From the NCBI RefSeq assembly GCF_900636515.1, contig NZ_LR134287.1, positions 868,001 to 932,000 of the forward strand: DNA of 64,000 bases. The letters run 5' to 3'. Within the stretch, counting starts at the first letter, position 1. Each line of letters begins with the position of its first letter. This DNA comes from Neisseria animalis. GTDB taxonomy: Bacteria > Pseudomonadota > Gammaproteobacteria > Burkholderiales > Neisseriaceae. Below are positions 1-64,000 of this stretch, piece after piece. The translations under genes were made by a program, and so were the position numbers. Under the pieces are notes generated by a model. The model searched no databases. It saw only the letters and a list, made by a program, of their open reading frames with translations, and was not told where the DNA came from.

Positions 1-59
1 GCGGGAAAATCCGCCGAATGATTCAGATACACGATTTCATTTTACCCGAGGAAAACGAT

Positions 60-395
60 ATGTTTAAAAACTGGCCGGAACACACCACCCAGGTTAAAAA
101 ATCATTTGCCGAATTGGGCAAGAAACACCCTAAAATGCTGCAAGCCTACGGTGCGCTGGAGCAGGCGGCTGCGGCGGAAGCCTTGGATGCCAAAACACGC
201 GAACTGATTGCGCTGGCGGTGGCCATTACAACCCGTTGCGAAAGCTGCATCAGCGTGCACGCGGCTGCGGCGGCCAAAGCGGGCGCGACCGAGAGCGAAA
301 TTGCCGGCGCATTGGCAACAGCGATTTCCCTGAATGCCGGTGCCGCATACACTTACGCATTGCGCGCACTGGAGGCGGTAGAAACGCAAAGCTGA
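60..395 (+). CDS. AhpD-like carboxymuconolactone decarboxylase family protein
   Basis: A 111-residue all-alpha protein of the CMD/AhpD family. The CxxCxxxH redox motif is present (C60, C63, H67) with an acidic residue (E48) in the preceding helix, as in alkylhydroperoxidase AhpD, where the cysteine pair reduces peroxides or peroxiredoxin. An upstream in-frame ATG at 18 exists, but GAGG lies eight bases before the ATG at 60, so I chose 60. The stop codon overlaps an AT-type uptake sequence (ATGCCGTCTGAA, 395-406). It is probably a cytoplasmic peroxidase-type enzyme; the physiological reductant and substrate cannot be read from sequence. Confidence 0.85.
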   Translation: MFKNWPEHTTQVKKSFAELGKKHPKMLQAYGALEQAAAAEALDAKTRELIALAVAITTRCESCISVHAAAAAKAGATESEIAGALATAISLNAGAAYTYALRALEAVETQS

Positions 396-779
396 TGCCG
401 TCTGAACAGGCCGGTGCCTGTGTAAAACCGCTATTTGCGGCAAATTTTATACTGCCGACATTTTCAGACGGCCTGTTTTGAGTATAGTTTGAAAAATATA
501 GTCATTTAATACAGAATGGTACGGGTTGCTGCGCTTTGCATAAAGAGGCGGCTTGGCTAAGCTGCTTAAGCAGCAAGTCCGCCAACCCGTACCGATATAC
601 TGCCGACATTTTCAGACGGCCTGTTTTGAGTATAGTTTGAAAAACAGCGTATGATTGACCGAGTGCGGCACGGCTGAAAACGCATCAGAGCCCGATGGTT
701 CGAAGATGCGGAACAGCCGGAGGCAGGCATCTGCTCCGCACTTGTTTCCCGAACGTATTTCCACATGGAAGGATAAACG
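396..779. other. intergenic region with duplicated segment and CREE-like piece
   Basis: No gene is visible between the AhpD-like and rhodanese genes. The stretch holds uptake sequences at 395-406, 463-474 and 611-622, a 49-bp direct repeat (448-496 and 596-644), and between the copies a segment beginning TATAGTCATTTAA that resembles a Correia terminal repeat and contains the inverted pair GGTACGGGTTG (518-528) / CAACCCGTACC (583-593). Confidence 0.7.
448..644. repeat. 49-bp direct repeats flanking a CREE-like insert
   Basis: Positions 448-496 and 596-644 are identical over 49 bases, each including an AG-type uptake sequence on the minus strand. The 99 bases between start with a Correia-like terminus and fold on an 11-bp inverted repeat. 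The arrangement looks like a mobile-element insertion accompanied by duplication of the target region. Confidence 0.75.
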
Positions 780-1160
780 ATGAAAAAATTGCTCAGTTTG
801 ATGGTAGCGGCATCGGTTTTGGCCGTGTCGTCCGGTGTTCAGGCCATGGGCAGCAAGCCGGTAGAAACAGTTGCGGCGCAACCGGCCAAGCAAGCGGTTA
901 AAGCAAAAGGCGTTTGGATTGACGTGCGCTCGCCCGAAGAGTTCGAACAAGGCCATTTGCAAGGCGCATTGAACATTCCTGCGGATCAAATCGCCGAGCG
1001 GATTAAAAGCATCAGCCCCGATAAAAATGCGCCGGTTAATCTCTATTGCCGCAGCGGCCGCCGCGCCGAAGCCGCATTGCAGGCCTTGAAGCAGGCGGGT
1101 TATACCAATGTAACCAACCATGGCGGTTATCAGGATTTGTTGAAAAAAGGTATCCGATAA
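780..1160 (+). CDS. periplasmic single-domain rhodanese (PspE-like)
   Basis: A 126-residue protein with an N-terminal signal peptide (lysines, hydrophobic core, probable cleavage after QA near residue 22) and a single rhodanese domain. The active-site loop CRSGRRA places the catalytic cysteine at C90; the DVRSPEEF motif near residues 48-55 is also characteristic. It probably carries persulfide sulfur in the periplasm. A GGAAGG ribosome site sits just before the ATG. It appears monocistronic and ends at a uptake-sequence hairpin. Confidence 0.88.
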   Translation: MKKLLSLMVAASVLAVSSGVQAMGSKPVETVAAQPAKQAVKAKGVWIDVRSPEEFEQGHLQGALNIPADQIAERIKSISPDKNAPVNLYCRSGRRAEAALQALKQAGYTNVTNHGGYQDLLKKGIR

Positions 1161-1177
1161 TGCCTTGTTTTGATAGA

Positions 1178-1217
1178 AAAAGGCCGTCTGCAAATCATCA
1201 ATTTGCAGACGGCCTTT
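1178..1217 (+). terminator. inverted uptake-sequence terminator
   Basis: AAAGGCCGTCTGCAAAT and its complement face each other across a short loop, followed by T-rich sequence. It lies between converging genes and can serve both. Confidence 0.8.
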
Positions 1218-1233
1218 GAGTGTTTTACGGTTT

Positions 1234-1590
1234 TTATTTGAGATTGCTGGCCAACAGCCATGCTTGCGCTTCGGCAGCATCATCAAAATACTTCGGGTGT
1301 TGTTTCGTAATCAAACCCGACAGGCGGGAAGCAAGTTTGATCCAAATATCATCGGTTGCGATGGCAATCCGCCCGAAATCATTTTCGTGGGCGTTGAGAA
1401 ACTTAATCTGTTCTACAGCCATGTCAACGGTAAAATCTTTCAATATTGATAAGTCCAGCAGAACATCGGGCAGGTGGATTTTTTGTTTGGCGTTCAGTAA
1501 AGCCTCTTCCAGCGCGCGGAAGTCTTCCAAAGTAAATTCGTTGTACAAAGCCACATTCAGACCGTAAGACTGCTCTCTGATAGAAATCAT
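1234..1590 (-). CDS. STAS/SpoIIAA-like domain protein
   Basis: A 118-residue cytoplasmic protein that looks like the SpoIIAA-like (STAS/SEC14-type) family: alternating beta strands and amphipathic helices, no signal peptide, no catalytic motif. The start is supported by AAGGAG eight bases upstream. It lies 15 bp downstream of the DMT permease gene on the same strand, so the two are probably cotranscribed. Function is unknown; proteins of this fold often bind small hydrophobic or anionic ligands, but that is family inference. Confidence 0.7.
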   Translation of the reverse strand: MISIREQSYGLNVALYNEFTLEDFRALEEALLNAKQKIHLPDVLLDLSILKDFTVDMAVEQIKFLNAHENDFGRIAIATDDIWIKLASRLSGLITKQHPKYFDDAAEAQAWLLASNLK

Positions 1591-1605
1591 CGCATACTCC
1601 TTTTC

Positions 1606-2496
1606 TTATTTGACGAAAAGTTTTTTGACTCGGGCAGGCTCGATACCGCTCAAGACACCGCTTGCCACAATAATACCCATACCAAATACCTCCTGCCAAG
1701 TGATTTCATCGCCGAGTAACACCATACCTGCCAATGCGGAGAACACAACCGTAAGATACGAAAGCGAGGCCACGGTAAATTTATTGCCGACTTTGTAAGC
1801 ACGGGTCATGCAAAGTTGCGCCACCATCGCGCTCAAACCGACCGCCAGCAGATAAGGCAGAGCAGCATAACTTAAAGCGTGCCAACCGGTAATGCTGGCC
1901 CAAACCGCCGCCATAACCATACCGACCAGCGACAGATAAAACACCACCCTCCAGCCCGGTTCGCCCAGCAGAGAAAGTTCGCGTACTTTCAAATATGCCC
2001 AACCCGACATGGCTCCGCCTGCCAAACCGAGCAGAGCAGCCAGCTCCTGACCGCTTTGGAAAGAGGGATTGAGCAGCAGGACAACACCGATAAAACCAAC
2101 CACCAATACCGCCTGAGTGTAGGGGGCGATACGCTCTTTGAAAATGAAAAACGAAAACACCGCCAGAAAAATCGAAGAGGTATAGCTGAGTGTTACCCCG
2201 GTTGCCAGCGGCAGATGGGTGATGGCATAAAACAGGCACAGCATTGCCGCCGAACCGACAATACTACGGTTGAGATGGGTTTTCCAATGAGGCGTAGCGA
2301 AGCTGTCGCCACGGGCTTTGGCCATCATACCGAGAAAAACAACGGCAAAACTCATGCGCCAAAAAACCAGCTCGCCGCTGGTAAAACCGAATTTTTGCGC
2401 GGCTGCTTTGATACAGAGGTTCATCAGGGTGAAACCCAGTGCAGCAAGTATCATCCAGCCGGAGCCGAGCGGATCTCGTTTGGAGGTAGCGGACAT
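1606..2496 (-). CDS. EamA/DMT superfamily permease
   Basis: A 296-residue integral membrane protein with about ten hydrophobic segments arranged as two repeated EamA halves, typical of drug/metabolite transporters such as RhaT/YdcZ-type carriers. It sits in the inner membrane. The substrate cannot be assigned. The gene starts the two-gene unit with the STAS-like gene. The ribosome binding site before ATG 2496 is weak, but no better start is visible and the length is normal for the family. Confidence 0.85.
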   Translation of the reverse strand: MSATSKRDPLGSGWMILAALGFTLMNLCIKAAAQKFGFTSGELVFWRMSFAVVFLGMMAKARGDSFATPHWKTHLNRSIVGSAAMLCLFYAITHLPLATGVTLSYTSSIFLAVFSFFIFKERIAPYTQAVLVVGFIGVVLLLNPSFQSGQELAALLGLAGGAMSGWAYLKVRELSLLGEPGWRVVFYLSLVGMVMAAVWASITGWHALSYAALPYLLAVGLSAMVAQLCMTRAYKVGNKFTVASLSYLTVVFSALAGMVLLGDEITWQEVFGMGIIVASGVLSGIEPARVKKLFVK

Positions 2497-2535
2497 TGCA
2501 AAGTAGGGAAAAGATTAATTGGTTAATATTATAAC

Positions 2536-2577
2536 AAAAAAGCCGTCTGCAAATTCAGCATTTTGCAGACGGCCTTT
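2536..2577 (-). terminator. inverted uptake-sequence terminator
   Basis: A GCCGTCTGCAAA pair in inverted orientation with A/T flanks, directly downstream of the methionine-synthase-like gene on the minus strand. Confidence 0.8.
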
Positions 2578-2605
2578 GAGTGTACAAACAAGAGTGTGCG
2601 AACGC

Positions 2606-3703
2606 TTAGATTGTGTCTTCGCCCCATACTTCGGCGGCGATTTCTTCTACCAAGCGCACTTTTGCCCATTGCTCGGCTTCGGTCATGATGTTGCCTTCTT
2701 CGGTTGAGGCGAAACCGCATTGCGGGCTGAGCGCCAGCTGTTCCAACGGTACAATCGCCGCGGCTTCGGCAATGCGCGCTTTAATGGCGGCTTTGTCTTC
2801 CAATTCGGGGAATTTGGAAGTAACCAAGCCCAAAACGATTTTGCCTTTGTGCGGGTTGTCGTTGAAATATTTCAGGGGTTCGAAGCCGCCGCTGCGCTCG
2901 TTGTCGTATTCCAAGAAATAGCCGTCGTAGGCGGTTTGGCCGAACAACTCGGGGGCAACGGGATCGTATGCGCCGGTGAGCAGGTAGGTGGAGCGGAAGT
3001 TGCCGCGGCAAACGTGGGTGGTAATAATCATGTCGGCCGGTTTTTGTGCCAAAATCACTTGGATATTTTCCAGAGCCTGCGCTTTGTCGGCGGCAAATTC
3101 GGGTTTTTCGTGGTTGTTGCACAGCGAACCCCAGTATACGTCGTCGAATTGCAGGTAGCGGCAGCCTGCTTCGTAGAAGGCTTTGATACAGTCGATGTAG
3201 GCTTGCTGTACGTCTTTGGCAAATTCGGCGCGGGTGGCGTAAACGCCGGTATCCCACTGTACCGGATACATCAGTTGGTTCGGGCTGGGAATGGTGTATT
3301 TGACTACGCCGCGTCCGGCCACGATTTTATCCAGTTTTTTGAAGTGTTCGATAAAGGGGTGTGCGGGATTCCATGATACTTTGCCGCAGCAGCGGGTGTT
3401 GTAGGCTTTGGTTTCCACGCCGTTGAATTTGTAGCCGTGCTCGGGAGTGTAGCCTTCGATGCCGTTGAGGTTTTCCAGAAAATCGATGTGCCAAAAGGCG
3501 CGGCGGAATTCGCCGTCGGTAATCACTTGGATACCTGCGGCCAATTGGTCTTCCACCAATTTGGCGATTTCTTGGTCTTCGATTTGGGTCAGCGCTTCGC
3601 GGCTGATTTTACCTTCGGCAAAGTCGGCGCGCGCCTGTTTCAAAGGTTCGGTACGCAGGTAGCTGCCGACGGTATCGGCATGCAGGGGCAGGGCTTGGCT
3701 CAT
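2606..3703 (-). CDS. cobalamin-independent methionine synthase-like protein (MetE C-terminal family)
   Basis: A 365-residue protein matching the C-terminal catalytic barrel of MetE, like the stand-alone YxjG/YxjH type. Probable zinc ligands are visible: H230 and C232 in HVCRGN, E265 in FLEYD, and C329 in PQCGF. DGEFRR near residues 63-68 belongs to the same barrel. It is about half the length of full MetE, which has an extra N-terminal barrel; proteins of this type transfer methyl groups to homocysteine from folate or other methyl donors. TAGGAGA precedes the ATG. It appears monocistronic. Confidence 0.85.
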   Translation of the reverse strand: MSQALPLHADTVGSYLRTEPLKQARADFAEGKISREALTQIEDQEIAKLVEDQLAAGIQVITDGEFRRAFWHIDFLENLNGIEGYTPEHGYKFNGVETKAYNTRCCGKVSWNPAHPFIEHFKKLDKIVAGRGVVKYTIPSPNQLMYPVQWDTGVYATRAEFAKDVQQAYIDCIKAFYEAGCRYLQFDDVYWGSLCNNHEKPEFAADKAQALENIQVILAQKPADMIITTHVCRGNFRSTYLLTGAYDPVAPELFGQTAYDGYFLEYDNERSGGFEPLKYFNDNPHKGKIVLGLVTSKFPELEDKAAIKARIAEAAAIVPLEQLALSPQCGFASTEEGNIMTEAEQWAKVRLVEEIAAEVWGEDTI

Positions 3704-3827
3704 GGTATTCTCCTAGATAATTTATCCGGCAAAATAAAATTTCAATACTTGAGTATAGTGGAAACTCATTGTAAAAGATAGCATGGGGAACATGAAAAAA
3801 TTACGGCTGTAAGTGATTTAAATTCAT

Positions 3828-3886
3828 AAAGGCCGTCTGCATTTTATTCGGATCGGATAGTCCGATGAAAATGCAGACGGCCTTTG
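3828..3886 (-). terminator. inverted uptake-sequence terminator of the amino-acid ABC operon
   Basis: GGCCGTCTGCATTTT faces AAAATGCAGACGGCC, with an additional inner stem, directly after the ABC ATPase stop codon on the minus strand. Confidence 0.8.
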
Positions 3887-3900
3887 TATGCTTGGGCGGT

Positions 3901-4650
3901 TTATTTGGCTCGGATTTGCTGCAGGAAGCTGCGGGTGCGCTCGTGTTGCGGATTGTCAAACAAATCCTGAGGAGCGCCTTGCTCGACGATAACGCCGCCG
4001 TCCATAACCACGACGACATCGGCAACTTCCATGGCAAACTTGATTTCGTGGGTAACGACAATCATGGTCCGACCTTCTCCGGCCAGTTCCTTCATGGTAT
4101 CCAACACATCTTGAACCAGCTCGGGATCGAGTGCGGAAGTCGGCTCGTCAAACAACATCAGTTCGGGCTGGATAGCCAAAGCGCGGGCGATACCGACACG
4201 CTGTTGCTGGCCGCCGGAAAGTTGGAACGGATATAAATCGGTTTTGTTGCCCAAGCCGACTTTCTGCAGCAGGCGGATTGCTTCTTCCCTTACTTCTGCA
4301 GGAGACCTGCCCTGTACGGCTACCGGCCCTTCCATGACATTTTCCAGCGCGGTTTTGTGCGGAAACAGATTGTATTGTTGGAAAACCATGCCGGATTTGC
4401 GGCGGAGCGCAAGAATATCGGCTTTTCCCGGGCGGGCGGCAAAATCGATTTTTAATGCAGGGGTTTGGGTAAACTCAATCACGCCTTGCTCGGGCATTTC
4501 CAGCGCGTTCAGACAGCGTAAGAAGGTGGTTTTGCCCGAACCGGAAGGTCCTAAGACCACTACGACCTGACCTTTGGCAACATTCAAATCAATGCCGTGC
4601 AGGACATCGTTGCCGTCGAATGTTTTGCGGATATTGCGGATGGTAATCAT
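3901..4650 (-). CDS. polar amino acid ABC transporter ATP-binding protein
   Basis: A 249-residue ATPase of the GlnQ/HisP class. Walker A GPSGSGKT is at about 34-41, the signature LSGGQQQR at about 144-151, Walker B LMLFDEP near 164-170, and the H-loop VVTHE follows. It energises uptake at the inner membrane with the permease and binding protein encoded just upstream on the same strand. The operon order is binding protein, permease, ATPase, with a terminator after it. Family precedent suggests a polar amino acid, possibly cystine, but the ligand is not determined here. Confidence 0.92.
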
Positions 4651-4659
4651 ACAGCTTCC

Positions 4660-5376
4660 TTATTTCGCCACATAGCGGTCGAAGCGTTTTTCAAGTTTGG
4701 CCTGAATGAAAAACAGTACCCAGCAGAAACACCAATACACCACTGCCGCTTCGATATAAACCGGCAGGAAGTCGTAAGAGCGGTTTGCTGCTTCCATGGC
4801 GACGCGGAACAGCTCGGTTACGGTAACAACCGCGGCCAGAGAGGTGTTTTTAAACAATCCGATAAACTCATTGCTCAAAGGCGGTACGGATACCCGGAAA
4901 GCCTGCGGAGCAATGATGCGGCGGAAAGTCTGCATATAAGTCATGCCGATGGAGAAGCCTGCTTCCCATTGTCCTTTCGGTACGGACAAAATCGCCGCGC
5001 GGATGGTTTCGGAAGCATAAGCGCCGACATTGAGCGAGAAGCCGATGATGGCGGCGGGAATCGGGTCGATGTATATGCCGATGGCGGGCAGACCGTAAAA
5101 CACAATCGAAATCTGTACCAGAATCGGCGTGCCGCGAATGGCGGAGATGTACACTTTAACCAAAGCCAGCGCGGTTTTGTGCAACCAGCCGCCGCCCGGC
5201 ATCACGCGCAACAGCGCAACCGCCACGGCAATCACCATGCCGATGAGGAAGGAGGCGACTGCCAGCGGTACGGAAACCAAAAAACCTGCCTTAACCATAG
5301 GCCAAAACGCGCCGATTACCAAATCAGCGCGCGTTTCGGTCATGAAAGGCAGCGAAGCCAGAAAATCATTTAACAC
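4660..5376 (-). CDS. polar amino acid ABC transporter permease
   Basis: A 238-residue inner-membrane permease of the HisM/GlnP/YecS family with about five membrane segments and the cytoplasmic EAA loop that docks the ATPase (EAGFSIGMTYMQTFRRIIAPQA). It overlaps the end of the binding-protein gene by 11 bases and is followed 9 bases later by the ATPase gene, consistent with tight translational coupling in one operon. A single permease gene implies a homodimer. Confidence 0.9.
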   Translation of the reverse strand: MLNDFLASLPFMTETRADLVIGAFWPMVKAGFLVSVPLAVASFLIGMVIAVAVALLRVMPGGGWLHKTALALVKVYISAIRGTPILVQISIVFYGLPAIGIYIDPIPAAIIGFSLNVGAYASETIRAAILSVPKGQWEAGFSIGMTYMQTFRRIIAPQAFRVSVPPLSNEFIGLFKNTSLAAVVTVTELFRVAMEAANRSYDFLPVYIEAAVVYWCFCWVLFFIQAKLEKRFDRYVAK

Positions 5377-6181
5377 TGATGTCTTTTCCGAAGAATTGTT
5401 CGCCCAATTTCTGCAAAGTGCCGTCTGCTTTCAGCTCGTTGATGGCTTGGCTGAACTTGGCCACCGCTTCGTCGTTGCCTTTGTTGACAATCAAACCCGA
5501 ACCGACTTTTTCCTCGGCAGGAGCAGACCAAACGATTTTAATGCCGGCATTCGGATTTTTCTTCATGTAGTCCAAAACCGCCAGTTCGTCGTTGAGGGTT
5601 ACTTCGGCGCGTTTTTGCTCAACCAGCGTCAGGGATTGCGCCAAGCCGTCAACCGGTACGATTTCGGCATTGGCGGCAGTGGCGAGTTCGCCGTAGTTGC
5701 TGGTCAGCGATTGTGCGGCTTTGATGCCGGCAATTTCTTCGATGGAGGTAATGGTGCTGTCTTTACGCGCTACCAATACCGCGCCGCTCCAACTGTATGG
5801 CTCAGAGCGGTCGAATGTGGCACGGCGCTCGGGCGTGGTCAGGCCGACTTGGTTGGCCACCACATCGAAGCGTTCTGCTTTCAAGCCTGCCATCATCGAA
5901 TCCCATTGGGTTTCTTTAAACTCTACGGTGATGCCTAATTTATCCGCTACCGCACGGGTAACTTCAACATCGTAGCCGGTCAGCTTGCCGGATTCGTCGT
6001 GGTAGGTAAACGGTGCGTACGTACCTTCCGTACCTACGGTAATTGTTCCTTTGTTGTTGATGCGTTCGATTAACGAGCCGCCTTGTGCGCCTGTCTGAGT
6101 AGCGGCGGCAGAACCGTTGTCACCGCCGCAAGCGGCCAAAACCAAAGCGGTAATGCTGCCGAGTACGAGTTTTTTCAACAT
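5366..6181 (-). CDS. amino acid ABC transporter substrate-binding lipoprotein
   Basis: A 271-residue family-3 solute-binding protein. The start at 6181 is chosen because it gives a lipoprotein signal peptide with lipobox LAAC (cysteine near residue 18) and has AGGAAA upstream; a longer in-frame reading lacks a sensible signal. The mature part begins with a glycine/serine linker and contains YAPFTYHDESGKLTGYDVEV, the hallmark entry to the SBP_bac_3 domain. It delivers a polar amino acid to the permease. First gene of the three-gene operon. Confidence 0.92.
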   Translation of the reverse strand: MLKKLVLGSITALVLAACGGDNGSAAATQTGAQGGSLIERINNKGTITVGTEGTYAPFTYHDESGKLTGYDVEVTRAVADKLGITVEFKETQWDSMMAGLKAERFDVVANQVGLTTPERRATFDRSEPYSWSGAVLVARKDSTITSIEEIAGIKAAQSLTSNYGELATAANAEIVPVDGLAQSLTLVEQKRAEVTLNDELAVLDYMKKNPNAGIKIVWSAPAEEKVGSGLIVNKGNDEAVAKFSQAINELKADGTLQKLGEQFFGKDISVK

Positions 6182-6606
6182 AATGTGTTTCCTGAATAAT
6201 CGGTAAAACGCGCATTTTAAAGGATATGCTGCCGAAACACAAAATAAGAATGACCTGAACGTGCGAAGCAGCAACAAGGCCGTCTGCAAAATGGCTATGT
6301 TGTATGGCGGAGAGGGTGGATAGTTTGTTATTTTGATGTAAACCCATCTTGCCGTCCGGCCGGTATAGTCATTTAAAATAAGAATGATACAGCGTTGCTT
6401 TGCCTTGCCGTACTATGTGTACTGTCTGCGGCTTCGCTGCCTTGTCTCATTCTTATTTTATTCGACTATAAAACATGAAAAGGCTTGTAAAAAACCGCCG
6501 TGTTTACTTGAAAAAAAGCTGCCTGAAGCCATAATGTTTTGCAGACGGCCTTTGCCGCTTCGGATTGCCGGTATTCGACAGCAATCCTGCCAAACGGGAA
6601 TATGCA
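6182..6606. other. divergent intergenic region with an uptake sequence and a CREE
   Basis: This divergent region carries promoters for the amino-acid operon (minus) and the DUF4189-like gene (plus). It contains an uptake sequence near 6280 and a full 107-bp CREE at 6364-6470. I see no gene in it. Confidence 0.6.
6364..6470 (+). repeat. Correia-like repeat (CREE) copy A
   Basis: 107 bp bounded by TATAGTCATTTAAAATAAG and a matching TTATTTTATTCGACTATA end, with the internal GTACTATGTGTAC palindrome and GTCTGCGGCTTCG found in Correia elements. The orientation with TATAGTCATTT on the left is called plus here. Confidence 0.85.
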
Positions 6607-7083
6607 ATGAAAAAAACCTTATCCGCCTTGATAATCAGCCTGCTTGCTTCGGGCGCTGTGGCTGCCGACAGCTACGGCTTTTTGGCGTTGTGGCAGAATC
6701 CGAACGATGTCCGTGATACGCAGGTGAAAACCACACGGGAAAATGCGACTTACGCCGCCGCAAAAGAGGAGTTGGACGCGTACTGCCGCGCACAAGATAC
6801 GCTGGCAGGTGTTCCGCCCGGCGGGGCGACAGGTTGTAAAACGGTTGTGCCGCTGCACAATACTTGTGCGGCTTTGGCTTATCCGAAAGCGGAAATACGT
6901 TTGACACCGGAGAATGCGGTAATTATTACATCGCCGCGCTTTAAAAGCGTACACCAAACGGCAATCAGCCAGTGCATGAAAAAATACGGCAGTGCGGGGC
7001 AGTGTACGTTGGAGCTTGCCTACTGCACCGCCAACGATTATTACGGCGGTTTGGTCAAATCTTTGCTTTACCGTCTGAAATAA
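6607..7083 (+). CDS. secreted DUF4189-like cysteine-rich protein
   Basis: A 158-residue exported protein. Start 6607 is preferred over the upstream in-frame ATG because it opens a clear signal peptide (MKKTLSALIISLLASGAVA, cleavage after AVA) and has GGGA upstream. The mature protein has paired cysteines (DAYCRAQ, GCKTV, NTCAAL, SQCMKKYG, QCTLELAYC), and the final part resembles DUF4189, a small domain common in Neisseria secreted proteins with no known activity. A hairpin terminator follows. It is probably periplasmic and disulfide-bonded. Confidence 0.7.
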   Translation: MKKTLSALIISLLASGAVAADSYGFLALWQNPNDVRDTQVKTTRENATYAAAKEELDAYCRAQDTLAGVPPGGATGCKTVVPLHNTCAALAYPKAEIRLTPENAVIITSPRFKSVHQTAISQCMKKYGSAGQCTLELAYCTANDYYGGLVKSLLYRLK

Positions 7084-7175
7084 TCAAAACGGCTTCCGGC
7101 TGCCGGTGGCGGCCGTGAGGCGGACAAACGATACGGCGTATGCCATGCAGCCTTGTTTGGTTTGGGCTGTGCGCT

Positions 7176-7240
7176 AAAAAGGCCGTCTGTAAAACAGATT
7201 GGGAAACAGGTGTTTCCGTATGTTTTGCAGACGGCCTTTT
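7176..7240. terminator. inverted uptake-sequence terminator between convergent genes
   Basis: AAAAGGCCGTCTGTAAAACA pairs with TGTTTTGCAGACGGCCTTTT-type sequence, T-rich on both sides, between the DUF4189-like gene and the ABC-F gene. Confidence 0.8.
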
Positions 7241-7297
7241 ATGCCGGCAGCAAGGTTGTTCCGCCTTGCTGCTTTGGCGGCGGTATATCGGAAAGAA

Positions 7298-8926
7298 TTA
7301 CACCAAGCCTTTTTTCTCCAAATAGCTTTCGTAATCGCCCAGATAATGCTCGTAGCCGCCTTTGCCGTCGAGCTCGATGATTTGCGTGGCCAGCGAAGAG
7401 ACGAATTGGCGGTCGTGCGAAACAAAAATCAGTGTGCCGTTGTATTTTTCCAGTGCCATATTCAGCGATTCGATGCTTTCCATATCCATATGGTTGGTCG
7501 GTTCGTCCATAATCAGCACGTTCGGTTTCAAGAGCAGCAGTTTGCCGTAGAGCATACGGCCTTTTTCACCGCCCGAGAGTACTTGCACTTTTTTCACCAC
7601 ATCGTTGCTGCCGAACAAGAGACGGCCCAAAGTGCCGCGAATCACTTGCTCGTCGTCGCCTTCCTGACCCCATTGGCGCATCCATTCGGTCAAATCCATA
7701 TCGACATCGAAGTCGTTTTCATGGTCTTGCGGATAATAGCCCGCCTTGGCTTTTTCCGCCCATTTGATGGTACCGGCATCCGGTGCGAGGCCGTCTGAAT
7801 ATTGCGGATCGAATGCGCCGGCCAACAGTTTCAGCAGGGTGGATTTGCCTGCGCCGTTCGGGCCGATGATGGCCAGCCGCTGGCCTGCTTCCAAGATGAA
7901 GTTGAGGTTTTTGAAGAGCTGGGTTTCAAAGCGTTTGGCCAAACCTTCCACTTCCACGGCCTGACGGTGCAGCTTGGCTTTTTCGTCGGCTTCAAAGCGG
8001 ATATACGGATTTTGGCGGGTGGAGGGTTTGACTTCCACCATCTCGGCTTTGATTTTGTCGGCCTGTTTCAGACGGCTGGTGGCTTGGCGGGCTTTGGATT
8101 TGTTGGCGGAGAAGCGCGCCACAAATTCCTGCAGCTCCTGCAGTTTTTCCTTGGCTTTGGCATTGTCTTTCATCGCACGCTCGCGGGATTGCGCCGAAGC
8201 CAGCATATAGTCGTCGTAGTTGCCCGGATAGATGGTGATGGTGTTGTAGTCCAAATCCGCCATGTGGGTGCAGACTTCGTTCAAAAAGTGGCGGTCGTGC
8301 GAAATGATAATCATGGTGGAATCGTATTGGTTCAATACGCCTTCCAGCCAGCGGATGGTGTTGATGTCCAAGTTGTTGGTCGGCTCGTCGAGCAGCAAGA
8401 CATCGGGTTTGGAAAACAGCGCTTGAGCCAGCAGTACGCGCAGCTTGAAGCCCGGCGCGACTTCGCTCATCAGCGCGTTGTGCAAATCTTCGGAAATGCC
8501 TACGCCGCTCAGCAACTCGGCGGCGCGTGCTTCGGCGGTGTAGCCATCGTATTCGGCAAATTTGGCTTCCAAATCGGCCGCACGCATGTAATCGTCTTCG
8601 GTGGCTTCCAAATTGGCGTAAATCGCATCGCGTTCGGTCATTGCCGCCCACATTTCGGTGTGCCCCATCATGACTACGTCCAACACGCGCATGTCTTCAT
8701 AGGCGAATTGGTCTTGTTTCAGCTTGCCCAGACGCACGCCGTGTTCAATCGCTACTTCGCCGCTGGTCTGTTCCAAATCGCCGCCGAGGATTTTCATGAA
8801 AGTCGATTTGCCCGAACCGTTGGCACCGATCAGGCCGTAGCGGTTGCCTTCGCCGAATTTGACCGATACGTTTTCAAACAGCGGCTTCGCGCCGAACTGC
8901 ATGGTAATGCCGTTGGTAGAAATCAT
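7298..8926 (-). CDS. ABC-F family ATPase (YbiT-like)
   Basis: A 542-residue soluble protein with two ABC ATPase domains and no membrane segments. The first Walker A is GANGSGKST and the second GPNGAGKST; both halves carry DEPTNNLD or DEPTNHMD Walker B motifs, and a charged linker lies between them. The N-terminal sequence and overall length match the YbiT subgroup of ABC-F translation factors, which act at the ribosomal E site. GAGG precedes ATG 8926. It appears monocistronic. Confidence 0.9.
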
Positions 8927-9017
8927 TGCCTCAAACCTTATAAAATAGAGTGTTATAATCGGGCGATTGTATCATAAAACGGGCGGGTCAAGCCGTCTGA
9001 AAAATCGTGGGGCGGTG

Positions 9018-9212
9018 ATGGCGGCTGAAAAAATTTATTATGCTTCGGTTATTTTATTGTGTGCGGCCTCTATGCTGCTCAGCCCGTTTTTCTATATCCG
9101 CCGCAGCGGGCGGGCAGGAGGGGCAGAACGTCCGCGCCGTTGGAGGCCGATTGTGACGGCCAATTTGGTGATGCTGGCCGCTTTGCTGCTGGTGTGGTGG
9201 AAATGGCTGTAA
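9018..9212 (+). CDS. small two-helix membrane protein
   Basis: A 64-residue protein with two hydrophobic segments (about residues 8-24 and 43-62) separated by a very basic, arginine-rich loop. ATG 9018 follows GGGGCGG and is preferred over an in-frame ATG at 8967. It lies 16 bp before the DUF4124-like gene on the same strand, so cotranscription is likely. I do not recognise a family. Confidence 0.55.
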   Translation: MAAEKIYYASVILLCAASMLLSPFFYIRRSGRAGGAERPRRWRPIVTANLVMLAALLLVWWKWL

Positions 9213-9228
9213 AACAGGAATAAAGGAA

Positions 9229-9663
9229 ATGTGGAAAATCAGTTTGGCGGCGGTATGCTGTTTCGGTATCGGTACGGCTTGTGCGGCACCGGTATTCGAG
9301 TGTACCGACAAATCGGGGCGCAAACTTTATACGCAGGAAGGCGGCGCACATTGTGTGGTCAGCAAATTGGGCAGGCCGTCTGTTTATCCGTCTGCCGTTG
9401 CGCCTGTTCGGGGCGGTAAGGTACAGGCGGATATGGCAGAGCAGGAACAGGCTGCCGCCATGCCGTCTGCAAAAATTGAAACCGCGCAGCATGAGTTGGC
9501 GCAGGCACGCAGCGAGCTGGAGGCAGGCAAACAGGTGCGCTATGGCAACGAGCGTAATTACGCCAAATATTTGGAGCGGATTGCGGATTTGGAGGGCAGG
9601 GTCAAGGCGGCGGAAGAAAAGCTGAATGCTGCCAAGGAAGGGCGTTATAGTCATTTAAAATAA
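9229..9663 (+). CDS. DUF4124-like secreted protein with coiled coil, 3' end inside a CREE
   Basis: A 144-residue exported protein: signal peptide (cleavage near ACA-AP), then a short DUF4124-like segment (VFECTDKSGRKLYTQE and a paired cysteine at HCVV), a linker, and a charged C-terminal coiled coil. AAAGGAA precedes the ATG. The last six codons and the stop lie inside CREE copy B, which begins at 9646, so the native C-terminus was probably replaced by the insertion. Function unknown; DUF4124 proteins are small envelope proteins. Confidence 0.7.
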   Translation: MWKISLAAVCCFGIGTACAAPVFECTDKSGRKLYTQEGGAHCVVSKLGRPSVYPSAVAPVRGGKVQADMAEQEQAAAMPSAKIETAQHELAQARSELEAGKQVRYGNERNYAKYLERIADLEGRVKAAEEKLNAAKEGRYSHLK

Positions 9664-9752
9664 GAATGATACAGCGTTGCTTTGCCTTGCCGTACTATGT
9701 GTACTGTCTGCGGCTTTGCTGCCTTGTCTCATTCTTATTTTATTCGACTATA
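9646..9752 (+). repeat. Correia-like repeat (CREE) copy B
   Basis: 107-bp copy in the same orientation as copy A, with GGCTTTGCTGCC in place of GGCTTCGCTGCC in the core. Its left end provides the stop codon of the preceding gene. Confidence 0.85.
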
Positions 9753-9960
9753 TTTTGTGTGCTTCCAAAATAGCCGTATGATGCGCGTGGTACGGGAAAA
9801 TCGGTTCAACAGTCATTTTATACCCGATTATACGGCGTTGCCGTATCTCCCCGCCATACCTCCTCAAAGAAAGGCTTGACCAAGCTGCCCAAGCAAATCT
9901 GCCGCCCATATTGTCTGCAACTTGCACCTCTGCCCTCAAAGTTGATTTGAAATGCGGTAC
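9753..9960. other. intergenic region with degraded CREE-like sequence
   Basis: Around 9835-9895 the sequence (TACGGCGTTGCCGTATC ... GGCTTGACCAAGCTGCC) resembles a decayed Correia core. No gene is visible. Confidence 0.4.
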
Positions 9961-10005
9961 AAAAAAGGCCGTCTGCAAAAACGGGATTTTGCAGACGGCC
10001 TTTTT
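9961..10005 (-). terminator. inverted uptake-sequence terminator of mutL
   Basis: AAAAAAGGCCGTCTGCAAAA pairs with TTTTGCAGACGGCCTTTTT immediately downstream of mutL on the minus strand. Confidence 0.85.
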
Positions 10006-10015
10006 GCGGATTGTT

Positions 10016-11965
10016 TTATTGTCCGCGCAGAAACAGCGCGTCCAGCTCTTTCAGCGTTAATTTAACCCAAGTCGGCCGGCCGTGGTTGCATTGGTTGCTG
10101 CGCGGCGTGTTTTCCATGTCGCGCAAGAGGGCGTTCATTTCCGGTAGGGTCAGGCGGCGGCCGGCGCGTACCGAACCGTGGCACGACATGGTGGCAAGAA
10201 TGTGGTTTTCGCGTTCGGCAATGGTTTGGCTCGCTCCACTTTCGATAAGCTCGTGCAGTACGTCGTTGGCAAGGGAGACGGCATCGGCTTTGGCCAGCAT
10301 GGCGGGAACGGCGTGGACGGCAAGGGTATTGCCGCCCGTGTCGGACAATTCCAAGCCGAAGCTGTGCAGCGTTTCGGCATAATCGGCCAAGGCGGCAGTT
10401 GCTTCGTGGCCGGCGGAGAAGGTGGCCGGAATCAGGAGGCGTTGGCTTTGCAGCCTGCCTGCTTGTGCGCGCTGGGTTTTCATTTTTTCGTAGTTGACGC
10501 GCTCGGCGGCGGCGTGCATATCCACCAAGATCAGGCTGTCTTCGGCTTGGGCAAGAATGTAAATGCCCAATAATTGGGCAATGGCAAAACCGAGCGGCGG
10601 CAGTTCGTCATCGGAGGTGTGGTGTTCGTTTGCAGACGGCATGTTGCCGTAGTTATCCGCTGCGGCAGCCGTATTTTTGGGGAGATTGTCTGCCGGCGTG
10701 TGCTTGAACAGCTCGGCATAGGTATTCAGTGCGGCACGGCTTTCGCGCAGGGAAAGGGAGTGCTGCTTCGGCGCGCGCGCGCTTTGGTAAGGCATGGGGC
10801 GGATTTTGGCGCTGTCTGCCGGAGCGTGGGCAGACGGTGACGGCATGGCGGTTGTCGCGGCAGAAAGGCCGTCTGCAAAATGCACGGTATCGGCCTCTGT
10901 CGGATTTGCAGACGGCATAATGCCCATTACTTCGTGCAGTACCGCACCGGCATTGCTGACGCTTTCGGTTTGGTCGGCGCGGGTTTCGGCAAGGGCTTTG
11001 TTGATGCTGTGGAAGACCAGTTGGTGTATCTGGCGGCTGTCGCGGAAGCGGATTTCGGTTTTGGTGGGGTGGACGTTGACATCAACCGCTTCGGGAGGCA
11101 GTTCTAAAAACAAAACAAATGCGGGAGTGAGCGCGTTGTGCAGTACGTCGCGGTAGGCTTGCTTGACTGCATGGAGCATGACTTTGTCGCGCACAAAACG
11201 GTTGTTGACGAAACAGTATTGTTTGTCGGTTTTGCCTTTGGCGAAAGTGGGTTTGGAAACCGCGCCGTACAGCCGCAAAACGCCCTCGCCGCTGTCGATT
11301 TCCAATGAGGCCGTCTGAAAATCTTCGCCGACGATGGCGGCAATGCGCGCATTGAGCGGCTGTGCGGGCAGTTTGAAAACGGTTTTGCCGTCTTTAATCA
11401 ATGTGAAGGCAATGTGCGGATGCGCCAAGGCCAAACGCTCGAACATGGTGGCGCAATGGGCGTATTCGGTTTGTTCGGATTTGAGAAATTTGCGGCGGGC
11501 GGGGGTGTTGAAGAAAAGCTCCGCCGCTTCGATGGTGGTGCCGACGGGGTGGGCGGCGGCAGAAGGGCGGCTCAGTTTGCCGTCTTCGGCTTTGATCTGC
11601 GTGGCATGGGGACAATCGGCATGGCGGCTGGTCAGCGTCAGACGACTGACGGAGGCGATGCTGGCCAAGCCTTCGCCGCGAAATCCCATGCTGGCAACGT
11701 GTTCCAAGTCGTTCAGGGTTTTGATTTTGCTGGTGGCGTGGCGGTGCAGTGCCAATTCGATGTCGTCGGCGTGGATACCGCTGCCGTTGTCGGTCACGCG
11801 AATCAGACGGATACCGCCGCCGGTCAATTCGACTTCGATGGAGCTTGCGCCTGCGTCAATGCTGTTTTCGATGATTTCTTTCAGCGCGTTGGCGGGGCGT
11901 TCGACCACTTCGCCGGCGGCGATTTGGTTGACCAGATGATCGGGCAGGGCGGCAATACGGGACAT
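10016..11965 (-). CDS. mutL: DNA mismatch repair protein MutL
   Basis: A 649-residue protein with the N-terminal GHKL ATPase (EVVERPANALKEIIENSIDAG and GFRGEGLASI), a variable linker, and a C-terminal endonuclease/dimerisation domain. The metal motif reads DMHAAAERVNYE starting at residue 482, matching DQHA(X)2E(X)4E with Met for Gln; SCHGSVRAG, CNHGRP and the terminal FLRGQ complete the site, so nicking activity is expected. The linker contains translated uptake sequences (MPSAN, ADGL). Loss of mismatch repair raises phase-variation rates at some repeats, relevant to the repeat tracts elsewhere in this window. Confidence 0.97.
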   Translation of the reverse strand: MSRIAALPDHLVNQIAAGEVVERPANALKEIIENSIDAGASSIEVELTGGGIRLIRVTDNGSGIHADDIELALHRHATSKIKTLNDLEHVASMGFRGEGLASIASVSRLTLTSRHADCPHATQIKAEDGKLSRPSAAAHPVGTTIEAAELFFNTPARRKFLKSEQTEYAHCATMFERLALAHPHIAFTLIKDGKTVFKLPAQPLNARIAAIVGEDFQTASLEIDSGEGVLRLYGAVSKPTFAKGKTDKQYCFVNNRFVRDKVMLHAVKQAYRDVLHNALTPAFVLFLELPPEAVDVNVHPTKTEIRFRDSRQIHQLVFHSINKALAETRADQTESVSNAGAVLHEVMGIMPSANPTEADTVHFADGLSAATTAMPSPSAHAPADSAKIRPMPYQSARAPKQHSLSLRESRAALNTYAELFKHTPADNLPKNTAAAADNYGNMPSANEHHTSDDELPPLGFAIAQLLGIYILAQAEDSLILVDMHAAAERVNYEKMKTQRAQAGRLQSQRLLIPATFSAGHEATAALADYAETLHSFGLELSDTGGNTLAVHAVPAMLAKADAVSLANDVLHELIESGASQTIAERENHILATMSCHGSVRAGRRLTLPEMNALLRDMENTPRSNQCNHGRPTWVKLTLKELDALFLRGQ

Positions 11966-11994
11966 CGGCGGCTTTCTTGGAAATGGAGCGGTTA

Positions 11995-12258
11995 TTATAG
12001 CAAAAAGCCGTCTGTTGCTTTAGCTTTGGTATCGGGCAGGCTGACAGCGGCAACGGCGCGATCTTGTTCAATCTCTACCATCTCTTGCACGGCGCTCATC
12101 AAATCGCCAAATAATTTATCGTCCATCGTGATGACACCAATTTGTTTTCGGGCAGATAAATAGGAAAGATAAGCGGTTACGACGGCTTAGATGGTCGTAA
12201 AGGATACGGACGCTGCATGATTTGCCGCTTCTACCGCAATTCCGGCGTATTGTTCTGA
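11995..12258 (-). pseudogene. degraded small gene remnant
   Basis: Read on the minus strand, an open stretch reads EQYAGIAVEAANHAAS, meets TAA at 12187-12189, and continues in the same frame as AYLSYLSARKQIG and then MDDKLFGDLMSAVQEM, ending at TAA 11995-11997 beside an uptake sequence. The last 43 codons form an ORF from ATG 12126 that resembles the start of NadS/HigA-like antitoxins. It is best read as a decayed gene between mutL and the Gdx-like exporter. Confidence 0.45.
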
Positions 12259-12331
12259 AGTTTCAAACGGCTGCGGGTAAGCAGAGGTTTTGCAGACGGC
12301 ATTATGTGGGCTGTCGGGCAGTTTGGCGGGT

Positions 12332-12652
12332 TTAGCTGCTGCTGATTTTCATGACGACTACGCCGGAAACAATCAAAAATATGCCCAGCCAACGCCCGAA
12401 TGTGGAGGCATCGCCGAAAAACAGTACGCCGACCAAAAACGCGCCGATTGCGCCGATACCCGTCCATACGCCGTAGGCAGTACCCATCGGAATGGTTTTT
12501 TGGGCGAGAAACAGCAAGTAGCCGCTGGCGGCCATAAATGCCGTAGCCATCGCGAAACCGTAAAAGCGGAAACCGCTTTGTTGCGCCAGCTTCAAGCCCA
12601 GCGGCCAGCCGATTTCCATCAGCCCCGCGCCAATCAGGTAAATCCAACCCAT
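12332..12652 (-). CDS. small multidrug resistance family exporter, Gdx (SugE)-like
   Basis: A 106-residue four-helix inner-membrane protein of the SMR family. The conserved glutamate is in the first helix (GLMEIGW, residue 13), and IPMGTAYGVWTGIGAIG is the pattern of the Gdx/SugE subgroup, which exports guanidinium, rather than the EmrE/QacE subgroup. Start 12652 is supported by AAGGAAA; longer in-frame readings enter repeat sequence. A MarR-family gene lies just upstream on the same strand, which may regulate it. I saw no guanidine riboswitch. Confidence 0.85.
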   Translation of the reverse strand: MGWIYLIGAGLMEIGWPLGLKLAQQSGFRFYGFAMATAFMAASGYLLFLAQKTIPMGTAYGVWTGIGAIGAFLVGVLFFGDASTFGRWLGIFLIVSGVVVMKISSS

Positions 12653-12700
12653 TTTGTTTCCTTTTAATTGTTGTGAAGTTAATTTGATAAAGTTTGGCAA

Positions 12701-12798
12701 CACGGCAATTTTATGGTGTATTGCGCTATCTGTCGGTATCATCCGCCATCACGGCAATTTTATGGTGTATTGCGCTATCTGTCGGTATCGTCCGCCAT
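12701..12798. repeat. 49-bp tandem duplication
   Basis: Units 12701-12749 and 12750-12798 differ by a single base (CATCCGCC versus CGTCCGCC). The second unit covers the last codons and stop of the MarR gene; the first is a non-coding copy in front of the Gdx-like gene. Confidence 0.9.
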
Positions 12799-13230
12799 CA
12801 TGTGCCGATTGTGCATGGTTTCGGCAAGAATATCCGCCAGCCGTGCCATTTGGGCGAGCAGTTGGCGGGAATTGTCTGCACCGAAACGTTGCAATGCAAG
12901 CGTTTCCATTGCCTGCATTTTTTCGGCAACCGGCTTGGCGTAAGCTGTGCCGCTTTCGGTAAGGAACATGATTTTTTCACGTCCGTCGCCGTTTGTATTC
13001 TGCTCAAAGCCGATATGGCCTTTTTCTGCAAGCTGTCGGCAGATGGAAAAAACAGTTTGCTTGGGCAAGTGCCAGAGTTCGCCAATTTGTTTTTGTGTGC
13101 AGCGGCCTTTGGTGGCCAGTGTGAACAGCACGGCTAAAGTGTTGTAATTTAATCCTTGCTGTTTTGCCCATTGGCTGTACAGGAGCTGTATTTTTAACAT
13201 CAGCCTGCTGATTTCTTTCATTGTGTGCAT
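12775..13230 (-). CDS. MarR family transcriptional regulator
   Basis: A 151-residue winged-helix regulator. LNYNTLAVLFTLATKGRCTQKQIGELWHLPKQTVFSICRQLAEKGHI is the recognition domain and NGDGREKIMFLTESG the wing, in standard MarR order; the terminal helices form the dimer interface. Starts at 13230 or 13221 are equally possible and neither has a strong ribosome site. It sits directly upstream of the Gdx-like exporter in the same orientation, suggesting local control of efflux. The effector is unknown. Confidence 0.85.
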   Translation of the reverse strand: MHTMKEISRLMLKIQLLYSQWAKQQGLNYNTLAVLFTLATKGRCTQKQIGELWHLPKQTVFSICRQLAEKGHIGFEQNTNGDGREKIMFLTESGTAYAKPVAEKMQAMETLALQRFGADNSRQLLAQMARLADILAETMHNRHMMADDTDR

Positions 13231-13311
13231 AATTGGTGAATTTAAATTGGTCTGAAAAATTACTTTTGGATTTTAGTTGTTTTTCGGACTCATTGCAAGC
13301 ATTCGGATAAA

Positions 13312-13367
13312 AAAAAGGCCGTCTGCAAAACCGGTTGTTTGAAAACGGATTTTGCAGACGGCCTTTT
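13312..13367. terminator. inverted uptake-sequence hairpin
   Basis: AAAAAAAGGCCGTCTGCAAAA pairs with TTTTGCAGACGGCCTTTT. It lies between ygfZ and the MarR gene and would terminate transcripts arriving from the ygfZ side or transcription on the plus strand. Confidence 0.75.
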
Positions 13368-13510
13368 GGGGGCAGAACGGCAGAGAAACTGTTCGGATAA
13401 TGTCGGGAAAACAAGCCGCAAAAGGATTTGGGCAAGATGTTCGGCAAGACGGCGGAAAGCGGAGCGGGTAGCACTGTTTGCCGAACTTCAAATGCTGCCC
13501 TTAACGGAGT

Positions 13511-14383
13511 TTATGCCGACGGCTCTTGCGCTTCGGTGGTGAAAAACAGTTTTTCCTGTTGCAAAGCATTTCCTTCGCTGTCGGTAAGCGCGGCTTGGGC
13601 GGCGGAGAATTTGATGACCGCCAAGCTGACGCTGCCGTTTTCGCTCAGCGCGGTATTGATGATTTGCCCTGCTTCTTCGCCGCCTGCCTGTACCGCTACG
13701 CCTGCGGCCTCCAGAGAAGTGCCGGCCAATACTGCCAAGCCGCGTTTGACTTGGCCGCGGTATTGGGCGCGGGCGATGATTTCCTGACCGGGATAACAGC
13801 CTTTTTTGAAGTGTACGCCGCCGATGATGTGCTGGTTGAGCATTTGCGCGACGGCGGTGTCTTGGGTGGCGGCGGAAATCCAAGGATAGCCGCTGCGGAT
13901 TTCGTGAATGTTCCACGCGTTTTCGGCGGCGGCATCATGTTCGGGCAGCAAGGAAACCGGCCCGATTTGCAGACGGCCTGAGTGCGGCAGGGTAATGCTG
14001 TACACGCCGTCTGCATTTTCTTGGGCGGAAAATGCCAACTGCGGTTCAGCGGCAGGATGCGGGAGCGTGTTATCCGGCAGTTCGGCGGCCACGGCGAAAT
14101 CGGCCAGCGGCTCGAAAACCACTTTGGCACGCAAAACAAACATACGTAAGCGTTTGACCACGGCTTCGGACAGGTCTGCCGCCATGGCCAGCAGCAAATC
14201 TTCGCCCCGGTTGAGCACCAGCATATTGGCGGTTACGCGGCCTTTGGGCGTATTGTAAGTGGCGTAACAAGCCTGTCGGGGCTGAAGGTTTTGAATGTCG
14301 TTGGAAAGTTGTCCGTGCAGGAAGGCGGCGCGGTCGTCGCCGCTGACGCGCACGATACTGAAAAAGGGAAGACGGGTTTGCAT
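13511..14383 (-). CDS. ygfZ: YgfZ/GcvT-like folate-binding iron-sulfur protein
   Basis: A 290-residue cytoplasmic protein of the YgfZ family. The family signature KGCYPGQEIIARAQYRG is present with its essential cysteine at C196; the N-terminal part (RVSGDDRAAFLHGQLSNDI) is the folate-binding GcvT-like fold. YgfZ helps maintain iron-sulfur enzymes such as MiaB in a tetrahydrofolate-dependent way. AGGA precedes the ATG. A RidA-family gene lies immediately upstream on the same strand (54-bp gap), so they may share a transcript. Confidence 0.9.
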   Translation of the reverse strand: MQTRLPFFSIVRVSGDDRAAFLHGQLSNDIQNLQPRQACYATYNTPKGRVTANMLVLNRGEDLLLAMAADLSEAVVKRLRMFVLRAKVVFEPLADFAVAAELPDNTLPHPAAEPQLAFSAQENADGVYSITLPHSGRLQIGPVSLLPEHDAAAENAWNIHEIRSGYPWISAATQDTAVAQMLNQHIIGGVHFKKGCYPGQEIIARAQYRGQVKRGLAVLAGTSLEAAGVAVQAGGEEAGQIINTALSENGSVSLAVIKFSAAQAALTDSEGNALQQEKLFFTTEAQEPSA

Positions 14384-14437
14384 GGCGGAATCCTGTATGA
14401 GTGTTTCAGGGCAGATGGGGACGGGTGGTCCGCTTTT

Positions 14438-14788
14438 TCAAGCCTGAACAGCCGATACTTTGATTTCGACTTTCCATTCTGCATTAGCCAGCTTGGCTTC
14501 TACGCAGGCGCGGGCAGGGGCGTGGCCGGGGGCAACCCAAGCGTCCCATGCTTCGTTCATGGCGGCGTAGTCGGTCATGTCGGTCAGGAAAATCGTGGCT
14601 TCGAGAATGTGTTGCTTGTCCGAACCGCATTGGGCGAGCCAGTGGTCGATTTGTTTCAATACGTCTGCGGTTTGCGCTTTGGCATCTTCATGGGGATTTT
14701 CGGGAACCATGCCGGAAAGGAAGACGAAACCGTTGGCAACGGTGGCTTCGGAAAGACGGTTGTTTTGACCAAAATAGCGGACAGTCAT
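14438..14788 (-). CDS. RidA family protein
   Basis: A 116-residue YjgF/YER057c/UK114 protein. The conserved catalytic-pocket arginine is R93 in PARACVEAKLA, and the C-terminal EIKVSAV strand is typical. Members trim as homotrimers and deaminate reactive enamine/imine intermediates from PLP enzymes; whether this copy has that activity or another one cannot be settled from sequence. It lies upstream of ygfZ on the same strand and diverges from the YbaK gene. Confidence 0.88.
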   Translation of the reverse strand: MTVRYFGQNNRLSEATVANGFVFLSGMVPENPHEDAKAQTADVLKQIDHWLAQCGSDKQHILEATIFLTDMTDYAAMNEAWDAWVAPGHAPARACVEAKLANAEWKVEIKVSAVQA

Positions 14789-14868
14789 GTTTTACTCCTG
14801 AGGTGAAATGTCGGCAGGCGGTTATGGTAACATATTGCTTTGTGGTTTTTTATCTTTTTGGGGCAGAT

Positions 14869-15351
14869 ATGGGCAAAACCGATTATCCCGTTACCCCTGC
14901 CGTGCGTGCCATGCGGGCGGCGGGGATAAGTTTCGAGCCGTTTGTGTATGTTTATGAGGAACACGGCGGTACGGGGCAGTTTGCCGGCTTGTTCGGGGTG
15001 GACGAACATCAAGTCATCAAAACCATCGTGTTGCAAAACGAGCATAAAAAAGGGCTGGTGGTGCTGATGCACGGCGACAAGCAGATTTCCACCCGCAATC
15101 TGGCGCGCGCATTGGGCATGAAACACATCGAACCTGCCGACCCCAAGCAGGCCGGAAAATGGACAGGTTATCTGGTGGGCGGTACGTCGCCGTTCGGCAT
15201 GAAAACGCCGTTGCCGGTGTATGTCGAAGCCTCGGTGATGGATTTGGATACGATTTATCTCAACGGCGGCAAACGCGGTTTCATCGTGGGCATACCGCCG
15301 CAGGCTTTGGCACACCTCAAGCCGCAATATGTCGCTGTGGCGGTGGATTAA
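14869..15351 (+). CDS. ybaK: YbaK-type Cys-tRNA(Pro) deacylase
   Basis: A 160-residue member of the YbaK/INS trans-editing family. The conserved lysine is K51 in QVIKTIVLQ, followed by GLVVLMHGDKQIS and the GTSPFGMK loop (GGTSPFG), which contact the mischarged aminoacyl end. The family hydrolyses Cys-tRNA(Pro) made in error by ProRS. Start 14869 begins the conserved KTDYPVTPAVR; a longer in-frame reading crosses the divergent promoter of ridA. The DUF4870-like gene follows 14 bp later. Confidence 0.9.
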   Translation: MGKTDYPVTPAVRAMRAAGISFEPFVYVYEEHGGTGQFAGLFGVDEHQVIKTIVLQNEHKKGLVVLMHGDKQISTRNLARALGMKHIEPADPKQAGKWTGYLVGGTSPFGMKTPLPVYVEASVMDLDTIYLNGGKRGFIVGIPPQALAHLKPQYVAVAVD

Positions 15352-15365
15352 CAGGAAATACGGAT

Positions 15366-15728
15366 ATGGAAAAGCATACGCTCGGAAACAATACGCCGGA
15401 AAAAGACAACCGGCGCACTCACATGATGATTATTTACGCGCTGTACGCATTGGCAGCGATTACGGTTGTATCCTCGCTGGTCGGTGTGGCAGCGGCTTAT
15501 GCCGTGCGCGGCAATATGCAGGGGACGCTTTATGAAAGCCATATCCGCTATCTTATCCGCACGTTTTGGATCGGTGCGGCGGGTTATCTGCTGGGCTGGC
15601 TGACGATGGGTCTGGGCGTGGGGCTGCTGCTGTTGTTTGTGGTCAGCATTTGGTTTATTTACCGCATTGTGGCGGGATTTGTGAAGTTTTACGACGGCAG
15701 GGCGGTTGAGGCGGACAGCTGGCTGTAA
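15366..15728 (+). CDS. DUF4870-like membrane protein
   Basis: A 120-residue protein with a charged N-terminus and three predicted membrane helices (about residues 20-45, 65-85 and 85-110), matching the DUF4870/Tic20-like small membrane protein pattern. AGGAAA precedes ATG 15366. It is probably cotranscribed with ybaK. No function is known. Confidence 0.7.
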   Translation: MEKHTLGNNTPEKDNRRTHMMIIYALYALAAITVVSSLVGVAAAYAVRGNMQGTLYESHIRYLIRTFWIGAAGYLLGWLTMGLGVGLLLLFVVSIWFIYRIVAGFVKFYDGRAVEADSWL

Positions 15729-15738
15729 ACGGCAATGT

Positions 15739-15781
15739 GCAGACGGCCTTAACGCTTTTTGGCGGCTGTAATGCCGTCTGC
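15739..15781 (+). terminator. inverted uptake-sequence hairpin
   Basis: GCAGACGGC (15739-15747) and GCCGTCTGC (15773-15781) form a hairpin downstream of the DUF4870-like gene, followed by AAAAA rather than a T-run, so it is a weaker terminator candidate. Confidence 0.5.
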
Positions 15782-15838
15782 AAAAACACGGTAACAGGCT
15801 TTTCGGCGGCAACGCCGTATGATTAAGGAAAAAAAATA

Positions 15839-16720
15839 ATGGTTTATCTTGCAGCCAGTATCGTATGCAGTGTACTGGTTTCCGTATTGCTGAAAATCGC
15901 CCGCGGGCAGAATATCCCCATCGCTCAAGCGGTGGCGGTAAACTACATTGTGGCGGTGGTGCTGACCATGCTGGTGTTGAAACCGGATTTGAGCAATCCG
16001 GCAGCATTTTTGCCGACTTGGTGGCTGTTTGCCGCATTGGGCGTGTTGTTGCCGTCTGTATTTGTCATCATGGGGAAAGCGGTGGACACAGTCGGTATCG
16101 TGAAATCCGATGCCGCGCAACGCTTGTCGCTGTTTCTGCCGGTGGCTGCGTCGTTTGTGATTTTCGGAGAAACATTAAACGAAGGCCGTCTGACAGGCAT
16201 CGTGCTGGCATTTGCCGCATTGTTCTGTTTGCTGTGGAAGTCGGAAAAAACCAAGAAAAATGCCAAACTGCCGCAGCAAATCGGGCTGTTGCTGGGCGTT
16301 TGGGCAGGTTACGGCGTGATTGACATTTTGTTCAAACAGCTTGCCAAGAGCGGTACGGCATTTTCAGGCAACCTGCTGATTGCATTTTGTCTGGCCGGCA
16401 TTTTGATGTTTGGCTATCTTTTTGCCAAGTCAACCAAATGGACAAAAGAAGGCATCATCGGCGGCATATTGCTCGGCGGTTTGAACTTCTTAAACATTGT
16501 TACCTACATCAGCGCACATCAAGCCATGAGTGACAATCCGACCATGGTGTTCGCCGGTATGAATATGGGTGTGATTGTATTGGGAACGCTGGTTGGCGCG
16601 TTGGCATTCAAAGAAAAAATCAGCAACATCAATGCCGCCGGCATCAGCGTAGCCTTGGCGGCAATCGCCTGCCTGTTTTATTGGGAAGAAATGCGCGCTT
16701 GGTTTGACCACTTGTTTTAA
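15839..16720 (+). CDS. EamA/DMT superfamily permease
   Basis: A 293-residue inner-membrane protein with about ten hydrophobic helices in two EamA repeats. AAGGA lies ahead of the ATG. The second half includes GGLNFLNIVTYISAHQAM and VALAAIACLFYW typical of DMT exporters. It is only distantly similar to the other two DMT permeases in the window (1606-2496 and 60303-61184). The substrate is unknown. It ends at an uptake-sequence terminator followed by a CREE. Confidence 0.85.
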   Translation: MVYLAASIVCSVLVSVLLKIARGQNIPIAQAVAVNYIVAVVLTMLVLKPDLSNPAAFLPTWWLFAALGVLLPSVFVIMGKAVDTVGIVKSDAAQRLSLFLPVAASFVIFGETLNEGRLTGIVLAFAALFCLLWKSEKTKKNAKLPQQIGLLLGVWAGYGVIDILFKQLAKSGTAFSGNLLIAFCLAGILMFGYLFAKSTKWTKEGIIGGILLGGLNFLNIVTYISAHQAMSDNPTMVFAGMNMGVIVLGTLVGALAFKEKISNINAAGISVALAAIACLFYWEEMRAWFDHLF

Positions 16721-16735
16721 ATGCCTGACATACGC

Positions 16736-16780
16736 AAAGGCCGTCTGCAAATCAGCCGATGATTTTGCAGACGGCCTTTG
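16736..16780 (+). terminator. inverted uptake-sequence terminator
   Basis: CAAAGGCCGTCTGCAAATCA pairs with TGATTTTGCAGACGGCCTTTG. It lies directly after the DMT gene and abuts CREE copy C. Confidence 0.85.
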
Positions 16781-16887
16781 TATAGTCGAATAAAATAAGA
16801 ATGAGACAAGGCAGCGAAGCCGCAGACAGTACACATAGTACGGCAAGGCAAAGCAACGCTGTATCATTCTTATTTTAAATGACTATA
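16781..16887 (-). repeat. Correia-like repeat (CREE) copy C
   Basis: 107-bp copy in inverse orientation (begins TATAGTCGAATAAAATAAG, ends TTTAAATGACTATA), between the convergent DMT and rlmB genes. Confidence 0.85.
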
Positions 16888-16972
16888 CGTTTCAATACGC
16901 TGTTTTTCGGTTTTACCCTTGGCTTGGGCAGGGTAGGTATCTGTGATGCAAATACAGGTATTTCAAATACTG

Positions 16973-17722
16973 CTATTGGGCAGCTTTCAAAACACGCCGG
17001 CGGCGGGTTTCGCTTAAAACCATACCGGCGGATACGGAAACATTCATGCTTTCTACCGTGCCGAACATCGGAATGGAAACCAGCATATCGCAATGTTCGC
17101 GGGTCAGGCGGCGCATACCTTCGCCTTCATTGCCCATCACCCAAGCAATGCTTTCGGGCAGGTCGGCGTGGTACAAATCGGCATCGCCGCCCATATCGGT
17201 GCCGATAATCCAAATGCCGTATTCTTTCAATTCGCGCAAGGTACGGGCGAGGTTGGTTACAGTAATGTAGGGAACGGTTTCCGCCGCGCCGCAGGCCACT
17301 TTGCTGACGGTAGCGTTCAGCCCCGCACTTTTGTCTTTCGGCGCAATCACCGCGTGTACGCCCATCGCGTCGGCAGTCCGCAGGCACGCGCCTAAGTTGT
17401 GCGGATCGGTAATGCCGTCTAAAACCAGCAGCATGGGCGGTTCGCTCAAATTTTCCAAAACATCTTCCAAGTGGACATGGTTTTTGGAAGCATCAATAAA
17501 GCCGACTACCCCCTGATGGCGGGAACCTTTGCTTAAAGTATCGAGCCGCTCGGCTTGGGCAAAGTGTACACGAACATTCTCTTCGGCGGCTTTTTCCAAT
17601 ACTTCGCGGGTGCGGACATCGGATTTGCCTTCTTGGATATACAGCTCGGTAATGGATTTCGGGTTTTGCCACAAACGGGCATTAACGGCGTGAAAGCCGT
17701 AAATCAAGCGTTGGTTTGCCAT
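16973..17722 (-). CDS. rlmB: 23S rRNA (guanosine(2251)-2'-O)-methyltransferase RlmB
   Basis: A 249-residue SPOUT methyltransferase of the TrmH/RlmB group. The N-terminal substrate-binding domain ([11 protein letters not shown]) is followed by the knotted domain with motif 1 [19 protein letters not shown], motif 2 [16 protein letters not shown] and motif 3 [18 protein letters not shown]. The enzyme methylates G2251 in the ribosomal P-loop. The start at 17722 opens the conserved domain; longer in-frame readings cross an uptake sequence. It appears monocistronic and faces CREE copy C. Confidence 0.93.
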
Positions 17723-17911
17723 GATGTTTTCTTTGGAAAGTCGTTTTGCAGACGGCATTATACCGCGTAGGGAAGGGAGCCGTTTGAAAATATGCAGCAT
17801 CATGCCCGCCGAAGGGGTGTGGAGGACTTTTTGCCGCAAGGAGCAGGCCGGCAGGTAATGCAGGCCGTCTGCAAATTTGCAGACGGCCTGTTCGGGTAAC
17901 GCTTCGGGTAA

Positions 17912-20825
17912 CTATGCCGGCATTGCCCTCCTGATAATCTGGGCAACCCTGTCCTGTTCAAACTGCGTAACAAACTTCACGTCAATTCCGCCGTCTTTGT
18001 TCATTGCGGCAAACCACCGCTCGGCGTGTGCGATTTTCTGTTTCTCGTTTTGGCGCAAGCCTGCGCCGTCTGCCACGCCTTTGCTTTCCACCACCAAATT
18101 CAGGCTTTCGCCTTGGCAGGTTTTGACGATGTAGGCAAAATCGGGCGAATAGGTTTCGCCGCCTGCCACAGGGATTTTAATTGCCCGTTTTGGGATTTTG
18201 GTAAACACCACCACTTCTTGAATTTCGCTGCCGGTGATATTTTGCTGTTCGATTTGGCTGTCAAAAAACACCTTGTCAAACAAGAAACTTTCCAAAGGTG
18301 TTGCGTTGCTGTCGATTATGCCCCAATCTTGGTTGATTTCAATTTCATCAAACGGCTTGCCCTGATGGTCAGTGAGTACGGTCGGATGGATTTTGCTGCT
18401 GATTTTTTGGTAGCCCACTTCAAACTTGCTTAGCGAATGGTGCAGTAAATATTGGTTAAACCCTTGTTGAATGAAACGGATAGTGTCTTCGTTCATAAAT
18501 CGGGTAATCTCGATTTGCTCTTTTAATTCAAAAAAGGCTTGGTGCAATGTTGCCATTTTGACAAACATCTTTTGTGCCAGTTTTTCTAAAAAAAGCACGG
18601 TATGTTAAGGTTGCAATCGGCTCAAACAGCTCTTCTTCCACACTTTCCGCTTGCTTAAAGCCGATCATTCCGCTGTCGATTTTAACCATTTCCTGCGTTT
18701 GGATACGGATAGCCGTAGCGGTAAAGCGTGATTGGTTTTCTTCCAAAAAATCTTTAAATAGTTGCAGCGTTTGGCTTTCCGTCATCTCATAACGCAACAC
18801 CGCCTTGTGGTTAATCGCTTCCCACAACGCTTTTAATTCATCGTATTTGCCGACACGCACCGCCGCTCTGTTTTTGCTTTGTTCTTCGGCATTGCGGATT
18901 TTGCCTTGTTTCAATTTAGCCGTACCGAAAGCGTTTGGAAATTTGGCTTTGATTTCGGAAAATGCACCGTCTGCCAAATTATCATCTTCATCAATCAAGT
19001 CCAAATCATAAAGCTCGTTGGCAAGTGGTCGTTTTTTAACATCAGGATAAGCCGATTTGATTTTTTCAAAAAGCTCATCGTTAAATTGGGTATAAACCAC
19101 TTCACGCGCGCCGCTTTGATTAACTTCATCAGTCAGTTTTTTGACAAAATCACGCTCGCTGCTGTCCACAAAATAATGCAACTTGAAATCGCCGTCTTTC
19201 ACACGGCTCATATATTCGTTTACGGGCAAACGCAATCCCCGCCCGACTTCTTGCAGTTTGCTGGTTTCAGATCCGCTGGAACGCAATTTGCAAATGCCGA
19301 ATACATTGGGATTATCCCAACCTTCACGCAACGTCCATTTTGAGAAAATAAAACGGCGTGGATTATCCAGCGACAGCAAACTTTCTTTATCGTGCAGAAT
19401 CTCGTTGATTTCTTGGGCGATTTTTTCATCGTCCGAGCTGTTGTCTTTGGAAAAATAACCGCCGTGCGTGGCGGATACGTCTGCCAGCACATCTTGCAGT
19501 GAAAGATAAAATGCCGAGCCCGCTTCTGCCGTCTGCAAAACACGCTGTGCTTCGGTTTTGACAATCTCTTCAAAACGGTTTTTCAAGCTGCCCGAAAGGT
19601 TGCCGCCGTCCCGATAGCCGGCAATATCGTCAATAAAAAACAGCGTCAAAGGCTTGATTTTGTCCGCACGGCTTAAAAAGCGTTTTTCATTGTCAAAATG
19701 CGTGCGGACGGCTTTTCGCATCATCATCTCAAACACATCGTCCGAATACGAAAACGGATAAATGCCGTCGCCTTTTTTCAGCTCGACACCGTTGCTTAAA
19801 ACCGCCGTGGTTTTATTTAAATGTTCCAAATATAAACCGTCTATATGAGCGTGGATTTTGTGCAGGCTCTCGCCCTTGTTCAGATAAAATTTCTGCTTCT
19901 CAAACTCAAAAGTTGCGGTTGTACCGTCGCTGTCGGTAAAGCGGATTTTGTCTGTCTTTTCGCCCTCTGTCTGCTGGATATGTGCCACCACGCCTTTCAC
20001 CAAATCCTGATTAAACGCATCAACGGCAGACAAACGATAAAGCAGGTTTTTAAATTTGTCGTTAAAAGTTGCCCCATAGCGTAAAACATATTGCGGGCTC
20101 AAGCTCATCAATGCCTGCCACGTTTTATTGCTGTCGTCAAAGCGGTGCGGTTCGTCAATGATTAAAATTGGCTTCACCGATCCGATGGCCTCAAAAGGCT
20201 TGTCAAACTTATCTTTAAGCAAAACGCTGCCGTCATTGCCCTTATCCTCGCCACGCATGGTTTTGCTGTTTACCATACCCATATTGAGCAGCAAAACGTG
20301 GATTTTCTCGGCATTATCGGCTTGCACGAAACGCACGATTTCAGACGGCATAGCACTGGTACGTTTGCCTTTTTTCGCCTTTTGGCTTTCCACCGTATAA
20401 AGCTCGATTTGTGCCTGTCCGTATTCATTGTCAAAATCCAGCCTGAAATGGTTTTTCAACGCCTCCGAACTTAAAAACTGCTGCGTTCCCGCCTTAATGG
20501 ATAAAGTCGGCACAACGATGACAAATTTATACACGCCCAACTGCTTGTGCATTTCATACATCGTTTGCGTGTAGGTATAAGTTTTGCCCGTACCCGTTTC
20601 CATCGCAATATCCAGCACATTGGAAAAATCGGGCGATTTGTCAATGCGGTTGTCCGCTTGGGTTTGGCGGATATTTGCTTGGTAACGCTCGCTTGATAAG
20701 GTCAATGTCGGATTTTCGCCGGTGTCGTTATTTTGCTTGTGGGCACGGTCAAACACGCCCAATACCGCCCGCACCGCACCGGTTTGGTGGGGTAAGCCCT
20801 TTTCATAATGAAAACCTTTTTTCAT
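17912..20825 (-). pseudogene. type III restriction subunit Res (system 1), split by a frameshift
   Basis: Two overlapping reading frames make up one Res protein of about 970 residues. The first (20825-18528) carries the SF2 helicase: Walker A METGTGKT at about 75-82, DEPH box, and the GREGWDNPNVF and VGRGLRLP motifs. The second (18598-17912) carries the PD-(D/E)xK nuclease (YSPDFAYIVK ... VVESKG). They are joined by a T7 run on the coding strand (18588-18594); six Ts would restore one frame through RAFLEKLAQKM. As read, the helicase would lack its nuclease. It could be phase variation, decay or a sequence error. The start lies 1 bp after the mod stop. Confidence 0.85.
18588..18594 (-). repeat. 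T7 homopolymer at the Res frameshift
   Basis: Seven As on the plus strand (Ts in coding sense) at the point where the helicase frame leaves the nuclease frame. Removing one base gives a continuous Res. Confidence 0.8.
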
Positions 20826-20826
20826 C

Positions 20827-22683
20827 TCAATACCTCACCAATAGCGACAAATGCAGATTTTTCTTATTGTTGTAAGTATCCAATGCCTGCTTCAATTCCA
20901 TCTGCTTGGCACTCTCCACATTCGCCCCAAACAGCACAATGCGTTCCGCTAAAAACGCCTTGTCCGTATCCAACTTGTCCAACAACGCCTTAATATGCCC
21001 GCTCTCAAAATCAGGCTGAATCAAATACAGGTTTTTACCGCACAAATGTGCAAAATAACCGCCAAAATCAACCGCTTGTACGGGTTCAGTCAATGCATTG
21101 CCGTCATACAGCCGCCAAGTGGTTAAAAGCGTATGATATTCCTCATCGCTCAACATACGGTTTAGTGTGCTAGGCAACTCATACTGCGGACTCAATGCTT
21201 CATCATCTATCGCACGGAAATCATCAGCCGTCTCAAAAATCCGAAAGCCCAAATCGCCCTCATAATCAGGGAAATCTTGACGGATTTTGACGGACGCTTT
21301 TTCAAGACGGGCTTTGGTGATGTCAAAAATGGTTTTGTAACCTGCATTTGCTGCTTCTTTTTTGGGTTTTTCATCAAGTTGAATTAAGATAAATCGGCGA
21401 TTTCCACCAAATCTATTTGAGTTCAATACAGCGTGTGCAGTTGTCCCTGAACCTGCAAAAAAATCTAAAATAATATCTTGATTATTATCACTGGTAGATA
21501 ATTTTAATATCCTTTCTATTAATGCTATTCCTTTAGGGTCACTAAAAATGCCTTTACCTAATAAATCTGCTAATTCTTCATTATTTCCGTGAGAATGCCC
21601 CACATCTTCATAATTCCATAAAGTTCCACAAGTAATACCATCTCGAACTTCACTTAAATATGTTTTTTTATCAACTCCGCCATTTTTATTAAAGTACAAA
21701 GCCCCCTCATCATATAATTCTTGCAATCTTTCCTTTGAATATCTTGGGTAACGCCCAGTAGGTGCAGTCCATTCAATTCCATTTGGAAAAACTATTGTAT
21801 AAATTCCACTATCTGAGCCACTTCTTGCGTGAATTGGCGTTGCTTTCCAAGCTCCTTTTGGATCATTATCTCTATTCTTATAATCTTTATTTTGCTTCTC
21901 TGTTCGTTCAAGTAAATTTAATGAAAATTTGGATTTGTTTTTTGAATAACAAAGAATATGCTCGTGTTGATATGACACATCAGTATCATTTGAGACTGTA
22001 TATTTATTATTCCAAATAAACCCAGCAACAAAATTCTCCTCCCCAAACACCTCATCACACAACAATTTCAACTGTGCCTGTTCGTTATCGTCAATACTGA
22101 TAAAAATCACGCCATCATCTTTAAGCAGCTCGCGTGCCACATACAGACGCGGATACATAAAAGTCAGCCACGCGCTGTGGGAATTGGATTTCTTGGCGGT
22201 AAAATCCAGCACACGGCGGGCTTCGTCAAGGCTCATATCGGCAAGCTCGGTAAGTTTTTCGGGCGTAAATTTGCGGTCGTCCTGATAAACAAAGCCGTCC
22301 GAACCCGTGTTGTACGGTGGGTCGATGTAAATCATCTTGACCTTGTTTTGATAGGCGTGTTTCAGGTGTTTGAGCACTTCCAAATTGTCGCCTTTAATCA
22401 GCAGATTTTGGCTGTCCTTGTTTTCAGGCAGGGCGTTGTGGGCGGTGTCTTCACCCAACAAAGTAACGGGCGGACACTCACGCAGATAGCGGGCATAAGA
22501 TTTGCCCAACCAGCCCATCGAATAAGATTCACGGCTGACGGGAATATCGGCAGAACGAAGCTCCTCTGCCATTTTGTCGGGCAGAAAGTTGCCGTGTTTG
22601 TCGAAGCATTGGGGGAAGTGATTTTTTAGAATTTCAATAGACGGATTTTGAGGCGCTTCAAATAGCTTTTCGGAGATAATCAT
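20827..22683 (-). CDS. type III DNA adenine methyltransferase Mod (system 1)
   Basis: A 618-residue beta-class adenine methyltransferase. DPPYNTG is at residues 121-127 and DFFAGSG at 407-413, with the target recognition domain between. The 5' and 3' parts have host-like composition and uptake sequences nearby, but the TRD segment (about 21380-22030) is markedly AT-rich, suggesting TRD exchange. GGAGG lies correctly spaced before ATG 22683. Res follows after one base. Upstream are an AACGC repeat tract, a TTGACA box and a CREE. Mod sets the sequence specificity of both methylation and restriction; its switching would alter gene expression genome-wide. Confidence 0.93.
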   Translation of the reverse strand: MIISEKLFEAPQNPSIEILKNHFPQCFDKHGNFLPDKMAEELRSADIPVSRESYSMGWLGKSYARYLRECPPVTLLGEDTAHNALPENKDSQNLLIKGDNLEVLKHLKHAYQNKVKMIYIDPPYNTGSDGFVYQDDRKFTPEKLTELADMSLDEARRVLDFTAKKSNSHSAWLTFMYPRLYVARELLKDDGVIFISIDDNEQAQLKLLCDEVFGEENFVAGFIWNNKYTVSNDTDVSYQHEHILCYSKNKSKFSLNLLERTEKQNKDYKNRDNDPKGAWKATPIHARSGSDSGIYTIVFPNGIEWTAPTGRYPRYSKERLQELYDEGALYFNKNGGVDKKTYLSEVRDGITCGTLWNYEDVGHSHGNNEELADLLGKGIFSDPKGIALIERILKLSTSDNNQDIILDFFAGSGTTAHAVLNSNRFGGNRRFILIQLDEKPKKEAANAGYKTIFDITKARLEKASVKIRQDFPDYEGDLGFRIFETADDFRAIDDEALSPQYELPSTLNRMLSDEEYHTLLTTWRLYDGNALTEPVQAVDFGGYFAHLCGKNLYLIQPDFESGHIKALLDKLDTDKAFLAERIVLFGANVESAKQMELKQALDTYNNKKNLHLSLLVRY

Positions 22684-22710
22684 TTGACTACCTCCAGAGA
22701 AAAAATTAGA

Positions 22711-22776
22711 TTATTGCGTTGCGTTGCGTTGCGTTGCGTTGCGTTGCGTTGCGTTGCGTTGCGTTGCGTTGTTCAT
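22711..22776 (-). other. repeat-containing upstream ORF before mod 1
   Basis: ATG at 22776 follows AAGG and reads through the pentamer tract (N-A-T-Q-R repeats). With eleven units it ends at TAA 22713-22711. With a unit number divisible by three it would run to a TGA that overlaps the mod ATG as ATGA. It may therefore act as a switch through translational coupling; see findings. Confidence 0.5.
22716..22770 (-). repeat. pentanucleotide tract, eleven AACGC units
   Basis: Eleven perfect GCGTT units on the plus strand (AACGC in the mod sense), 33 bases upstream of the mod start. Length and purity are those of a slippage-prone contingency repeat. Confidence 0.95.
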
Positions 22777-22802
22777 TTTCTACCTTTATTTTGATTTGTC
22801 AA
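22775..22802 (-). promoter_or_regulatory. possible mod 1 promoter
   Basis: TTGACA (22802-22797) and GAAAAT (22780-22775) with a 16-bp spacer, ahead of the AACGC tract. If used, transcription would start inside the tract. Confidence 0.45.
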
Positions 22803-22820
22803 GTGTTTTTTTGAATGATT

Positions 22821-22927
22821 TATAGTCGAATAAAATAAGAATGAGACAAGGCAGCGAAGCCGCAGACAGTACACATAGTACGGCAAGGCAAAGCAACGCT
22901 GTATCATTCTTATTTTAAATGACTATA
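22821..22927 (-). repeat. Correia-like repeat (CREE) copy D
   Basis: 107-bp copy identical in core to copies A and C, inverse orientation, upstream of mod 1. Correia elements elsewhere are known to carry outward promoters and IHF sites, so it could feed transcription into mod. Confidence 0.85.
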
Positions 22928-23092
22928 AAATATTGCCCAGTATATTCATTATGCCATAACTTGTGTGCTGATAACCGGAGAAATCCGTTTTAAGCTGAAA
23001 AAGCGGATAGGGCGGTTTGTTTGGCAGGTAATCGGCGGAGCGGGGTGGTGTTTGTCCAATCTTCAGACGCCGGCGGGCTGTCGGAACGGATT

Positions 23093-23124
23093 AAAGGCCG
23101 TCTGCAAATTTGCAGACGGCCTTT
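23093..23124 (-). terminator. perfect uptake-sequence palindrome after rpoD
   Basis: AAAGGCCGTCTGCAAA directly joined to its complement, a 16-bp perfect dyad without spacer. A further uptake sequence overlaps the rpoD stop codon (23142-23156). Confidence 0.8.
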
Positions 23125-23153
23125 GCTTGTATACGCGGATTTTGCAGACGGCC

Positions 23154-25103
23154 TTAAGACTTGTTGTCTTCACTGTCCAAGAAGCTCTTCAGGCGGTCGC
23201 TGCGGGTCGGGTGGCGCAGTTTGCGCAGAGCTTTAGCTTCGATTTGGCGGATGCGCTCGCGGGTTACGTCAAACTGTTTGCCCACTTCTTCCAATGTGTG
23301 GTCGGTATTCATGTCGATACCGAAACGCATACGCAGCACTTTGGCTTCGCGCGGGGTCAGGCTTTCGAGCACTTCTTTGGTTACTTCGTGCAGGCTGGAA
23401 TACATGGCGGCATCGGCAGGAGCAACGTTGTTGGCATCTTCGATGAAGTCGCCCAAGTGCGAATCGTCGTCGTCGCCGATGGGGGTTTCCATGGAAATCG
23501 GTTCTTTGGCGATTTTCATGATTTTGCGGATTTTGTCTTCCGGCATTTCCATCAGCTCGGCCAGTTTGGCGGAATCGGGTTCTTCGCCGTTTTCCTGCAG
23601 GTATTGGCGGGAGATGCGGTTCATCTTGTTGATGGTTTCAATCATGTGCACCGGAATACGGATGGTGCGTGCCTGATCGGCAATCGAGCGGGTAATGGCT
23701 TGGCGGATCCACCATGTGGCGTAGGTGGAGAATTTGTAGCCGCGGCGGTATTCGAATTTGTCCACCGCTTTCATCAGGCCGATGTTGCCTTCTTGAATCA
23801 GGTCGAGAAACTGCAAACCGCGGTTGGTGTATTTTTTGGCGATGGAAATCACCAGGCGCAGGTTGGCTTGAATCATTTCCTGCTTGGCGGCGGCGGTTTC
23901 TTTTTCGCTGACAACCATGTTTTTGTTGATGGCTTTCAACTCTTCAATGGAAATACGGGTGGTTTTTTCCATTTCCGACAATTCGGTCTGCTTCTCGATG
24001 ATGGCGTGGCGGAAGCGGTCGAGTGCGTCTGCCCATACGCGGCCTTTGGCAATTTCTTCCTCTACCCATTGCAGCTCGGTAATGGCGGGCAGGAAGTTTT
24101 GGATAAAGTAGTCGCGATCCATGCGCACGCGGTCGGTACAGATGTCGCGGATTTCGCGTTCGATACGGCGGATGTTGTCAACATGGCCGCGCAGGGTGTT
24201 GCTCAGGTTTTCGATTTGACGGGTGGCAAAGCGGACTTCCAGCAGTTTGGCGGCGATGGCGTCGCGGTGTCGCAGGTAGTCGGGGTGGCGGCTGTGGTTT
24301 TGCTCCAGCGCGCTGACCATTTGTGTGTAGTCGGTTTCGATTTGGGCGAAGTGTGCCAATACTTTTTGTTTTAATTCTTCTAAGTTGGCGGCGGACATGG
24401 TTTCGGCATCGTTGCCACCGTCGTCCTCGTCGCTTTCGTCGTCATCTTCGCTGCCGTCTTCTTCTTCGCTGCTGTCTCCTGCTTCGGGGGCGGTGCTCTC
24501 GAGATGACCCAGACCTAATTCGTTCAGCAACACTTCGTTAGGGTCGATAATGGCTTCAACCACTTCATCGACACGGATTTCGTCTTTGCGGATTTGTTCG
24601 ATCAGGCCGAGGATTTCGGCAATCGAGCCGGGGCAGGCGGAGATTGCCTGTACCATGTTTTTCAGGGCGTTTTCGATTTTTTTGGCGATGATGATTTCGT
24701 CTTCGCGGGTCAGCAGGTCGACCTGCCCCATTTCGCGCATATACATACGGACGGGGTCGGTGGTACGCCCGAATTCGGAGTCCGCATTGGATAATGCGGC
24801 TTCGGCTTCTTCTACGGCATCGTCATCGGTAATCGAGGCGGCGTTGTCGCTCAATAAAATGTCTTCCGCATCCGGTGCCTGTTCGGTAACTTGGATGCCC
24901 AAGCCGGAAATCATGCTGACGATATTGTCGATTTGATCGGCATCGGACATATCGTCGGGCAGGGCGTCATTGATTTCGGAGTAGGTGATGTAGCCGCGCT
25001 CTTTGCCCATGATGATGAGCTGGCGCAGGCGTGCGCGCTGCTCTTCTACGGTCAGCGGACGGTTGTCGTCTTGATCTTGGTATTCTTCGTGGTGTTGGGA
25101 CAT
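23154..25103 (-). CDS. rpoD: RNA polymerase primary sigma factor RpoD
   Basis: A 649-residue group 1 sigma-70. Region 1.1 is at the N-terminus, [21 protein letters not shown] is region 1.2, a long acidic non-conserved region follows ([20 protein letters not shown]), then region 2 ([43 protein letters not shown]), region 3 and region 4 ([30 protein letters not shown]). Start 25103 begins the conserved protein, after AAAGAGAT. It forms the dnaG-rpoD part of the macromolecular synthesis operon; rpsU is not next to it. Confidence 0.97.
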
Positions 25104-25189
25104 AGCTATCTCTTTGTTGGATAAGGGAGGCCGACGGTTTGCACGGCAATGCACCTGAAGGCGGGGCAGCGGTTTCGGGTAAAACGCGC

Positions 25190-25268
25190 TGAGGCCGTCT
25201 GAAGTTTGGTAAGGGTGTTCTGCGCTCGGTATGTCTCGCAGCGAAAGTAGTATTGTTCAGACGGCCTG
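25190..25268 (-). terminator. uptake-sequence hairpin between dnaG and rpoD
   Basis: AGGCCGTCTGAA and TTCAGACGGCCT face each other about 55 bases apart, between dnaG (upstream) and rpoD. Could attenuate readthrough or mark a processing point in the operon. Confidence 0.5.
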
Positions 25269-25286
25269 AGTATATGGAAACGGGTT

Positions 25287-27068
25287 TCAATTTGTTTTGG
25301 ACATCAGTAGGGAGACCAAAAGTTTTTTTTCATAATCGTTTAAACCGCTGTCGGCACTTTTTTGTTTGAGCGTTTCGATTTGGCTGTATTTTAACTCATT
25401 CAACAGCTTTTTCATGCCGATTTTGAAATTTTCGCAGTTTTCTTCGTTGTCGGCCTCCCATTCGTCGGCGGATTGGAGTGTCGACTGGAAAATCCGGTGG
25501 ACGGTGTCTTCGTAAGGGGAGCCGCGCATGTGTTCCAAAATTTGGGCACTGCCGGGAGGGGCGGCATGGCTTTTAATCATTTCGGCCAAATTGGCCAGAC
25601 AGGCGAAGTCGCCCTCCAGTGCCAAATATTCGGGTAAGTCTATATATGCAGCCCAACCCGGATTTATCAAGAGGCTGCGGATTTGCCGTTGCACCAAAGT
25701 CAGCATGGCCGGCTGTCTGGCGGTTGCGGGCGGCAGTTTGTAGCTTTTTTGTTTGATATGGCGTTTGGGTGCCTCCTGACCCAAAAGCCGTGCAAGGTTG
25801 TCAGGGTCGATGCCCACCAACTCGCTCAAACGCTGTTTTAATAAGAATGCCAGCGCAGGTGCCGTAATCTGCGCCAACAGCGGTGAGGCGGTTTTGACCA
25901 ATTCCGCTTTACCTTCTTGGGTGTTTAGATTGAGGCCGTCTGCCAGATGTTCCCAAAAATATTCGGAAAGCGGCTTGCTTTGGTGCAGCAAGGCATCTTC
26001 AAACTGGGTTTTGCCGAAGGCGCGGATGTAGCTGTCGGGATCGTGTTCTTCGGGCAGAAACAGAAAATGCAGCGATTTGTCGTCTTTCAGCTGCGGCAAT
26101 GCGTTTTCCAGTGCGCGCCATGCCGCTTTGCGCCCCGCACCGTCGCCGTCGAAACAGAAATAAATGCTGTCGGTTTGGCGCATCAGCATTTTGACATGGT
26201 CGGCGGTGGTGGACGTGCCGAGCGAGGCCACACCATAGCCGATTCCGAACTGCGCCAGCGCCACGACGTCCATATAGCCTTCGACGACTAAAATCCGCCC
26301 TGCCTCTTTGATTGCCGCGCGGCCTTCGTAAAGGCCGTAGAGGTTTTTGCCTTTGTCGAACAGCGGCGTATCCGGCGAGTTTAAATATTTGGGTTTGGAG
26401 TTGTCGAGCACCCGTCCGCCGAAGCCGATGACTTGGCCTTTGGTGTCGCGGATGGGGAACATAATCCGGTGGCGGAAGCGGTCGTAGTAGCGGTTTTGTT
26501 CTTCGTTGTGAATCACTTGTCCGCTGTCTACCAGCGGAGTAGAGGGGTAGGGTCGGAATACTTGCGCCAAAGGCTGCCAGCCGTCGGGCGCGTAACCTAG
26601 GCCGTAGTGGGCGATGATTTCCGCATTCAAGCCGCGCGTATTCAGATATTGCTGTGCTTCAGGCGCGGTTTTCAGACGGCCTTGGTAAAAATCCGCGCAT
26701 GCCTGCATGGTTTCTTCCAGCGTCTGCTGCTTTTTTTTACGTTCGGCACGCTGCTCGTGATTTTCCGTGCGCCCGCCGGTTTTCGGTACCGTCATGCCCA
26801 CCCGGTCGGCCAGATACTGCACCGCCTCGGCAAACCCCAATCCCTGATATTCCATCAGAAAACCAATGGCCGATCCGTGTGCGCCGCAGCCGAAGCAGTG
26901 GTAAAACTGCTTGGTCGGACTCACCGAAAACGACGGTGATTTTTCTTTGTGAAACGGGCAGCAGGCCATGTAGTTTGCCCCGCCTTTTTTCAGCGGCACG
27001 CGTTCGTCGATAATATCGACGATATCCACTTTGGCTAATAGCTCGTCTATGAAGTCGGATGGAATCAT
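25287..27068 (-). CDS. dnaG: DNA primase DnaG
   Basis: A 593-residue primase. The N-terminal zinc-binding domain has C-x2-H-x17-C-x2-C (CPFHKEKSPSF ... FYHCFGC), followed by the RNA polymerase/Toprim domain with EGYMDVVAL and the FDGDGAG loop, and a C-terminal DnaB-interaction domain. It makes replication primers. Start 27068 is chosen because MIPSDFIDELLAKVDIVDII is the family N-terminus; longer readings enter the divergent control region of the HicAB-like genes. rpoD follows on the same strand. Confidence 0.96.
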   Translation of the reverse strand: MIPSDFIDELLAKVDIVDIIDERVPLKKGGANYMACCPFHKEKSPSFSVSPTKQFYHCFGCGAHGSAIGFLMEYQGLGFAEAVQYLADRVGMTVPKTGGRTENHEQRAERKKKQQTLEETMQACADFYQGRLKTAPEAQQYLNTRGLNAEIIAHYGLGYAPDGWQPLAQVFRPYPSTPLVDSGQVIHNEEQNRYYDRFRHRIMFPIRDTKGQVIGFGGRVLDNSKPKYLNSPDTPLFDKGKNLYGLYEGRAAIKEAGRILVVEGYMDVVALAQFGIGYGVASLGTSTTADHVKMLMRQTDSIYFCFDGDGAGRKAAWRALENALPQLKDDKSLHFLFLPEEHDPDSYIRAFGKTQFEDALLHQSKPLSEYFWEHLADGLNLNTQEGKAELVKTASPLLAQITAPALAFLLKQRLSELVGIDPDNLARLLGQEAPKRHIKQKSYKLPPATARQPAMLTLVQRQIRSLLINPGWAAYIDLPEYLALEGDFACLANLAEMIKSHAAPPGSAQILEHMRGSPYEDTVHRIFQSTLQSADEWEADNEENCENFKIGMKKLLNELKYSQIETLKQKSADSGLNDYEKKLLVSLLMSKTN

Positions 27069-27197
27069 GGCGGGTAAGGAAAAGGGGGGTATTTTGCAGA
27101 CGGCTTTGAAAATCCGATATTGTAGCATTTTTGGCCGAATATTGCCCAATTAAACCAGTTTGGTAATTATGCAACAAAAAAGATGTATTCCATACTT

Positions 27198-27225
27198 TAA
27201 AATACAACATAAATGTTGTATTTTA
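27198..27225. promoter_or_regulatory. perfect palindrome in the hicAB-dnaG control region
   Basis: TAAAATACAAC and GTTGTATTTTA flank a 6-bp centre. It is a likely operator for the HicB-like antitoxin, which carries a DNA-binding domain, 29 bp before the toxin start. Confidence 0.6.
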
Positions 27226-27253
27226 TCATCTTCAATATTTAAAGATGGGCGGT

Positions 27254-27436
27254 ATGCAATACAGAGAATTTAAAAAATGGCTGCTGATACACGGTGTAGC
27301 ATTGACCAATGACAAAAGAGGCAGTCGCCAACTCATCAGGCTTGGAGACAAAACCTCCGTATTTCTCAATGATGGCAGTAAAGAAATCGGTACAGCTTTA
27401 GTCAATCAAATCAAAAAAGACCTTAATTCAAAATAA
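27254..27436 (+). CDS. HicA-like toxin with altered active site
   Basis: A 60-residue protein with the compact HicA double-stranded-RNA-binding-like fold: MQYREFKKWLLIHGVAL aligns with E. coli HicA (REFRRWL type). The catalytic histidine region that reads SNHLKL in E. coli HicA is GSRQLIRL here, with no histidine, and the following P-x-H is also missing. It may be an inactive or diverged toxin. Another in-frame ATG lies at 27245. It is followed by a HicB-like gene, so the pairing is as expected. Confidence 0.65.
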   Translation: MQYREFKKWLLIHGVALTNDKRGSRQLIRLGDKTSVFLNDGSKEIGTALVNQIKKDLNSK

Positions 27437-27487
27437 ACGCAAGCCCAAAAAGGCTTGCCCACCGCCCCAAACAGAAAAGGACACCGA

Positions 27488-27901
27488 ATGTTAGCCTATC
27501 CCTACACCCTCACCCCCGATGATAACGGCACATATCTGGTTACCTTCCCCGACATTCCCGAAGCCGCCGCAGTTGGAGAAGACAAAGAAACCGCCGCCAT
27601 CGAAGCCCTAGATGGACTGATTTGCGCCCTAGAAGGTTATTTCAGCGACCGCCGCACCATTCCCACACCCTCCGAAAATGGAGAGCAAACCGTAGTCCTG
27701 CCCGCGCTGGAAACCGCAAAAGTCCTACTGCTTAACGAAATGCTGGCACAAGGCGTAAAAAAAGCAGAAATGGCACGCCGTCTTGACGTACATATGCCGC
27801 AAATCGACCGCCTGTTAGATTTGCGACACAATACAAAAATCGACTTTATCGAAAAAGCCGCTGCCCAACTCGGCAAAAGACTTAATATCAGCTTCACATA
27901 G
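27488..27901 (+). CDS. HicB family antitoxin
   Basis: A 137-residue protein with the N-terminal HicB partial RNase-H fold (YPYTLTPDDNGTYLVTFPDIPEAAAVGEDKETAAIEALD) and a C-terminal helix-turn-helix (VKKAEMARRLDVHMPQIDRLLDLRHNTKIDFIEKAAAQLG), matching the long form of E. coli HicB. It should bind the HicA-like protein and repress its own operon through the palindrome at 27198-27225. ATG 27488 follows AAAGGA. Confidence 0.88.
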   Translation: MLAYPYTLTPDDNGTYLVTFPDIPEAAAVGEDKETAAIEALDGLICALEGYFSDRRTIPTPSENGEQTVVLPALETAKVLLLNEMLAQGVKKAEMARRLDVHMPQIDRLLDLRHNTKIDFIEKAAAQLGKRLNISFT

Positions 27902-27968
27902 CCGACCGATACACCCTCACAGCCCGACTTTCCCAGTAGGGTGTTTTTCATACCCAAAGGAACCCGCT

Positions 27969-28133
27969 ATGCACACCCAAGCCGCCCCAAACAGACCCAC
28001 CAAAAGAATGAAATTTATTCCGATGCTTGGAAGGTTGTTTTTGAGTGGCAGGGGAAGGCGTTATGCTTTTCGGCGCGACGGGTTTATAATGTTGCCCGAT
28101 AACGACAAAACATCGGAAACTGCTATTTCATGA
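27969..28133 (+). CDS. possible small ORF overlapping the phoH start
   Basis: 54 codons from an ATG with AAGGAA upstream, ending in a TGA that overlaps the phoH ATG as ATGA. The product is basic ([20 protein letters not shown]) with no recognisable family. It may be a leader that couples translation to phoH or simply a chance ORF. Confidence 0.3.
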
Positions 28134-29104
28134 CCCATACCGTCCACCTGCAATTTGAAGACATAGACAATGCCGTGCTGCAACGCCTCTGTGGTGCGCT
28201 TGACGGCAATTTGGAAGCACTCGGCCGCGCTTTGGATATACAGATCAGCCGCCGTTTCGAGCATTTTACCTTTATGGGCGAGCTGGCACACGCCGGCCGC
28301 CGTGCGCTGCTGGCTTTGGCCGAAGCGGCGGAAAAAGGGGACTTGGAAGACAATGCCATCAGGCTGGCGGCGGTGGAAGCGAAAACTGCCGATGAGCAGC
28401 ATGAAGAAAAAACAGACGGCCAACAATATTATTTCCGCACCAAACGCGGCAGCATCGGCGGCAGAACCCCGCGCCAAAACGGTTATATACGCGCCTTGCT
28501 CAATCATGACGTAGTGTTCGGCTTGGGGCCGGCGGGTACGGGTAAAACCTATCTGGCGGTGGCGGCGGCGGTGGATGCGATGGAAAAACACCAAATCGAA
28601 CGCATCGTTTTGGTGCGCCCTGCGGTAGAAGCCGGTGAAAAACTCGGTTTCCTGCCCGGCGATTTGGCGCAGAAAGTCGATCCTTATTTGCGCCCGCTGT
28701 ATGACGCACTTTATGACTTGATGGGCTTTGACCGGGTAACCAAGCTGATGGAAAAAGGCTTGATCGAAATTGCCCCGCTGGCCTATATGCGCGGCCGGAC
28801 GCTGAACGGCGCGTATGTGATTTTGGACGAGGCGCAAAACACCACGCCCGAACAGATGAAGATGTTTCTGACCCGTATCGGCTTCGGCGCCAAAGCAGTG
28901 ATTACCGGCGACATCAGCCAAATCGACCTGCCGCGCAACATCAAATCCGGTTTGAAAGACGCGCGGGAAAAACTGAGTGATGTGGAGGGACTGTATTTCC
29001 ACACCTTTACCAGTGAAGATGTGGTGCGCCATCCGTTGGTGCAGAAAATCGTAGAAGCCTATGAAGCGGCAGAAGAAACGGAACACGCCGCCCAAGACAA
29101 TTAA
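28130..29104 (+). CDS. ybeZ: PhoH-like ATPase (YbeZ)
   Basis: A 324-residue PhoH family protein. It has an N-terminal KH-like extension (residues 1-100), then a P-loop ATPase with Walker [26 protein letters not shown], Walker [10 protein letters not shown] and sensor GDISQIDLP. YbeZ works with the YbeY endonuclease in rRNA maturation; ybeY is not next to it. The gene ends at an uptake-sequence terminator. Confidence 0.92.
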
Positions 29105-29421
29105 AGACCGTAAGGCCGTCTGCAAAACGGTTTTGCAGACGGCCTGAAGCAGGAAATTTGTTACAATCATGCCCTTTGAATCATGCCGTTTGAAGCCGCT
29201 GCATGACGAAGCGGCACGGTGGCTTGACGGGCGTGCGGGGTTTACGTTTTGCAAACACCGTCCGAATACGGCAGGTTGCCGTCTGCCTTGACTGAGATGG
29301 AATGTGCCAAGACGGATTGCAGACGGCTTGGCGGCGGTTGCTGAAATTGGGCGACGGAATATACAGACGGCATGGCCGAATAGGACAGGGCCGCGATGAA
29401 TACCGTTTGGGAGAATAAAAT
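29105..29421. other. intergenic region rich in uptake-like sequences
   Basis: After the terminator, several partial uptake cores occur (29278, 29320, 29366). Codons from ATG 29169 stay open for 39 residues (LHDEAARWLDGRAGFTF) without a recognised family. Nothing else is supported. Confidence 0.4.
29112..29146 (+). terminator. inverted uptake-sequence terminator of phoH
   Basis: AAGGCCGTCTGCAAAAC pairs with GTTTTGCAGACGGCCT-type sequence just after the stop codon. Confidence 0.8.
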
Positions 29422-30069
29422 ATGATGAAAATTGCTGTGGTCGATTACGGCATGGGCAACCTGCATTCCGTTTTGAAATCGGTACAGGCAGCGCAGAAAC
29501 TTGCCGGTACGCAGGCGGATATTTACCTGACCGACCGCCCCGAAGCGGTATTTGCCGCCGATAAGATTGTTTTCCCCGGGCAGGGCGCAATGCCCGACTG
29601 CATGGCTGCCTTGCAAAGCAGCGGCTTGGGCGAGGCAGTTGCGGACGGCTTGAAAAACAAACCGTTTTTCGGCATTTGCGTGGGCGCGCAATTATTGTTT
29701 GACCACAGCGAAGAGGGCAATACCGCCGGTTTGGGCTGGTTTGCCGGCGAGGTCAAGCGTTTTGCAGACGGCCTGCATGATGCAAACGGCGAAAAATTGA
29801 AAGTGCCGCATATGGGTTGGAATACCGTATGCCAAACCCAAGCCCACCCGCTGTTTCAAGATATTGCACAAGGTTCGCGTTTTTATTTTGTGCACAGCTA
29901 TTATTTTGCGCCGGACAATGCCGATATTGTGTTGGGCACAAGCGAATACCCGCAAGAGTTTGCCTGCATTGTCGGCAAAGACAATGTTTTTGCCACCCAA
30001 TTTCACACCGAAAAAAGCCACGACGGCGGGCTGTTGCTGTTGCGGAACTTCTTAAATTGGAAGCCTTAA
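29422..30069 (+). CDS. hisH: imidazole glycerol phosphate synthase subunit HisH
   Basis: A 215-residue class I glutamine amidotransferase. VDYGMGNLHSV opens the fold; the nucleophile cysteine is in GICVGAQLLF, and the His/Glu pair is in FHTEKS near the C-terminus. It supplies ammonia to HisF for histidine and AICAR synthesis. GGAGA precedes the ATG pair at 29422/29425. No other his gene is adjacent. Confidence 0.94.
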   Translation: MMKIAVVDYGMGNLHSVLKSVQAAQKLAGTQADIYLTDRPEAVFAADKIVFPGQGAMPDCMAALQSSGLGEAVADGLKNKPFFGICVGAQLLFDHSEEGNTAGLGWFAGEVKRFADGLHDANGEKLKVPHMGWNTVCQTQAHPLFQDIAQGSRFYFVHSYYFAPDNADIVLGTSEYPQEFACIVGKDNVFATQFHTEKSHDGGLLLLRNFLNWKP

Positions 30070-30394
30070 CGGGTAAACGCTTGCTGCGGCATACTGTTTG
30101 CCGTTGGTTTGACGGGCGCGGTTGTGCTGCGGTTTTCCCAAGCTAAATTGAAACGGTGGTGTCGGTCGGATTGCAGCCGTCTGCAATACCAGAATGGAGA
30201 ATTGCTGCGGATTAAGAAACAGGGACAGCGATTGTTTTCAATCTGATTGTTATGCTCGCCGCGCTATGCTGTGGCCGGCTTTTGGTTGGAAACAGGCTGT
30301 TGCCGGTGTGGTACGGTTTTTTCTCTGTCCACTCTTACCGGCCGCGGCCTGATCAAGATGGCGAAAATATGTGTTACCAAAGTTGGGTGGCAGC
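30070..30394. other. intergenic region without recognisable gene
   Basis: Between hisH and the IS630 remnant. One uptake core lies at about 30177. I see no conserved ORF or RNA in it. Confidence 0.5.
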
Positions 30395-30806
30395 TATAGT
30401 AATTTAAAAATAAAATAGTACAATTTTGATTTATTTTGAGTAAAAAATGGCATATTCAATAGATTTGCGGGAAAAAGCATTGAACTGTTACAAGCAGTGT
30501 AATAACGCCAGCCAAACAGCCAAGGCCTACGGCATATCAAGAAATACACTCTATCTTTGGATACAACTGGAAAAGCAAACAGGCAGCCTGAAACATCAAG
30601 TGAAAGGACAAAATGCTGCCAAGCTGGATACAGAAAAACTCAAACAATATGTCGGTCAGAATCCTGATGCCCATTTACATGAAATCGCCCAAGTGTTTGA
30701 CTGCACAGCCCAAGCTGTTTTTTATGCACTCAAAAAGCTGGGTATCACACGTAAAAAAAGACCACCACTTACAGAGAACAAGACTCTTCGAAAGTAGCGC
30801 ATTATT
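30395..30806 (+). mobile_element. IS630-family remnant
   Basis: Begins TATAGTAATTTAAAAATAAAA, a terminus similar to the CREE terminal repeat, and contains the 5' part of an IS630-type transposase. It is cut off where CREE copy E starts. No right end of its own is visible. Confidence 0.65.
30447..30797 (+). pseudogene. IS630-family transposase, N-terminal fragment
   Basis: 116 codons encode the DNA-binding half: two helix-turn-helix segments (ALNCYKQCNNASQTAKAYGISRNTLYLWI; LHEIAQVFDCTAQAVFYALKKLGI). In another frame the sequence continues YREQDSSKVAHYL, which resembles the start of the catalytic ORF of two-frame IS630 elements, and then ends at the CREE. The DDE domain is absent, so it is inactive. 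Confidence 0.8.
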
Positions 30807-30913
30807 TATAGTCATTTAAAATAAGAATGATACAGCGTTGCTTTGCCTTGCCGTACTATGTGTACTGTCTGCGGCTTCACTGCCTTGTCTCATTCTTATT
30901 TTATTCGACTATA
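30807..30913 (+). repeat. Correia-like repeat (CREE) copy E
   Basis: 107-bp copy, same orientation as A, with GGCTTCACTGCC in the core (shared with copy F). It directly truncates the IS630 remnant. Confidence 0.85.
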
Positions 30914-30926
30914 AAAAAACAAGTTT

Positions 30927-30955
30927 AAGGCCGTCTGCAAAATCAGACGGCCTTT
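30927..30955 (-). terminator. inverted uptake-sequence terminator
   Basis: AAGGCCGTCTG CAAAAT CAGACGGCCTT: an 11-bp stem with 6-base loop, downstream of the minus-strand gene at 30983. Confidence 0.8.
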
Positions 30956-30982
30956 GTTTGGCGCTCGGATTGTTTGGGGAGA

Positions 30983-31357
30983 TTAGTTGTCGTCTTCCCA
31001 ATCCAGATCGGCTTGGTATTCGATTTTGCCGTTAGCTTCGAGGTCGATGGAAATGTCGAGTTTCTGTCTGCCGCGTTTAAATTCCAAATCGGCTTCATCG
31101 CGCTTGATTTCGGATTTGGCCGAAAGGAATCCTTGTTTTTGGGCATGGGCGGTAACTTTTTCGGCTAAAGCAGATACGGAAATGCTGCGTGCAGGCAGTT
31201 CGGCCTTGTATTCAAACTCGTTGTCGTTTTGCTTTTCTGCTTTAATGGTTTGTGCTTGGGCGGGTTGGTAGATTTCGGCGGGCAAATCGGCCGCCAGTGT
31301 GCCGTTGGCAAACAGAGCCAGAATACCGGTCAGCATTAATGTTTTGGTTTTAGCCAT
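30983..31357 (-). CDS. exported hypothetical protein
   Basis: A 124-residue protein with a signal peptide (MAKTKTLMLTGILALFANGTLA) and a small charged mature domain of alternating strands, ending in an acidic tail (LDWEDDN). Start 31357 is chosen because it opens the signal peptide, after GAGAG; a longer reading crosses uptake sequences. It is probably periplasmic. I do not recognise the family. Confidence 0.6.
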   Translation of the reverse strand: MAKTKTLMLTGILALFANGTLAADLPAEIYQPAQAQTIKAEKQNDNEFEYKAELPARSISVSALAEKVTAHAQKQGFLSAKSEIKRDEADLEFKRGRQKLDISIDLEANGKIEYQADLDWEDDN

Positions 31358-31568
31358 AAATAAAGCTCTCTTGATGGTGAATGTGCCGCCATCATAGCCA
31401 ATGCCGTCTGCAAACGACAAGCGGTTAAACTTGCTTTTACTTATGTCAAAGTTTGCGGCGGATTTGCTTACAGGGATTTGCATGAATTTGGCATAAGCTG
31501 TGCAGGCGTAAAAAGAAGAATAAGGGGTATGCTTCTTGTGTTTTTGCAGACGGCCTGAGGCGGGTAAA

Positions 31569-32642
31569 TCAAATCGAAAATTCAATCAATTCGTTTTGTG
31601 CAAACACATAAACCTGCTTGGGCGACAGAGCCAGCGTTTTGCCGGCGGCCAAATCCAAGCGGGCGGCATCGCTGCCGGCCAGAGTGATGTGCACGTCTTG
31701 TTTGCCGTGTTTGACGGTAACGTGCGTCAGCGCGCCGACGGCATGGATTTTTTCAACCTCGGCGGTCAGGAGGGCGGGTTCGCCGCCGCCGACTACCTGC
31801 CATTCGTGCGGACGCACATAACCGACGGCGGTTTGATCCTGCCATTTGTATTGGCGGTCGAGCGGCCAGACGAAGCCTTGGTAATGCCACGCGCCTTTTT
31901 CGATGCGGCCTTCGAAGGCATCGGTTTCGCCGAGAAATTCGGTAACAAACGCGTTTTCCGGTTTGCGGTAGATGGCTTCGGCACTGCCCGTCTGCTCGAT
32001 TTTGCCGTGGTTCATCACTACGATTTCATCGGATACTTCCAAGGCTTCTTCTTGGTCGTGGGTAACCAAGATGCTGGTTACGCCCAGATTGTGGTGGATG
32101 TCGCGCAGCCAAGTACGCAGCTCTTTGCGTACTTTGGCATCGAGTGCGCCGAAAGGTTCGTCGAGCAGCAGCAGTTTTGGTTCGACCGCCAAAGCGCGGG
32201 CGAGGGCGATGCGCTGGCGTTGGCCGCCTGAAAGCTGGTGCGGATAGGCTTTGGCCAGATGCGGAAGCTGCACCAGCTTTAGAAGCTCTTCCACTTTGGC
32301 ACGGATTTTTTCTTTGGCAGGGCGTTCGGAGCGGGGGAGGACGGTCAGGCCGAAGGCGATGTTGTCGAAAACATTCATGTGGCGGAAGAGGGCGTAGTGT
32401 TGGAACACGAAGCCGACTTTGCGGTCGCGTACATGCTTGCCGGTTACGTCTTGACCGTCAAACAGAATCTTGCCGCCGTCTGCATTTTCCAAACCGGCGA
32501 TGATGCGCAAAAGCGTGGTTTTGCCGCAGCCCGAAGGGCCCAGCAGGGACACCAGCTTGCCGGTGGGGACATTGAGGTTGATGTTTTTCAGCGCGTGGAA
32601 GTTGCCGAAATGTTTGTTCAGGTTTTCAATGGTGATGCTCAT
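31569..32642 (-). CDS. cysA: sulfate/thiosulfate ABC transporter ATP-binding protein CysA
   Basis: A 357-residue ATPase: Walker [10 protein letters not shown], signature [15 protein letters not shown], Walker [14 protein letters not shown]-loop VTHDQEEA, then a C-terminal regulatory (TOBE-like) domain. It energises sulfate/thiosulfate import with CysT and CysW encoded just upstream on the same strand. Its ATG overlaps the cysW stop by four bases (ATGA). It is the last gene of the cysTWA unit. Confidence 0.94.
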
Positions 32643-33499
32643 GCGGCACTCCTTTGGGCGGCGGCGAGTTTTTTCTCTTGGATTTTGGTGATGGTGTTTT
32701 GCAGGGCTAAGGTGGCGAGGGCGAGCAGAGCCAACACGCCCGATAAGGCAAATGCGCCGGTAAAGTTGTATTCGTTGTAGAAGATTTCGACCAAGAGCGG
32801 AATGGTGTTGGTTTCGCCGCGGATATGGCCGGACACCACGCTCACCGCGCCAAACTCTCCCATTGCGCGGGCATTGGTCAGAATCACGCCGTAGAGCAAC
32901 GCCCATTTGATGTTGGGCAGGGTAACGCGCCAAAACATCTGCCAGCCGCCCGCACCGAGAATCAGCGCGGCCTGTTCTTCGCTGTCGCCCTGCGCCTGCA
33001 TCAGCGGAATCAGTTCGCGCGCGACAAAGGGGAAGGTGACAAACAGCGTGGCCAAAATAATGCCCGGAATGGCAAAAATAATCTGAATGCCCTGCGCTTC
33101 CAGCCAGCCGCCCAGCGCGGTATGCGCACCAAACAGCAGTACAAACATCAAACCGGCTACTACGGGCGACACGGAAAACGGCAGGTCGAGCAGGGTGGTC
33201 AAAAGCTGCTTGCCGCGAAAATCAAAGCGGGTCAGCAGCCAGGCCATCGCCACGCCCAACACGGCATTGACCGGCACCACAACCGCAGCGGTAATCAGCG
33301 TTAATTTAACCGCCGACCATGCCTCCGGGTCGGTCAGCGATTGGACATATAAATCCCAGCCGCCTTTCAAGGCTTCGTAAAACACCGCTACCAGCGGAAT
33401 CACCAGCATCACAATCAGAAAGAGGAGTGCCGCGGCGGTCAGCGTGATACGCAGCCAGCGCGGTTCGGTCAGGTTGGGGTTGGCGGAATGGGTTTTCAT
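32639..33499 (-). CDS. cysW: sulfate/thiosulfate ABC transporter permease CysW
   Basis: A 286-residue inner-membrane permease with six predicted helices and the EAA loop ([28 protein letters not shown]). [19 protein letters not shown] near the C-terminus is typical of CysW. It pairs with CysT. The cysT stop lies 171 bp upstream, with an uptake sequence in the gap. Confidence 0.93.
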
Positions 33500-33670
33500 A
33501 GTCGGTTCTTGTGTGTTTTTTAAATTTCAGACGGCCTGAGTGCCGTATCATACAGGATGTACCCCGGCGCATCATTTGAGCCTGCTTGTAAGGGGTTTAA
33601 CGGTAAAGCTGCGGCCAGGTTGCGGGAGAACCGTCCGCGCTTCATGAAGAATCGGATTTTTGCAGACGGC

Positions 33671-34513
33671 CTAGGCTTTTGCCCCAGCCCGTTTGCTCAA
33701 CGCCCATTGCGCGATATTGAGCGCAAACAAAATGGCAAACGAAATCATCAGCATAAACAAAGCCACGGCGGACGCGCCCTGAACGTCAAACTGCTCCAGT
33801 TTGCCGGTGATAATCAGCGGTAGGATTTCGGAAACCATGGGAATATTGCCGGCAATGAAAATCACCGAACCGTATTCGCCGGTTGCACGGGCAAACATCA
33901 TGCCGGAGCCGATCAGCAGGGCGGGTGTGATTTCCGGCAGCAGCACGCGGCGGAAGGTGGTGAAGCGGTTCGCGCCCAAAGTAGCGGCGGCCTCCTCATA
34001 TTCGCCGGAAAGCTCCTCCAAAACCGGCTGCACCGCCCGCACAATAAAAGGCAGGCTGACCACCACCAGCGCAATCCAAATACCGATGGGTGTAAAGGCG
34101 ATTTTGATGCCGAACGGCTCAAACAGGCTGCCTATCCAGCCGTTGGGCGCGTAGAGTGTTGCCAGCGCGATACCGGTAACCGCCGTCGGCAGCGCAAACG
34201 GCAAATCGACCAGCGCGTTTGCCAAGCCTTTGCCCGGAAACTCGTAGCGCACCAAAACCCATGCTACCAGTGTGCCGAACACGATATTGGTCAGCATGGC
34301 GTAAAACGACATCTTCAAACTCAACCACACCGCCGCCAATACGTTAGGCTCGGCAATCGTCTGCCAAAACAGGCTCCAGCCGATTTCGCCCGCTTTGGCC
34401 ACCATCATCGCAAAGGGCAGCACCACTAAAAGCGACAGGCACAATACGGTCAGGCCGAGGCTGATTTTGAAGCCGGGCAATACGCTGGGGGTTTTGAGCA
34501 GAAACATGGGCAT
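33671..34513 (-). CDS. cysT: sulfate/thiosulfate ABC transporter permease CysT
   Basis: A 280-residue permease with six helices, the EAA loop (EYEEAAATLGANRFTTFRRVLLPEITPAL) and the GNIPMVSEILPLII signature of CysT/CysU. Alternative starts at 34513 and 34507 are close. It heads the cysTWA group. No periplasmic sulfate- or thiosulfate-binding protein gene (sbp, cysP) is nearby, so the binding protein must be encoded elsewhere. The final codons overlap an uptake sequence. Confidence 0.93.
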   Translation of the reverse strand: MPMFLLKTPSVLPGFKISLGLTVLCLSLLVVLPFAMMVAKAGEIGWSLFWQTIAEPNVLAAVWLSLKMSFYAMLTNIVFGTLVAWVLVRYEFPGKGLANALVDLPFALPTAVTGIALATLYAPNGWIGSLFEPFGIKIAFTPIGIWIALVVVSLPFIVRAVQPVLEELSGEYEEAAATLGANRFTTFRRVLLPEITPALLIGSGMMFARATGEYGSVIFIAGNIPMVSEILPLIITGKLEQFDVQGASAVALFMLMISFAILFALNIAQWALSKRAGAKA

Positions 34514-34851
34514 ACTTCGGAACTTTTCAGAATGGTGCTACTGTAGCAATGCCGTCTGAAAAAAGGAAAGAATGCTTGGTTTTAATCAAAGAGAAAATGG
34601 TTATATGGTGAGGAGTGCATCATCGGCAGCGGCAATAGAGCGGTTGGAAACAGGGAAAAGGCATGATATATCATGACTGTATGGCATGGAGTGTATTGTC
34701 TGCGGCTTGCTGTTTTATCTGGTTTCAAACAGAATGAGATTGCCGGAATGAGAACGCATTGCCGCATGATATTGAGATTGATGCTTGGTTTTGATGGTAT
34801 AGGTGCAGGATAAACCTGTTGTCGGAGAAGTTGAGGAGGGCGGAAACGCTA
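34514..34851. other. intergenic region with decayed CREE-like sequence
   Basis: GAGTGTATTGTCTGCGGCTTG near 34690 and ACAGAATGAGA near 34731 resemble a diverged Correia core and arm. An uptake sequence is at 34550. No gene is visible. Confidence 0.4.
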
Positions 34852-34921
34852 AAGGCCGTCTGCAAAATACCCTTATCAAATTAACAAGGTGATGAGGGGG
34901 TGTTTTGCAGACGGCCTTTTT
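34852..34921 (-). terminator. inverted uptake-sequence terminator of ppx
   Basis: AAAGGCCGTCTGCAAAATACC pairs with the GTTTTGCAGACGGCCTTTTT side around a longer loop, just downstream of ppx on the minus strand. Confidence 0.75.
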
Positions 34922-34935
34922 GTCTGTTTAGGTGT

Positions 34936-36444
34936 TTACAGTGTTTGAACGGTAAACGGAATATCCGTTTTCTGCCATTGGCTGCTTTCGTAGGCGAGTG
35001 CATCGGCAATCAGCGGGTGCGCCTCCAGCCATTTGCTGTCGATTCTCAGGGTAAAGCCGTTGCCTGCCTGATCGGAACGGAGTTGCATCAGCGCGGGCAG
35101 CTCCAGACGGGTGCGCGCACGGCAGAAAAGGGCGGCAAGGCGCAGGGATAAAATGGCATACCACTGCATTTCGTTGCTGCCGACTATATCGGTCATTTTT
35201 TTTACGTCGCCACGGTGTCCCAAGACAAGCTGCGATACCATGCTTTGTTCTTTGCGGGAAAAGCCGGGCATATCGGCGTTTTCCAAGATGTAGGCAGAAT
35301 GTTTATGATAGCCGGTGTGGGCGATGTCTGTACCGATTTCGTGCAGACGGCCTGCCCAACTGATGAATTGCTGCCAAGTGGCCAAATCCTGTACCGGTAC
35401 ATTACGCGCCAGACACAGGCTTTCCATGAATTTTTGTGCGGTTTCGGCAACGCGGGTGGCTTGGTTGAGGCTGACGTGGTAGCGTTTTTGAAATTCGGCA
35501 GTGGTTTGTTCGCGCATATCTTCGTTGAGCTGTCTGCCGATTAAGTCGTAAAACACACCGTCGCGCAGGGCGGCTTCGGTAACGCTCATTTTTTCAATGC
35601 CGAGTTCTTCAAATGCGGCCATCATAACGGCCAGTCCGCCGGCAAATACTTCGATGCGCTCCGGTTTCAGATTGTTGAATTTGGCTTTTTTTACTGTTCC
35701 TGCCGATACAATCCGCGCAGCCAGTTTTTTCATGCCTTCGTAAGTGATGTCGGCGGAGGGTGTATATTCGGCGGCCAGTACGTCACGTATGGATTTTGCC
35801 GAGCCGGATGTGCCGATGGCGAAATCCCAACCTGTCCGTTTCATCATTTTGCTGATGCGCTGGATTTCGTTGCGGGCGGCGGAAATGGCGGCTTGGAAAT
35901 CTTTGGCGGTGATTTTGTCGCGGAAAAAGCGCAGACTGTATGTTACACAGCCGAGGGCGAGACTTTCGGCCTGCATGGGTTTCAAATCCGCGCCGATTAC
36001 AAATTCTGTCGAGCCGCCGCCGATGTCGATGACCAGCATTTTATCGCCGTTGGGCGGCAGGGTATGTACTACACCGGTATAAATCAGACGGGCTTCTTCG
36101 CGGCCGGCAATCACTTCAATCGGAAAGCCTAATGCGGCCTCTGCTTTGGGGATAAACTGGTTGATGTTTTTGGCAACGCGGGAGGTGTTGGTTGCAACAA
36201 CGCGAACCTGCTCGGGAGAAAAACCGCGCAGACGTTCCCCGAATTTGGCGAGACAGTCGAGTGCGCGCGTCTGCGATTCTTCGCTGAGCATTTTCTGTTC
36301 GTCCAAGCCGGCAGCAAAGCGGACCATTTGTTTAAACGAATCAATGACTTTAAGCTGTCCGTTGTTGTTGGCGTAGATTTGCAGGCGGAAGCTGTTGGAG
36401 CCTAAATCGACGGAAGCGAGCAAGGGGGCTTGGGGTACTGTCAT
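34936..36444 (-). CDS. ppx: exopolyphosphatase (Ppx/GppA family)
   Basis: A 502-residue protein of the ASKHA-fold Ppx/GppA family. SVDLGSNSFRLQIY is the first phosphate loop, VVATNTSRVAKN and the catalytic glutamate segment GREEARLIY follow, then VIDIGGGSTEF; a C-terminal HD-like domain has HEIGTDIAHTGYHKHS. It hydrolyses polyphosphate or pppGpp; the split between Ppx and GppA activity cannot be fixed by eye, though 500 residues is normal for Ppx. Start 36444 is preferred as it opens the family N-terminus. Confidence 0.9.
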   Translation of the reverse strand: MTVPQAPLLASVDLGSNSFRLQIYANNNGQLKVIDSFKQMVRFAAGLDEQKMLSEESQTRALDCLAKFGERLRGFSPEQVRVVATNTSRVAKNINQFIPKAEAALGFPIEVIAGREEARLIYTGVVHTLPPNGDKMLVIDIGGGSTEFVIGADLKPMQAESLALGCVTYSLRFFRDKITAKDFQAAISAARNEIQRISKMMKRTGWDFAIGTSGSAKSIRDVLAAEYTPSADITYEGMKKLAARIVSAGTVKKAKFNNLKPERIEVFAGGLAVMMAAFEELGIEKMSVTEAALRDGVFYDLIGRQLNEDMREQTTAEFQKRYHVSLNQATRVAETAQKFMESLCLARNVPVQDLATWQQFISWAGRLHEIGTDIAHTGYHKHSAYILENADMPGFSRKEQSMVSQLVLGHRGDVKKMTDIVGSNEMQWYAILSLRLAALFCRARTRLELPALMQLRSDQAGNGFTLRIDSKWLEAHPLIADALAYESSQWQKTDIPFTVQTL

Positions 36445-36829
36445 AACAAAATACCGGTGATTCAGATGGAAATAAATTGTAATGTTACCTTGTGTGCCAC
36501 AGACTGTCATCAGTTTTCAGGTTGCGGAAAGTCCGTATTGGGAAACCTGCTTGTTTGAGGTACGGGTGTTTGCAGAGCGCTTAGCGGAAACGGAAAACGG
36601 TACGAAAACCGCTGCTGCTGTTGATTTGGCTCAAAACGTTTGATGAACTTATCGGAAATAATGTGGTAATTTTCAGACGGCATGAGGATGCCGCCGTTAA
36701 GAAATTCGGGTAAAAAATCGCACTTTACGGATATTTCGCTTATAATGCTGCGATATAAAATTTAAATATTCAATTAAAATAACCACTTGCGATACTGTCG
36801 CCTAAGCGGATAAGATTTAGGAGCAACTT
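36445..36829. other. divergent intergenic region, ppx and M23 peptidase
   Basis: Carries the two divergent promoters. A TATAAT box lies at about 36740 and one uptake sequence near 36675. No gene is visible. Confidence 0.5.
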
Positions 36830-37534
36830 TTGAAATTCCATGCCCGACTCAATAAATCCCTGATTCTGCCAACCGTATTGCTCGGAGCTGCCGTGCCTGC
36901 CCATGCTGATGAAATGGGTTCTTTACTGGAAAGCCGCGGTCTGATGAAAGCGGCTGCACAGTATGATGACGATGAATTGGCCAATTTGGTTAAAACCAAA
37001 ACCGTCCGTCCGGTGGCTCGTCCTGTTGCCGTAAAAACGCCGCAGCAGATGGCTTCGATGGACGATTTTGTGCAACAACAGATTTTGCGTTTGCCGCAGC
37101 CTGTTATTGCCAAGCCTTCCAATCACGCCGAAGTGGTGGGTAATTTTATGGTTCCTGTTTCCGGGGCACGCAAAAGCTCGGATTACGGCTACCGCAATCA
37201 CCCTGTGTTGAAAAAAGTCCGTTTGCATACCGGCATCGATTATGCCGCGCCGAGCGGTACGCCGATTTATGCGGCTGAAAGCGGCGTGGTGGAAACGGCC
37301 GGCTGGAAGGGCGCATATGGTAAAACCGTTGTCATCAAGCACAACGAACGTTTCTCTACTTTATACGGACACGCCAGCAAATATGTGGTTAAAGCCGGTC
37401 AAAAAGTACAGCGCGGACAGCTTATCGCTTACGTAGGCAGTACCGGCCGCAGTACCGGTCCGCATCTGCATTTTGAAGTGTTGGACGGCTCGAAACGGGT
37501 TAACCCGAATAAATACTTGAGCCAAGTATTTTAA
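36830..37534 (+). CDS. M23 family peptidoglycan metallopeptidase
   Basis: A 234-residue exported peptidase. It starts at TTG with a strong AGGAG six bases upstream; no ATG fits. The signal peptide ends near AHA. The C-terminal LytM/M23 domain has zinc ligands H133 and D137 (HTGID), H212-L-H214 (HLHF) and H181. It should cut cross-links in peptidoglycan and lacks an obvious LysM domain. It is near, but not fused to, a lytic transglycosylase, so the neighbourhood concerns wall remodelling. Confidence 0.9.
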   Translation: MKFHARLNKSLILPTVLLGAAVPAHADEMGSLLESRGLMKAAAQYDDDELANLVKTKTVRPVARPVAVKTPQQMASMDDFVQQQILRLPQPVIAKPSNHAEVVGNFMVPVSGARKSSDYGYRNHPVLKKVRLHTGIDYAAPSGTPIYAAESGVVETAGWKGAYGKTVVIKHNERFSTLYGHASKYVVKAGQKVQRGQLIAYVGSTGRSTGPHLHFEVLDGSKRVNPNKYLSQVF

Positions 37535-37855
37535 ACCGGGCGTCAATTTGTTCCTGTGCGGCAGGTATTGCCGGTCGGGATAATTGATGTTTCGAATCGG
37601 CTGTGTCCGATAGCGTATTTTTTCAGACGGCATTGAAATGGTTCATGCCGTCTGAAAATGTATCTGCAATACGGAAAAGGAAGGTAATGCACGGCAAACC
37701 GTTTGGTTTGGATGGGGAATATCGGTTAACCCAAGGATAACTGCCGGCTGTTTTGGATATTTGCTTGTTCAAAAAATGATTGTCGCGCTTGCTTTTGCCT
37801 GTGTAGATAACCGATCGGATGGTGTTTGAACTTCTTTGTTGTGCAAAACATACCA
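37535..37855. other. intergenic region
   Basis: Contains the uptake-sequence terminator at 37619-37661 and the upstream region of the lytic transglycosylase. No gene is visible. Confidence 0.5.
37619..37661 (+). terminator. inverted AT-type uptake-sequence terminator
   Basis: TTTTTTCAGACGGCAT pairs with ATGCCGTCTGAAAA, downstream of the M23 peptidase gene. Here the GAA-type, not the CAAA-type, uptake sequence is used. Confidence 0.75.
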
Positions 37856-38476
37856 ATGAATAGATCGGATTCTCCATTTTTGCCCGAACGACGGCGTTTG
37901 TTGTTGGTCGGAGGCACATTGTTTGCTTATCCTGTCTTGCTTTGGGCGGGAACGCAGCGCGAAGAAACGCTGTCGGACGATGTTGCTTCTTTAATGCGCC
38001 ATTCGATTGATAATGTTAATCCGGCAAGGCTGGTGTTTGCCAATGCCCGAGAGGGAAAGCGTTGGCTTGCCGCGATGTCGGAGCGTTTGGCAGTATATGT
38101 ACCCGATGAGGCGCAACGCCGCCGTTTGCTGGTGAATATCCAGTATGAAAGCAGCCGTGCAGGTTTGGATACGCAGTTGGTATTGGGGCTGATTGAAGTG
38201 GAAAGCGCATTTCGGCAATATGCGGTCAGCCGTGCCGGTGCGCGCGGATTGATGCAGGTTATGCCGTTTTGGAAAGATTACATCGGCAAACCGTCGCACA
38301 ATCTTTTCGATATTCGTACCAATTTGCGCTATGGCTGTACGATTTTGCGGCATTATCATAATGTGGAAAAAGGTAATACGGCGCGTGCGCTGGCACGCTT
38401 CAACGGGAGCTTGGGCAGCAATAAGTATCCCGATGCGGTGTTGGCGGCGTGGCGCAAGCGGTGGTTGTGGGATTAG
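37856..38476 (+). CDS. lytic transglycosylase (SLT family)
   Basis: A 206-residue envelope enzyme. The N-terminus has an arginine-rich stretch and a hydrophobic segment (ERRRLLLVGGTLFAYPVLLWAG), a signal anchor or signal peptide. The SLT domain is clear: IEVESAFRQYAVSRAGARGLMQVMPFW with the catalytic glutamate in EVESAF, then RYGCTILRHYH and ALARFNGSLG. It cleaves the MurNAc-GlcNAc bond to form anhydro-muropeptides. A TTG at 37826 is an alternative start. Confidence 0.88.
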   Translation: MNRSDSPFLPERRRLLLVGGTLFAYPVLLWAGTQREETLSDDVASLMRHSIDNVNPARLVFANAREGKRWLAAMSERLAVYVPDEAQRRRLLVNIQYESSRAGLDTQLVLGLIEVESAFRQYAVSRAGARGLMQVMPFWKDYIGKPSHNLFDIRTNLRYGCTILRHYHNVEKGNTARALARFNGSLGSNKYPDAVLAAWRKRWLWD

Positions 38477-38689
38477 AATGATGTTTTGTGCGGCTGTTTT
38501 ACAGACGGCAATGATGTGCCTGTCGGGCAAAACAGCACCTTTTGCCGGCAGGGTATAAAGAGATTTTGTTTGTGTGGCGGCGCTTGAAAATGTTGCGGTT
38601 GTGCAAGCGGAGGGAAAGACGGCAGCGATTGAGGCTTAATGCAAAGCCGTCTGAATACTGTATAATCCGCTTGTTTACCCATGATTGTT

Positions 38690-38734
38690 TTCAGACGGCA
38701 TACCGGTATGGAAATAGCGGTTATGCCGTCTGAG
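38690..38734 (+). terminator. inverted AT-type uptake-sequence terminator
   Basis: TCAGACGGCATACCG pairs with CGGTTATGCCGTCTGA between the transglycosylase and the MFS gene. It argues against starting the MFS gene upstream of it. Confidence 0.75.
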
Positions 38735-38755
38735 ATTATTGAATATACTGAGAAA

Positions 38756-40138
38756 ATGGCAAAAGATACCCGCACACAGATGTTTCCGCACGAATGGCGT
38801 GCCAGCACTACTTTATCCGGCGTGTATGCGCTGCGTATGCTGGGTATGTTTTTGGTTTTGCCGGTTTTGGCACTGTATGCCGCCACATTGCCCGGAGCGG
38901 AAGACAATAAAGCCTTAGTCGGTATGGCAATGGGTATTTACGGGTTGACACAAGCCGTGTGCCAACTGCCGTTGGGCATGGCCTCGGATAAATTCGGGCG
39001 TAAAAAAGTTATTTATTTGGGACTGCTGGTGTTTGCGGCAGGCAGTTTTATGGCTGCGGTTTCAGACTCTTTGCCCGCCTTGGTGGCTGCCCGCGCCATT
39101 CAGGGTGCAGGGGCGGTGAGTGCGGCAGTAACTGCGCTGCTGGCGGATTTGACGCGCAACGAAGTGCGGACGCGCGCCATGTCGATGATTGGTTTGAGCA
39201 TCGGCCTGACTTTTTCAGTCAGCTTGGTTGCCGCTCCGGTGATGGCGGAATGGATAGGCGTATCGGGTTTGTTTGTCTTGACCGGTGTGTTGACGCTGGC
39301 CAGTATCGGCGTGGTGGCGTGGCTGACACCCGATGCAGAGGAGTCCAAGCTGCATGAAGATGCTCAGGCGCAACCTTCGCGCTTTGGCGAAGTATTGAAA
39401 AACAGGCAACTGTTGAGTTTGGATTTCGGTATTTTCGCGCTGCATGCGGCGCAGATGGCATTGTTTACCGCCCTGCCGTTTGCCATGTCGGATTTGGGTT
39501 TGGAAAAACTCCAACATTGGAAAGTTTATCTGCCCTCAACAATCATTGGCTTGGTGGCGATGGTTCCGCTGATTATTATCGGTGAAACGCGCAACAAATT
39601 GAAACAGGTGTTCCTGCTGGGCATCGTCTGCATTGCCGCCGCGCAAATCGGCTTGCTGTTCGGCTTACATTCCATATGGGTAATTGCCGTCTGCTTAATC
39701 GTATATTTTATCGGTTTCAACGTATTGGAAGCCAGCCTGCCTTCCATGGTATCCAAAATCGCACCGTCCGATTTGAAAGGTACGGCAATGGGCGTGTATA
39801 ACACCATGCAGTCTGTCGGACTGTTTGCCGGAGGAGCGAGCGGGGGGATTTTGTTCCAATATTACGGTTTCAGCGGCGTTTTTGCCTTTTGCAGCGTATT
39901 GATGCTGCTGTGGCTGGCCATTGCCGCCGCCGCCCCTGCGCCGAAACCGGTAAAAAACATCAGCTATCGGATTGGTGAAACATGGCAGCAAGAAACCGAT
40001 TCGCTCTACCGCGCTCTGACAGAAGTGGCCGGTATTGAAAGCATAACATTCAGTCAGGACAAAACAACTGTTTACATCAAAGCGTTGCAGAAAGGCTTCG
40101 ACCGAGCCGCAGCCGAAAAAATCATTTCAGGAGTATAA
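38756..40138 (+). CDS. MFS transporter with C-terminal YAM-like domain (YajR type)
   Basis: A 460-residue major facilitator with twelve predicted helices; motif A is present as GMASDKFGRKKVI. After the last helix comes a soluble domain of about 55 residues (ITFSQDKTTVYIKALQKGFDRAAAEKIISG) with a ferredoxin-like pattern, as in the YAM domain of E. coli YajR. Start 38756 is chosen because it lies past the uptake-sequence terminator. ssb follows after 3 bp, so readthrough is likely. The substrate is unknown. Confidence 0.85.
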   Translation: MAKDTRTQMFPHEWRASTTLSGVYALRMLGMFLVLPVLALYAATLPGAEDNKALVGMAMGIYGLTQAVCQLPLGMASDKFGRKKVIYLGLLVFAAGSFMAAVSDSLPALVAARAIQGAGAVSAAVTALLADLTRNEVRTRAMSMIGLSIGLTFSVSLVAAPVMAEWIGVSGLFVLTGVLTLASIGVVAWLTPDAEESKLHEDAQAQPSRFGEVLKNRQLLSLDFGIFALHAAQMALFTALPFAMSDLGLEKLQHWKVYLPSTIIGLVAMVPLIIIGETRNKLKQVFLLGIVCIAAAQIGLLFGLHSIWVIAVCLIVYFIGFNVLEASLPSMVSKIAPSDLKGTAMGVYNTMQSVGLFAGGASGGILFQYYGFSGVFAFCSVLMLLWLAIAAAAPAPKPVKNISYRIGETWQQETDSLYRALTEVAGIESITFSQDKTTVYIKALQKGFDRAAAEKIISGV

Positions 40139-40141
40139 ACA

Positions 40142-40669
40142 ATGTCATCATTAAACAAAGTTATCCTTATCGGCAACTTGGGCCGCGACCCCGAAGTACG
40201 TTATATGCCCAACGGAGAGGCCGTCTGCAATTTCAGTATCGCCACCAGCGAAACGTGGAACGATCGAAACGGCCAGCGTCAGGAGCGTACCGAATGGCAC
40301 AACATTACCATGTACCGCCGTCTTGCCGAAATTGCAGGGCAATATTTGAAAAAGGGTAGCTCCGTTTATCTCGAAGGGCGTATCCAAAGCCGTAAATATG
40401 TCGGAAAAGACGGCGTTGAGCGTACTGCTTACGATATTATCGCCAGCGAAATGAAAATGCTCGGCAGCCGCAACAATAGCGGTGGCGGCGCGCCTTATGA
40501 TGACGGATATTCGCAGCAGAACTACCAGTCTGCACCGCAACAAAACCATCAAAACACACCGTCTTACCAGCAAGAAGCGCCCAGCGCACCGCCGGCCGCC
40601 CCCGCCCGCCGCGCCCCTGTTGCACCGGCAGCACCGGTAGAAGACATCGACGACGATATTCCGTTTTGA
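40142..40669 (+). CDS. ssb: single-stranded DNA-binding protein Ssb
   Basis: A 175-residue SSB. The OB fold is at residues 1-110 ([56 protein letters not shown]), then a glutamine- and proline-rich linker, and the acidic tip DDDIPF that recruits partner proteins. It starts 3 bp after the MFS gene. An intrinsic terminator follows, and beyond it the foreign island begins. Confidence 0.97.
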
Positions 40670-40713
40670 GTTACATATAATTTAAAACTGTAAAATAAAA
40701 CCCATATAAATAT

Positions 40714-40743
40714 AGAGAACCCTTTATTTTAAAAGGGTTCTCT
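40714..40743 (+). terminator. intrinsic terminator of ssb
   Basis: AGAGAACCCTTT and AAAGGGTTCTCT form a 12-bp stem followed by TTTTTTT. It contains no uptake sequence, unlike most terminators in the host backbone. Confidence 0.9.
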
Positions 40744-40819
40744 TTTTTTACATTAATTTTGACACAACATCTTTAATTTGATAGTATTTATATATAATAT
40801 TTTTGTAAATTAAATAAAT

Positions 40820-41071
40820 ATGTATAGATTAGAAACAGTCCTTTTTTCAAATGGAGAACGTTTTCCTATATTGGTTAATGTTAAAACTGGTATTCCTGAT
40901 TTTTATTCAACCTTATGGGTAACTGTGGAACTACGTAATCAATCCGCAGTAAACACAATTAGAAATAAGCTGGGAACTATACAGTGGATAATGAATTGGG
41001 AAAAACAGAATCGGTATTATGTAGCAGTTGCACAAAGACCAATTAACTCAATTCTACTACAATCCTTGTGA
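40820..41071 (+). CDS. integrase N-terminal-domain-like small protein
   Basis: 83 residues. YRLETVLFSNGERFPILV and FYSTLWVTVELRNQSAVNTIRNKLGTI resemble the SAM-like N-terminal arm of phage-type tyrosine recombinases; the catalytic domain is missing. The stop codon lies inside the left arm of a terminator, so the reading frame may be a stable remnant. It sits at the ssb end of the island, where an integrase would be expected. Confidence 0.5.
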   Translation: MYRLETVLFSNGERFPILVNVKTGIPDFYSTLWVTVELRNQSAVNTIRNKLGTIQWIMNWEKQNRYYVAVAQRPINSILLQSL

Positions 41072-41098
41072 ATATTTTCACATCACAAGGATTTTTTA
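41061..41098 (+). terminator. intrinsic terminator
   Basis: AATCCTTGTGA (41061-41071) and TCACAAGGATT (41083-41093) form an 11-bp stem followed by TTTT. It overlaps the stop codon of the integrase-like ORF. Confidence 0.85.
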
Positions 41099-41101
41099 TT
41101 T

Positions 41102-41584
41102 ATGGCGAGAATCAGTGGCGAAACCATTATTCAACAGAAGATTATGGAGCTTAATCATCAAATCATGCACTTTGAAGAATGTATTAAGCAAGCTAAAGAG
41201 TATCAAGCAACTTTGCGACAAGCGTTAGTTGCATTGCGAGCTGAACCCTTTTCTACCCCAATGAAGCAAGTAATAAAACAAAAACGGGAAAAGGTATCGA
41301 ATCGCCCAGTAGATATTTCACTCTACTCACGTCGTTCCAGTGAGTTTATTGCAAAAGTCTTTAAACATTACCCTAATCAATGGATGTCGGCAAATGAGAT
41401 GATGTGGAAGGCGTTTGAAATTGAAGGGAAAACAGAGCATAAATCTTATCATCATTCAATTGTAACTGCATTTTCACACGCACTAAGACGATTGAAAGAG
41501 AAAGGGATTGTTGAACGGCAGGAGTTGCGAGAAAAGCCGTCAGTGAAGGTAATTCGGTGGCGGTTGAAAGAGATTGGTATGTAA
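41102..41584 (+). CDS. coiled-coil plus winged-helix protein, paralogue 1
   Basis: A 160-residue protein with an N-terminal coiled coil (about residues 8-45), a basic hinge, and a C-terminal winged-helix-like domain (SSEFIAKVFKHYPNQWMSANEMMWKAF ... SHALRRLKEKGIVERQEL). It has the same layout as the product of 41605-42051: coiled coil with a QALVA motif, then a pattern of hydrophobic helix, ALRRL or AMTRL, and KGIVER. The two genes converge on a shared terminator. I know no named family; a transposon-associated DNA-binding role is inference. Confidence 0.6.
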   Translation: MARISGETIIQQKIMELNHQIMHFEECIKQAKEYQATLRQALVALRAEPFSTPMKQVIKQKREKVSNRPVDISLYSRRSSEFIAKVFKHYPNQWMSANEMMWKAFEIEGKTEHKSYHHSIVTAFSHALRRLKEKGIVERQELREKPSVKVIRWRLKEIGM

Positions 41585-41586
41585 AA

Positions 41587-41613
41587 AAATAGCGGTGTTT
41601 GCCGCTATTTTTG
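41587..41613. terminator. bidirectional intrinsic terminator
   Basis: AAAATAGCGG and CCGCTATTTT around a short loop, with A- and T-runs on the two sides, between the convergent coiled-coil genes. Confidence 0.85.
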
Positions 41614-42051
41614 TTTCCACTTCCATTGAATAATCTTGTGTTTTTTCACGACAATACGCTCTACAATACCTTTATTAACTAAGCGGGTCATGGCATTACC
41701 AATATTATTTAGATGATATTTAGATACAGGGGTATTAGGTTGTTTATCTATAATAAGTACCGCTTCGGCAAGTTCTAAAACTCGCCAATAACGTTCAGGT
41801 TCAGATTTCATTACTCGTTGAATAAGTTGTGTGATTTTCCCATTAAATTGTTTGCGATACACACGATATTGGTAGTGTTCTGTATCGTATTGTTGAATAT
41901 CGTTAGGTTTTACATCCATTGCAACTAAAGCCTGTTGCAATAAAAGAATACGGCGTTCAACTAAATCAAGGTGAGCCAAAACTTGTTCTTTTTCTCGTTC
42001 AAACTGCGCAATTTTCTGCTTAATTTGCGTTTTATAAATTGAATCAGCCAT
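41605..42051 (-). CDS. coiled-coil plus winged-helix protein, paralogue 2
   Basis: 148 residues: N-terminal coiled coil (KQKIAQFEREKEQVLAHLDLVERRILLLQQALVAMD), basic middle, and a winged-helix-like C-terminal part (IGNAMTRLVNKGIVERIVV). Its ATG overlaps the transposase stop codon (TAATG), so the two are translationally coupled. This makes it a candidate passenger or accessory protein of the IS1595-type element. It is paralogous to the gene at 41102. Confidence 0.6.
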   Translation of the reverse strand: MADSIYKTQIKQKIAQFEREKEQVLAHLDLVERRILLLQQALVAMDVKPNDIQQYDTEHYQYRVYRKQFNGKITQLIQRVMKSEPERYWRVLELAEAVLIIDKQPNTPVSKYHLNNIGNAMTRLVNKGIVERIVVKKHKIIQWKWKQK

Positions 42052-43085
42052 TACATTACCAACCTTTCTACTTGTCTATGATGCCCTTGCCAGTAGCCTT
42101 TCCAGTCATTATCAGAAGATGTCGTTAAACATTTTTCAATAACGTCTTTAAATAGGGAAAGGTTATCAACACGGCGGTTATCTTCCCGATAGGCAATTTC
42201 ATTGGCGTAATTATCTAAATAGACGTTTGCCATTTTATGAATCTGTCCATAATACATACGTTTAAAGCGTGCAAAGTAGCTTTCAGCAAGGTTATTTGTA
42301 ATACCTTCATCACTGCGGTACTCTTTTTGATGGTTTACTCGTCTTAAATCGTAGGAGACAAGCAGTTCATCATAAGCACTATTTTCATCTGCGTGAATGC
42401 GACTATTGGGTTGAATATACGTCTCTGCAAGTTTATTTACCGTTATCGTATTTTCAGATAAAATGGGGAAAGTAAATGTTTTCTTTGCACCCACTAAATC
42501 TAAGTTTTGAGTGGTTTCTTCTGCTGAATAACGTTCACGCATCACTAATACCGTTCGTTTATTTGGATTAGCATGCTCTTTACGTCGTCTATCTACTCGG
42601 TCAGCTTTTTTGTTCTTAGGGCGAGGAGCTGAATGCACATAAGTACCGTCAATATGCACTTCGCCTGATAAGGGGAAAAGTTCACGTTGAACGATTAGGC
42701 TTTCACGAATTTTATGGGCTAATACATAAGCGGTTTTATATTGTACGCATAAATCCCTTGAAAGTTGGCAGGCGGAAATGCCTTTTACTGCGTTAACAAA
42801 TAGGGCAATGGCAAATAAGTAAGTTTGAATAGGTAACTTATGATTGGCAAAAATAGTATCCGATGTAATACTGAATGTATGTTTACAATGTTTGCATCGC
42901 CATTGTTTACGAGTGGAGATAAAATAGGCTTGATGTTTAATACCACAGCGAGGGCAAATTTGTTCGATTGTACTGTTCCAACGTGCTTCCATAAGCCGAG
43001 CGTGGGCCTCGCTATCCGATAGACGAGCTATCTTGATAGGCGAAAGCGTGCGAGCTTTGGCGGAAAGGAGGAAGTGTTGAGCCAT
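42051..43085 (-). CDS. IS1595-family (ISXO2-like) transposase
   Basis: A 344-residue transposase. An N-terminal zinc ribbon (CPRCGIKH ... CKHCKHTF) binds the ends; the catalytic domain has HIDGTYV, HADENSAYDELL and the DEGITNNLAESYFARFKRM segment expected of the DDE/DEN IS1595 group. It looks complete. The coiled-coil gene follows it with overlapping stop and start codons. I could not identify inverted terminal repeats, so the element's borders are open. Confidence 0.85.
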   Translation of the reverse strand: MAQHFLLSAKARTLSPIKIARLSDSEAHARLMEARWNSTIEQICPRCGIKHQAYFISTRKQWRCKHCKHTFSITSDTIFANHKLPIQTYLFAIALFVNAVKGISACQLSRDLCVQYKTAYVLAHKIRESLIVQRELFPLSGEVHIDGTYVHSAPRPKNKKADRVDRRRKEHANPNKRTVLVMRERYSAEETTQNLDLVGAKKTFTFPILSENTITVNKLAETYIQPNSRIHADENSAYDELLVSYDLRRVNHQKEYRSDEGITNNLAESYFARFKRMYYGQIHKMANVYLDNYANEIAYREDNRRVDNLSLFKDVIEKCLTTSSDNDWKGYWQGHHRQVERLVM

Positions 43086-43140
43086 ACAATATACATCTTT
43101 GCTATTAGGTGATAATCAGATAGAATAACAACTCCAACAA

Positions 43141-43219
43141 GTTACCTTATTGAGTAACCAATCTAAGAAAATGTTACCATATTGAACAAATAAAATCAAG
43201 TGGAGTTATTCAATTGAAC
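43141..43219 (+). promoter_or_regulatory. three operator-like boxes, 32-bp period
   Basis: GTTACCTTATTGAGTAAC at 43141-43158, GTTACCATATTGAAC at 43173-43187 and GTTATTCAATTGAAC at 43205-43219 begin at exact 32-bp steps (three helical turns). The third covers the TTG start of the XRE gene. They probably bind the XRE protein. Confidence 0.65.
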
Positions 43220-43543
43220 ATTTCAAAGCGCCTTAATCAACTAATTGAGTTGAAACAGCTCAATATCAAAGATTTTGCAGAACAATGCGATATTCCTTAT
43301 CGTTCAATGTACAACTATGTGCGTGGTGAGCGAGAACCAAACTTAGAAGCTCTTTCTAAAATTAGTCAAACCTTTAATGTCGATCTAAACTGGTTGATTT
43401 CATGGGAAGGAGAAATATTTAAAGGCGTACCAAAAGATGCATTTTCAGACGAAGAAAACCAACTGATTACTTACTATCGTTTAATGCCCGGAATTGTGCA
43501 AAATGCAATGAAGGTAGCATTCAAAGCGATTTCAACTGAATAA
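43214..43543 (+). CDS. XRE family regulator next to type III system 2
   Basis: A 109-residue protein with an N-terminal helix-turn-helix (LKQLNIKDFAEQCDIPYRSMYNYVRGEREPNLEALSKISQTFNVDLNWLI) and a C-terminal dimerisation segment. It starts at TTG, with GTGGAG upstream, inside the third operator-like box. mod 2 begins 17 bp after it. The placement is that of a controller protein that delays or balances a restriction-modification system, or of a phage-type repressor. Autoregulation is inferred from the boxes. Confidence 0.8.
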   Translation: MNISKRLNQLIELKQLNIKDFAEQCDIPYRSMYNYVRGEREPNLEALSKISQTFNVDLNWLISWEGEIFKGVPKDAFSDEENQLITYYRLMPGIVQNAMKVAFKAISTE

Positions 43544-43560
43544 ATTTAGAGTATTTTATT

Positions 43561-45585
43561 ATGAACAAAAAACAAAATAAACTTCTTTCCACCCTGAAAA
43601 ATTCTTTGTATCCTTGCGATGGTATTTGGGTTAATGATGATAAAATGGAATTAGCACATAATTTATTGCTAGATAAATTAGAAAAATACGATCCTGATAT
43701 AATGACTGCATTGTTGAATGATGCTGAACTAAAACGCCGTTTTTTTGTAGAAGTGGCTGGGGTATTTGTTTTCAAAAAAGCCGATTTCCAATTCTTTCTA
43801 TCGCAAAACAAAGTTAGTCATTCTTACACCAAATACAAAAACCGTATTGGTTTAACTGACGGTAACCGTTTTTTGAAAGATAGTAGTGATATTGTGCTAG
43901 ATTTTCCATTTAAAGACTGCGTGTTAAAAGGGGGGCAAAGTTCAGAAGAAAGTAAAGAAGTGTATTTTGAACGCAATAAGGACGCTCAGCTCAGCTCAGC
44001 TCAATTGTACACTAAACAAATAACGAAACGTCAAGAAATTTTTTTCAATCAAGTATTAGCATTTGATGAAATAGACCGTTTATTTGATCCCAAGGCTCTT
44101 ACTCATTTTTCTCGCTACACTAAAGACGGTAAAAGTGCCGTTACACAAATCAAACGTCGCACTGACGGCACACCTACTGAAAATCTCATTATTAAAGGCA
44201 ATAATCTTATTGCCCTGCATTCTCTCGCCACGCAATTTCGGGGCAAAGTAAAATTGATTTATATTGATCCACCGTATTATTTTAGAAAAACTAAGGCGGA
44301 AGATAGTTTTGCTTATAACTCTAATTTTAAGTTATCTACTTGGCTAACATTTATGAAAAATAGATTAGAGATTGCAAAAGAATTATTAACAGATGATGGT
44401 GTTATATTTGTATCAATTGATGATGATGGATTAGCACATCTTAAATTGTTAATGGACGATATTTTTACAAAAGAAAACTTCATTGCTTATTTTATGTGGA
44501 TGAAAACAGCTACTCCACCATCATTATCCAAAAATGTCAGAAAAAAATTAGAGTATGTTTTATGTTATCGTAAAAATACATTTGAAGGACTATTTGGGGG
44601 TATAGTTGAAGGTGGAGATATGCCTTTATTAAACGAAAGTAATGCTTTAAATACCTTAGAGTTTCCTGCTTTTTCTGTACAATTTAAAATTCCTGACGGA
44701 ATTTATTATCCTGCTAAAAAAGATAAAACAACGCTGGAAAGTGAGTTAGTTGTTTGTAATGGTTGGAATAGTACTCCTTTCAAATTATCAGGTAATTTCA
44801 AATGGACACAAAGCACAATAACAAAGGAAATTGAAAATAATACAACTTTTATTATTAAATCTGAAAAATTTGCTATTCGTTATATTCGAGAAGGAGAGCG
44901 CAATAAAAAGCCATCTAATTTCATTAGTAAAATAGAATGTGGTGTAGGGACAAATGAAGATGCCAAAAAAGAACTATTTGAGTTATTTCAAAAAGATCTT
45001 TTTAAATATCCAAAGCCTGAAAGTCTAATTTCGTATTTAATCAATACAGCTACAAACGAATCTGACATCGTCCTTGACTACCACCTCGGATCAGGGACAA
45101 CCGCTGCTGTGGCGCATAAAATGGGGCGACAATATATTGGCATCGAACAGATGGATTATGTGGAAACCCTTGCAGTGGAGCGGTTAAAAAAAGTGATTGA
45201 CGGCGAGCAAGGTGGTATTTCTAAAGAGATAAACTGGCAAGGTGGTGGCGAATTTGTCTATTGCGAATTAGGTGAGTGGAATGCACAGGCGAAAGCCGCC
45301 ATTTTGGCTTGCGATAATTGGGTGGAATTAGACCGCTTGTTTACCGAATTGTGTGACAAATATTTCTTAAAATATAACGTCAACGTGCAAAAATTTGCCA
45401 ATGAAATTTGCCAAGAACCCGAATTTTTAGCCTTAACGTTAGATGAACAAAAGCAGATGATGTTGGAAATGTTGGATTTAAATCAACTTTATATAAATGT
45501 GTCTGATATGAATGATAGCCAATTTGAGTGTGGATTAAATCAAGAAGATAAAGATTTAACATTAGAATTTTACGGAATGAAATAA
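43561..45585 (+). CDS. type III DNA methyltransferase Mod (system 2), ModA-like
   Basis: A 674-residue beta-class adenine methyltransferase. The N-terminal part (FFVEVAGVFVFKKADFQFFLS, YKNRIGLTDGNRFLKDSSDIVLDFPFKDCVL) is very like phase-variable ModA proteins of Neisseria and Haemophilus. Four GCTCA units encode residues 142-148. DPPYYF is at about 236-241 and DYHLGSG at about 506-512; the TRD lies between. Gain or loss of one unit would stop translation early. Its stop overlaps the res start (TAATG). The ribosome site is weak. Confidence 0.93.
   Translation: MNKKQNKLLSTLKNSLYPCDGIWVNDDKMELAHNLLLDKLEKYDPDIMTALLNDAELKRRFFVEVAGVFVFKKADFQFFLSQNKVSHSYTKYKNRIGLTDGNRFLKDSSDIVLDFPFKDCVLKGGQSSEESKEVYFERNKDAQLSSAQLYTKQITKRQEIFFNQVLAFDEIDRLFDPKALTHFSRYTKDGKSAVTQIKRRTDGTPTENLIIKGNNLIALHSLATQFRGKVKLIYIDPPYYFRKTKAEDSFAYNSNFKLSTWLTFMKNRLEIAKELLTDDGVIFVSIDDDGLAHLKLLMDDIFTKENFIAYFMWMKTATPPSLSKNVRKKLEYVLCYRKNTFEGLFGGIVEGGDMPLLNESNALNTLEFPAFSVQFKIPDGIYYPAKKDKTTLESELVVCNGWNSTPFKLSGNFKWTQSTITKEIENNTTFIIKSEKFAIRYIREGERNKKPSNFISKIECGVGTNEDAKKELFELFQKDLFKYPKPESLISYLINTATNESDIVLDYHLGSGTTAAVAHKMGRQYIGIEQMDYVETLAVERLKKVIDGEQGGISKEINWQGGGEFVYCELGEWNAQAKAAILACDNWVELDRLFTELCDKYFLKYNVNVQKFANEICQEPEFLALTLDEQKQMMLEMLDLNQLYINVSDMNDSQFECGLNQEDKDLTLEFYGMK
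43984..44003 (+). repeat. pentanucleotide tract, four GCTCA units
   Basis: Four perfect units within the mod 2 reading frame, at the position where ModA-type genes carry their slippage repeats. Short, so slow switching is expected. Confidence 0.85.
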
Positions 45586-48326
45586 TGGAAAAGACGTTAT
45601 TTGATATTATTGAACGCCGTAAGGAGATCTATTTAGACGACGGCGATGAAGAGAAATTAACTATTCCTAAATTTGTCAACCAAAACCTAAAATATCCGTT
45701 TTTTGATTGGCAAAAATCGGCATTGGAAAATTTTCTGATTTTTGAACGAACCAAAAACTTTAAAGATTTTCCAGAATTAAAAAATAAACCAACCCATTTG
45801 CTATTTAATATGGCAACTGGAGCAGGCAAAACAATGATGATGGCTGCACTGATACTTTATTATTTTGAAAAAGGCTATCGTCATTTTCTATTTTTTGTGA
45901 ATCAAAATAATATTGTGGATAAAACCGAAAACAATTTTATCGACAGCTTGCATTATAAATATTTATTTCAGCCAAAAATTTTGCTGGGTGATAATGTGAT
46001 TCCCATAAAAAAAGTGGAGACGTTTAGTCCGAATCCAAATGGCATTGAAATTAAATTTACTAGCATTCAAAAGCTGTATAATGATGTACATATTGAACGA
46101 GAAAATCAAACCACTTTGGCAGATTTACATCAGTTGAAACTCGTGATGTTAGGCGATGAAGCCCATCATTTAAACTCACAGACCAAAAGTAAAAAACAAA
46201 TGCCGTTGGATTTAAGCACGGAATTGAATGGCAAGGCGAGCGATGATGAAATCGAACGCAAAGGCTGGGAACATTTGGTACTAGATTTGCTGTTACGCAA
46301 AAATGGTAAGCCAAGTGAAAATGTGTTGCTGGAATTTACCGCTACCTTGCCTGAAAGTGAAGACGTGGCGAGAAAATATGCCGATAAAATCATTACTAAA
46401 TTCCCGTTGAAAGCATTTTTGCAAGCGGGCTACACCAAGGACATTAACCTTGTTTCATCGCAATTGCCGAAAAAAGAACGTGTGCTACATGCCTTGCTAT
46501 TTGCGTGGTATCGCCATCAACTTGCCTTAAAATATGGCATTGCTAACTTCAAGCCAGTTATGCTATTTCGCAGTAAAACTATTGATGAATCTCGTGCTGA
46601 TTATGAGCAATTTTTACAATGGACGGAGCAGGCAAATGCCGAAGATTTTACTTTTTTGACTGTACTTTCCAGCCAGTTGAATGATGCGGAAAACGCCAAT
46701 CAGCAAGGTAAAACACGCACTGAACAGGCTTTGCGTTTTATGCAGGCACAAGGACTAAGCCACGCTCACTTGGCAAAATGGGTGCAGGAAAATTATCAGC
46801 CGCATAATGTGATTATCACCAACTCACAAACCAACAAAACCAAGAAAGAAAAAACCGATGTGGAAACTGAAAAACTGCTGAATAACTTGGAAGCAGCAGA
46901 TAACCCTGTGCGAGCTATTTTCACAGTAGATCGCCTAACCGAAGGTTGGGACGTGCTGAATTTGTTCGACATTGTGAGATTGTATGAAGGGCAAAATGGT
47001 GGTGGCTCAAATAAACGATCAGGCAAAACTGCCGCCACAACTGTTTCTGAAAAGCAACTGATTGGGCGTGGTGTGCGTTATTATCCCTTTGCTTTTGAAG
47101 GCAAATTACCGAATAAACGAAAATTTGAGGGTGTTGAACACGAGCTGAAAATTTTAGAAGAATTGTTTTATTACACCTTTGATGAGCAATCTCGCTATAT
47201 TTCCGAGCTGAAAGACGAATTACGCAAAGATGGCTATCTATCTGAAACTAGTAACAACAAAGTGAAACTAAAATTTGCACTTAAGCCTGAACTTGCCGAG
47301 AATGACAGTTTTAGAAATTTGCTGATTTGGGCGAATAAAAAAGTACCTAACCCGAATGCGAAGGCAAATAATGCGGCAAGTTTGCAAGACTTAAAGCCAG
47401 TGTTAAAAATCATAGTGCATAACAGCAAAGTGCTGCAAGAAACACATTTCACTGCCGATGAAACCACCGAACAAGTGCAGCAATTGGGCATAGAAGAAAA
47501 CCGCACAGAAATTTTAACTTTAGGAGAAATTGAACAGCATATTTTCGCCAAAGCAATTCATATTAAAAGCAAAAATAGTAATTCTTTGTTCCATTTCGAG
47601 CGCTTGCAAACAAAATTAGGCATTATCAGCCGTGCTGAATTGCAAACGATTCTGCTCAAAGATTGGCAAGTGGAATTTTTAGGGCTGGATGGCTATGGTG
47701 AGATTTCCTCAGACGATAAATTAAACGCATGTTTGAAAGCGTTAGAAGCAGTGGAAAAACACTTGCAACAAACCCATACGCCATTTATCGGCAGCAAAGC
47801 TTTCACCCCGAAAAAATTGTGGGAGATTTTTGGTCAGCCAAAAGAAAAATGGGTGGATAAAGACAAGGTGAAGCCAAATGTAACACAACATTCGTGGTAT
47901 GCTCTTGATCATTTTGCTGGCACAAAGTTGGAAGAAGACCTAATTACCTTTATTGCTCACCGAATGGGAAATTTACAAACGAAATATGATGTGCATTTAT
48001 TACGCAATGAAGAAGTACTGAAACTAAGCAATTTCACCGATGGCGAAGGATTTATGCCAGATTTTATTTTGCTGTTAAAAGATAAAGTAAAATCTACCGC
48101 TAACGGCATGCAAGATTTTCTGCATTACCAAATTTTCATTGAGCCAAAAGGTGATCACTTAGTAGAAAAAGACCAATGGAAAGAAGCTTTCTTACAAGCA
48201 ATTACTGATGAATACGGCAAAGATCGCATATTGCAACAGGACACACCGCATTATAGATTGATTGGGTTGCCGTTTTATGAAAATGAAGAAATAAAATTTA
48301 CTACTGCTTTTCAGATGCTTACTTAA
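45585..48326 (+). CDS. type III restriction subunit Res (system 2)
   Basis: A 913-residue Res with an intact frame. Walker A MATGAGKT is at about 77-84, DEAHH near 197, the RLTEGWD and IGRGVRYYPF helicase motifs in the middle, and the C-terminal PD-(D/E)xK nuclease (MPDFILLLKDK ... IFIEPKGDHL). It cuts about 25-27 bp from a recognition site with two Mod subunits, using ATP-driven translocation, by family knowledge. Translation is coupled to mod. Followed by an intrinsic terminator. Confidence 0.94.
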   Translation: MEKTLFDIIERRKEIYLDDGDEEKLTIPKFVNQNLKYPFFDWQKSALENFLIFERTKNFKDFPELKNKPTHLLFNMATGAGKTMMMAALILYYFEKGYRHFLFFVNQNNIVDKTENNFIDSLHYKYLFQPKILLGDNVIPIKKVETFSPNPNGIEIKFTSIQKLYNDVHIERENQTTLADLHQLKLVMLGDEAHHLNSQTKSKKQMPLDLSTELNGKASDDEIERKGWEHLVLDLLLRKNGKPSENVLLEFTATLPESEDVARKYADKIITKFPLKAFLQAGYTKDINLVSSQLPKKERVLHALLFAWYRHQLALKYGIANFKPVMLFRSKTIDESRADYEQFLQWTEQANAEDFTFLTVLSSQLNDAENANQQGKTRTEQALRFMQAQGLSHAHLAKWVQENYQPHNVIITNSQTNKTKKEKTDVETEKLLNNLEAADNPVRAIFTVDRLTEGWDVLNLFDIVRLYEGQNGGGSNKRSGKTAATTVSEKQLIGRGVRYYPFAFEGKLPNKRKFEGVEHELKILEELFYYTFDEQSRYISELKDELRKDGYLSETSNNKVKLKFALKPELAENDSFRNLLIWANKKVPNPNAKANNAASLQDLKPVLKIIVHNSKVLQETHFTADETTEQVQQLGIEENRTEILTLGEIEQHIFAKAIHIKSKNSNSLFHFERLQTKLGIISRAELQTILLKDWQVEFLGLDGYGEISSDDKLNACLKALEAVEKHLQQTHTPFIGSKAFTPKKLWEIFGQPKEKWVDKDKVKPNVTQHSWYALDHFAGTKLEEDLITFIAHRMGNLQTKYDVHLLRNEEVLKLSNFTDGEGFMPDFILLLKDKVKSTANGMQDFLHYQIFIEPKGDHLVEKDQWKEAFLQAITDEYGKDRILQQDTPHYRLIGLPFYENEEIKFTTAFQMLT

Positions 48327-48902
48327 ATCCTATTTACTATGAGTGCATATCTGGGTATTTAGTATAGTGTTTAAGGAACAAACCTCTCCAAGCCAATCTG
48401 TATTTCCAGATTGGCGATTTTTCTAGTATTTGATTCTGAACATTTGTACACGCAAGGAAGATTTTTATGAAACAATCACTCAACAATGTTTAAAATATCA
48501 GCAATTAAACGCACCACAATGCCACATACGGATTTAAAGCAGTCAATGTGTTTTTGCGTGAACACCCCAATTTAAACATTCATTAGGTATAATAATAAAA
48601 ACCTTAAACAGAATATCATAGCAAAATGAATTTAAAACCAGTTAAAAATCAAACTTCCCAATACGAAGAGTGGGCAAGAGAAAAAGTCAAAAAAGCTATA
48701 TCCCCAACCTGAAGAACGGGGCTTTACGGCGCAAAAATGGTAAATTTGACTGGTTAAAAATTGAAGGCAAAATAAGTTATTTTAATTTGCAAACACCCAA
48801 ATCCTGCATAATTTTGAAGATTTTTTACAAATTATTCATATAACATTGTTTTATATTGTAAAATTTTTAAGCTGTGTTGTTACCCATCAACACTGCTTTC
48901 AA
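48327..48902. other. AT-rich region with gene debris
   Basis: Contains the res terminator and short broken reading frames. ATG 48626 opens MNLKPVKNQTSQYEEWARE and stops after 27 codons; ATG 48467 stops after eight. They look like the debris of small toxin-antitoxin or phage-type genes, without identifiable families. Confidence 0.4.
48392..48422 (+). terminator. intrinsic terminator of mod-res 2
   Basis: GCCAATCTG (48392-48400) and CAGATTGGC (48407-48415), then GATTTTT. Confidence 0.85.
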
Positions 48903-49115
48903 TTATTTTTTCTTTTTCGCCAATAACTCATCAATTAAACCATTCAGCACTTCCCGAATGGTTACGCCCTGTTCCGCCGCATATTTTTTTAGTTCACGAT
49001 GATTGGCTTCTGTCATATCAAAGCTAATCCGCTTAATACGCTCTTGCTCGCTGACATCAGCAACAGAAAGTTTGCTTTTAGTTGCGCTTGGGCGACCTGC
49101 TGTTAATTTATTCAT
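48903..49115 (-). CDS. orphan ribbon-helix-helix protein
   Basis: About 70 residues: a basic, flexible N-terminus (TAGRPSATKSK) and a C-terminal ribbon-helix-helix (KRISFDMTEANHRELKKYAAEQGVTIREVLNGLIDEL), like ParG- or ParD-type DNA-binding proteins. AAGGA precedes two possible starts, 49121 and 49115. No toxin or partition ATPase is adjacent, so it seems orphaned from a plasmid or toxin-antitoxin unit. Confidence 0.65.
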   Translation of the reverse strand: MNKLTAGRPSATKSKLSVADVSEQERIKRISFDMTEANHRELKKYAAEQGVTIREVLNGLIDELLAKKKK

Positions 49116-49145
49116 TTGCATATTTCCTTATTTATTTAAAACATT

Positions 49146-49525
49146 GGTGGTGTCCTGAAAAGTGTGCTGGGTTAAATTTGTTTGGGATGATTGATTGCCT
49201 AAAATCCAATATTAAAAGATTTAACATGATAAAACATTGATTTGGAAGAACAGCAACTGCGCCTGACGGCTCTACTTAATCTGTGCCGAATCCGACAGTT
49301 ATTACCCTCAATCGCTTTAGTATGTTGCTTACCCACCCATTGGTCACCGGTATCAGAAAACGCATTTACAAAAGCATCCCAATTATCGCCGGCAATACGT
49401 TCATAGCTTACTTTGAGTGCTTTTAAACGCTGCTTTAAAGCCAAAGCGGTTTGCAAATCACGTTTGCCCCAAACAAATGCCATGATTTCACTTGTCTTGG
49501 CATGATAACCGATGTAGATACGGTA
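49146..49525 (-). mobile_element. truncated IS1-family element
   Basis: A right end beginning GGTGGTGTCCTGAAAAGTGTG at 49146, plus the 3' part of a transposase. The 5' part is gone and the sequence changes into a flavodoxin gene at about 49520. Confidence 0.6.
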
Positions 49526-49530
49526 TTTTT
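49199..49530 (-). pseudogene. IS1-family transposase, C-terminal fragment
   Basis: The last 110 codons or so resemble IS1 InsB: IYIGYHAKTSEIMAFVWGKR, then GDNWDAFVNAF, and KQHTKAIEGNNCRIRHRL with a C-terminal tail. The conserved E/R region of the DDE fold is retained but the N-terminal half is missing. An open frame continues upstream to 49744 but is antisense to the flavodoxin gene and not real transposase. Confidence 0.75.
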
Positions 49531-49795
49531 GGTCTATCCGATTTGGTGGTACAAAATGCCAATGGCGCTTTATTCTTTGCTCGAGCAAGTAGACTTTAGT
49601 GGGAAAAATATTGTGCCGGTGGTTGGTCACGGTGGCAGTCGTTTGGGTGGAACGGATAAAGATATTCAGCAACTTCAACCACAAGCCAACGTGAAAAACG
49701 GTTTTGAGGCGTATTTGCATAAAACGGTAAGGGCTGAACAACAAGTGGAAAAAAGATTAGCTAAATTCTTAACCGAAAATGGTTATACAAAATAA
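49520..49795 (+). pseudogene. flavodoxin-like gene, 5' truncated
   Basis: TVFLVYPIWWYKMP is the mid-part of a flavodoxin-fold NAD(P)H oxidoreductase, followed by SLLEQVDFSGKNIVPVVGHGGSRLG and the C-terminal helix. The N-terminal FMN-binding strand and loop are missing where the IS1 fragment abuts. Open frame upstream to 49451 comes from IS sequence. Confidence 0.75.
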
Positions 49796-49816
49796 AAATG
49801 TAGGGGCACACAGCGT

Positions 49817-50269
49817 ATGTCCCTACCATTTAAATTTCAATTTTATGAAGAAAAATATCTCCTCCAACTCGCTCAAGATTTGGTTCTAACGGCAATATTG
49901 CTTTCTCTTTTTGGCTATCATCTTTATGAAGAAATCACGCACGAATGGCTCGGCTTGGTCTTTTTTGCTTTGATTATCTCACATCTTTCACTGAATACAT
50001 GGTGGCTCAAAAAGACCTTTTCAGGCAGTTATAACAGCTATCGCATTTTGCAAAGTGCGGTCAATTTTGCAACTTTTTTGTTATTTTTAACCGCTTGTAT
50101 CAGTGGCATTATGCTTTCTAAACATCTATTGGTGGAAATGCTATTCCACTCTACCACAGATTTAATGTGAAAAATTCATATGACCAGCACCCATTGGTTG
50201 CAAATTTTAGTGGGTGTACATTTGGGGTTACATTGGAAACCTATTGCTAATTTATTCGCAAATGGCTAG
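49817..50269 (+). pseudogene. DUF4405-like membrane gene with premature stop
   Basis: In one frame from ATG 49817 to TAG 50267-50269 (151 codons), interrupted by TGA at 50168-50170. The first part has three hydrophobic segments, and the part past the stop contains HWLQILVGVHLGLHW, the histidine-bearing helix typical of DUF4405 cytochrome-like proteins. It contains a Haemophilus-type uptake sequence (AAGTGCGGTCAATTTT, core 50053-50061). Confidence 0.7.
50053..50061 (+). other. Pasteurellaceae-type uptake signal sequence
   Basis: AAGTGCGGT followed by CAATTTT matches the extended Haemophilus influenzae USS, inside the DUF4405-like pseudogene. Confidence 0.75.
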
Positions 50270-50321
50270 ATAGAAACGATCTTATACTCGCCACAATTTT
50301 ATTAATTAAGGATAGCCAAAT

Positions 50322-50534
50322 ATGAAGAAAATTAATGTTGCCATTGTGGGGAGTGGGTATTCTACCCGTATTTTCCACGTTCCCTTTTTTAAAAATGATC
50401 ATCGGTTTAACGTGATAAAATTTTTTGAGCGTTCAACCACTCGGGCATTAGCATGGTTCCCCAACATTGATATTGTGTCAAATTTTGAAAAGTTACTGAC
50501 TGATGAGGTGGATTTAATCGTGATTAGTCAATAA
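50322..50534 (+). pseudogene. Gfo/Idh/MocA oxidoreductase, N-terminal fragment
   Basis: 70 codons encoding the beginning of a Rossmann dehydrogenase (NVAIVGSGYSTRIFHVPFF, EVDLIVIS). A full protein has over 300 residues; the frame ends at TAA after VISQ, where the family would continue with TPN-type sequence. Confidence 0.75.
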
Positions 50535-50790
50535 GTGTAAAAATGGCATAATCAACTCAATGAATTTATGGACAAATATTATCTGTTTGGTATTTTATAG
50601 TAAGTACATTGTGTAAAAATAAAATCTGAAATCTAGTCTTTTTATTCTTTATTTTTACATATTCACACTTCAATTTTGACAAGTTAATATTTAATTGATT
50701 GATTTTAAAGCATTTTATAATTTACATTTTATAAATGATATAGAAACAACCATTTTAAGATGGAGCGGACAACCTTGCAGATTACTGCTT

Positions 50791-50819
50791 TCAGACGGCA
50801 TGATGCCGTCTGAATTTTT
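50791..50819. terminator. inverted AT-type uptake-sequence hairpin
   Basis: TTTCAGACGGCAT GATGCCGTCTGAATTTTTT: the first host uptake sequence after the island. It probably terminated a gene now lost or displaced. Confidence 0.7.
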
Positions 50820-50979
50820 TCATCGGCGGCATAGGACATATCATGCTGATCCAACTGCTGCGGATTTCGGCTGCATAGGCAGGGAAGCCGCACATGGATT
50901 TGTTTTGAACACGGATTCCGGCATTTTGCAGACGGCCTTTTCTGATAACGAAAAATCCGCAGAAAAAGCATTTTTATTA

Positions 50980-51007
50980 TTGCGGTTTCCGGTGTTTTTG
51001 GTACAAT
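50980..51007 (+). promoter_or_regulatory. greA promoter
   Basis: TTGCGG (50980-50985) and TACAAT (51002-51007) with a 16-bp spacer. Confidence 0.6.
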
Positions 51008-51029
51008 GCAGGCATCTGTCTTATTCCAG

Positions 51030-51063
51030 CAAGCCGCCTTTTTCTTGGCGGCTTGTATTTTTA
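51030..51063 (+). terminator. leader terminator/attenuator before greA
   Basis: CAAGCCGCC (51030-51038) and GGCGGCTTG (51047-51055) form a 9-bp stem followed by TATTTTTA. It lies between the promoter and the greA start. Confidence 0.65.
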
Positions 51064-51137
51064 CGCCTGCGGTTATACGGACAATCGGGGCGGTATGATA
51101 ATAGAAAAGCGGAACAACGCTTTTACGGAGAATTGAA

Positions 51138-51614
51138 ATGCAAAAAATCCCTTTGACCGTCCGCGGTGCCGAGTTAATCAAACAAGAGTTGCAACATCTG
51201 AAAAGCGTTGCCCGCCCGGAGGTCATCGAGGCCATCGCAGAAGCCCGTTCGCATGGTGATTTGTCTGAAAACGCGGAATACGAAGCGGCGAAAGAGCGTC
51301 AGGGCTTTATCGAGGGCCGTATTGCCGAGTTGGAGCATAAATTGTCGGTTGCCCACATTATCAATCCGGCGGAAATTCATGCCGAGGGCAAAATCGTGTT
51401 CGGCTCGACAGTTACGCTGGAAGATTTGGAAACGGAAGAGCAGGTAACGTACCAGATTGTCGGTGAGGACGAAGCGGATATTAAAGAGCGGAAAATTTAT
51501 GTCGGCTCGCCGATTGCCCGCGCCCTGATTGGCAAGGAAGAGGGCGATGTGGCGGAAGTTCAGGCTCCGGGCGGCGTGCGTGAGTATGATATTATTTCCG
51601 TCGAATATATTTAA
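51138..51614 (+). CDS. greA: transcription elongation factor GreA
   Basis: A 158-residue protein. The N-terminal coiled coil has the acidic tip ([27 protein letters not shown]) and the C-terminal FKBP-like domain has GSTVTLED and [16 protein letters not shown]. It rescues backtracked RNA polymerase by transcript cleavage. GGAGA precedes the ATG. The 130-base leader contains a terminator. It ends at an uptake-sequence terminator. Confidence 0.97.
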
Positions 51615-51652
51615 TCCGAACAGCTGCTATCAGGTATATTGCCGAACATAAT

Positions 51653-51695
51653 GAAGGCCGTCTGCAAAATGCGGTATATTTGCAGACGGCCTTTT
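51653..51695 (+). terminator. inverted uptake-sequence terminator of greA
   Basis: AAGGCCGTCTGCAAAATGC pairs with ATATTTGCAGACGGCCTTTT. Confidence 0.85.
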
Positions 51696-51758
51696 GTTGT
51701 TTCGGCATCGGTTTTGAGATGCGGAAAACGCAGGCATAAGCAGGACGGTGCGGCGTTT

Positions 51759-51778
51759 TCTTATTTTAAATGACTATA
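51759..51778 (-). repeat. solo CREE terminal repeat
   Basis: TCTTATTTTAAATGACTATA equals the inner-to-outer end of the CREE family without the rest of the element. It abuts the DUF4149-like gene. Confidence 0.7.
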
Positions 51779-51802
51779 TTTTCAATCATGCAAAGGAAAA
51801 TC

Positions 51803-52243
51803 ATGCAGAGAATTGCAGCCGTTTTTGCTGCGGTGTGGCTGGGTATGCAGATCATGGCAGGGTATGTTGCCGCACCGGTATTGTTTAAAACGTTGCCGAA
51901 ATTGCAGGCAGGCGCGATTGCGGGTGAACTGTTTGCATGTTTGGCGTATTCCGGCCTGATGGTCTGGCTGTTTGTTTGGTGGGTATCCAAGCGCAGTGCA
52001 ACCCGGGCAGACAGGCGGACGGCGCTTTGGGCAGGTGTCTTGGCGGTGTTGTTGGCTGTTAATCAGTTTTTGGTTACGCCGGTTATCGAGGCGCATAAAA
52101 CGCAGACGGAAAATTGGCTGTTGTCGCTGCTGGGCGGTTCGTTTGGTGTGTGGCACGGTGTGTCCAGCCTGATTTTTATGTTGTGCGCGCTGTTGGCGGC
52201 GGTGGCGGTTTGGCGGCTGTATGCGGTCAAATCTTATGAATAA
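51803..52243 (+). CDS. DUF4149-like membrane protein
   Basis: A 146-residue protein with four hydrophobic segments (AAVFAAVWLGMQIMAGYVAAPVLF, LAYSGLMVWLFVWWV, ALWAGVLAVLLAVNQFLVTPVI, SSLIFMLCALLAAVAVW) and a mid-protein H-K/FGVWHGVSSL motif, as in DUF4149 (TMEM205-like). ATG 51803 has AAGGAAA upstream; in-frame ATGs at 51770 and 51788 are less likely, and the first lies in the CREE terminus. Function is unknown. Confidence 0.75.
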   Translation: MQRIAAVFAAVWLGMQIMAGYVAAPVLFKTLPKLQAGAIAGELFACLAYSGLMVWLFVWWVSKRSATRADRRTALWAGVLAVLLAVNQFLVTPVIEAHKTQTENWLLSLLGGSFGVWHGVSSLIFMLCALLAAVAVWRLYAVKSYE

Positions 52244-52291
52244 TGCCGGGAACAGCGTGTTTTTGTCCGTGCATTATTGTTTGTTTTGATG

Positions 52292-52332
52292 AAAAGGCCG
52301 TCTGCAAATTGGATTTTGCAGACGGCCTTTTT
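52292..52332. terminator. inverted uptake-sequence terminator between convergent genes
   Basis: AAAAGGCCGTCTGCAAAT pairs with ATTTTGCAGACGGCCTTTTT. Confidence 0.85.
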
Positions 52333-52338
52333 GTGGGT

Positions 52339-53535
52339 TTAGGGAAGCATTTGGATCAGGGTGAAGATGATGGTTCCCAAGTAGTTGCCGACAATGTAGC
52401 CGATGGTGCCGATAATCAGAATCGGACCGACAAGGGTTTTCCAGCCTTGACTGATGGCCAGCGCAGCGGCAGTGGTGGGGCCGCCGATATTGGCATTACA
52501 GGCAAGCAGGATTTCTTCCAAGCTGAATTTGAACAGCTTGCCCAAACCGAGTGTCAGCAGCAGGTTGGTCATGGCGACTATCAGGGTAAAGACAAACAGC
52601 AAGGGGGCGTTTTGGATAATCAGCGGAATCGAGGCCGGTATGCCGATAACGACGAAAAACAAATAAATACAGTATGTTCCCAATTCCTGACTGCCATTGG
52701 CAAAGTGTTTTTTCTTACCGGAGAGTAAAACAAAGGCAAGTGTCAGCGTGGTCAGCAGCAAATATTTGTCGGTAACGAAACCTGTCAGCATATCCGTCAG
52801 AATGTGGCCGCTTGTGCCGATTAGTGTTTTCAGATAGGCAGACAGGCCGAATGAAACGGCAACCAGAATAATGGAAGCAGCCAGCGATACAGCGATGTTT
52901 TGCAGGGAAATCGGCTTGGCTGTCCAATAATCGGCTGCGGAATGCTCGGCATCATTGTCGCGGTGTTGCGGCAGAGTATGCCAGATACGTTTGGCGGCAG
53001 ATGAGGCGGCAAGCGAAATCAAAATCAGGAAATAGACCGCCATCATCAGATTATCTGCAACGATGGTTGAGGCAGTCATGTCTTGGCTGGGGTTGAGTTT
53101 TGCCGTCATCGCGGCAAAATTAACCCCTCCACCGGTATAGGAGGCAGTAATGATGCCGGAAATCTTATCCAACTCGGGAATATGGTTTTTCAACAGCGTG
53201 AAGCCGATGACCGCGCCAATCATAGTGCCGACAGAACTGAGCAGGAACAGCAAAAGCAGACGGCCGCTTTCTTTGATGATGGCGTTCAAATCAAGCTGGA
53301 ACAGCAGCAGCGGAATGGCCAGCGGTACGACATAGCCCCAAACGGTGTCGTAAACGGGCGAATCCAGAGGAATAATGCCCAAGTTGGAAAACAAAAGGGC
53401 AATCAGCAAGGCAATGACCGCACCGGGAATTTTGCGGAACAAGCGGCAGTTTTGCTCCAGATAAATGGCTGCGGCGGCCGCGCTCATCACAAATGCCCAT
53501 AACGTCAGGGTATTGTCGGGTGAAATCCAAGACAT
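52339..53535 (-). CDS. DUF819 family membrane protein (YjcL-like)
   Basis: A 398-residue inner-membrane protein with about ten helices. The family pattern includes IPGAVIALLIALLFSNLGIIP, LLSSVGTMIGAVIGFTLL, TASYTGGGVNFAAM and GGPTTAAALAISQGWKTLVGP, and the GGG-N/GGPTTA re-entrant segments suggest a transporter of the CPA/BASS-like fold. It lies 27 bp after the dipeptidase gene on the same strand, so it may move an amino acid or peptide product. That link is inference. Confidence 0.85.
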   Translation of the reverse strand: MSWISPDNTLTLWAFVMSAAAAAIYLEQNCRLFRKIPGAVIALLIALLFSNLGIIPLDSPVYDTVWGYVVPLAIPLLLFQLDLNAIIKESGRLLLLFLLSSVGTMIGAVIGFTLLKNHIPELDKISGIITASYTGGGVNFAAMTAKLNPSQDMTASTIVADNLMMAVYFLILISLAASSAAKRIWHTLPQHRDNDAEHSAADYWTAKPISLQNIAVSLAASIILVAVSFGLSAYLKTLIGTSGHILTDMLTGFVTDKYLLLTTLTLAFVLLSGKKKHFANGSQELGTYCIYLFFVVIGIPASIPLIIQNAPLLFVFTLIVAMTNLLLTLGLGKLFKFSLEEILLACNANIGGPTTAAALAISQGWKTLVGPILIIGTIGYIVGNYLGTIIFTLIQMLP

Positions 53536-53562
53536 CTTTTTCTCCTTTTTATCAATAACGGC

Positions 53563-54249
53563 TTAGGGTTTTTGTATCATGCCGTATACAGCGTAAGGTT
53601 GTCGGGTGTAAAACGCCCAATTTTGGTTGCCGTAATCGAAGTGCCACCATTCGGTCGGAATATTGCTGAAACCGGCTTGCCGCATAATGTGTACCAGCAG
53701 TCTGCGGTAGTTTTTGGCGGGGAGGTCTGTTTCTTCCAATGCAGCGGTGTGAGAACGGCGGCTGGGTTCGTCAAAAGCCGTACCCATATCCAAAGCCTGC
53801 CCGGTTTGCATATCGAATAAAGTCAAATCAACCGAACCGCCGGTACTGTGCGGAGGCGGCATGGTATGGTTGTGCGGGTTGGCCACAAATTGATCGAGTA
53901 CCGTTGCAATCTCCGCTTCGGAATATTCGGGGTGGCGTGAGACGATTTTGCGGTAAAAATCATTCCGCAATGCTTCTTGAACCGCGACCGGCCGCCAGCC
54001 GTCCAACACCTCTATCCCGTATGCTTCGGGAAGCAGGGAAAGAGCGGTTTCCAGCCGGTTTAGGGCTTCTTCCCGCAGATAAATATTGTTTATGGCTCCG
54101 GATATGCCGTTTTCAAAATAAAACGGACGAATGCGAAGACGGTTGCCCGGCTCGAGCATTTTGAGCGGCACATGATTTTCGCTGATGGGAATGGCTGCCA
54201 GATCGTCCCAATTAAGTTCGGGAGCAGGTGGAATGGGCGGATAAGTCAT
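53563..54249 (-). CDS. D-alanyl-D-alanine dipeptidase (VanX family)
   Basis: A 228-residue zinc dipeptidase. The VanX/peptidase M15D motifs are present: DGWRP, the zinc motif HSTGGSVDLTL (H and D ligands) and EWWHFDYG (catalytic Glu and zinc His). No signal peptide is seen, so it is cytoplasmic. Outside resistance clusters these enzymes degrade D-Ala-D-Ala or related dipeptides for nutrition, as for DdpX. The DUF819 permease gene follows immediately. There are no vanHA genes. Confidence 0.88.
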   Translation of the reverse strand: MTYPPIPPAPELNWDDLAAIPISENHVPLKMLEPGNRLRIRPFYFENGISGAINNIYLREEALNRLETALSLLPEAYGIEVLDGWRPVAVQEALRNDFYRKIVSRHPEYSEAEIATVLDQFVANPHNHTMPPPHSTGGSVDLTLFDMQTGQALDMGTAFDEPSRRSHTAALEETDLPAKNYRRLLVHIMRQAGFSNIPTEWWHFDYGNQNWAFYTRQPYAVYGMIQKP

Positions 54250-54444
54250 GTTTATTCTGTTTTTGTAAGATAAGTAGTGAAAAGGTATATTTGAATGGGG
54301 AAAGATGTCAAGAGTACGCCGGAATATCCGAGTAATGAGATGTTCCGAGGGGCTTTCGCTATGCTTGGGCTTCAGATTGCTCCTGTTGTGCTGCCGCGTG
54401 ATTCAGGCTTTTTTGATATGGTTTCCGTTGGGGCATGAATCATG

Positions 54445-54514
54445 AAAAAGGCCGTCTGCAAAATGCTTTCGGAAATCCTTTGGGTTTGCTGCCTGCCATT
54501 TTGCAGACAGCCTT
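54445..54514 (-). terminator. terminator after the arginase-family gene
   Basis: AAAAAGGCCGTCTGCAAAATG pairs with CATTTTGCAGACAGCCTTTT; the second arm has a point change in the uptake core (GCAGACAGC). Confidence 0.75.
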
Positions 54515-54537
54515 TTGGTCTCAAGAGCGGCGCTGTC

Positions 54538-55452
54538 TCAGGAAAAAGTTTTTCCGACTTCTTCGGTGATGGTGGCAATCAAACGGGACACCATTCTGGC
54601 TCCTTGGGCATCGCGGTCGTAGCGAGGGTTGTATTCCGCTACATCGGCAATGCGGACTTTTTGTGATGAAAATATTTGCCGTACAGCCGTTTCAATCAGG
54701 TGCAGCGGCAGACCCAATGCGGCAGGCGCGCTGACGGCGGGGTTGCCTGCTATGCAATCGCTGTCGATGGTCAGGTAGATAACATCTGCTTGCGCGCAAA
54801 AATCATCGATGCGTCGGGCGGTGGTTTCCCACGGCTGGGTTAGCAGTTCCGTATCGTAAATCATGCGGACATTCAGTTTGTCGGCGCGGTTGAACAAAGA
54901 TTGGGTGTTGGCAAATTTGCTGACTCCCAAACATAAGTAATGGAACGGTCTGCCGGATTGTGCGCAGTCGTCCGCAAGCTCACGAAAAGGAGTGCCGGAG
55001 CCGGGGCGGCTGTCGATACGGAGATCCAAATGGGGATCGATGTTGATGATGCCGACGGTTTTCTGCGGATATGCCTGATAGAGGGCGCGTCCCGAGGCAT
55101 AGGCGATTTCGTGTCCTCCCCCGATACCGATGGGGAAGGTGCCGTGTACCATCATATGCAGCAATGATTGTGTGTAACGCTGTCGGGCGTTTTCCAAGTC
55201 ATCGCCATGGCAGACAATATTGCCGGCATCGGCGGGAACGCTGCCGAATACGGGCAGCCCCGACAGAGATTGGCGCAAAGCGTCGGGCCCTTGCGCGGCA
55301 CCGGTTCTTCCTTTATTGCGCGCTACTCCTGCATCGCAAGCAAAACCGATGAGGGCAACGGCTTGGCTGCCGTCATAAGTTTGCACTTTTTGGTGCCAGC
55401 GAAGACCGTTTTCTCCTTCTTCCTCATCAATACGGCCGTTCCAATATTCCAT
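54538..55452 (-). CDS. arginase/formimidoylglutamase family hydrolase
   Basis: A 304-residue ureohydrolase. The manganese motifs are GGGHE, NIDPHLDLR (proline in place of the usual alanine in DAHxD) and TIDSDC. Sequence such as KGRTGAAQGPDALRQSLSGLP and PGSGTPFRELAD is characteristic of HutG, which releases formamide from N-formimino-L-glutamate; agmatinase or guanidinobutyrase activity cannot be excluded. It begins 9 bp after the gltS gene, so the carrier and enzyme are probably cotranscribed; no other hut gene is near. Confidence 0.85.
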   Translation of the reverse strand: MEYWNGRIDEEEGENGLRWHQKVQTYDGSQAVALIGFACDAGVARNKGRTGAAQGPDALRQSLSGLPVFGSVPADAGNIVCHGDDLENARQRYTQSLLHMMVHGTFPIGIGGGHEIAYASGRALYQAYPQKTVGIINIDPHLDLRIDSRPGSGTPFRELADDCAQSGRPFHYLCLGVSKFANTQSLFNRADKLNVRMIYDTELLTQPWETTARRIDDFCAQADVIYLTIDSDCIAGNPAVSAPAALGLPLHLIETAVRQIFSSQKVRIADVAEYNPRYDRDAQGARMVSRLIATITEEVGKTFS

Positions 55453-55461
55453 GTTTTCTCC

Positions 55462-56676
55462 TTACGGGTTGGATAAGATATTGATTGTCGTGATGATAAT
55501 CGGCATACCGAAAAGATCGATCAGAAATGCGCCGACCACGGGAACAATAATGAATGCCTGATAAGAATAGCCGTATTTTTGGGCAACAGCATCCATATTG
55601 GCAATGGCATTGGGTGTGGCGCCCAAGCCGTGGCCGCAAAAGCCTGCAGCCATGACGGCGGCATCGTAGTTTTTGCCCAATAATTTAAATAACACAAAAT
55701 AGGCAAACCATACGACAAATAATACTTGAACGGCAACAATCATCATCAGGGAAAGTGCGAGATCGGCAATCTGTATCAGATTAATGCCCATCAATGCAAT
55801 GGTTAGGAAGACAGCCAAGGAAATATTGCCGATGAGCGTGGTCAGTTTGAAATCGACAATCTCGGTATTTTTCAAATCCAGAAGATTGCGCGCTAATACG
55901 GCCAAAAACATGGCAGGAACATAGGCAGGCAGAGAAAAGCCGGTCAGGGAAACAAAACCTTTTGCCAACCATTGTCCCGCTACGCAGCAGGCGGTAATCA
56001 ACATCAGCATATGTAAAACTTTATCGGCACTCCAACTACTTTTTCCGCCTTGTACGGCATCGATGACCGATTGCGCGTGCTGCTCCTGCCGGAATGTTTC
56101 GGGGGTAAGGTTGTATTGCTCAATCAATTTTTTGGCAACCGGCCCGCCGCTCAAGCTGCCTGCAACCAATCCCAAGGTAGCCGCCGCCAAACCGACAGGC
56201 ATGGCGTTGGCCACGCCGAGCTCTTCGATGGTTTTGCCGAAAGTGGCCGCCGCTCCGTGTCCTCCCTCCATAGATACCGCTCCGGCCAATACGCCGATTA
56301 AGGGATCCAAACCGAGTGCGGAAGCCATCGAAACGCCGATAATGTTTTGGGCCAGAGCCAGAAAGCCGCAGGCCAGCCAATAAACCATCAGAATCTTGCC
56401 TCCTAATTTGATTAAACGGAAATTGGCTCCCAATCCGACAGTGGTGAAGAAAATCAACATAAAATACGACATCAGGCTGTTGTCGAAACGGATATCGACG
56501 ATTTGGACGGCAGACAGCAGCGTGATTACCGATGAAGAAAGCAGCCCGCCCGTTACCGGTGCCGGAATGCAGTAATGATTGAGCAGGGCCGTCTGCTTAT
56601 TCAGGCGGTGCCCCAGCAGATAGACCAGTAAGGCAAACAGCAGCGTTTCAAAACTGCTTAGGCTGATTGGGTTCAT
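55462..56676 (-). CDS. gltS: sodium/glutamate symporter GltS
   Basis: A 404-residue inner-membrane carrier. It has about ten helices in two inverted repeats, with GGHGAAATFG (first half) and GHGLGATPNAIANMD (second half), the re-entrant loop motifs of GltS. Start 56676 follows AAGGAGCG closely; a longer reading has no ribosome site. It imports glutamate with sodium. It is upstream of the arginase-family gene and downstream of the IclR regulator on the same strand. Confidence 0.93.
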   Translation of the reverse strand: MNPISLSSFETLLFALLVYLLGHRLNKQTALLNHYCIPAPVTGGLLSSSVITLLSAVQIVDIRFDNSLMSYFMLIFFTTVGLGANFRLIKLGGKILMVYWLACGFLALAQNIIGVSMASALGLDPLIGVLAGAVSMEGGHGAAATFGKTIEELGVANAMPVGLAAATLGLVAGSLSGGPVAKKLIEQYNLTPETFRQEQHAQSVIDAVQGGKSSWSADKVLHMLMLITACCVAGQWLAKGFVSLTGFSLPAYVPAMFLAVLARNLLDLKNTEIVDFKLTTLIGNISLAVFLTIALMGINLIQIADLALSLMMIVAVQVLFVVWFAYFVLFKLLGKNYDAAVMAAGFCGHGLGATPNAIANMDAVAQKYGYSYQAFIIVPVVGAFLIDLFGMPIIITTINILSNP

Positions 56677-56778
56677 GGTACGCTCCTTGTAGAAAAATCG
56701 GTAATAAGTTTGATTGATACCGACAGAAAACATTCTGTACGGATGATTGGTATCAGTAACACTTTCCTCTATTTATGT

Positions 56779-57498
56779 TTAAGCAAGCCGGATTAACTCA
56801 TTGATGGAGGTGGTGCAGTCCAGTACGGAGCGCACAAACCGCTCCTTCTGCCCGATGGCGCGGTGTTCGGGTACCATAACTGTTACCACGCCGAGTAGGG
56901 TGTCTTTTTTAAAGATGGGAGCAGAAACGCCCCAAATGTTTTCATCTACTTCACCCAAGCTGGTTCCGTATCCCTGCCGGCGGATTTCGGACAGATTGCG
57001 GTACAGATATTCCTGCTCTTGCGAATCAGATAATGAGAGCTTGATGATTTCCCGACATTTTTCCGGCTCATGGAAGGCAAGCAGGGTTTTGGCACTTGCA
57101 CCGCGGACGGGAGACTGCACTTCGCCGACAGCAAACGAACAGCGTAAGCGTTGCGGGCTTTCCACCATATCGATGCAAACGGTTTGTACGGGTGTCGAGG
57201 TAATCACGGCAACGGTTTCGCGGGTAAGGCCGGCGAGCTTGAGCAGGGACTGCCGTGCGGTTTGCGGCAATAAGCCGTAGCGGAGATACAGGCCGTTATG
57301 CAAGAAAACCGGGCCTGAAGTCAGCAAACCTGCCTCCGTACTGTCGGCCACATAACCCCAGTCTTTCAATATCGCTACCAAGCGGTACAGAGTGGATAAG
57401 GGAATGGCGAGTGCTTGGGTAATCTCGCGGGGAGAAACGGGCTTTTCTGCCGCATTAATGTATGCGGATACGGAAAATGCACGGTTGAGCAGATGCAT
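56779..57498 (-). CDS. IclR family transcriptional regulator
   Basis: A 239-residue regulator with an N-terminal winged helix (LNRAFSVSAYINAAEKPVSPREITQALAIPLSTLYRLVAILKDWGYV) and a C-terminal effector-binding GAF-like domain (VCIDMVESPQRLRCSFAVGE, SPVRGASAKTLLAF, EVDENIWGVSAPIF). AGGAGA precedes the ATG. It is next to, and in line with, gltS (102-bp gap), so it probably controls the gltS-hydrolase unit, perhaps in response to glutamate or formiminoglutamate. The effector is not deducible. Confidence 0.9.
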   Translation of the reverse strand: MHLLNRAFSVSAYINAAEKPVSPREITQALAIPLSTLYRLVAILKDWGYVADSTEAGLLTSGPVFLHNGLYLRYGLLPQTARQSLLKLAGLTRETVAVITSTPVQTVCIDMVESPQRLRCSFAVGEVQSPVRGASAKTLLAFHEPEKCREIIKLSLSDSQEQEYLYRNLSEIRRQGYGTSLGEVDENIWGVSAPIFKKDTLLGVVTVMVPEHRAIGQKERFVRSVLDCTTSINELIRLA

Positions 57499-57965
57499 GA
57501 TTGTTTCTCCTGAAAATATGGATTTTTTTATGAGGAGAACATAGCAGAAAAGAATTTTTTAGAAAAATGACTTTCTCATCGGGTGGGAAAGAAGGGAAAA
57601 TCGGGAATCGGCAGATAAAAACTGCGAAAATGTACGCACCGAAGTGTTTTCGGTAAAAAGCAATTTGACGCGGCACAATACGGCATTGTTGCGTTTTGTT
57701 TGAAGAACAGGTTCAGCCAAACTGCCGAAGCAGTAAAGCCGCCGCTTCTCGTACTTCCCGTATTGTCGGCGGTTTGGCTGCCTTGTTTCATTTAGTGTGG
57801 TTCGGCTGTATCTTGCATTTTCTTTAACGTTATAGTCGAATAAAATAAGAATGAGACAAGGCAGTGAAGCCGCAGACAGTACACATAGTACGGCAAGGCA
57901 AAGCAACGCTGTATCATTCTTATTTTAAATGACTATAAATTTCTTCCGGCATAAATTTCCGTGCG
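57499..57965. other. intergenic region with a CREE and a decayed CREE
   Basis: Carries the IclR promoter region, a diverged Correia-like segment around 57700-57800 (GTATTGTCGGCGGTTTGGCTGCC), and the full CREE copy F. No gene is visible. Confidence 0.5.
57831..57937 (-). repeat. Correia-like repeat (CREE) copy F
   Basis: 107-bp copy in inverse orientation, sharing the core variant GGCAGTGAAGCC with copy E. Confidence 0.85.
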
Positions 57966-58004
57966 AAAAGGCCGTCTGCAAATATGGATTTTGCAGACGG
58001 CCTT
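57966..58004 (-). terminator. inverted uptake-sequence terminator of dld
   Basis: AAAAGGCCGTCTGCAAAT pairs with ATTTTGCAGACGGCCTT, downstream of dld. Confidence 0.8.
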
Positions 58005-58045
58005 GGTCTTAAATACCGGTTATATCAACATATAGTCGGGTAACT

Positions 58046-59737
58046 TTACTCCGCCCAGTTTTTCTTTTTGGTGGTCTGCCCGATGCCCGGGTTGAAGCTG
58101 TTGGTCGGATCGAGTTTGCGGTAAAACTGTTTCAATTCCGGTTTGGCTCGGTAGAGGTGGCCGACGTTGTGCTCCGCCGGATATTGTGCGCCGCGATCAT
58201 CGAGGAGCTTCCACATTTCGTGTTCCAAATCCAAGCAGTTGTGTCCTTTTTTAACGATGTAGTCTTGGTGGAATACATGGCACATGAAATGGCCGTAGTA
58301 GAGCTTGTGGCTGATTTTGCTGTCGATTTCGGGCGGCAGCTTTTCAAACCAGTCGCGGTCGTCGCGGCGCAGGGCGATGTCGAGGGCGACGATGTCTTCC
58401 ACTTCCTCTTCATGTACGGCGCGGTAGCGGATGGCGGCGGAAGCGACGGCAAAGCGGTGCAGCATCGCCGCTTGGGTTTCTTCGGGGCTGCATTCGAAAT
58501 ATGCACCGCTTTTGCCGTTGAAATACTGTTTCAGAAACGCGCGCGCTTCGTCCACGCCGCTGCCGCCCATTTTCAAAATCAGGTGGTGTTCGTATCTGTC
58601 GCGGTATTCGCGCATGGATTTCGGCAGGTGATCGGGCAGCACTTTGCTCAAAAGCTGCAATGCCTTATCGGAAAAATGCTTGGGCAGAAAGCTGATTTTC
58701 CGGCTGAAGCGGTCGGCGCGCGCTTTCATGTCAAACAATTTCGGCAGTTGGTGCGTACCGAATTTCTTAATCACATAAAATGTGTCTTTGCCGTAAACAT
58801 CGGCAATGTCGAAGGCATCGCGGTGGATGTATTCGCCCGATACCGGCAGGTTTTCAAACTCCGCCAGCGCGGTGCGGCGGATATCGGTGAGTTCGTTGAT
58901 GTCGTTGGTGCCGATGTAGAAAACGGCGGTTTTTTTCTCTTGCGGAAATGTGTCCAGACGCACGGCGAACACCATCAGTTTGCCCGCACAGCCGGAAGCC
59001 TCGTAATGGCGCGCCGGGTCGGCGTTGAAACGGGCGGCGGTCGGTTCGTCGACTTGGCGCACATGCTCGCAATAGGCGTGGTCGTGGCCTTTGCCCGCGT
59101 TTTGGCTGATGTCTTTGCGCTGATAGTGCCAACCTTGCAGATTGGTCAGGATTTCTTCGGGATCGTCGCCCAAGTCGATGCCCAGATGGTTGACTAAGTT
59201 CAGACGGCCTTCCGCATCGATTTCCGCATACAGTGCCATTTCGGTATAAGCCGGTCCGCGCTGCACCAATGCACCGCCCGAGTTGTTGCACACGCCGCCC
59301 AATACCGATGCGCCGATACACGACGAACCAATCACCGAATGCGGCTCGCGTCCCAGCGGTTTCAGCAGCAATTCCAGTTGGTTCAGGGTAGAACCGGGCA
59401 GGCACACGACTTGTTCGTTATTGTTAATCGGCTGGATAATATCGATGCGCATGGTGTTCACAATCACAATGTCGCGGTCGTAATCATTGCCGTCGGGTGT
59501 CGAACCGCCGGTCAGCCCCGTATTGGCGGCCTGTGTAATCACAATCACATCTGCTTCCACGCAAGCCTGCAGAATTTTCCACATTTCCAAAAGCGTACCC
59601 GGCCGCACCACCGCCAACGCCCGCCCCTCGCCGAAGCGGTAGCCTTGGCGGTACGGCTCGGTTTTGGCGGAATCGGTCAGAATGAATTTTTCACCGACGG
59701 TTTCGGTAAGTTTTTGAATGAGTTGCGAAGCGTTCAT
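58046..59737 (-). CDS. dld: quinone-dependent D-lactate dehydrogenase
   Basis: A 563-residue FAD enzyme of the Dld type. The FAD-binding PCMH domain has VVRPGTLLEMWKILQAC, ITQAANTGLTGGSTP and GSSCIGASVLGGVCNNSGGALVQRGPAYTE; a cap domain follows, then the Dld membrane-binding region. It oxidises D-lactate to pyruvate and feeds the quinone pool at the inner membrane. Start 59737 follows AGGAGA; a longer frame crosses the upstream hairpin. Monocistronic. Lactate is a major carbon source for Neisseria. Confidence 0.95.
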   Translation of the reverse strand: MNASQLIQKLTETVGEKFILTDSAKTEPYRQGYRFGEGRALAVVRPGTLLEMWKILQACVEADVIVITQAANTGLTGGSTPDGNDYDRDIVIVNTMRIDIIQPINNNEQVVCLPGSTLNQLELLLKPLGREPHSVIGSSCIGASVLGGVCNNSGGALVQRGPAYTEMALYAEIDAEGRLNLVNHLGIDLGDDPEEILTNLQGWHYQRKDISQNAGKGHDHAYCEHVRQVDEPTAARFNADPARHYEASGCAGKLMVFAVRLDTFPQEKKTAVFYIGTNDINELTDIRRTALAEFENLPVSGEYIHRDAFDIADVYGKDTFYVIKKFGTHQLPKLFDMKARADRFSRKISFLPKHFSDKALQLLSKVLPDHLPKSMREYRDRYEHHLILKMGGSGVDEARAFLKQYFNGKSGAYFECSPEETQAAMLHRFAVASAAIRYRAVHEEEVEDIVALDIALRRDDRDWFEKLPPEIDSKISHKLYYGHFMCHVFHQDYIVKKGHNCLDLEHEMWKLLDDRGAQYPAEHNVGHLYRAKPELKQFYRKLDPTNSFNPGIGQTTKKKNWAE

Positions 59738-59810
59738 GATATGTCTCCTGACTTCAATCGTAACAAACGGTATTATTTGATTGTAATGGTATGCTATGGC
59801 TAAGTAAACA

Positions 59811-59850
59811 AAAGCCGTCTGCAAATCGTGCATTTTGCAGACGGCTTTTG
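59811..59850. terminator. inverted uptake-sequence hairpin
   Basis: AAAGCCGTCTGCAAATC and its partner GCATTTTGCAGACGGCTTTT lie between the 4.5S RNA gene and dld on the minus strand, insulating them. Confidence 0.7.
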
Positions 59851-59887
59851 TGCTGATAATCCGATTACACGGCAAACAGCCGAAACA

Positions 59888-59922
59888 AAAAACACCGAAG
59901 ATTTCCATCGTTCGGTGTTTTC
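59888..59922 (-). terminator. intrinsic terminator of the 4.5S RNA gene
   Basis: On the minus strand AAAACACCGAA and TTCGGTGTTTTTT form a stem with a T-run just past the RNA. Confidence 0.8.
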
Positions 59923-59925
59923 AAA

Positions 59926-60031
59926 TAGGGCGGCGAGCCAAACCCCCGGCACTGGCGCATCGGAGTGGGCTGCTGGCTTCCGCCCCTGACCCGTTGTTCC
60001 GAATAACCATGCGGGGAGACCCGCCGTAAGA
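59926..60031 (-). ncRNA. ffs: 4.5S signal recognition particle RNA
   Basis: On the minus strand the conserved SRP core reads GGGTCAGGGGCGGAAGCCAG then CAGCCC, matching GGUCAGG...GGAAG...GCAGCC of bacterial small SRP RNA with its GGAA tetraloop. The flanks GGCGGG and CCGCC can pair to close the hairpin. It is about 100 nt. It has its own promoter upstream and an intrinsic terminator. It binds Ffh to target membrane proteins. Confidence 0.88.
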
Positions 60032-60038
60032 GAAGCGC

Positions 60039-60066
60039 ATTATAACTATTTCTTGGAAAAATGCAA
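60039..60066 (-). promoter_or_regulatory. promoter of the 4.5S RNA gene
   Basis: TTGCAT (60066-60061) and TATAAT (60044-60039) with a 16-bp spacer; transcription would start near 60031. Confidence 0.75.
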
Positions 60067-60225
60067 GTTTTTCAGATGGGTGTTGTAAGGGGTGGTTTGC
60101 GGTGGAAGCCGTCGCGGTTTTGTTATTTTGGTTATTTATGTGGGTTATGCGGGGAGGGCTGTTGTTTTTCTATGGCAGGTTCGCAGAAGCAGGCGGATAT
60201 GCTAGGATAATCGTTCTATTGATTT

Positions 60226-60265
60226 TGCAGACGGCATTGCGGTACGGTATGCCGTCTGCAAAATA
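60226..60265. repeat. inverted uptake-sequence pair
   Basis: TTGCAGACGGCATTGCGGTA faces TATGCCGTCTGCAAAAT, just upstream of the DMT gene; a possible terminator on the minus strand or plain uptake-sequence pair. Confidence 0.5.
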
Positions 60266-60302
60266 TCGGGCGGCAGGTTGGGGAGGAGTATAAGGGGGGA
60301 TA

Positions 60303-61184
60303 ATGGATAGACATACCGTGGGAACGCTGCAAATTATTGCGGGTGCGGTCTGCTGGGGTTCGCTCGGCGTGCTGGGTGCGACGCTCAACCGTCTGTCGTT
60401 CGGCAGTACGGAGGTGGCGGCATTGCGGATTGTGATTGCTGCTTTTTTGCTGTTGGCGGTGTTGCCGTATTTTCTGCCGTATCTGAAACAGCTTGGTTTG
60501 CGTCAGCTTCCGGTGTTGGTGGGGCAGTCGTTTATCGGTATGTTGGGCATGAGTATGCTGTATTTTGCGGCGGTGTCGAAGGTGGGTTCTTCTTTGGCGG
60601 TGGCGTTGCTCTATACGGCGCCGGTGTGGAGCTTGATTTTTGCCCGTATTCTGTTGGGCGAGGGTATTACGCAGCGGCAGGCGGTATTGACGGTAGTTGC
60701 GGCGGCTGGTGTGGGCTTGACGATGACCGGCGGCGGTGCGGCAGATTGGGCGGGTATTGCGGCGGGTTTGGGGTCGGGTATCTGCTATGCGCTGTATGGT
60801 GTATTGGGCAAACGCGCGATGTCGGGCAATCCGCCTATGCTGGTATTTTTTACGTCTATTTGTTGTTCGGCACTGTTGTTGCTGTTTCTGCCGGATACTC
60901 ATCGGGCATTGCATAAGTTATGGTTTCAGCCGTGGTTTGTATGGTTGTCGGCGGTGTCTTTGTCGCTGGTGGGTACGATTGCGGCGTCTGCTCTGTTTAT
61001 GCGCGGATTGGAAAAAATGCCTGCGGCGAAGGCTTCGGTGTTTACGATTTTTGAACCGTTGACGGCTGTTTTGCTGGCGGCGTTTTTGCTTGGCGAGCGG
61101 CTGGGTGTGTTGCAATATGCGGGTGTGGCGCTGATTGTGGCGGTGGCGGTGTTGAATGCTTTGGGCAGAAAACAGGTTAAGTGA
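60303..61184 (+). CDS. EamA/DMT superfamily permease
   Basis: A 293-residue inner-membrane protein with about ten helices and two EamA repeats (IIAGAVCWGSLGVLGATLNRL at the start; FEPLTAVLLAAFLLGERLG near the end, a strong family motif). A third, separate DMT member in this window. The substrate is unknown. The nearest ribosome-binding sequence is GGGGGA. It appears monocistronic. Confidence 0.87.
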   Translation: MDRHTVGTLQIIAGAVCWGSLGVLGATLNRLSFGSTEVAALRIVIAAFLLLAVLPYFLPYLKQLGLRQLPVLVGQSFIGMLGMSMLYFAAVSKVGSSLAVALLYTAPVWSLIFARILLGEGITQRQAVLTVVAAAGVGLTMTGGGAADWAGIAAGLGSGICYALYGVLGKRAMSGNPPMLVFFTSICCSALLLLFLPDTHRALHKLWFQPWFVWLSAVSLSLVGTIAASALFMRGLEKMPAAKASVFTIFEPLTAVLLAAFLLGERLGVLQYAGVALIVAVAVLNALGRKQVK

Positions 61185-61346
61185 TGTTAAGGCGGCAAGG
61201 GGCAGGTGTACGGGATAAGCGGGATACGGCGTGGCGCTACTTTGCCGGAATTTGGGTTGCAGAGGTGGGGTTGCTGCGCTTTTTGCGGCGCATGGTTTGG
61301 TTTCATGGCTGTGTGCCTGAGGGCGATTGGTAAGGTGTTGGAGTGG

Positions 61347-61372
61347 AAAAGCCGTTTTGCAGACGGCTTTTT
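61347..61372 (+). terminator. uptake-sequence-containing terminator
   Basis: AAAAGCCG TTTTGCAGA CGGCTTTTT: a short stem with a T-run downstream of the DMT gene. Confidence 0.7.
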
Positions 61373-61455
61373 GTATGTTCGGCTGTTGGAATGCCGTCTG
61401 AAAAATGCGGCGGTTTCGTTTATAATGGCGGTTTGTGCAAACGTACGCCGGACTT

Positions 61456-61887
61456 ATGAAAAAAGTAGAGAAAAGTATGCTGGTGCTGCACAGCGCGGCG
61501 CAGATGTTTGAATTGGTGGACAGGGTGGAAGATTATCCGCAGTTTCTGCCGTGGTACAGCAAAACCGAGGTGATCGAACGCAGCGGCAATGAGTTGAAAG
61601 CGCGCCTGTTTATGGACTATATGCGCGTGCAGCAGTCGTTTGCAACGCACAATCATAATATTCCGGGCGAGGAAATCCGTATGGATTTGCTGGAAGGGCC
61701 GTTTAAAGTATTGCGCGGCACATGGAAATTTATTGATTTGGGCGGCGATATGTGCAAAGTCGAGTTTAAGTTGGAGTACGACTTTTCCAGCAGCCTGCTG
61801 TCCGCGCTGATTTCTCCGGTATTCAATCATTTGAGCAATACGCTGGTAGAGGCTTTTGTTAAGGAGGCAGACCGCCGTTATGCTTGA
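61456..61887 (+). CDS. ratA: RatA/COQ10-type START domain protein
   Basis: A 143-residue protein of the polyketide-cyclase/COQ10 START fold. Typical sequences are [61 protein letters not shown] and [12 protein letters not shown]. In E. coli RatA (PasT) was described as a ribosome-associated factor; the COQ10 role in ubiquinone function is also established for the family. ATG 61456 opens the domain. It overlaps the rnfH-like gene by eight bases. Confidence 0.9.
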
Positions 61888-62152
61888 GATTGAATTGGTT
61901 TACGGCCTACCCGACAGGCAGGTTTTGGAAACGCTGCGGGTAGCGGAGGGTACGACTGCTCGCGTGGCTGTGTTGCAAAGCAATATGGCGGCACACTTTC
62001 CCGAAGTCGATTTGCAGACGGCCCCTTTGGGGATTTTCGGTAAACGGGTAAAAGACGAAACCGTCTTGCGGGATAAAGACCGCGTCGAAATCTACCGCCC
62101 GCTTTTAATCGATCCGAAAGAAGCCCGCCGCCGCCGCGTTCGGGAGCAGTAA
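61880..62152 (+). CDS. rnfH: RnfH/RatB family ubiquitin-like protein
   Basis: A 90-residue beta-grasp protein of the RnfH (YfjF) family: [67 protein letters not shown]. It typically follows ratA, as here, with overlapping genes. Its role is unclear. An uptake sequence lies in the coding region at the DLQTAP residues. Confidence 0.9.
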
Positions 62153-62231
62153 CTGAGGGTGGTTCGGGCAGAATGCTTGGTTTTACGCCGTTTGCAGACG
62201 GCATTTTCATATAAAAATATCTAAAAACATC

Positions 62232-62813
62232 ATGTCAGAAAATAAAATCAAATTGGTTGTCGGCTTGGGAAATCCCGGCGCGGAATATGAACAGACCCGT
62301 CATAATGTCGGCTTTTGGCTTTTGGACGAGCTGGCTTGGCAGTGGAAGGCAACATTTAAAGAAGAAAAAAAATTCTTCGGCCAAGTGGCGCGGGTGTCGC
62401 ACGAGGGCGGTGATGTCTGGCTGTTGAAGCCGACCACGTTTATGAACCGCTCCGGTCAGGCGGTGGCGGCATTGGCTCAATTTTACAAAATCAAGCCGGA
62501 AGAAATTTTGGTGGTGCACGATGAATTGGATATTCCGTGCGGCCGCATCAAATTCAAATTGGGCGGCGGCAACGGCGGGCACAACGGCTTGAAAGACATT
62601 CAGGCGCGTATCGGTACGCCCAACTTCTACCGTTTGCGGCTCGGCATCGACCACCCGGGTGATAAAAATCTGGTGATAGGTTATGTGTTGAACAAGCCCG
62701 GTGCGGCCGACCGGCAGTTGATTGATGACTCTGTCGGCAAATCGTTGCAGGGTCTTCCGAAACTGCTTGCGGGCGAATGGGAAGAAGCGCAGCGGTTTTT
62801 ACACAGCAAATAA
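62232..62813 (+). CDS. pth: peptidyl-tRNA hydrolase
   Basis: A 193-residue Pth. The catalytic histidine is H24 in QTRHNVGFW, and [41 protein letters not shown] and [11 protein letters not shown] are family signatures. It releases peptides from prematurely dissociated peptidyl-tRNA. The ribosome site is weak. Downstream are two small genes on the same strand. Confidence 0.96.
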
Positions 62814-62884
62814 GGTTTTCAGGCTGGTTGGTTCAGGCCGTCTGCAAAAAACCATCGAAAAGATACCCGCGAAAAGAAATCATT

Positions 62885-63088
62885 ATGTCCGAACTTTTAG
62901 ATTTGATTCAAACCGAGTCTGTCGGCATTGTCGAAGAAACTCTGGATTTTTGGCTGTACGAATGCAGCTTGGACGATGCGCCGACACCTGAAGACGTGGC
63001 GCACTGGCGCGAAATATTGCAGCAGCGCGGCGGCAAGTTTGTACGCTTGGCAAACATTTGCCAAACATGGTTGGATGAAGAAGCCTGA
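62885..63088 (+). CDS. small conserved-looking acidic protein
   Basis: 67 residues, acidic and helical (MSELLDLIQTESVGIVEET, EDVAHWREILQQRGGKFV). ATG 62885 is preferred over an upstream in-frame ATG because it is past the uptake sequence at 62837. I do not recognise the family. The VanZ-like gene starts 2 bp after its stop. Confidence 0.55.
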   Translation: MSELLDLIQTESVGIVEETLDFWLYECSLDDAPTPEDVAHWREILQQRGGKFVRLANICQTWLDEEA

Positions 63089-63089
63089 T

Positions 63090-63482
63090 ATGCAGATACC
63101 GCGCAACAAATTTACCCTGCTTGCCGCTTTGTGGCTGGCGGCGGGGATTTACTCGCTGCTTTTTCGGGAGTCGGGAGGCGGTGTGCCGCCGTTTCCGCAT
63201 TTCGACAAAGTGGCGCATTTTGCTTTGTTTTTCGCACAGTTTTGGTTGTGTGCCAAAGCATTTATGCAGGAAAAACTTGCCATACCGTATCGCACGCTGT
63301 GGCTTACCGCGCTGGTGTATGCTGTAGCCGGAGAATGCGCGCAGGCGGTGTGGACGGCAACACGGCAAGGCTCGTTTGCAGACGGCATTGCCGATATGCT
63401 GGGCGCTTCAGCCGCTTTGTGGCTGGCTTGGCGGGTTTCGGAAGCCAAAAGCAAACAGGCCGAGTCTGCCAAACGCCGCTAG
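63090..63482 (+). CDS. VanZ family membrane protein
   Basis: 130 residues with four hydrophobic segments and the VanZ pattern: HFDKVAHFALFFAQFW, then AVAGECAQAVWTATRQGSFADGIADMLGASAAL. The function of VanZ domains outside teicoplanin resistance is not known. It starts 2 bp after the small acidic gene's stop, and an alternative start exists at 63075. An uptake sequence codes for the FADGIAD residues. Confidence 0.8.
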   Translation: MQIPRNKFTLLAALWLAAGIYSLLFRESGGGVPPFPHFDKVAHFALFFAQFWLCAKAFMQEKLAIPYRTLWLTALVYAVAGECAQAVWTATRQGSFADGIADMLGASAALWLAWRVSEAKSKQAESAKRR

Positions 63483-63515
63483 GCCGTCTGTAAATAGATG
63501 GTTTTGCAGACGGCA
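63481..63515 (+). terminator. inverted uptake-sequence hairpin
   Basis: AGGCCGTCTGTAAATAGA faces GGTTTTGCAGACGGCAT, directly at the end of the VanZ-like gene. Confidence 0.65.
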
Positions 63516-63673
63516 TGATGGGTTTCCGTTTGCGATTTGTTGTGGCATGCAAGCATCAGAACGGCGCAACGGGGCAGGTTGCTGTGATGCCGTCTGCATT
63601 TTGCATGGTGTGTATTTGTTGAAATACTGATATGGGCTTGATTGGACAGCTATTGCCTGAACAGGAAAGGTTT

Positions 63674-64000
63674 ATGAACATTACCCCCTTTATCGAACGC
63701 CGCCGCCGTGTGTTGGCGCAAATCGGCAGTAATGGCCTTGCGGTATTGTTTGCCGCACCGGAGCAACGCCGCAGCAACGATACCGAATTTCCGTTTCGGC
63801 AAGACAGTTATTTTCATTATCTGACCGGCTTTGGCGAGCCTCAAGCGGCGTTGCTGCTGGACGGCGCCAGCGGCAAAAGCATTCTGTTTTGTCGGGACAA
63901 AGATGAGTTAGGAGAGATTTGGAACGGCTTCCGTTACGGCCCGCAGGCAGCGGCAGAGGCGTTTGCTTTCGACGAGGCATACAGTTTCGGCGAGTGGGAA
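63674..64000 (+). CDS. pepP: Xaa-Pro aminopeptidase, N-terminal part (cut by the window end)
   Basis: 109 codons before the window ends. The AMP_N domain of aminopeptidase P is recognisable: FIERRRRVLAQIGSNGLAVLFAAPEQRRSNDTEFPFRQDSYFHYLTGFGEPQAALLL and LFCRDKDELGEIWNGFRYGP. AGGAAAGG precedes ATG 63674; an in-frame ATG at 63632 is possible. The metal-binding catalytic domain is beyond the window. Confidence 0.9.
   Translation, partial: MNITPFIERRRRVLAQIGSNGLAVLFAAPEQRRSNDTEFPFRQDSYFHYLTGFGEPQAALLLDGASGKSILFCRDKDELGEIWNGFRYGPQAAAEAFAFDEAYSFGEWE

Follow-up and report, generated by a model that had tools for sequence, protein, structure and literature searches.

The window, a 64,000-nt stretch of the Neisseria animalis genome (contig NZ_LR134287.1, positions 868,001 to 932,000), carries a type III mod-res pair between rpoD and rlmB (17839-23154). 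On the minus strand, rpoD is followed in turn by a short inverted-repeat element, a TTGACA box, a small leader ORF (uORF) with a repeat tract, mod 1, and res. The product of mod 1 (20827-22683, minus strand), 618 aa long, is a type III DNA methyltransferase that belongs to the modO group and carries an N6_N4_Mtase and an EcoP15I C-terminal domain. In the res gene of this system (17912-20825, minus strand), the reading frame is split into two that overlap, 18528-20825 and 17912-18598. The frame changes at or near TTTTTTT (18588-18594, minus strand), and res may be phase-variable, inactive, or misassembled. In the related genome G009, rlmB follows rpoD by 99 bp with nothing between them, so the mod-res pair was either gained here or lost in G009; in four other genomes, rlmB was not found within the short stretch examined. 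The inverted-repeat element (22814-22934) lies directly upstream of the leader, recurs at 16791-16877, and may bring a promoter. Fourteen further copies with 97-100% identity were found in the genome among the 15 scored of 324 candidates, and the element is presumably Correia- or ATR-like. A second type III mod-res pair is located on the opposite strand (43561-48326), with the res start overlapping the mod stop by one base. The same genome contains further mod-like genes at G000:C1:220445-221293 and 226950-228509, and the region 226950-228509 and mod 2 give near-identical scores in G009.

The leader ORF begins with an ATG (22776-22774, minus strand) behind an AAAGG SD sequence (22787-22783) and at 11 units has 21 codons (22776-22711), ending at TAA 22713-22711. 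Nearly all of it is repeat: (CAACG)11 followed by CAA (22771-22714, minus strand), reported by TRF as 11.6 copies with a 100% match and no imperfect unit. The sequence-only reading had placed eleven units between TTGACA (22802-22797, minus strand) and the mod 1 start, outside mod, and had an ATG at 22776 with an upstream SD sequence read through them; both placements hold, the coordinates agreeing to the base and the SD sequence being AAAGG. The exact pattern (AACGC)4 is unique to the tract in the 2.24 Mb genome, where it occurs in eight overlapping registers of this one array. With at most three mismatches allowed, the pattern has 9 matches in the window against 0.06 expected, and none of 100 shuffles reaches 9. 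The 11-unit state is that of one genome of the source species. Two other repeats were observed: a tandem duplication of 49 bases, its two copies sharing 98% identity, at 12701-12800 of the window, and (AACGC)14 behind an SD-led ATG near a gene unrelated to mod in another genome (L056 in G014).

Unit number decides where the leader ORF ends. The tail between the tract and the mod start (22713-22680, minus strand) is open in one frame, the coupled frame, and closed in the other two. With 9 or 12 units, the uORF encodes 28 or 33 aa and ends in the TGA (22682-22680) that overlaps the mod 1 start ATG (22683-22681, minus strand) as ATGA. In the 10-unit state a TAA terminates it 22 nt short of the mod ATG, and in the sequenced 11-unit state another TAA does so at a distance of 27 nt. 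Frame reading thus reproduced every stop that had been predicted for 9, 10, 11, and 12 units, and the stop/start overlap belongs to the 9- and 12-unit phases, not to the sequenced 11-unit phase. The mod frame itself is closed directly behind the tract, which therefore lies outside the mod reading frame, and no unit number can extend Mod. An in-frame N-terminal extension of Mod in the style of modA, modB, and modD was rejected, as the mod frame is closed at 10 of 10 tract loci.

The SD sequence of mod 1, GGAGG (22695-22691, minus strand), lies eight bases before the mod ATG and is predicted to be paired. RNA folding places a hairpin at 22696-22671 (minus strand) in which TGGAGGTAGT (22696-22687) pairs with ATTATCTCCG (22680-22671), so that the SD sequence sits in the stem, paired with mod codons 2 to 5, and the start codon sits in the loop. 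The local hairpin has an energy of -15.0 kcal/mol (z -3.7), the lowest among 25 picked gene starts of the window; the other 24 have a mean of -3.7 and a minimum of -11.9. When all 136 SD-preceded ATGs in the window are considered, genes or not, 10% fold as well as the mod 1 start. The hairpins of G043 (-14.3, z -5.2) and G901 (-12.9, z -4.3) were similarly strong, both in a 12-pair version, and six homologues that lack a uORF have local folds of only -0.8 to -3.1 with z above 0.6. An uninterrupted helix of at least 6 bp over the SD sequence occurs at 10 of the 14 uORF loci compared to none of the 6 non-uORF loci (Fisher p 0.011); the weak uORF loci without such a helix are G058, G072, copy a of M. 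macacae, and G622. Combining the shuffle tests of the helix over 13 loci gives p 6e-7, and with one locus per family p is 0.03 or 1.5e-4, depending on the locus chosen. Across seven leaders, 3 of the 8 hairpin pairs have changed on both sides; the two covariation measures are equalled or exceeded in 12 and 23 of 500 shuffles. This alignment was made by the hairpin arms only and replaced a whole-window MAFFT alignment because the latter was not structure-aligned. The whole 136-nt leader folds no better than its shuffles, and its centroid structure is the mod SD hairpin alone. The mod SD sequence is predicted to be hidden in RNA structure, as translational coupling would require.

The leader was compared with those of related mod genes. 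The relatives were at most the 30 best matches of each genome search plus samples of larger groups and form a partial list. Set aside were L102 of G065, whose start is not covered, together with a 141-aa fragment from the same genome, a 146-aa fragment (L114) of G070, the broken pieces seen in G328, and the second G634 copy. L137, whose first 300 bases equal those of L136, and the second G150 copy were not treated separately; G901, whose contig begins inside the tract, was omitted wherever the uORF start was needed; and the second copy in G622 entered only the tally of coupled frames and ATGA. A search of viral contigs found no relative. In a Mod tree of 41 rows, mod 1 falls in a 13-row clade together with Moraxella catarrhalis ModO (support 100/99); 10 of these rows have a tract, and the remaining 3 have a leader ORF that lacks repeats. 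The sister group is modB, whose five rows have the tract in frame.

Nine of the 10 homologues with a tract combine an open coupled frame with closure of the other two; at the tenth, G649, one frame reaches 8 nt into mod. Shuffled tails show this pattern in 8 to 19% of cases per locus, giving P 3.7e-7 if the ten loci are assumed to be independent, which they are not because their tails form about four families. With one locus per tail family the value is P 4e-4. Asking only whether the coupled frame is open gives P 2e-4. G058 and G072 have a doubtful uORF with a promoter-like site inside it and were set apart, figures being given with and without both; without them the pattern holds at 7 of 8 loci (P 1.8e-5). 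Between the tract (or the uORF start) and mod, the coupled frame has 3 stops among 212 codons, compared to 23 among 207 and 20 among 203 in the other two, related rows included. An SD sequence precedes the uORF start at 11 of 13 loci against 2.16 expected, and an SD-led uORF ending at most 40 nt from the mod start is present at 11 of 13 uORF-class loci and at 0 of 6 non-uORF loci. Four repeat-free uORFs, two copies in M. macacae and two in G622, end exactly in ATGA; the repeat-free leader ORF of G057 ends 18 nt short of mod. The ATGA motif by itself was dropped as evidence of coupling since homologues without a uORF have it as well. Both coupled (G043, Pelistega) and uncoupled states occur among the sequenced tract loci. 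In Pelistega indica (L010), the reading frame set by the mod ATG meets a stop after 16 codons, and a GTG four bases further along leads into the open Mod frame. A selected leader peptide was also dropped as a candidate. The peptide is not conserved among the leaders, and replacement changes exceed silent ones in the four comparisons with more than two changed codons, which lends no support to selection on the peptide. What the leaders have kept is an open path to the mod start.

These data suggest how unit number could set Mod translation. Ribosomes would start at the SD sequence and ATG of the uORF and translate through the (CAACG)n tract, and slipped-strand mispairing would add or remove units and so change the frame in which they leave it. 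At 9, 12, or 15 units, ribosomes would read as far as the TGA within ATGA and terminate at the mod start codon, in the hairpin loop. A ribosome stopping there would open the hairpin that hides the mod SD sequence, and the same or another ribosome would start mod. At 11 or 10 units, the stop would fall 27 or 22 nt short, the hairpin would stay closed, and Mod would be low. Textbook translational coupling works in this way, with a ribosome terminating in the loop and exposing a hidden SD sequence. The Mod protein would have an identical sequence in every repeat state. Unit number may give three expression states, as first proposed, and termination at -22 may have the same effect as termination at -27. 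The tract, frames, SD sequences, overlap, predicted hairpin, and conservation in relatives are features of the sequence itself; from them we infer slippage, uORF translation, hairpin opening, the Mod level, and any effects on methylation and other genes. We consider that unit number probably controls Mod translation through this hairpin-gated coupling. The sequence-only reading had proposed the uORF and its tract as a coupling switch, and comparison leaves this as the best-supported explanation on four grounds: the open coupled frame, the SD sequence of the uORF, the repeat-free uORFs ending in ATGA, and the uORF-associated hairpin. Its other part, the dependence of Mod on unit number, is a prediction from sequence.

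The closest known system is M. catarrhalis modO, and it bears on the proposal from both sides. Its CAACG tract lies upstream of the annotated ORF (PMC6241649, PMC7302503), which corrects the earlier assertion that known phase-variable mod genes all have their repeats inside the ORF. mod 1 belongs to the ModO clade, and both genes have CAACG repeats upstream of the ORF, a uORF, and one phase ending in ATGA. In strain 23246, the modO unit number is described as varying, with the mRNA following it (PMC7302503). The published modO mRNA peaks at 10 units (PMC7302503), which counts against coupling because the flanks of another M. catarrhalis strain predict 11. Like mod 1, the type III genes modB, modA, and modD carry repeats of 4 or 5 bases close to the start, and modB is the sister group; in contrast to mod 1, where the repeats are outside, theirs are described within the mod frame, where they change or truncate Mod (PMC4751487, PMC4685087). 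M. catarrhalis uspA1 and uspA2 likewise have a tract upstream of the ORF and graded expression, but in them unit number affects transcription and the description mentions no leader ORF (PMC7302503). Overlap-coupled genes, a textbook arrangement with clusters described in PMC3711429, share the overlapping stop and start and the downstream SD sequence in a helix. Coupling is fixed there, whereas here the tract would toggle it. For CAACG phase variation around Neisseria, only the M. catarrhalis work (PMC6241649, PMC7302503) was found, and searches for the repeat unit in five spellings together with Neisseria found no publication. Among the listings on coupling and phase variation, no such mod leader was noticed. 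The layout is a variant of the phase-variable type III mod genes and not a separate kind.

A transcriptional or leader-length switch is the alternative that survives best, although we regard it as unlikely. RNA polymerase would start at the tract edge, the uORF start codon would be absent from the mRNA, and units would alter mod mRNA via the initially transcribed sequence, leader length, or stability. The case for it begins with TTGACA-16-GAAAAT (GAAAAT at 22780-22775, minus strand), a site whose role is unsure and which is the best promoter-like match of the region (10/12). The site lies wholly ahead of the tract, and transcription from it would begin about 8 nt into the uORF, with the predicted start within the tract. 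G043 and M. catarrhalis have a promoter-like site in the equivalent position, and G058 and G072 have TTGACA-16-TACAAT before the tract; these two may belong to a transcriptional kind. The modO authors expected transcriptional switching (PMC6241649), and, depending on unit number, modO mRNA is reported to differ by about 20-fold (PMC7302503). As a general matter, mRNA that is not translated is often unstable, and changes in mRNA therefore cannot separate a transcriptional switch from a coupling switch. Two modB leaders carry a promoter-like match at the same distance that is better still (11/12), yet modB switches by coding-region frameshift (PMC4685087), so a site of this kind is compatible with translation from the ATG that follows. 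Under transcriptional control, the SD sequence before the uORF start would be idle; its excess among the loci speaks for a transcription start further upstream. The transcriptional explanation also leaves the coupled frame kept open and the persistence of repeat-free uORFs in M. macacae and G622 unaccounted for.

It is improbable that the tract is a relic of a former in-frame N-terminal repeat, with mod expressed steadily from its own SD sequence and the units without effect. That GGAGG is suitably placed before the mod ATG, that the sister group modB has in-frame tracts, and that the bases behind the tract are similar to in-frame mod genes in several relatives are all consistent with such an origin. 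A relic does not predict that the coupled frame stays open and the others closed at 9 of 10 tract loci, nor a hairpin over that same SD sequence, and modO expression is reported to follow unit number (PMC7302503). Ribosomal frameshifting at the overlap, yielding a fused uORF-Mod protein in one repeat state, is very improbable: the uORF frame does meet the mod start at AAATGA, but mod has its own SD sequence and start and the leader peptide is not conserved.

Hairpin-gated coupling may extend beyond this locus. In G012 (ACGC-type, L042) and G003 (CACCG-type, L035), a different Mod is preceded by a tract in a leader ORF, and one frame of the three ends 13 nt inside mod and the others well before it. 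This layout hints at repeated origin or at leaders moving between mod genes; the latter is suggested because AATTATAC recurs behind the tract in both in-frame and leader-ORF mod genes. AATTATAC or ATTATAC stands directly behind the tract at L020, L029, L031, L033, L035, L038, L042, L176, L177, and L179, as if leaders had been exchanged. On balance, we slightly favor the view that the modO group (Neisseria-like, Moraxella, and Pelistega) phase-varies by hairpin-gated coupling and that the second Mod lineage (G003, G012) is similar, a leader ORF with 4-, 5-, or 7-base repeats setting the outcome by its frame.

Repeat surveys limited to ORF interiors may miss this layout, or they may class modO-like genes as transcriptional. 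Phase-variable methyltransferases can switch sets of genes, known as phasevarions. If coupling is true, the ON state of such a gene would be readable from unit number and flanks alone, and more than two expression levels would be possible. A leader switch of this kind could in principle act on any downstream gene. Coupling would also explain why a tiny ORF ending in ATGA has been kept in relatives that have no repeats.
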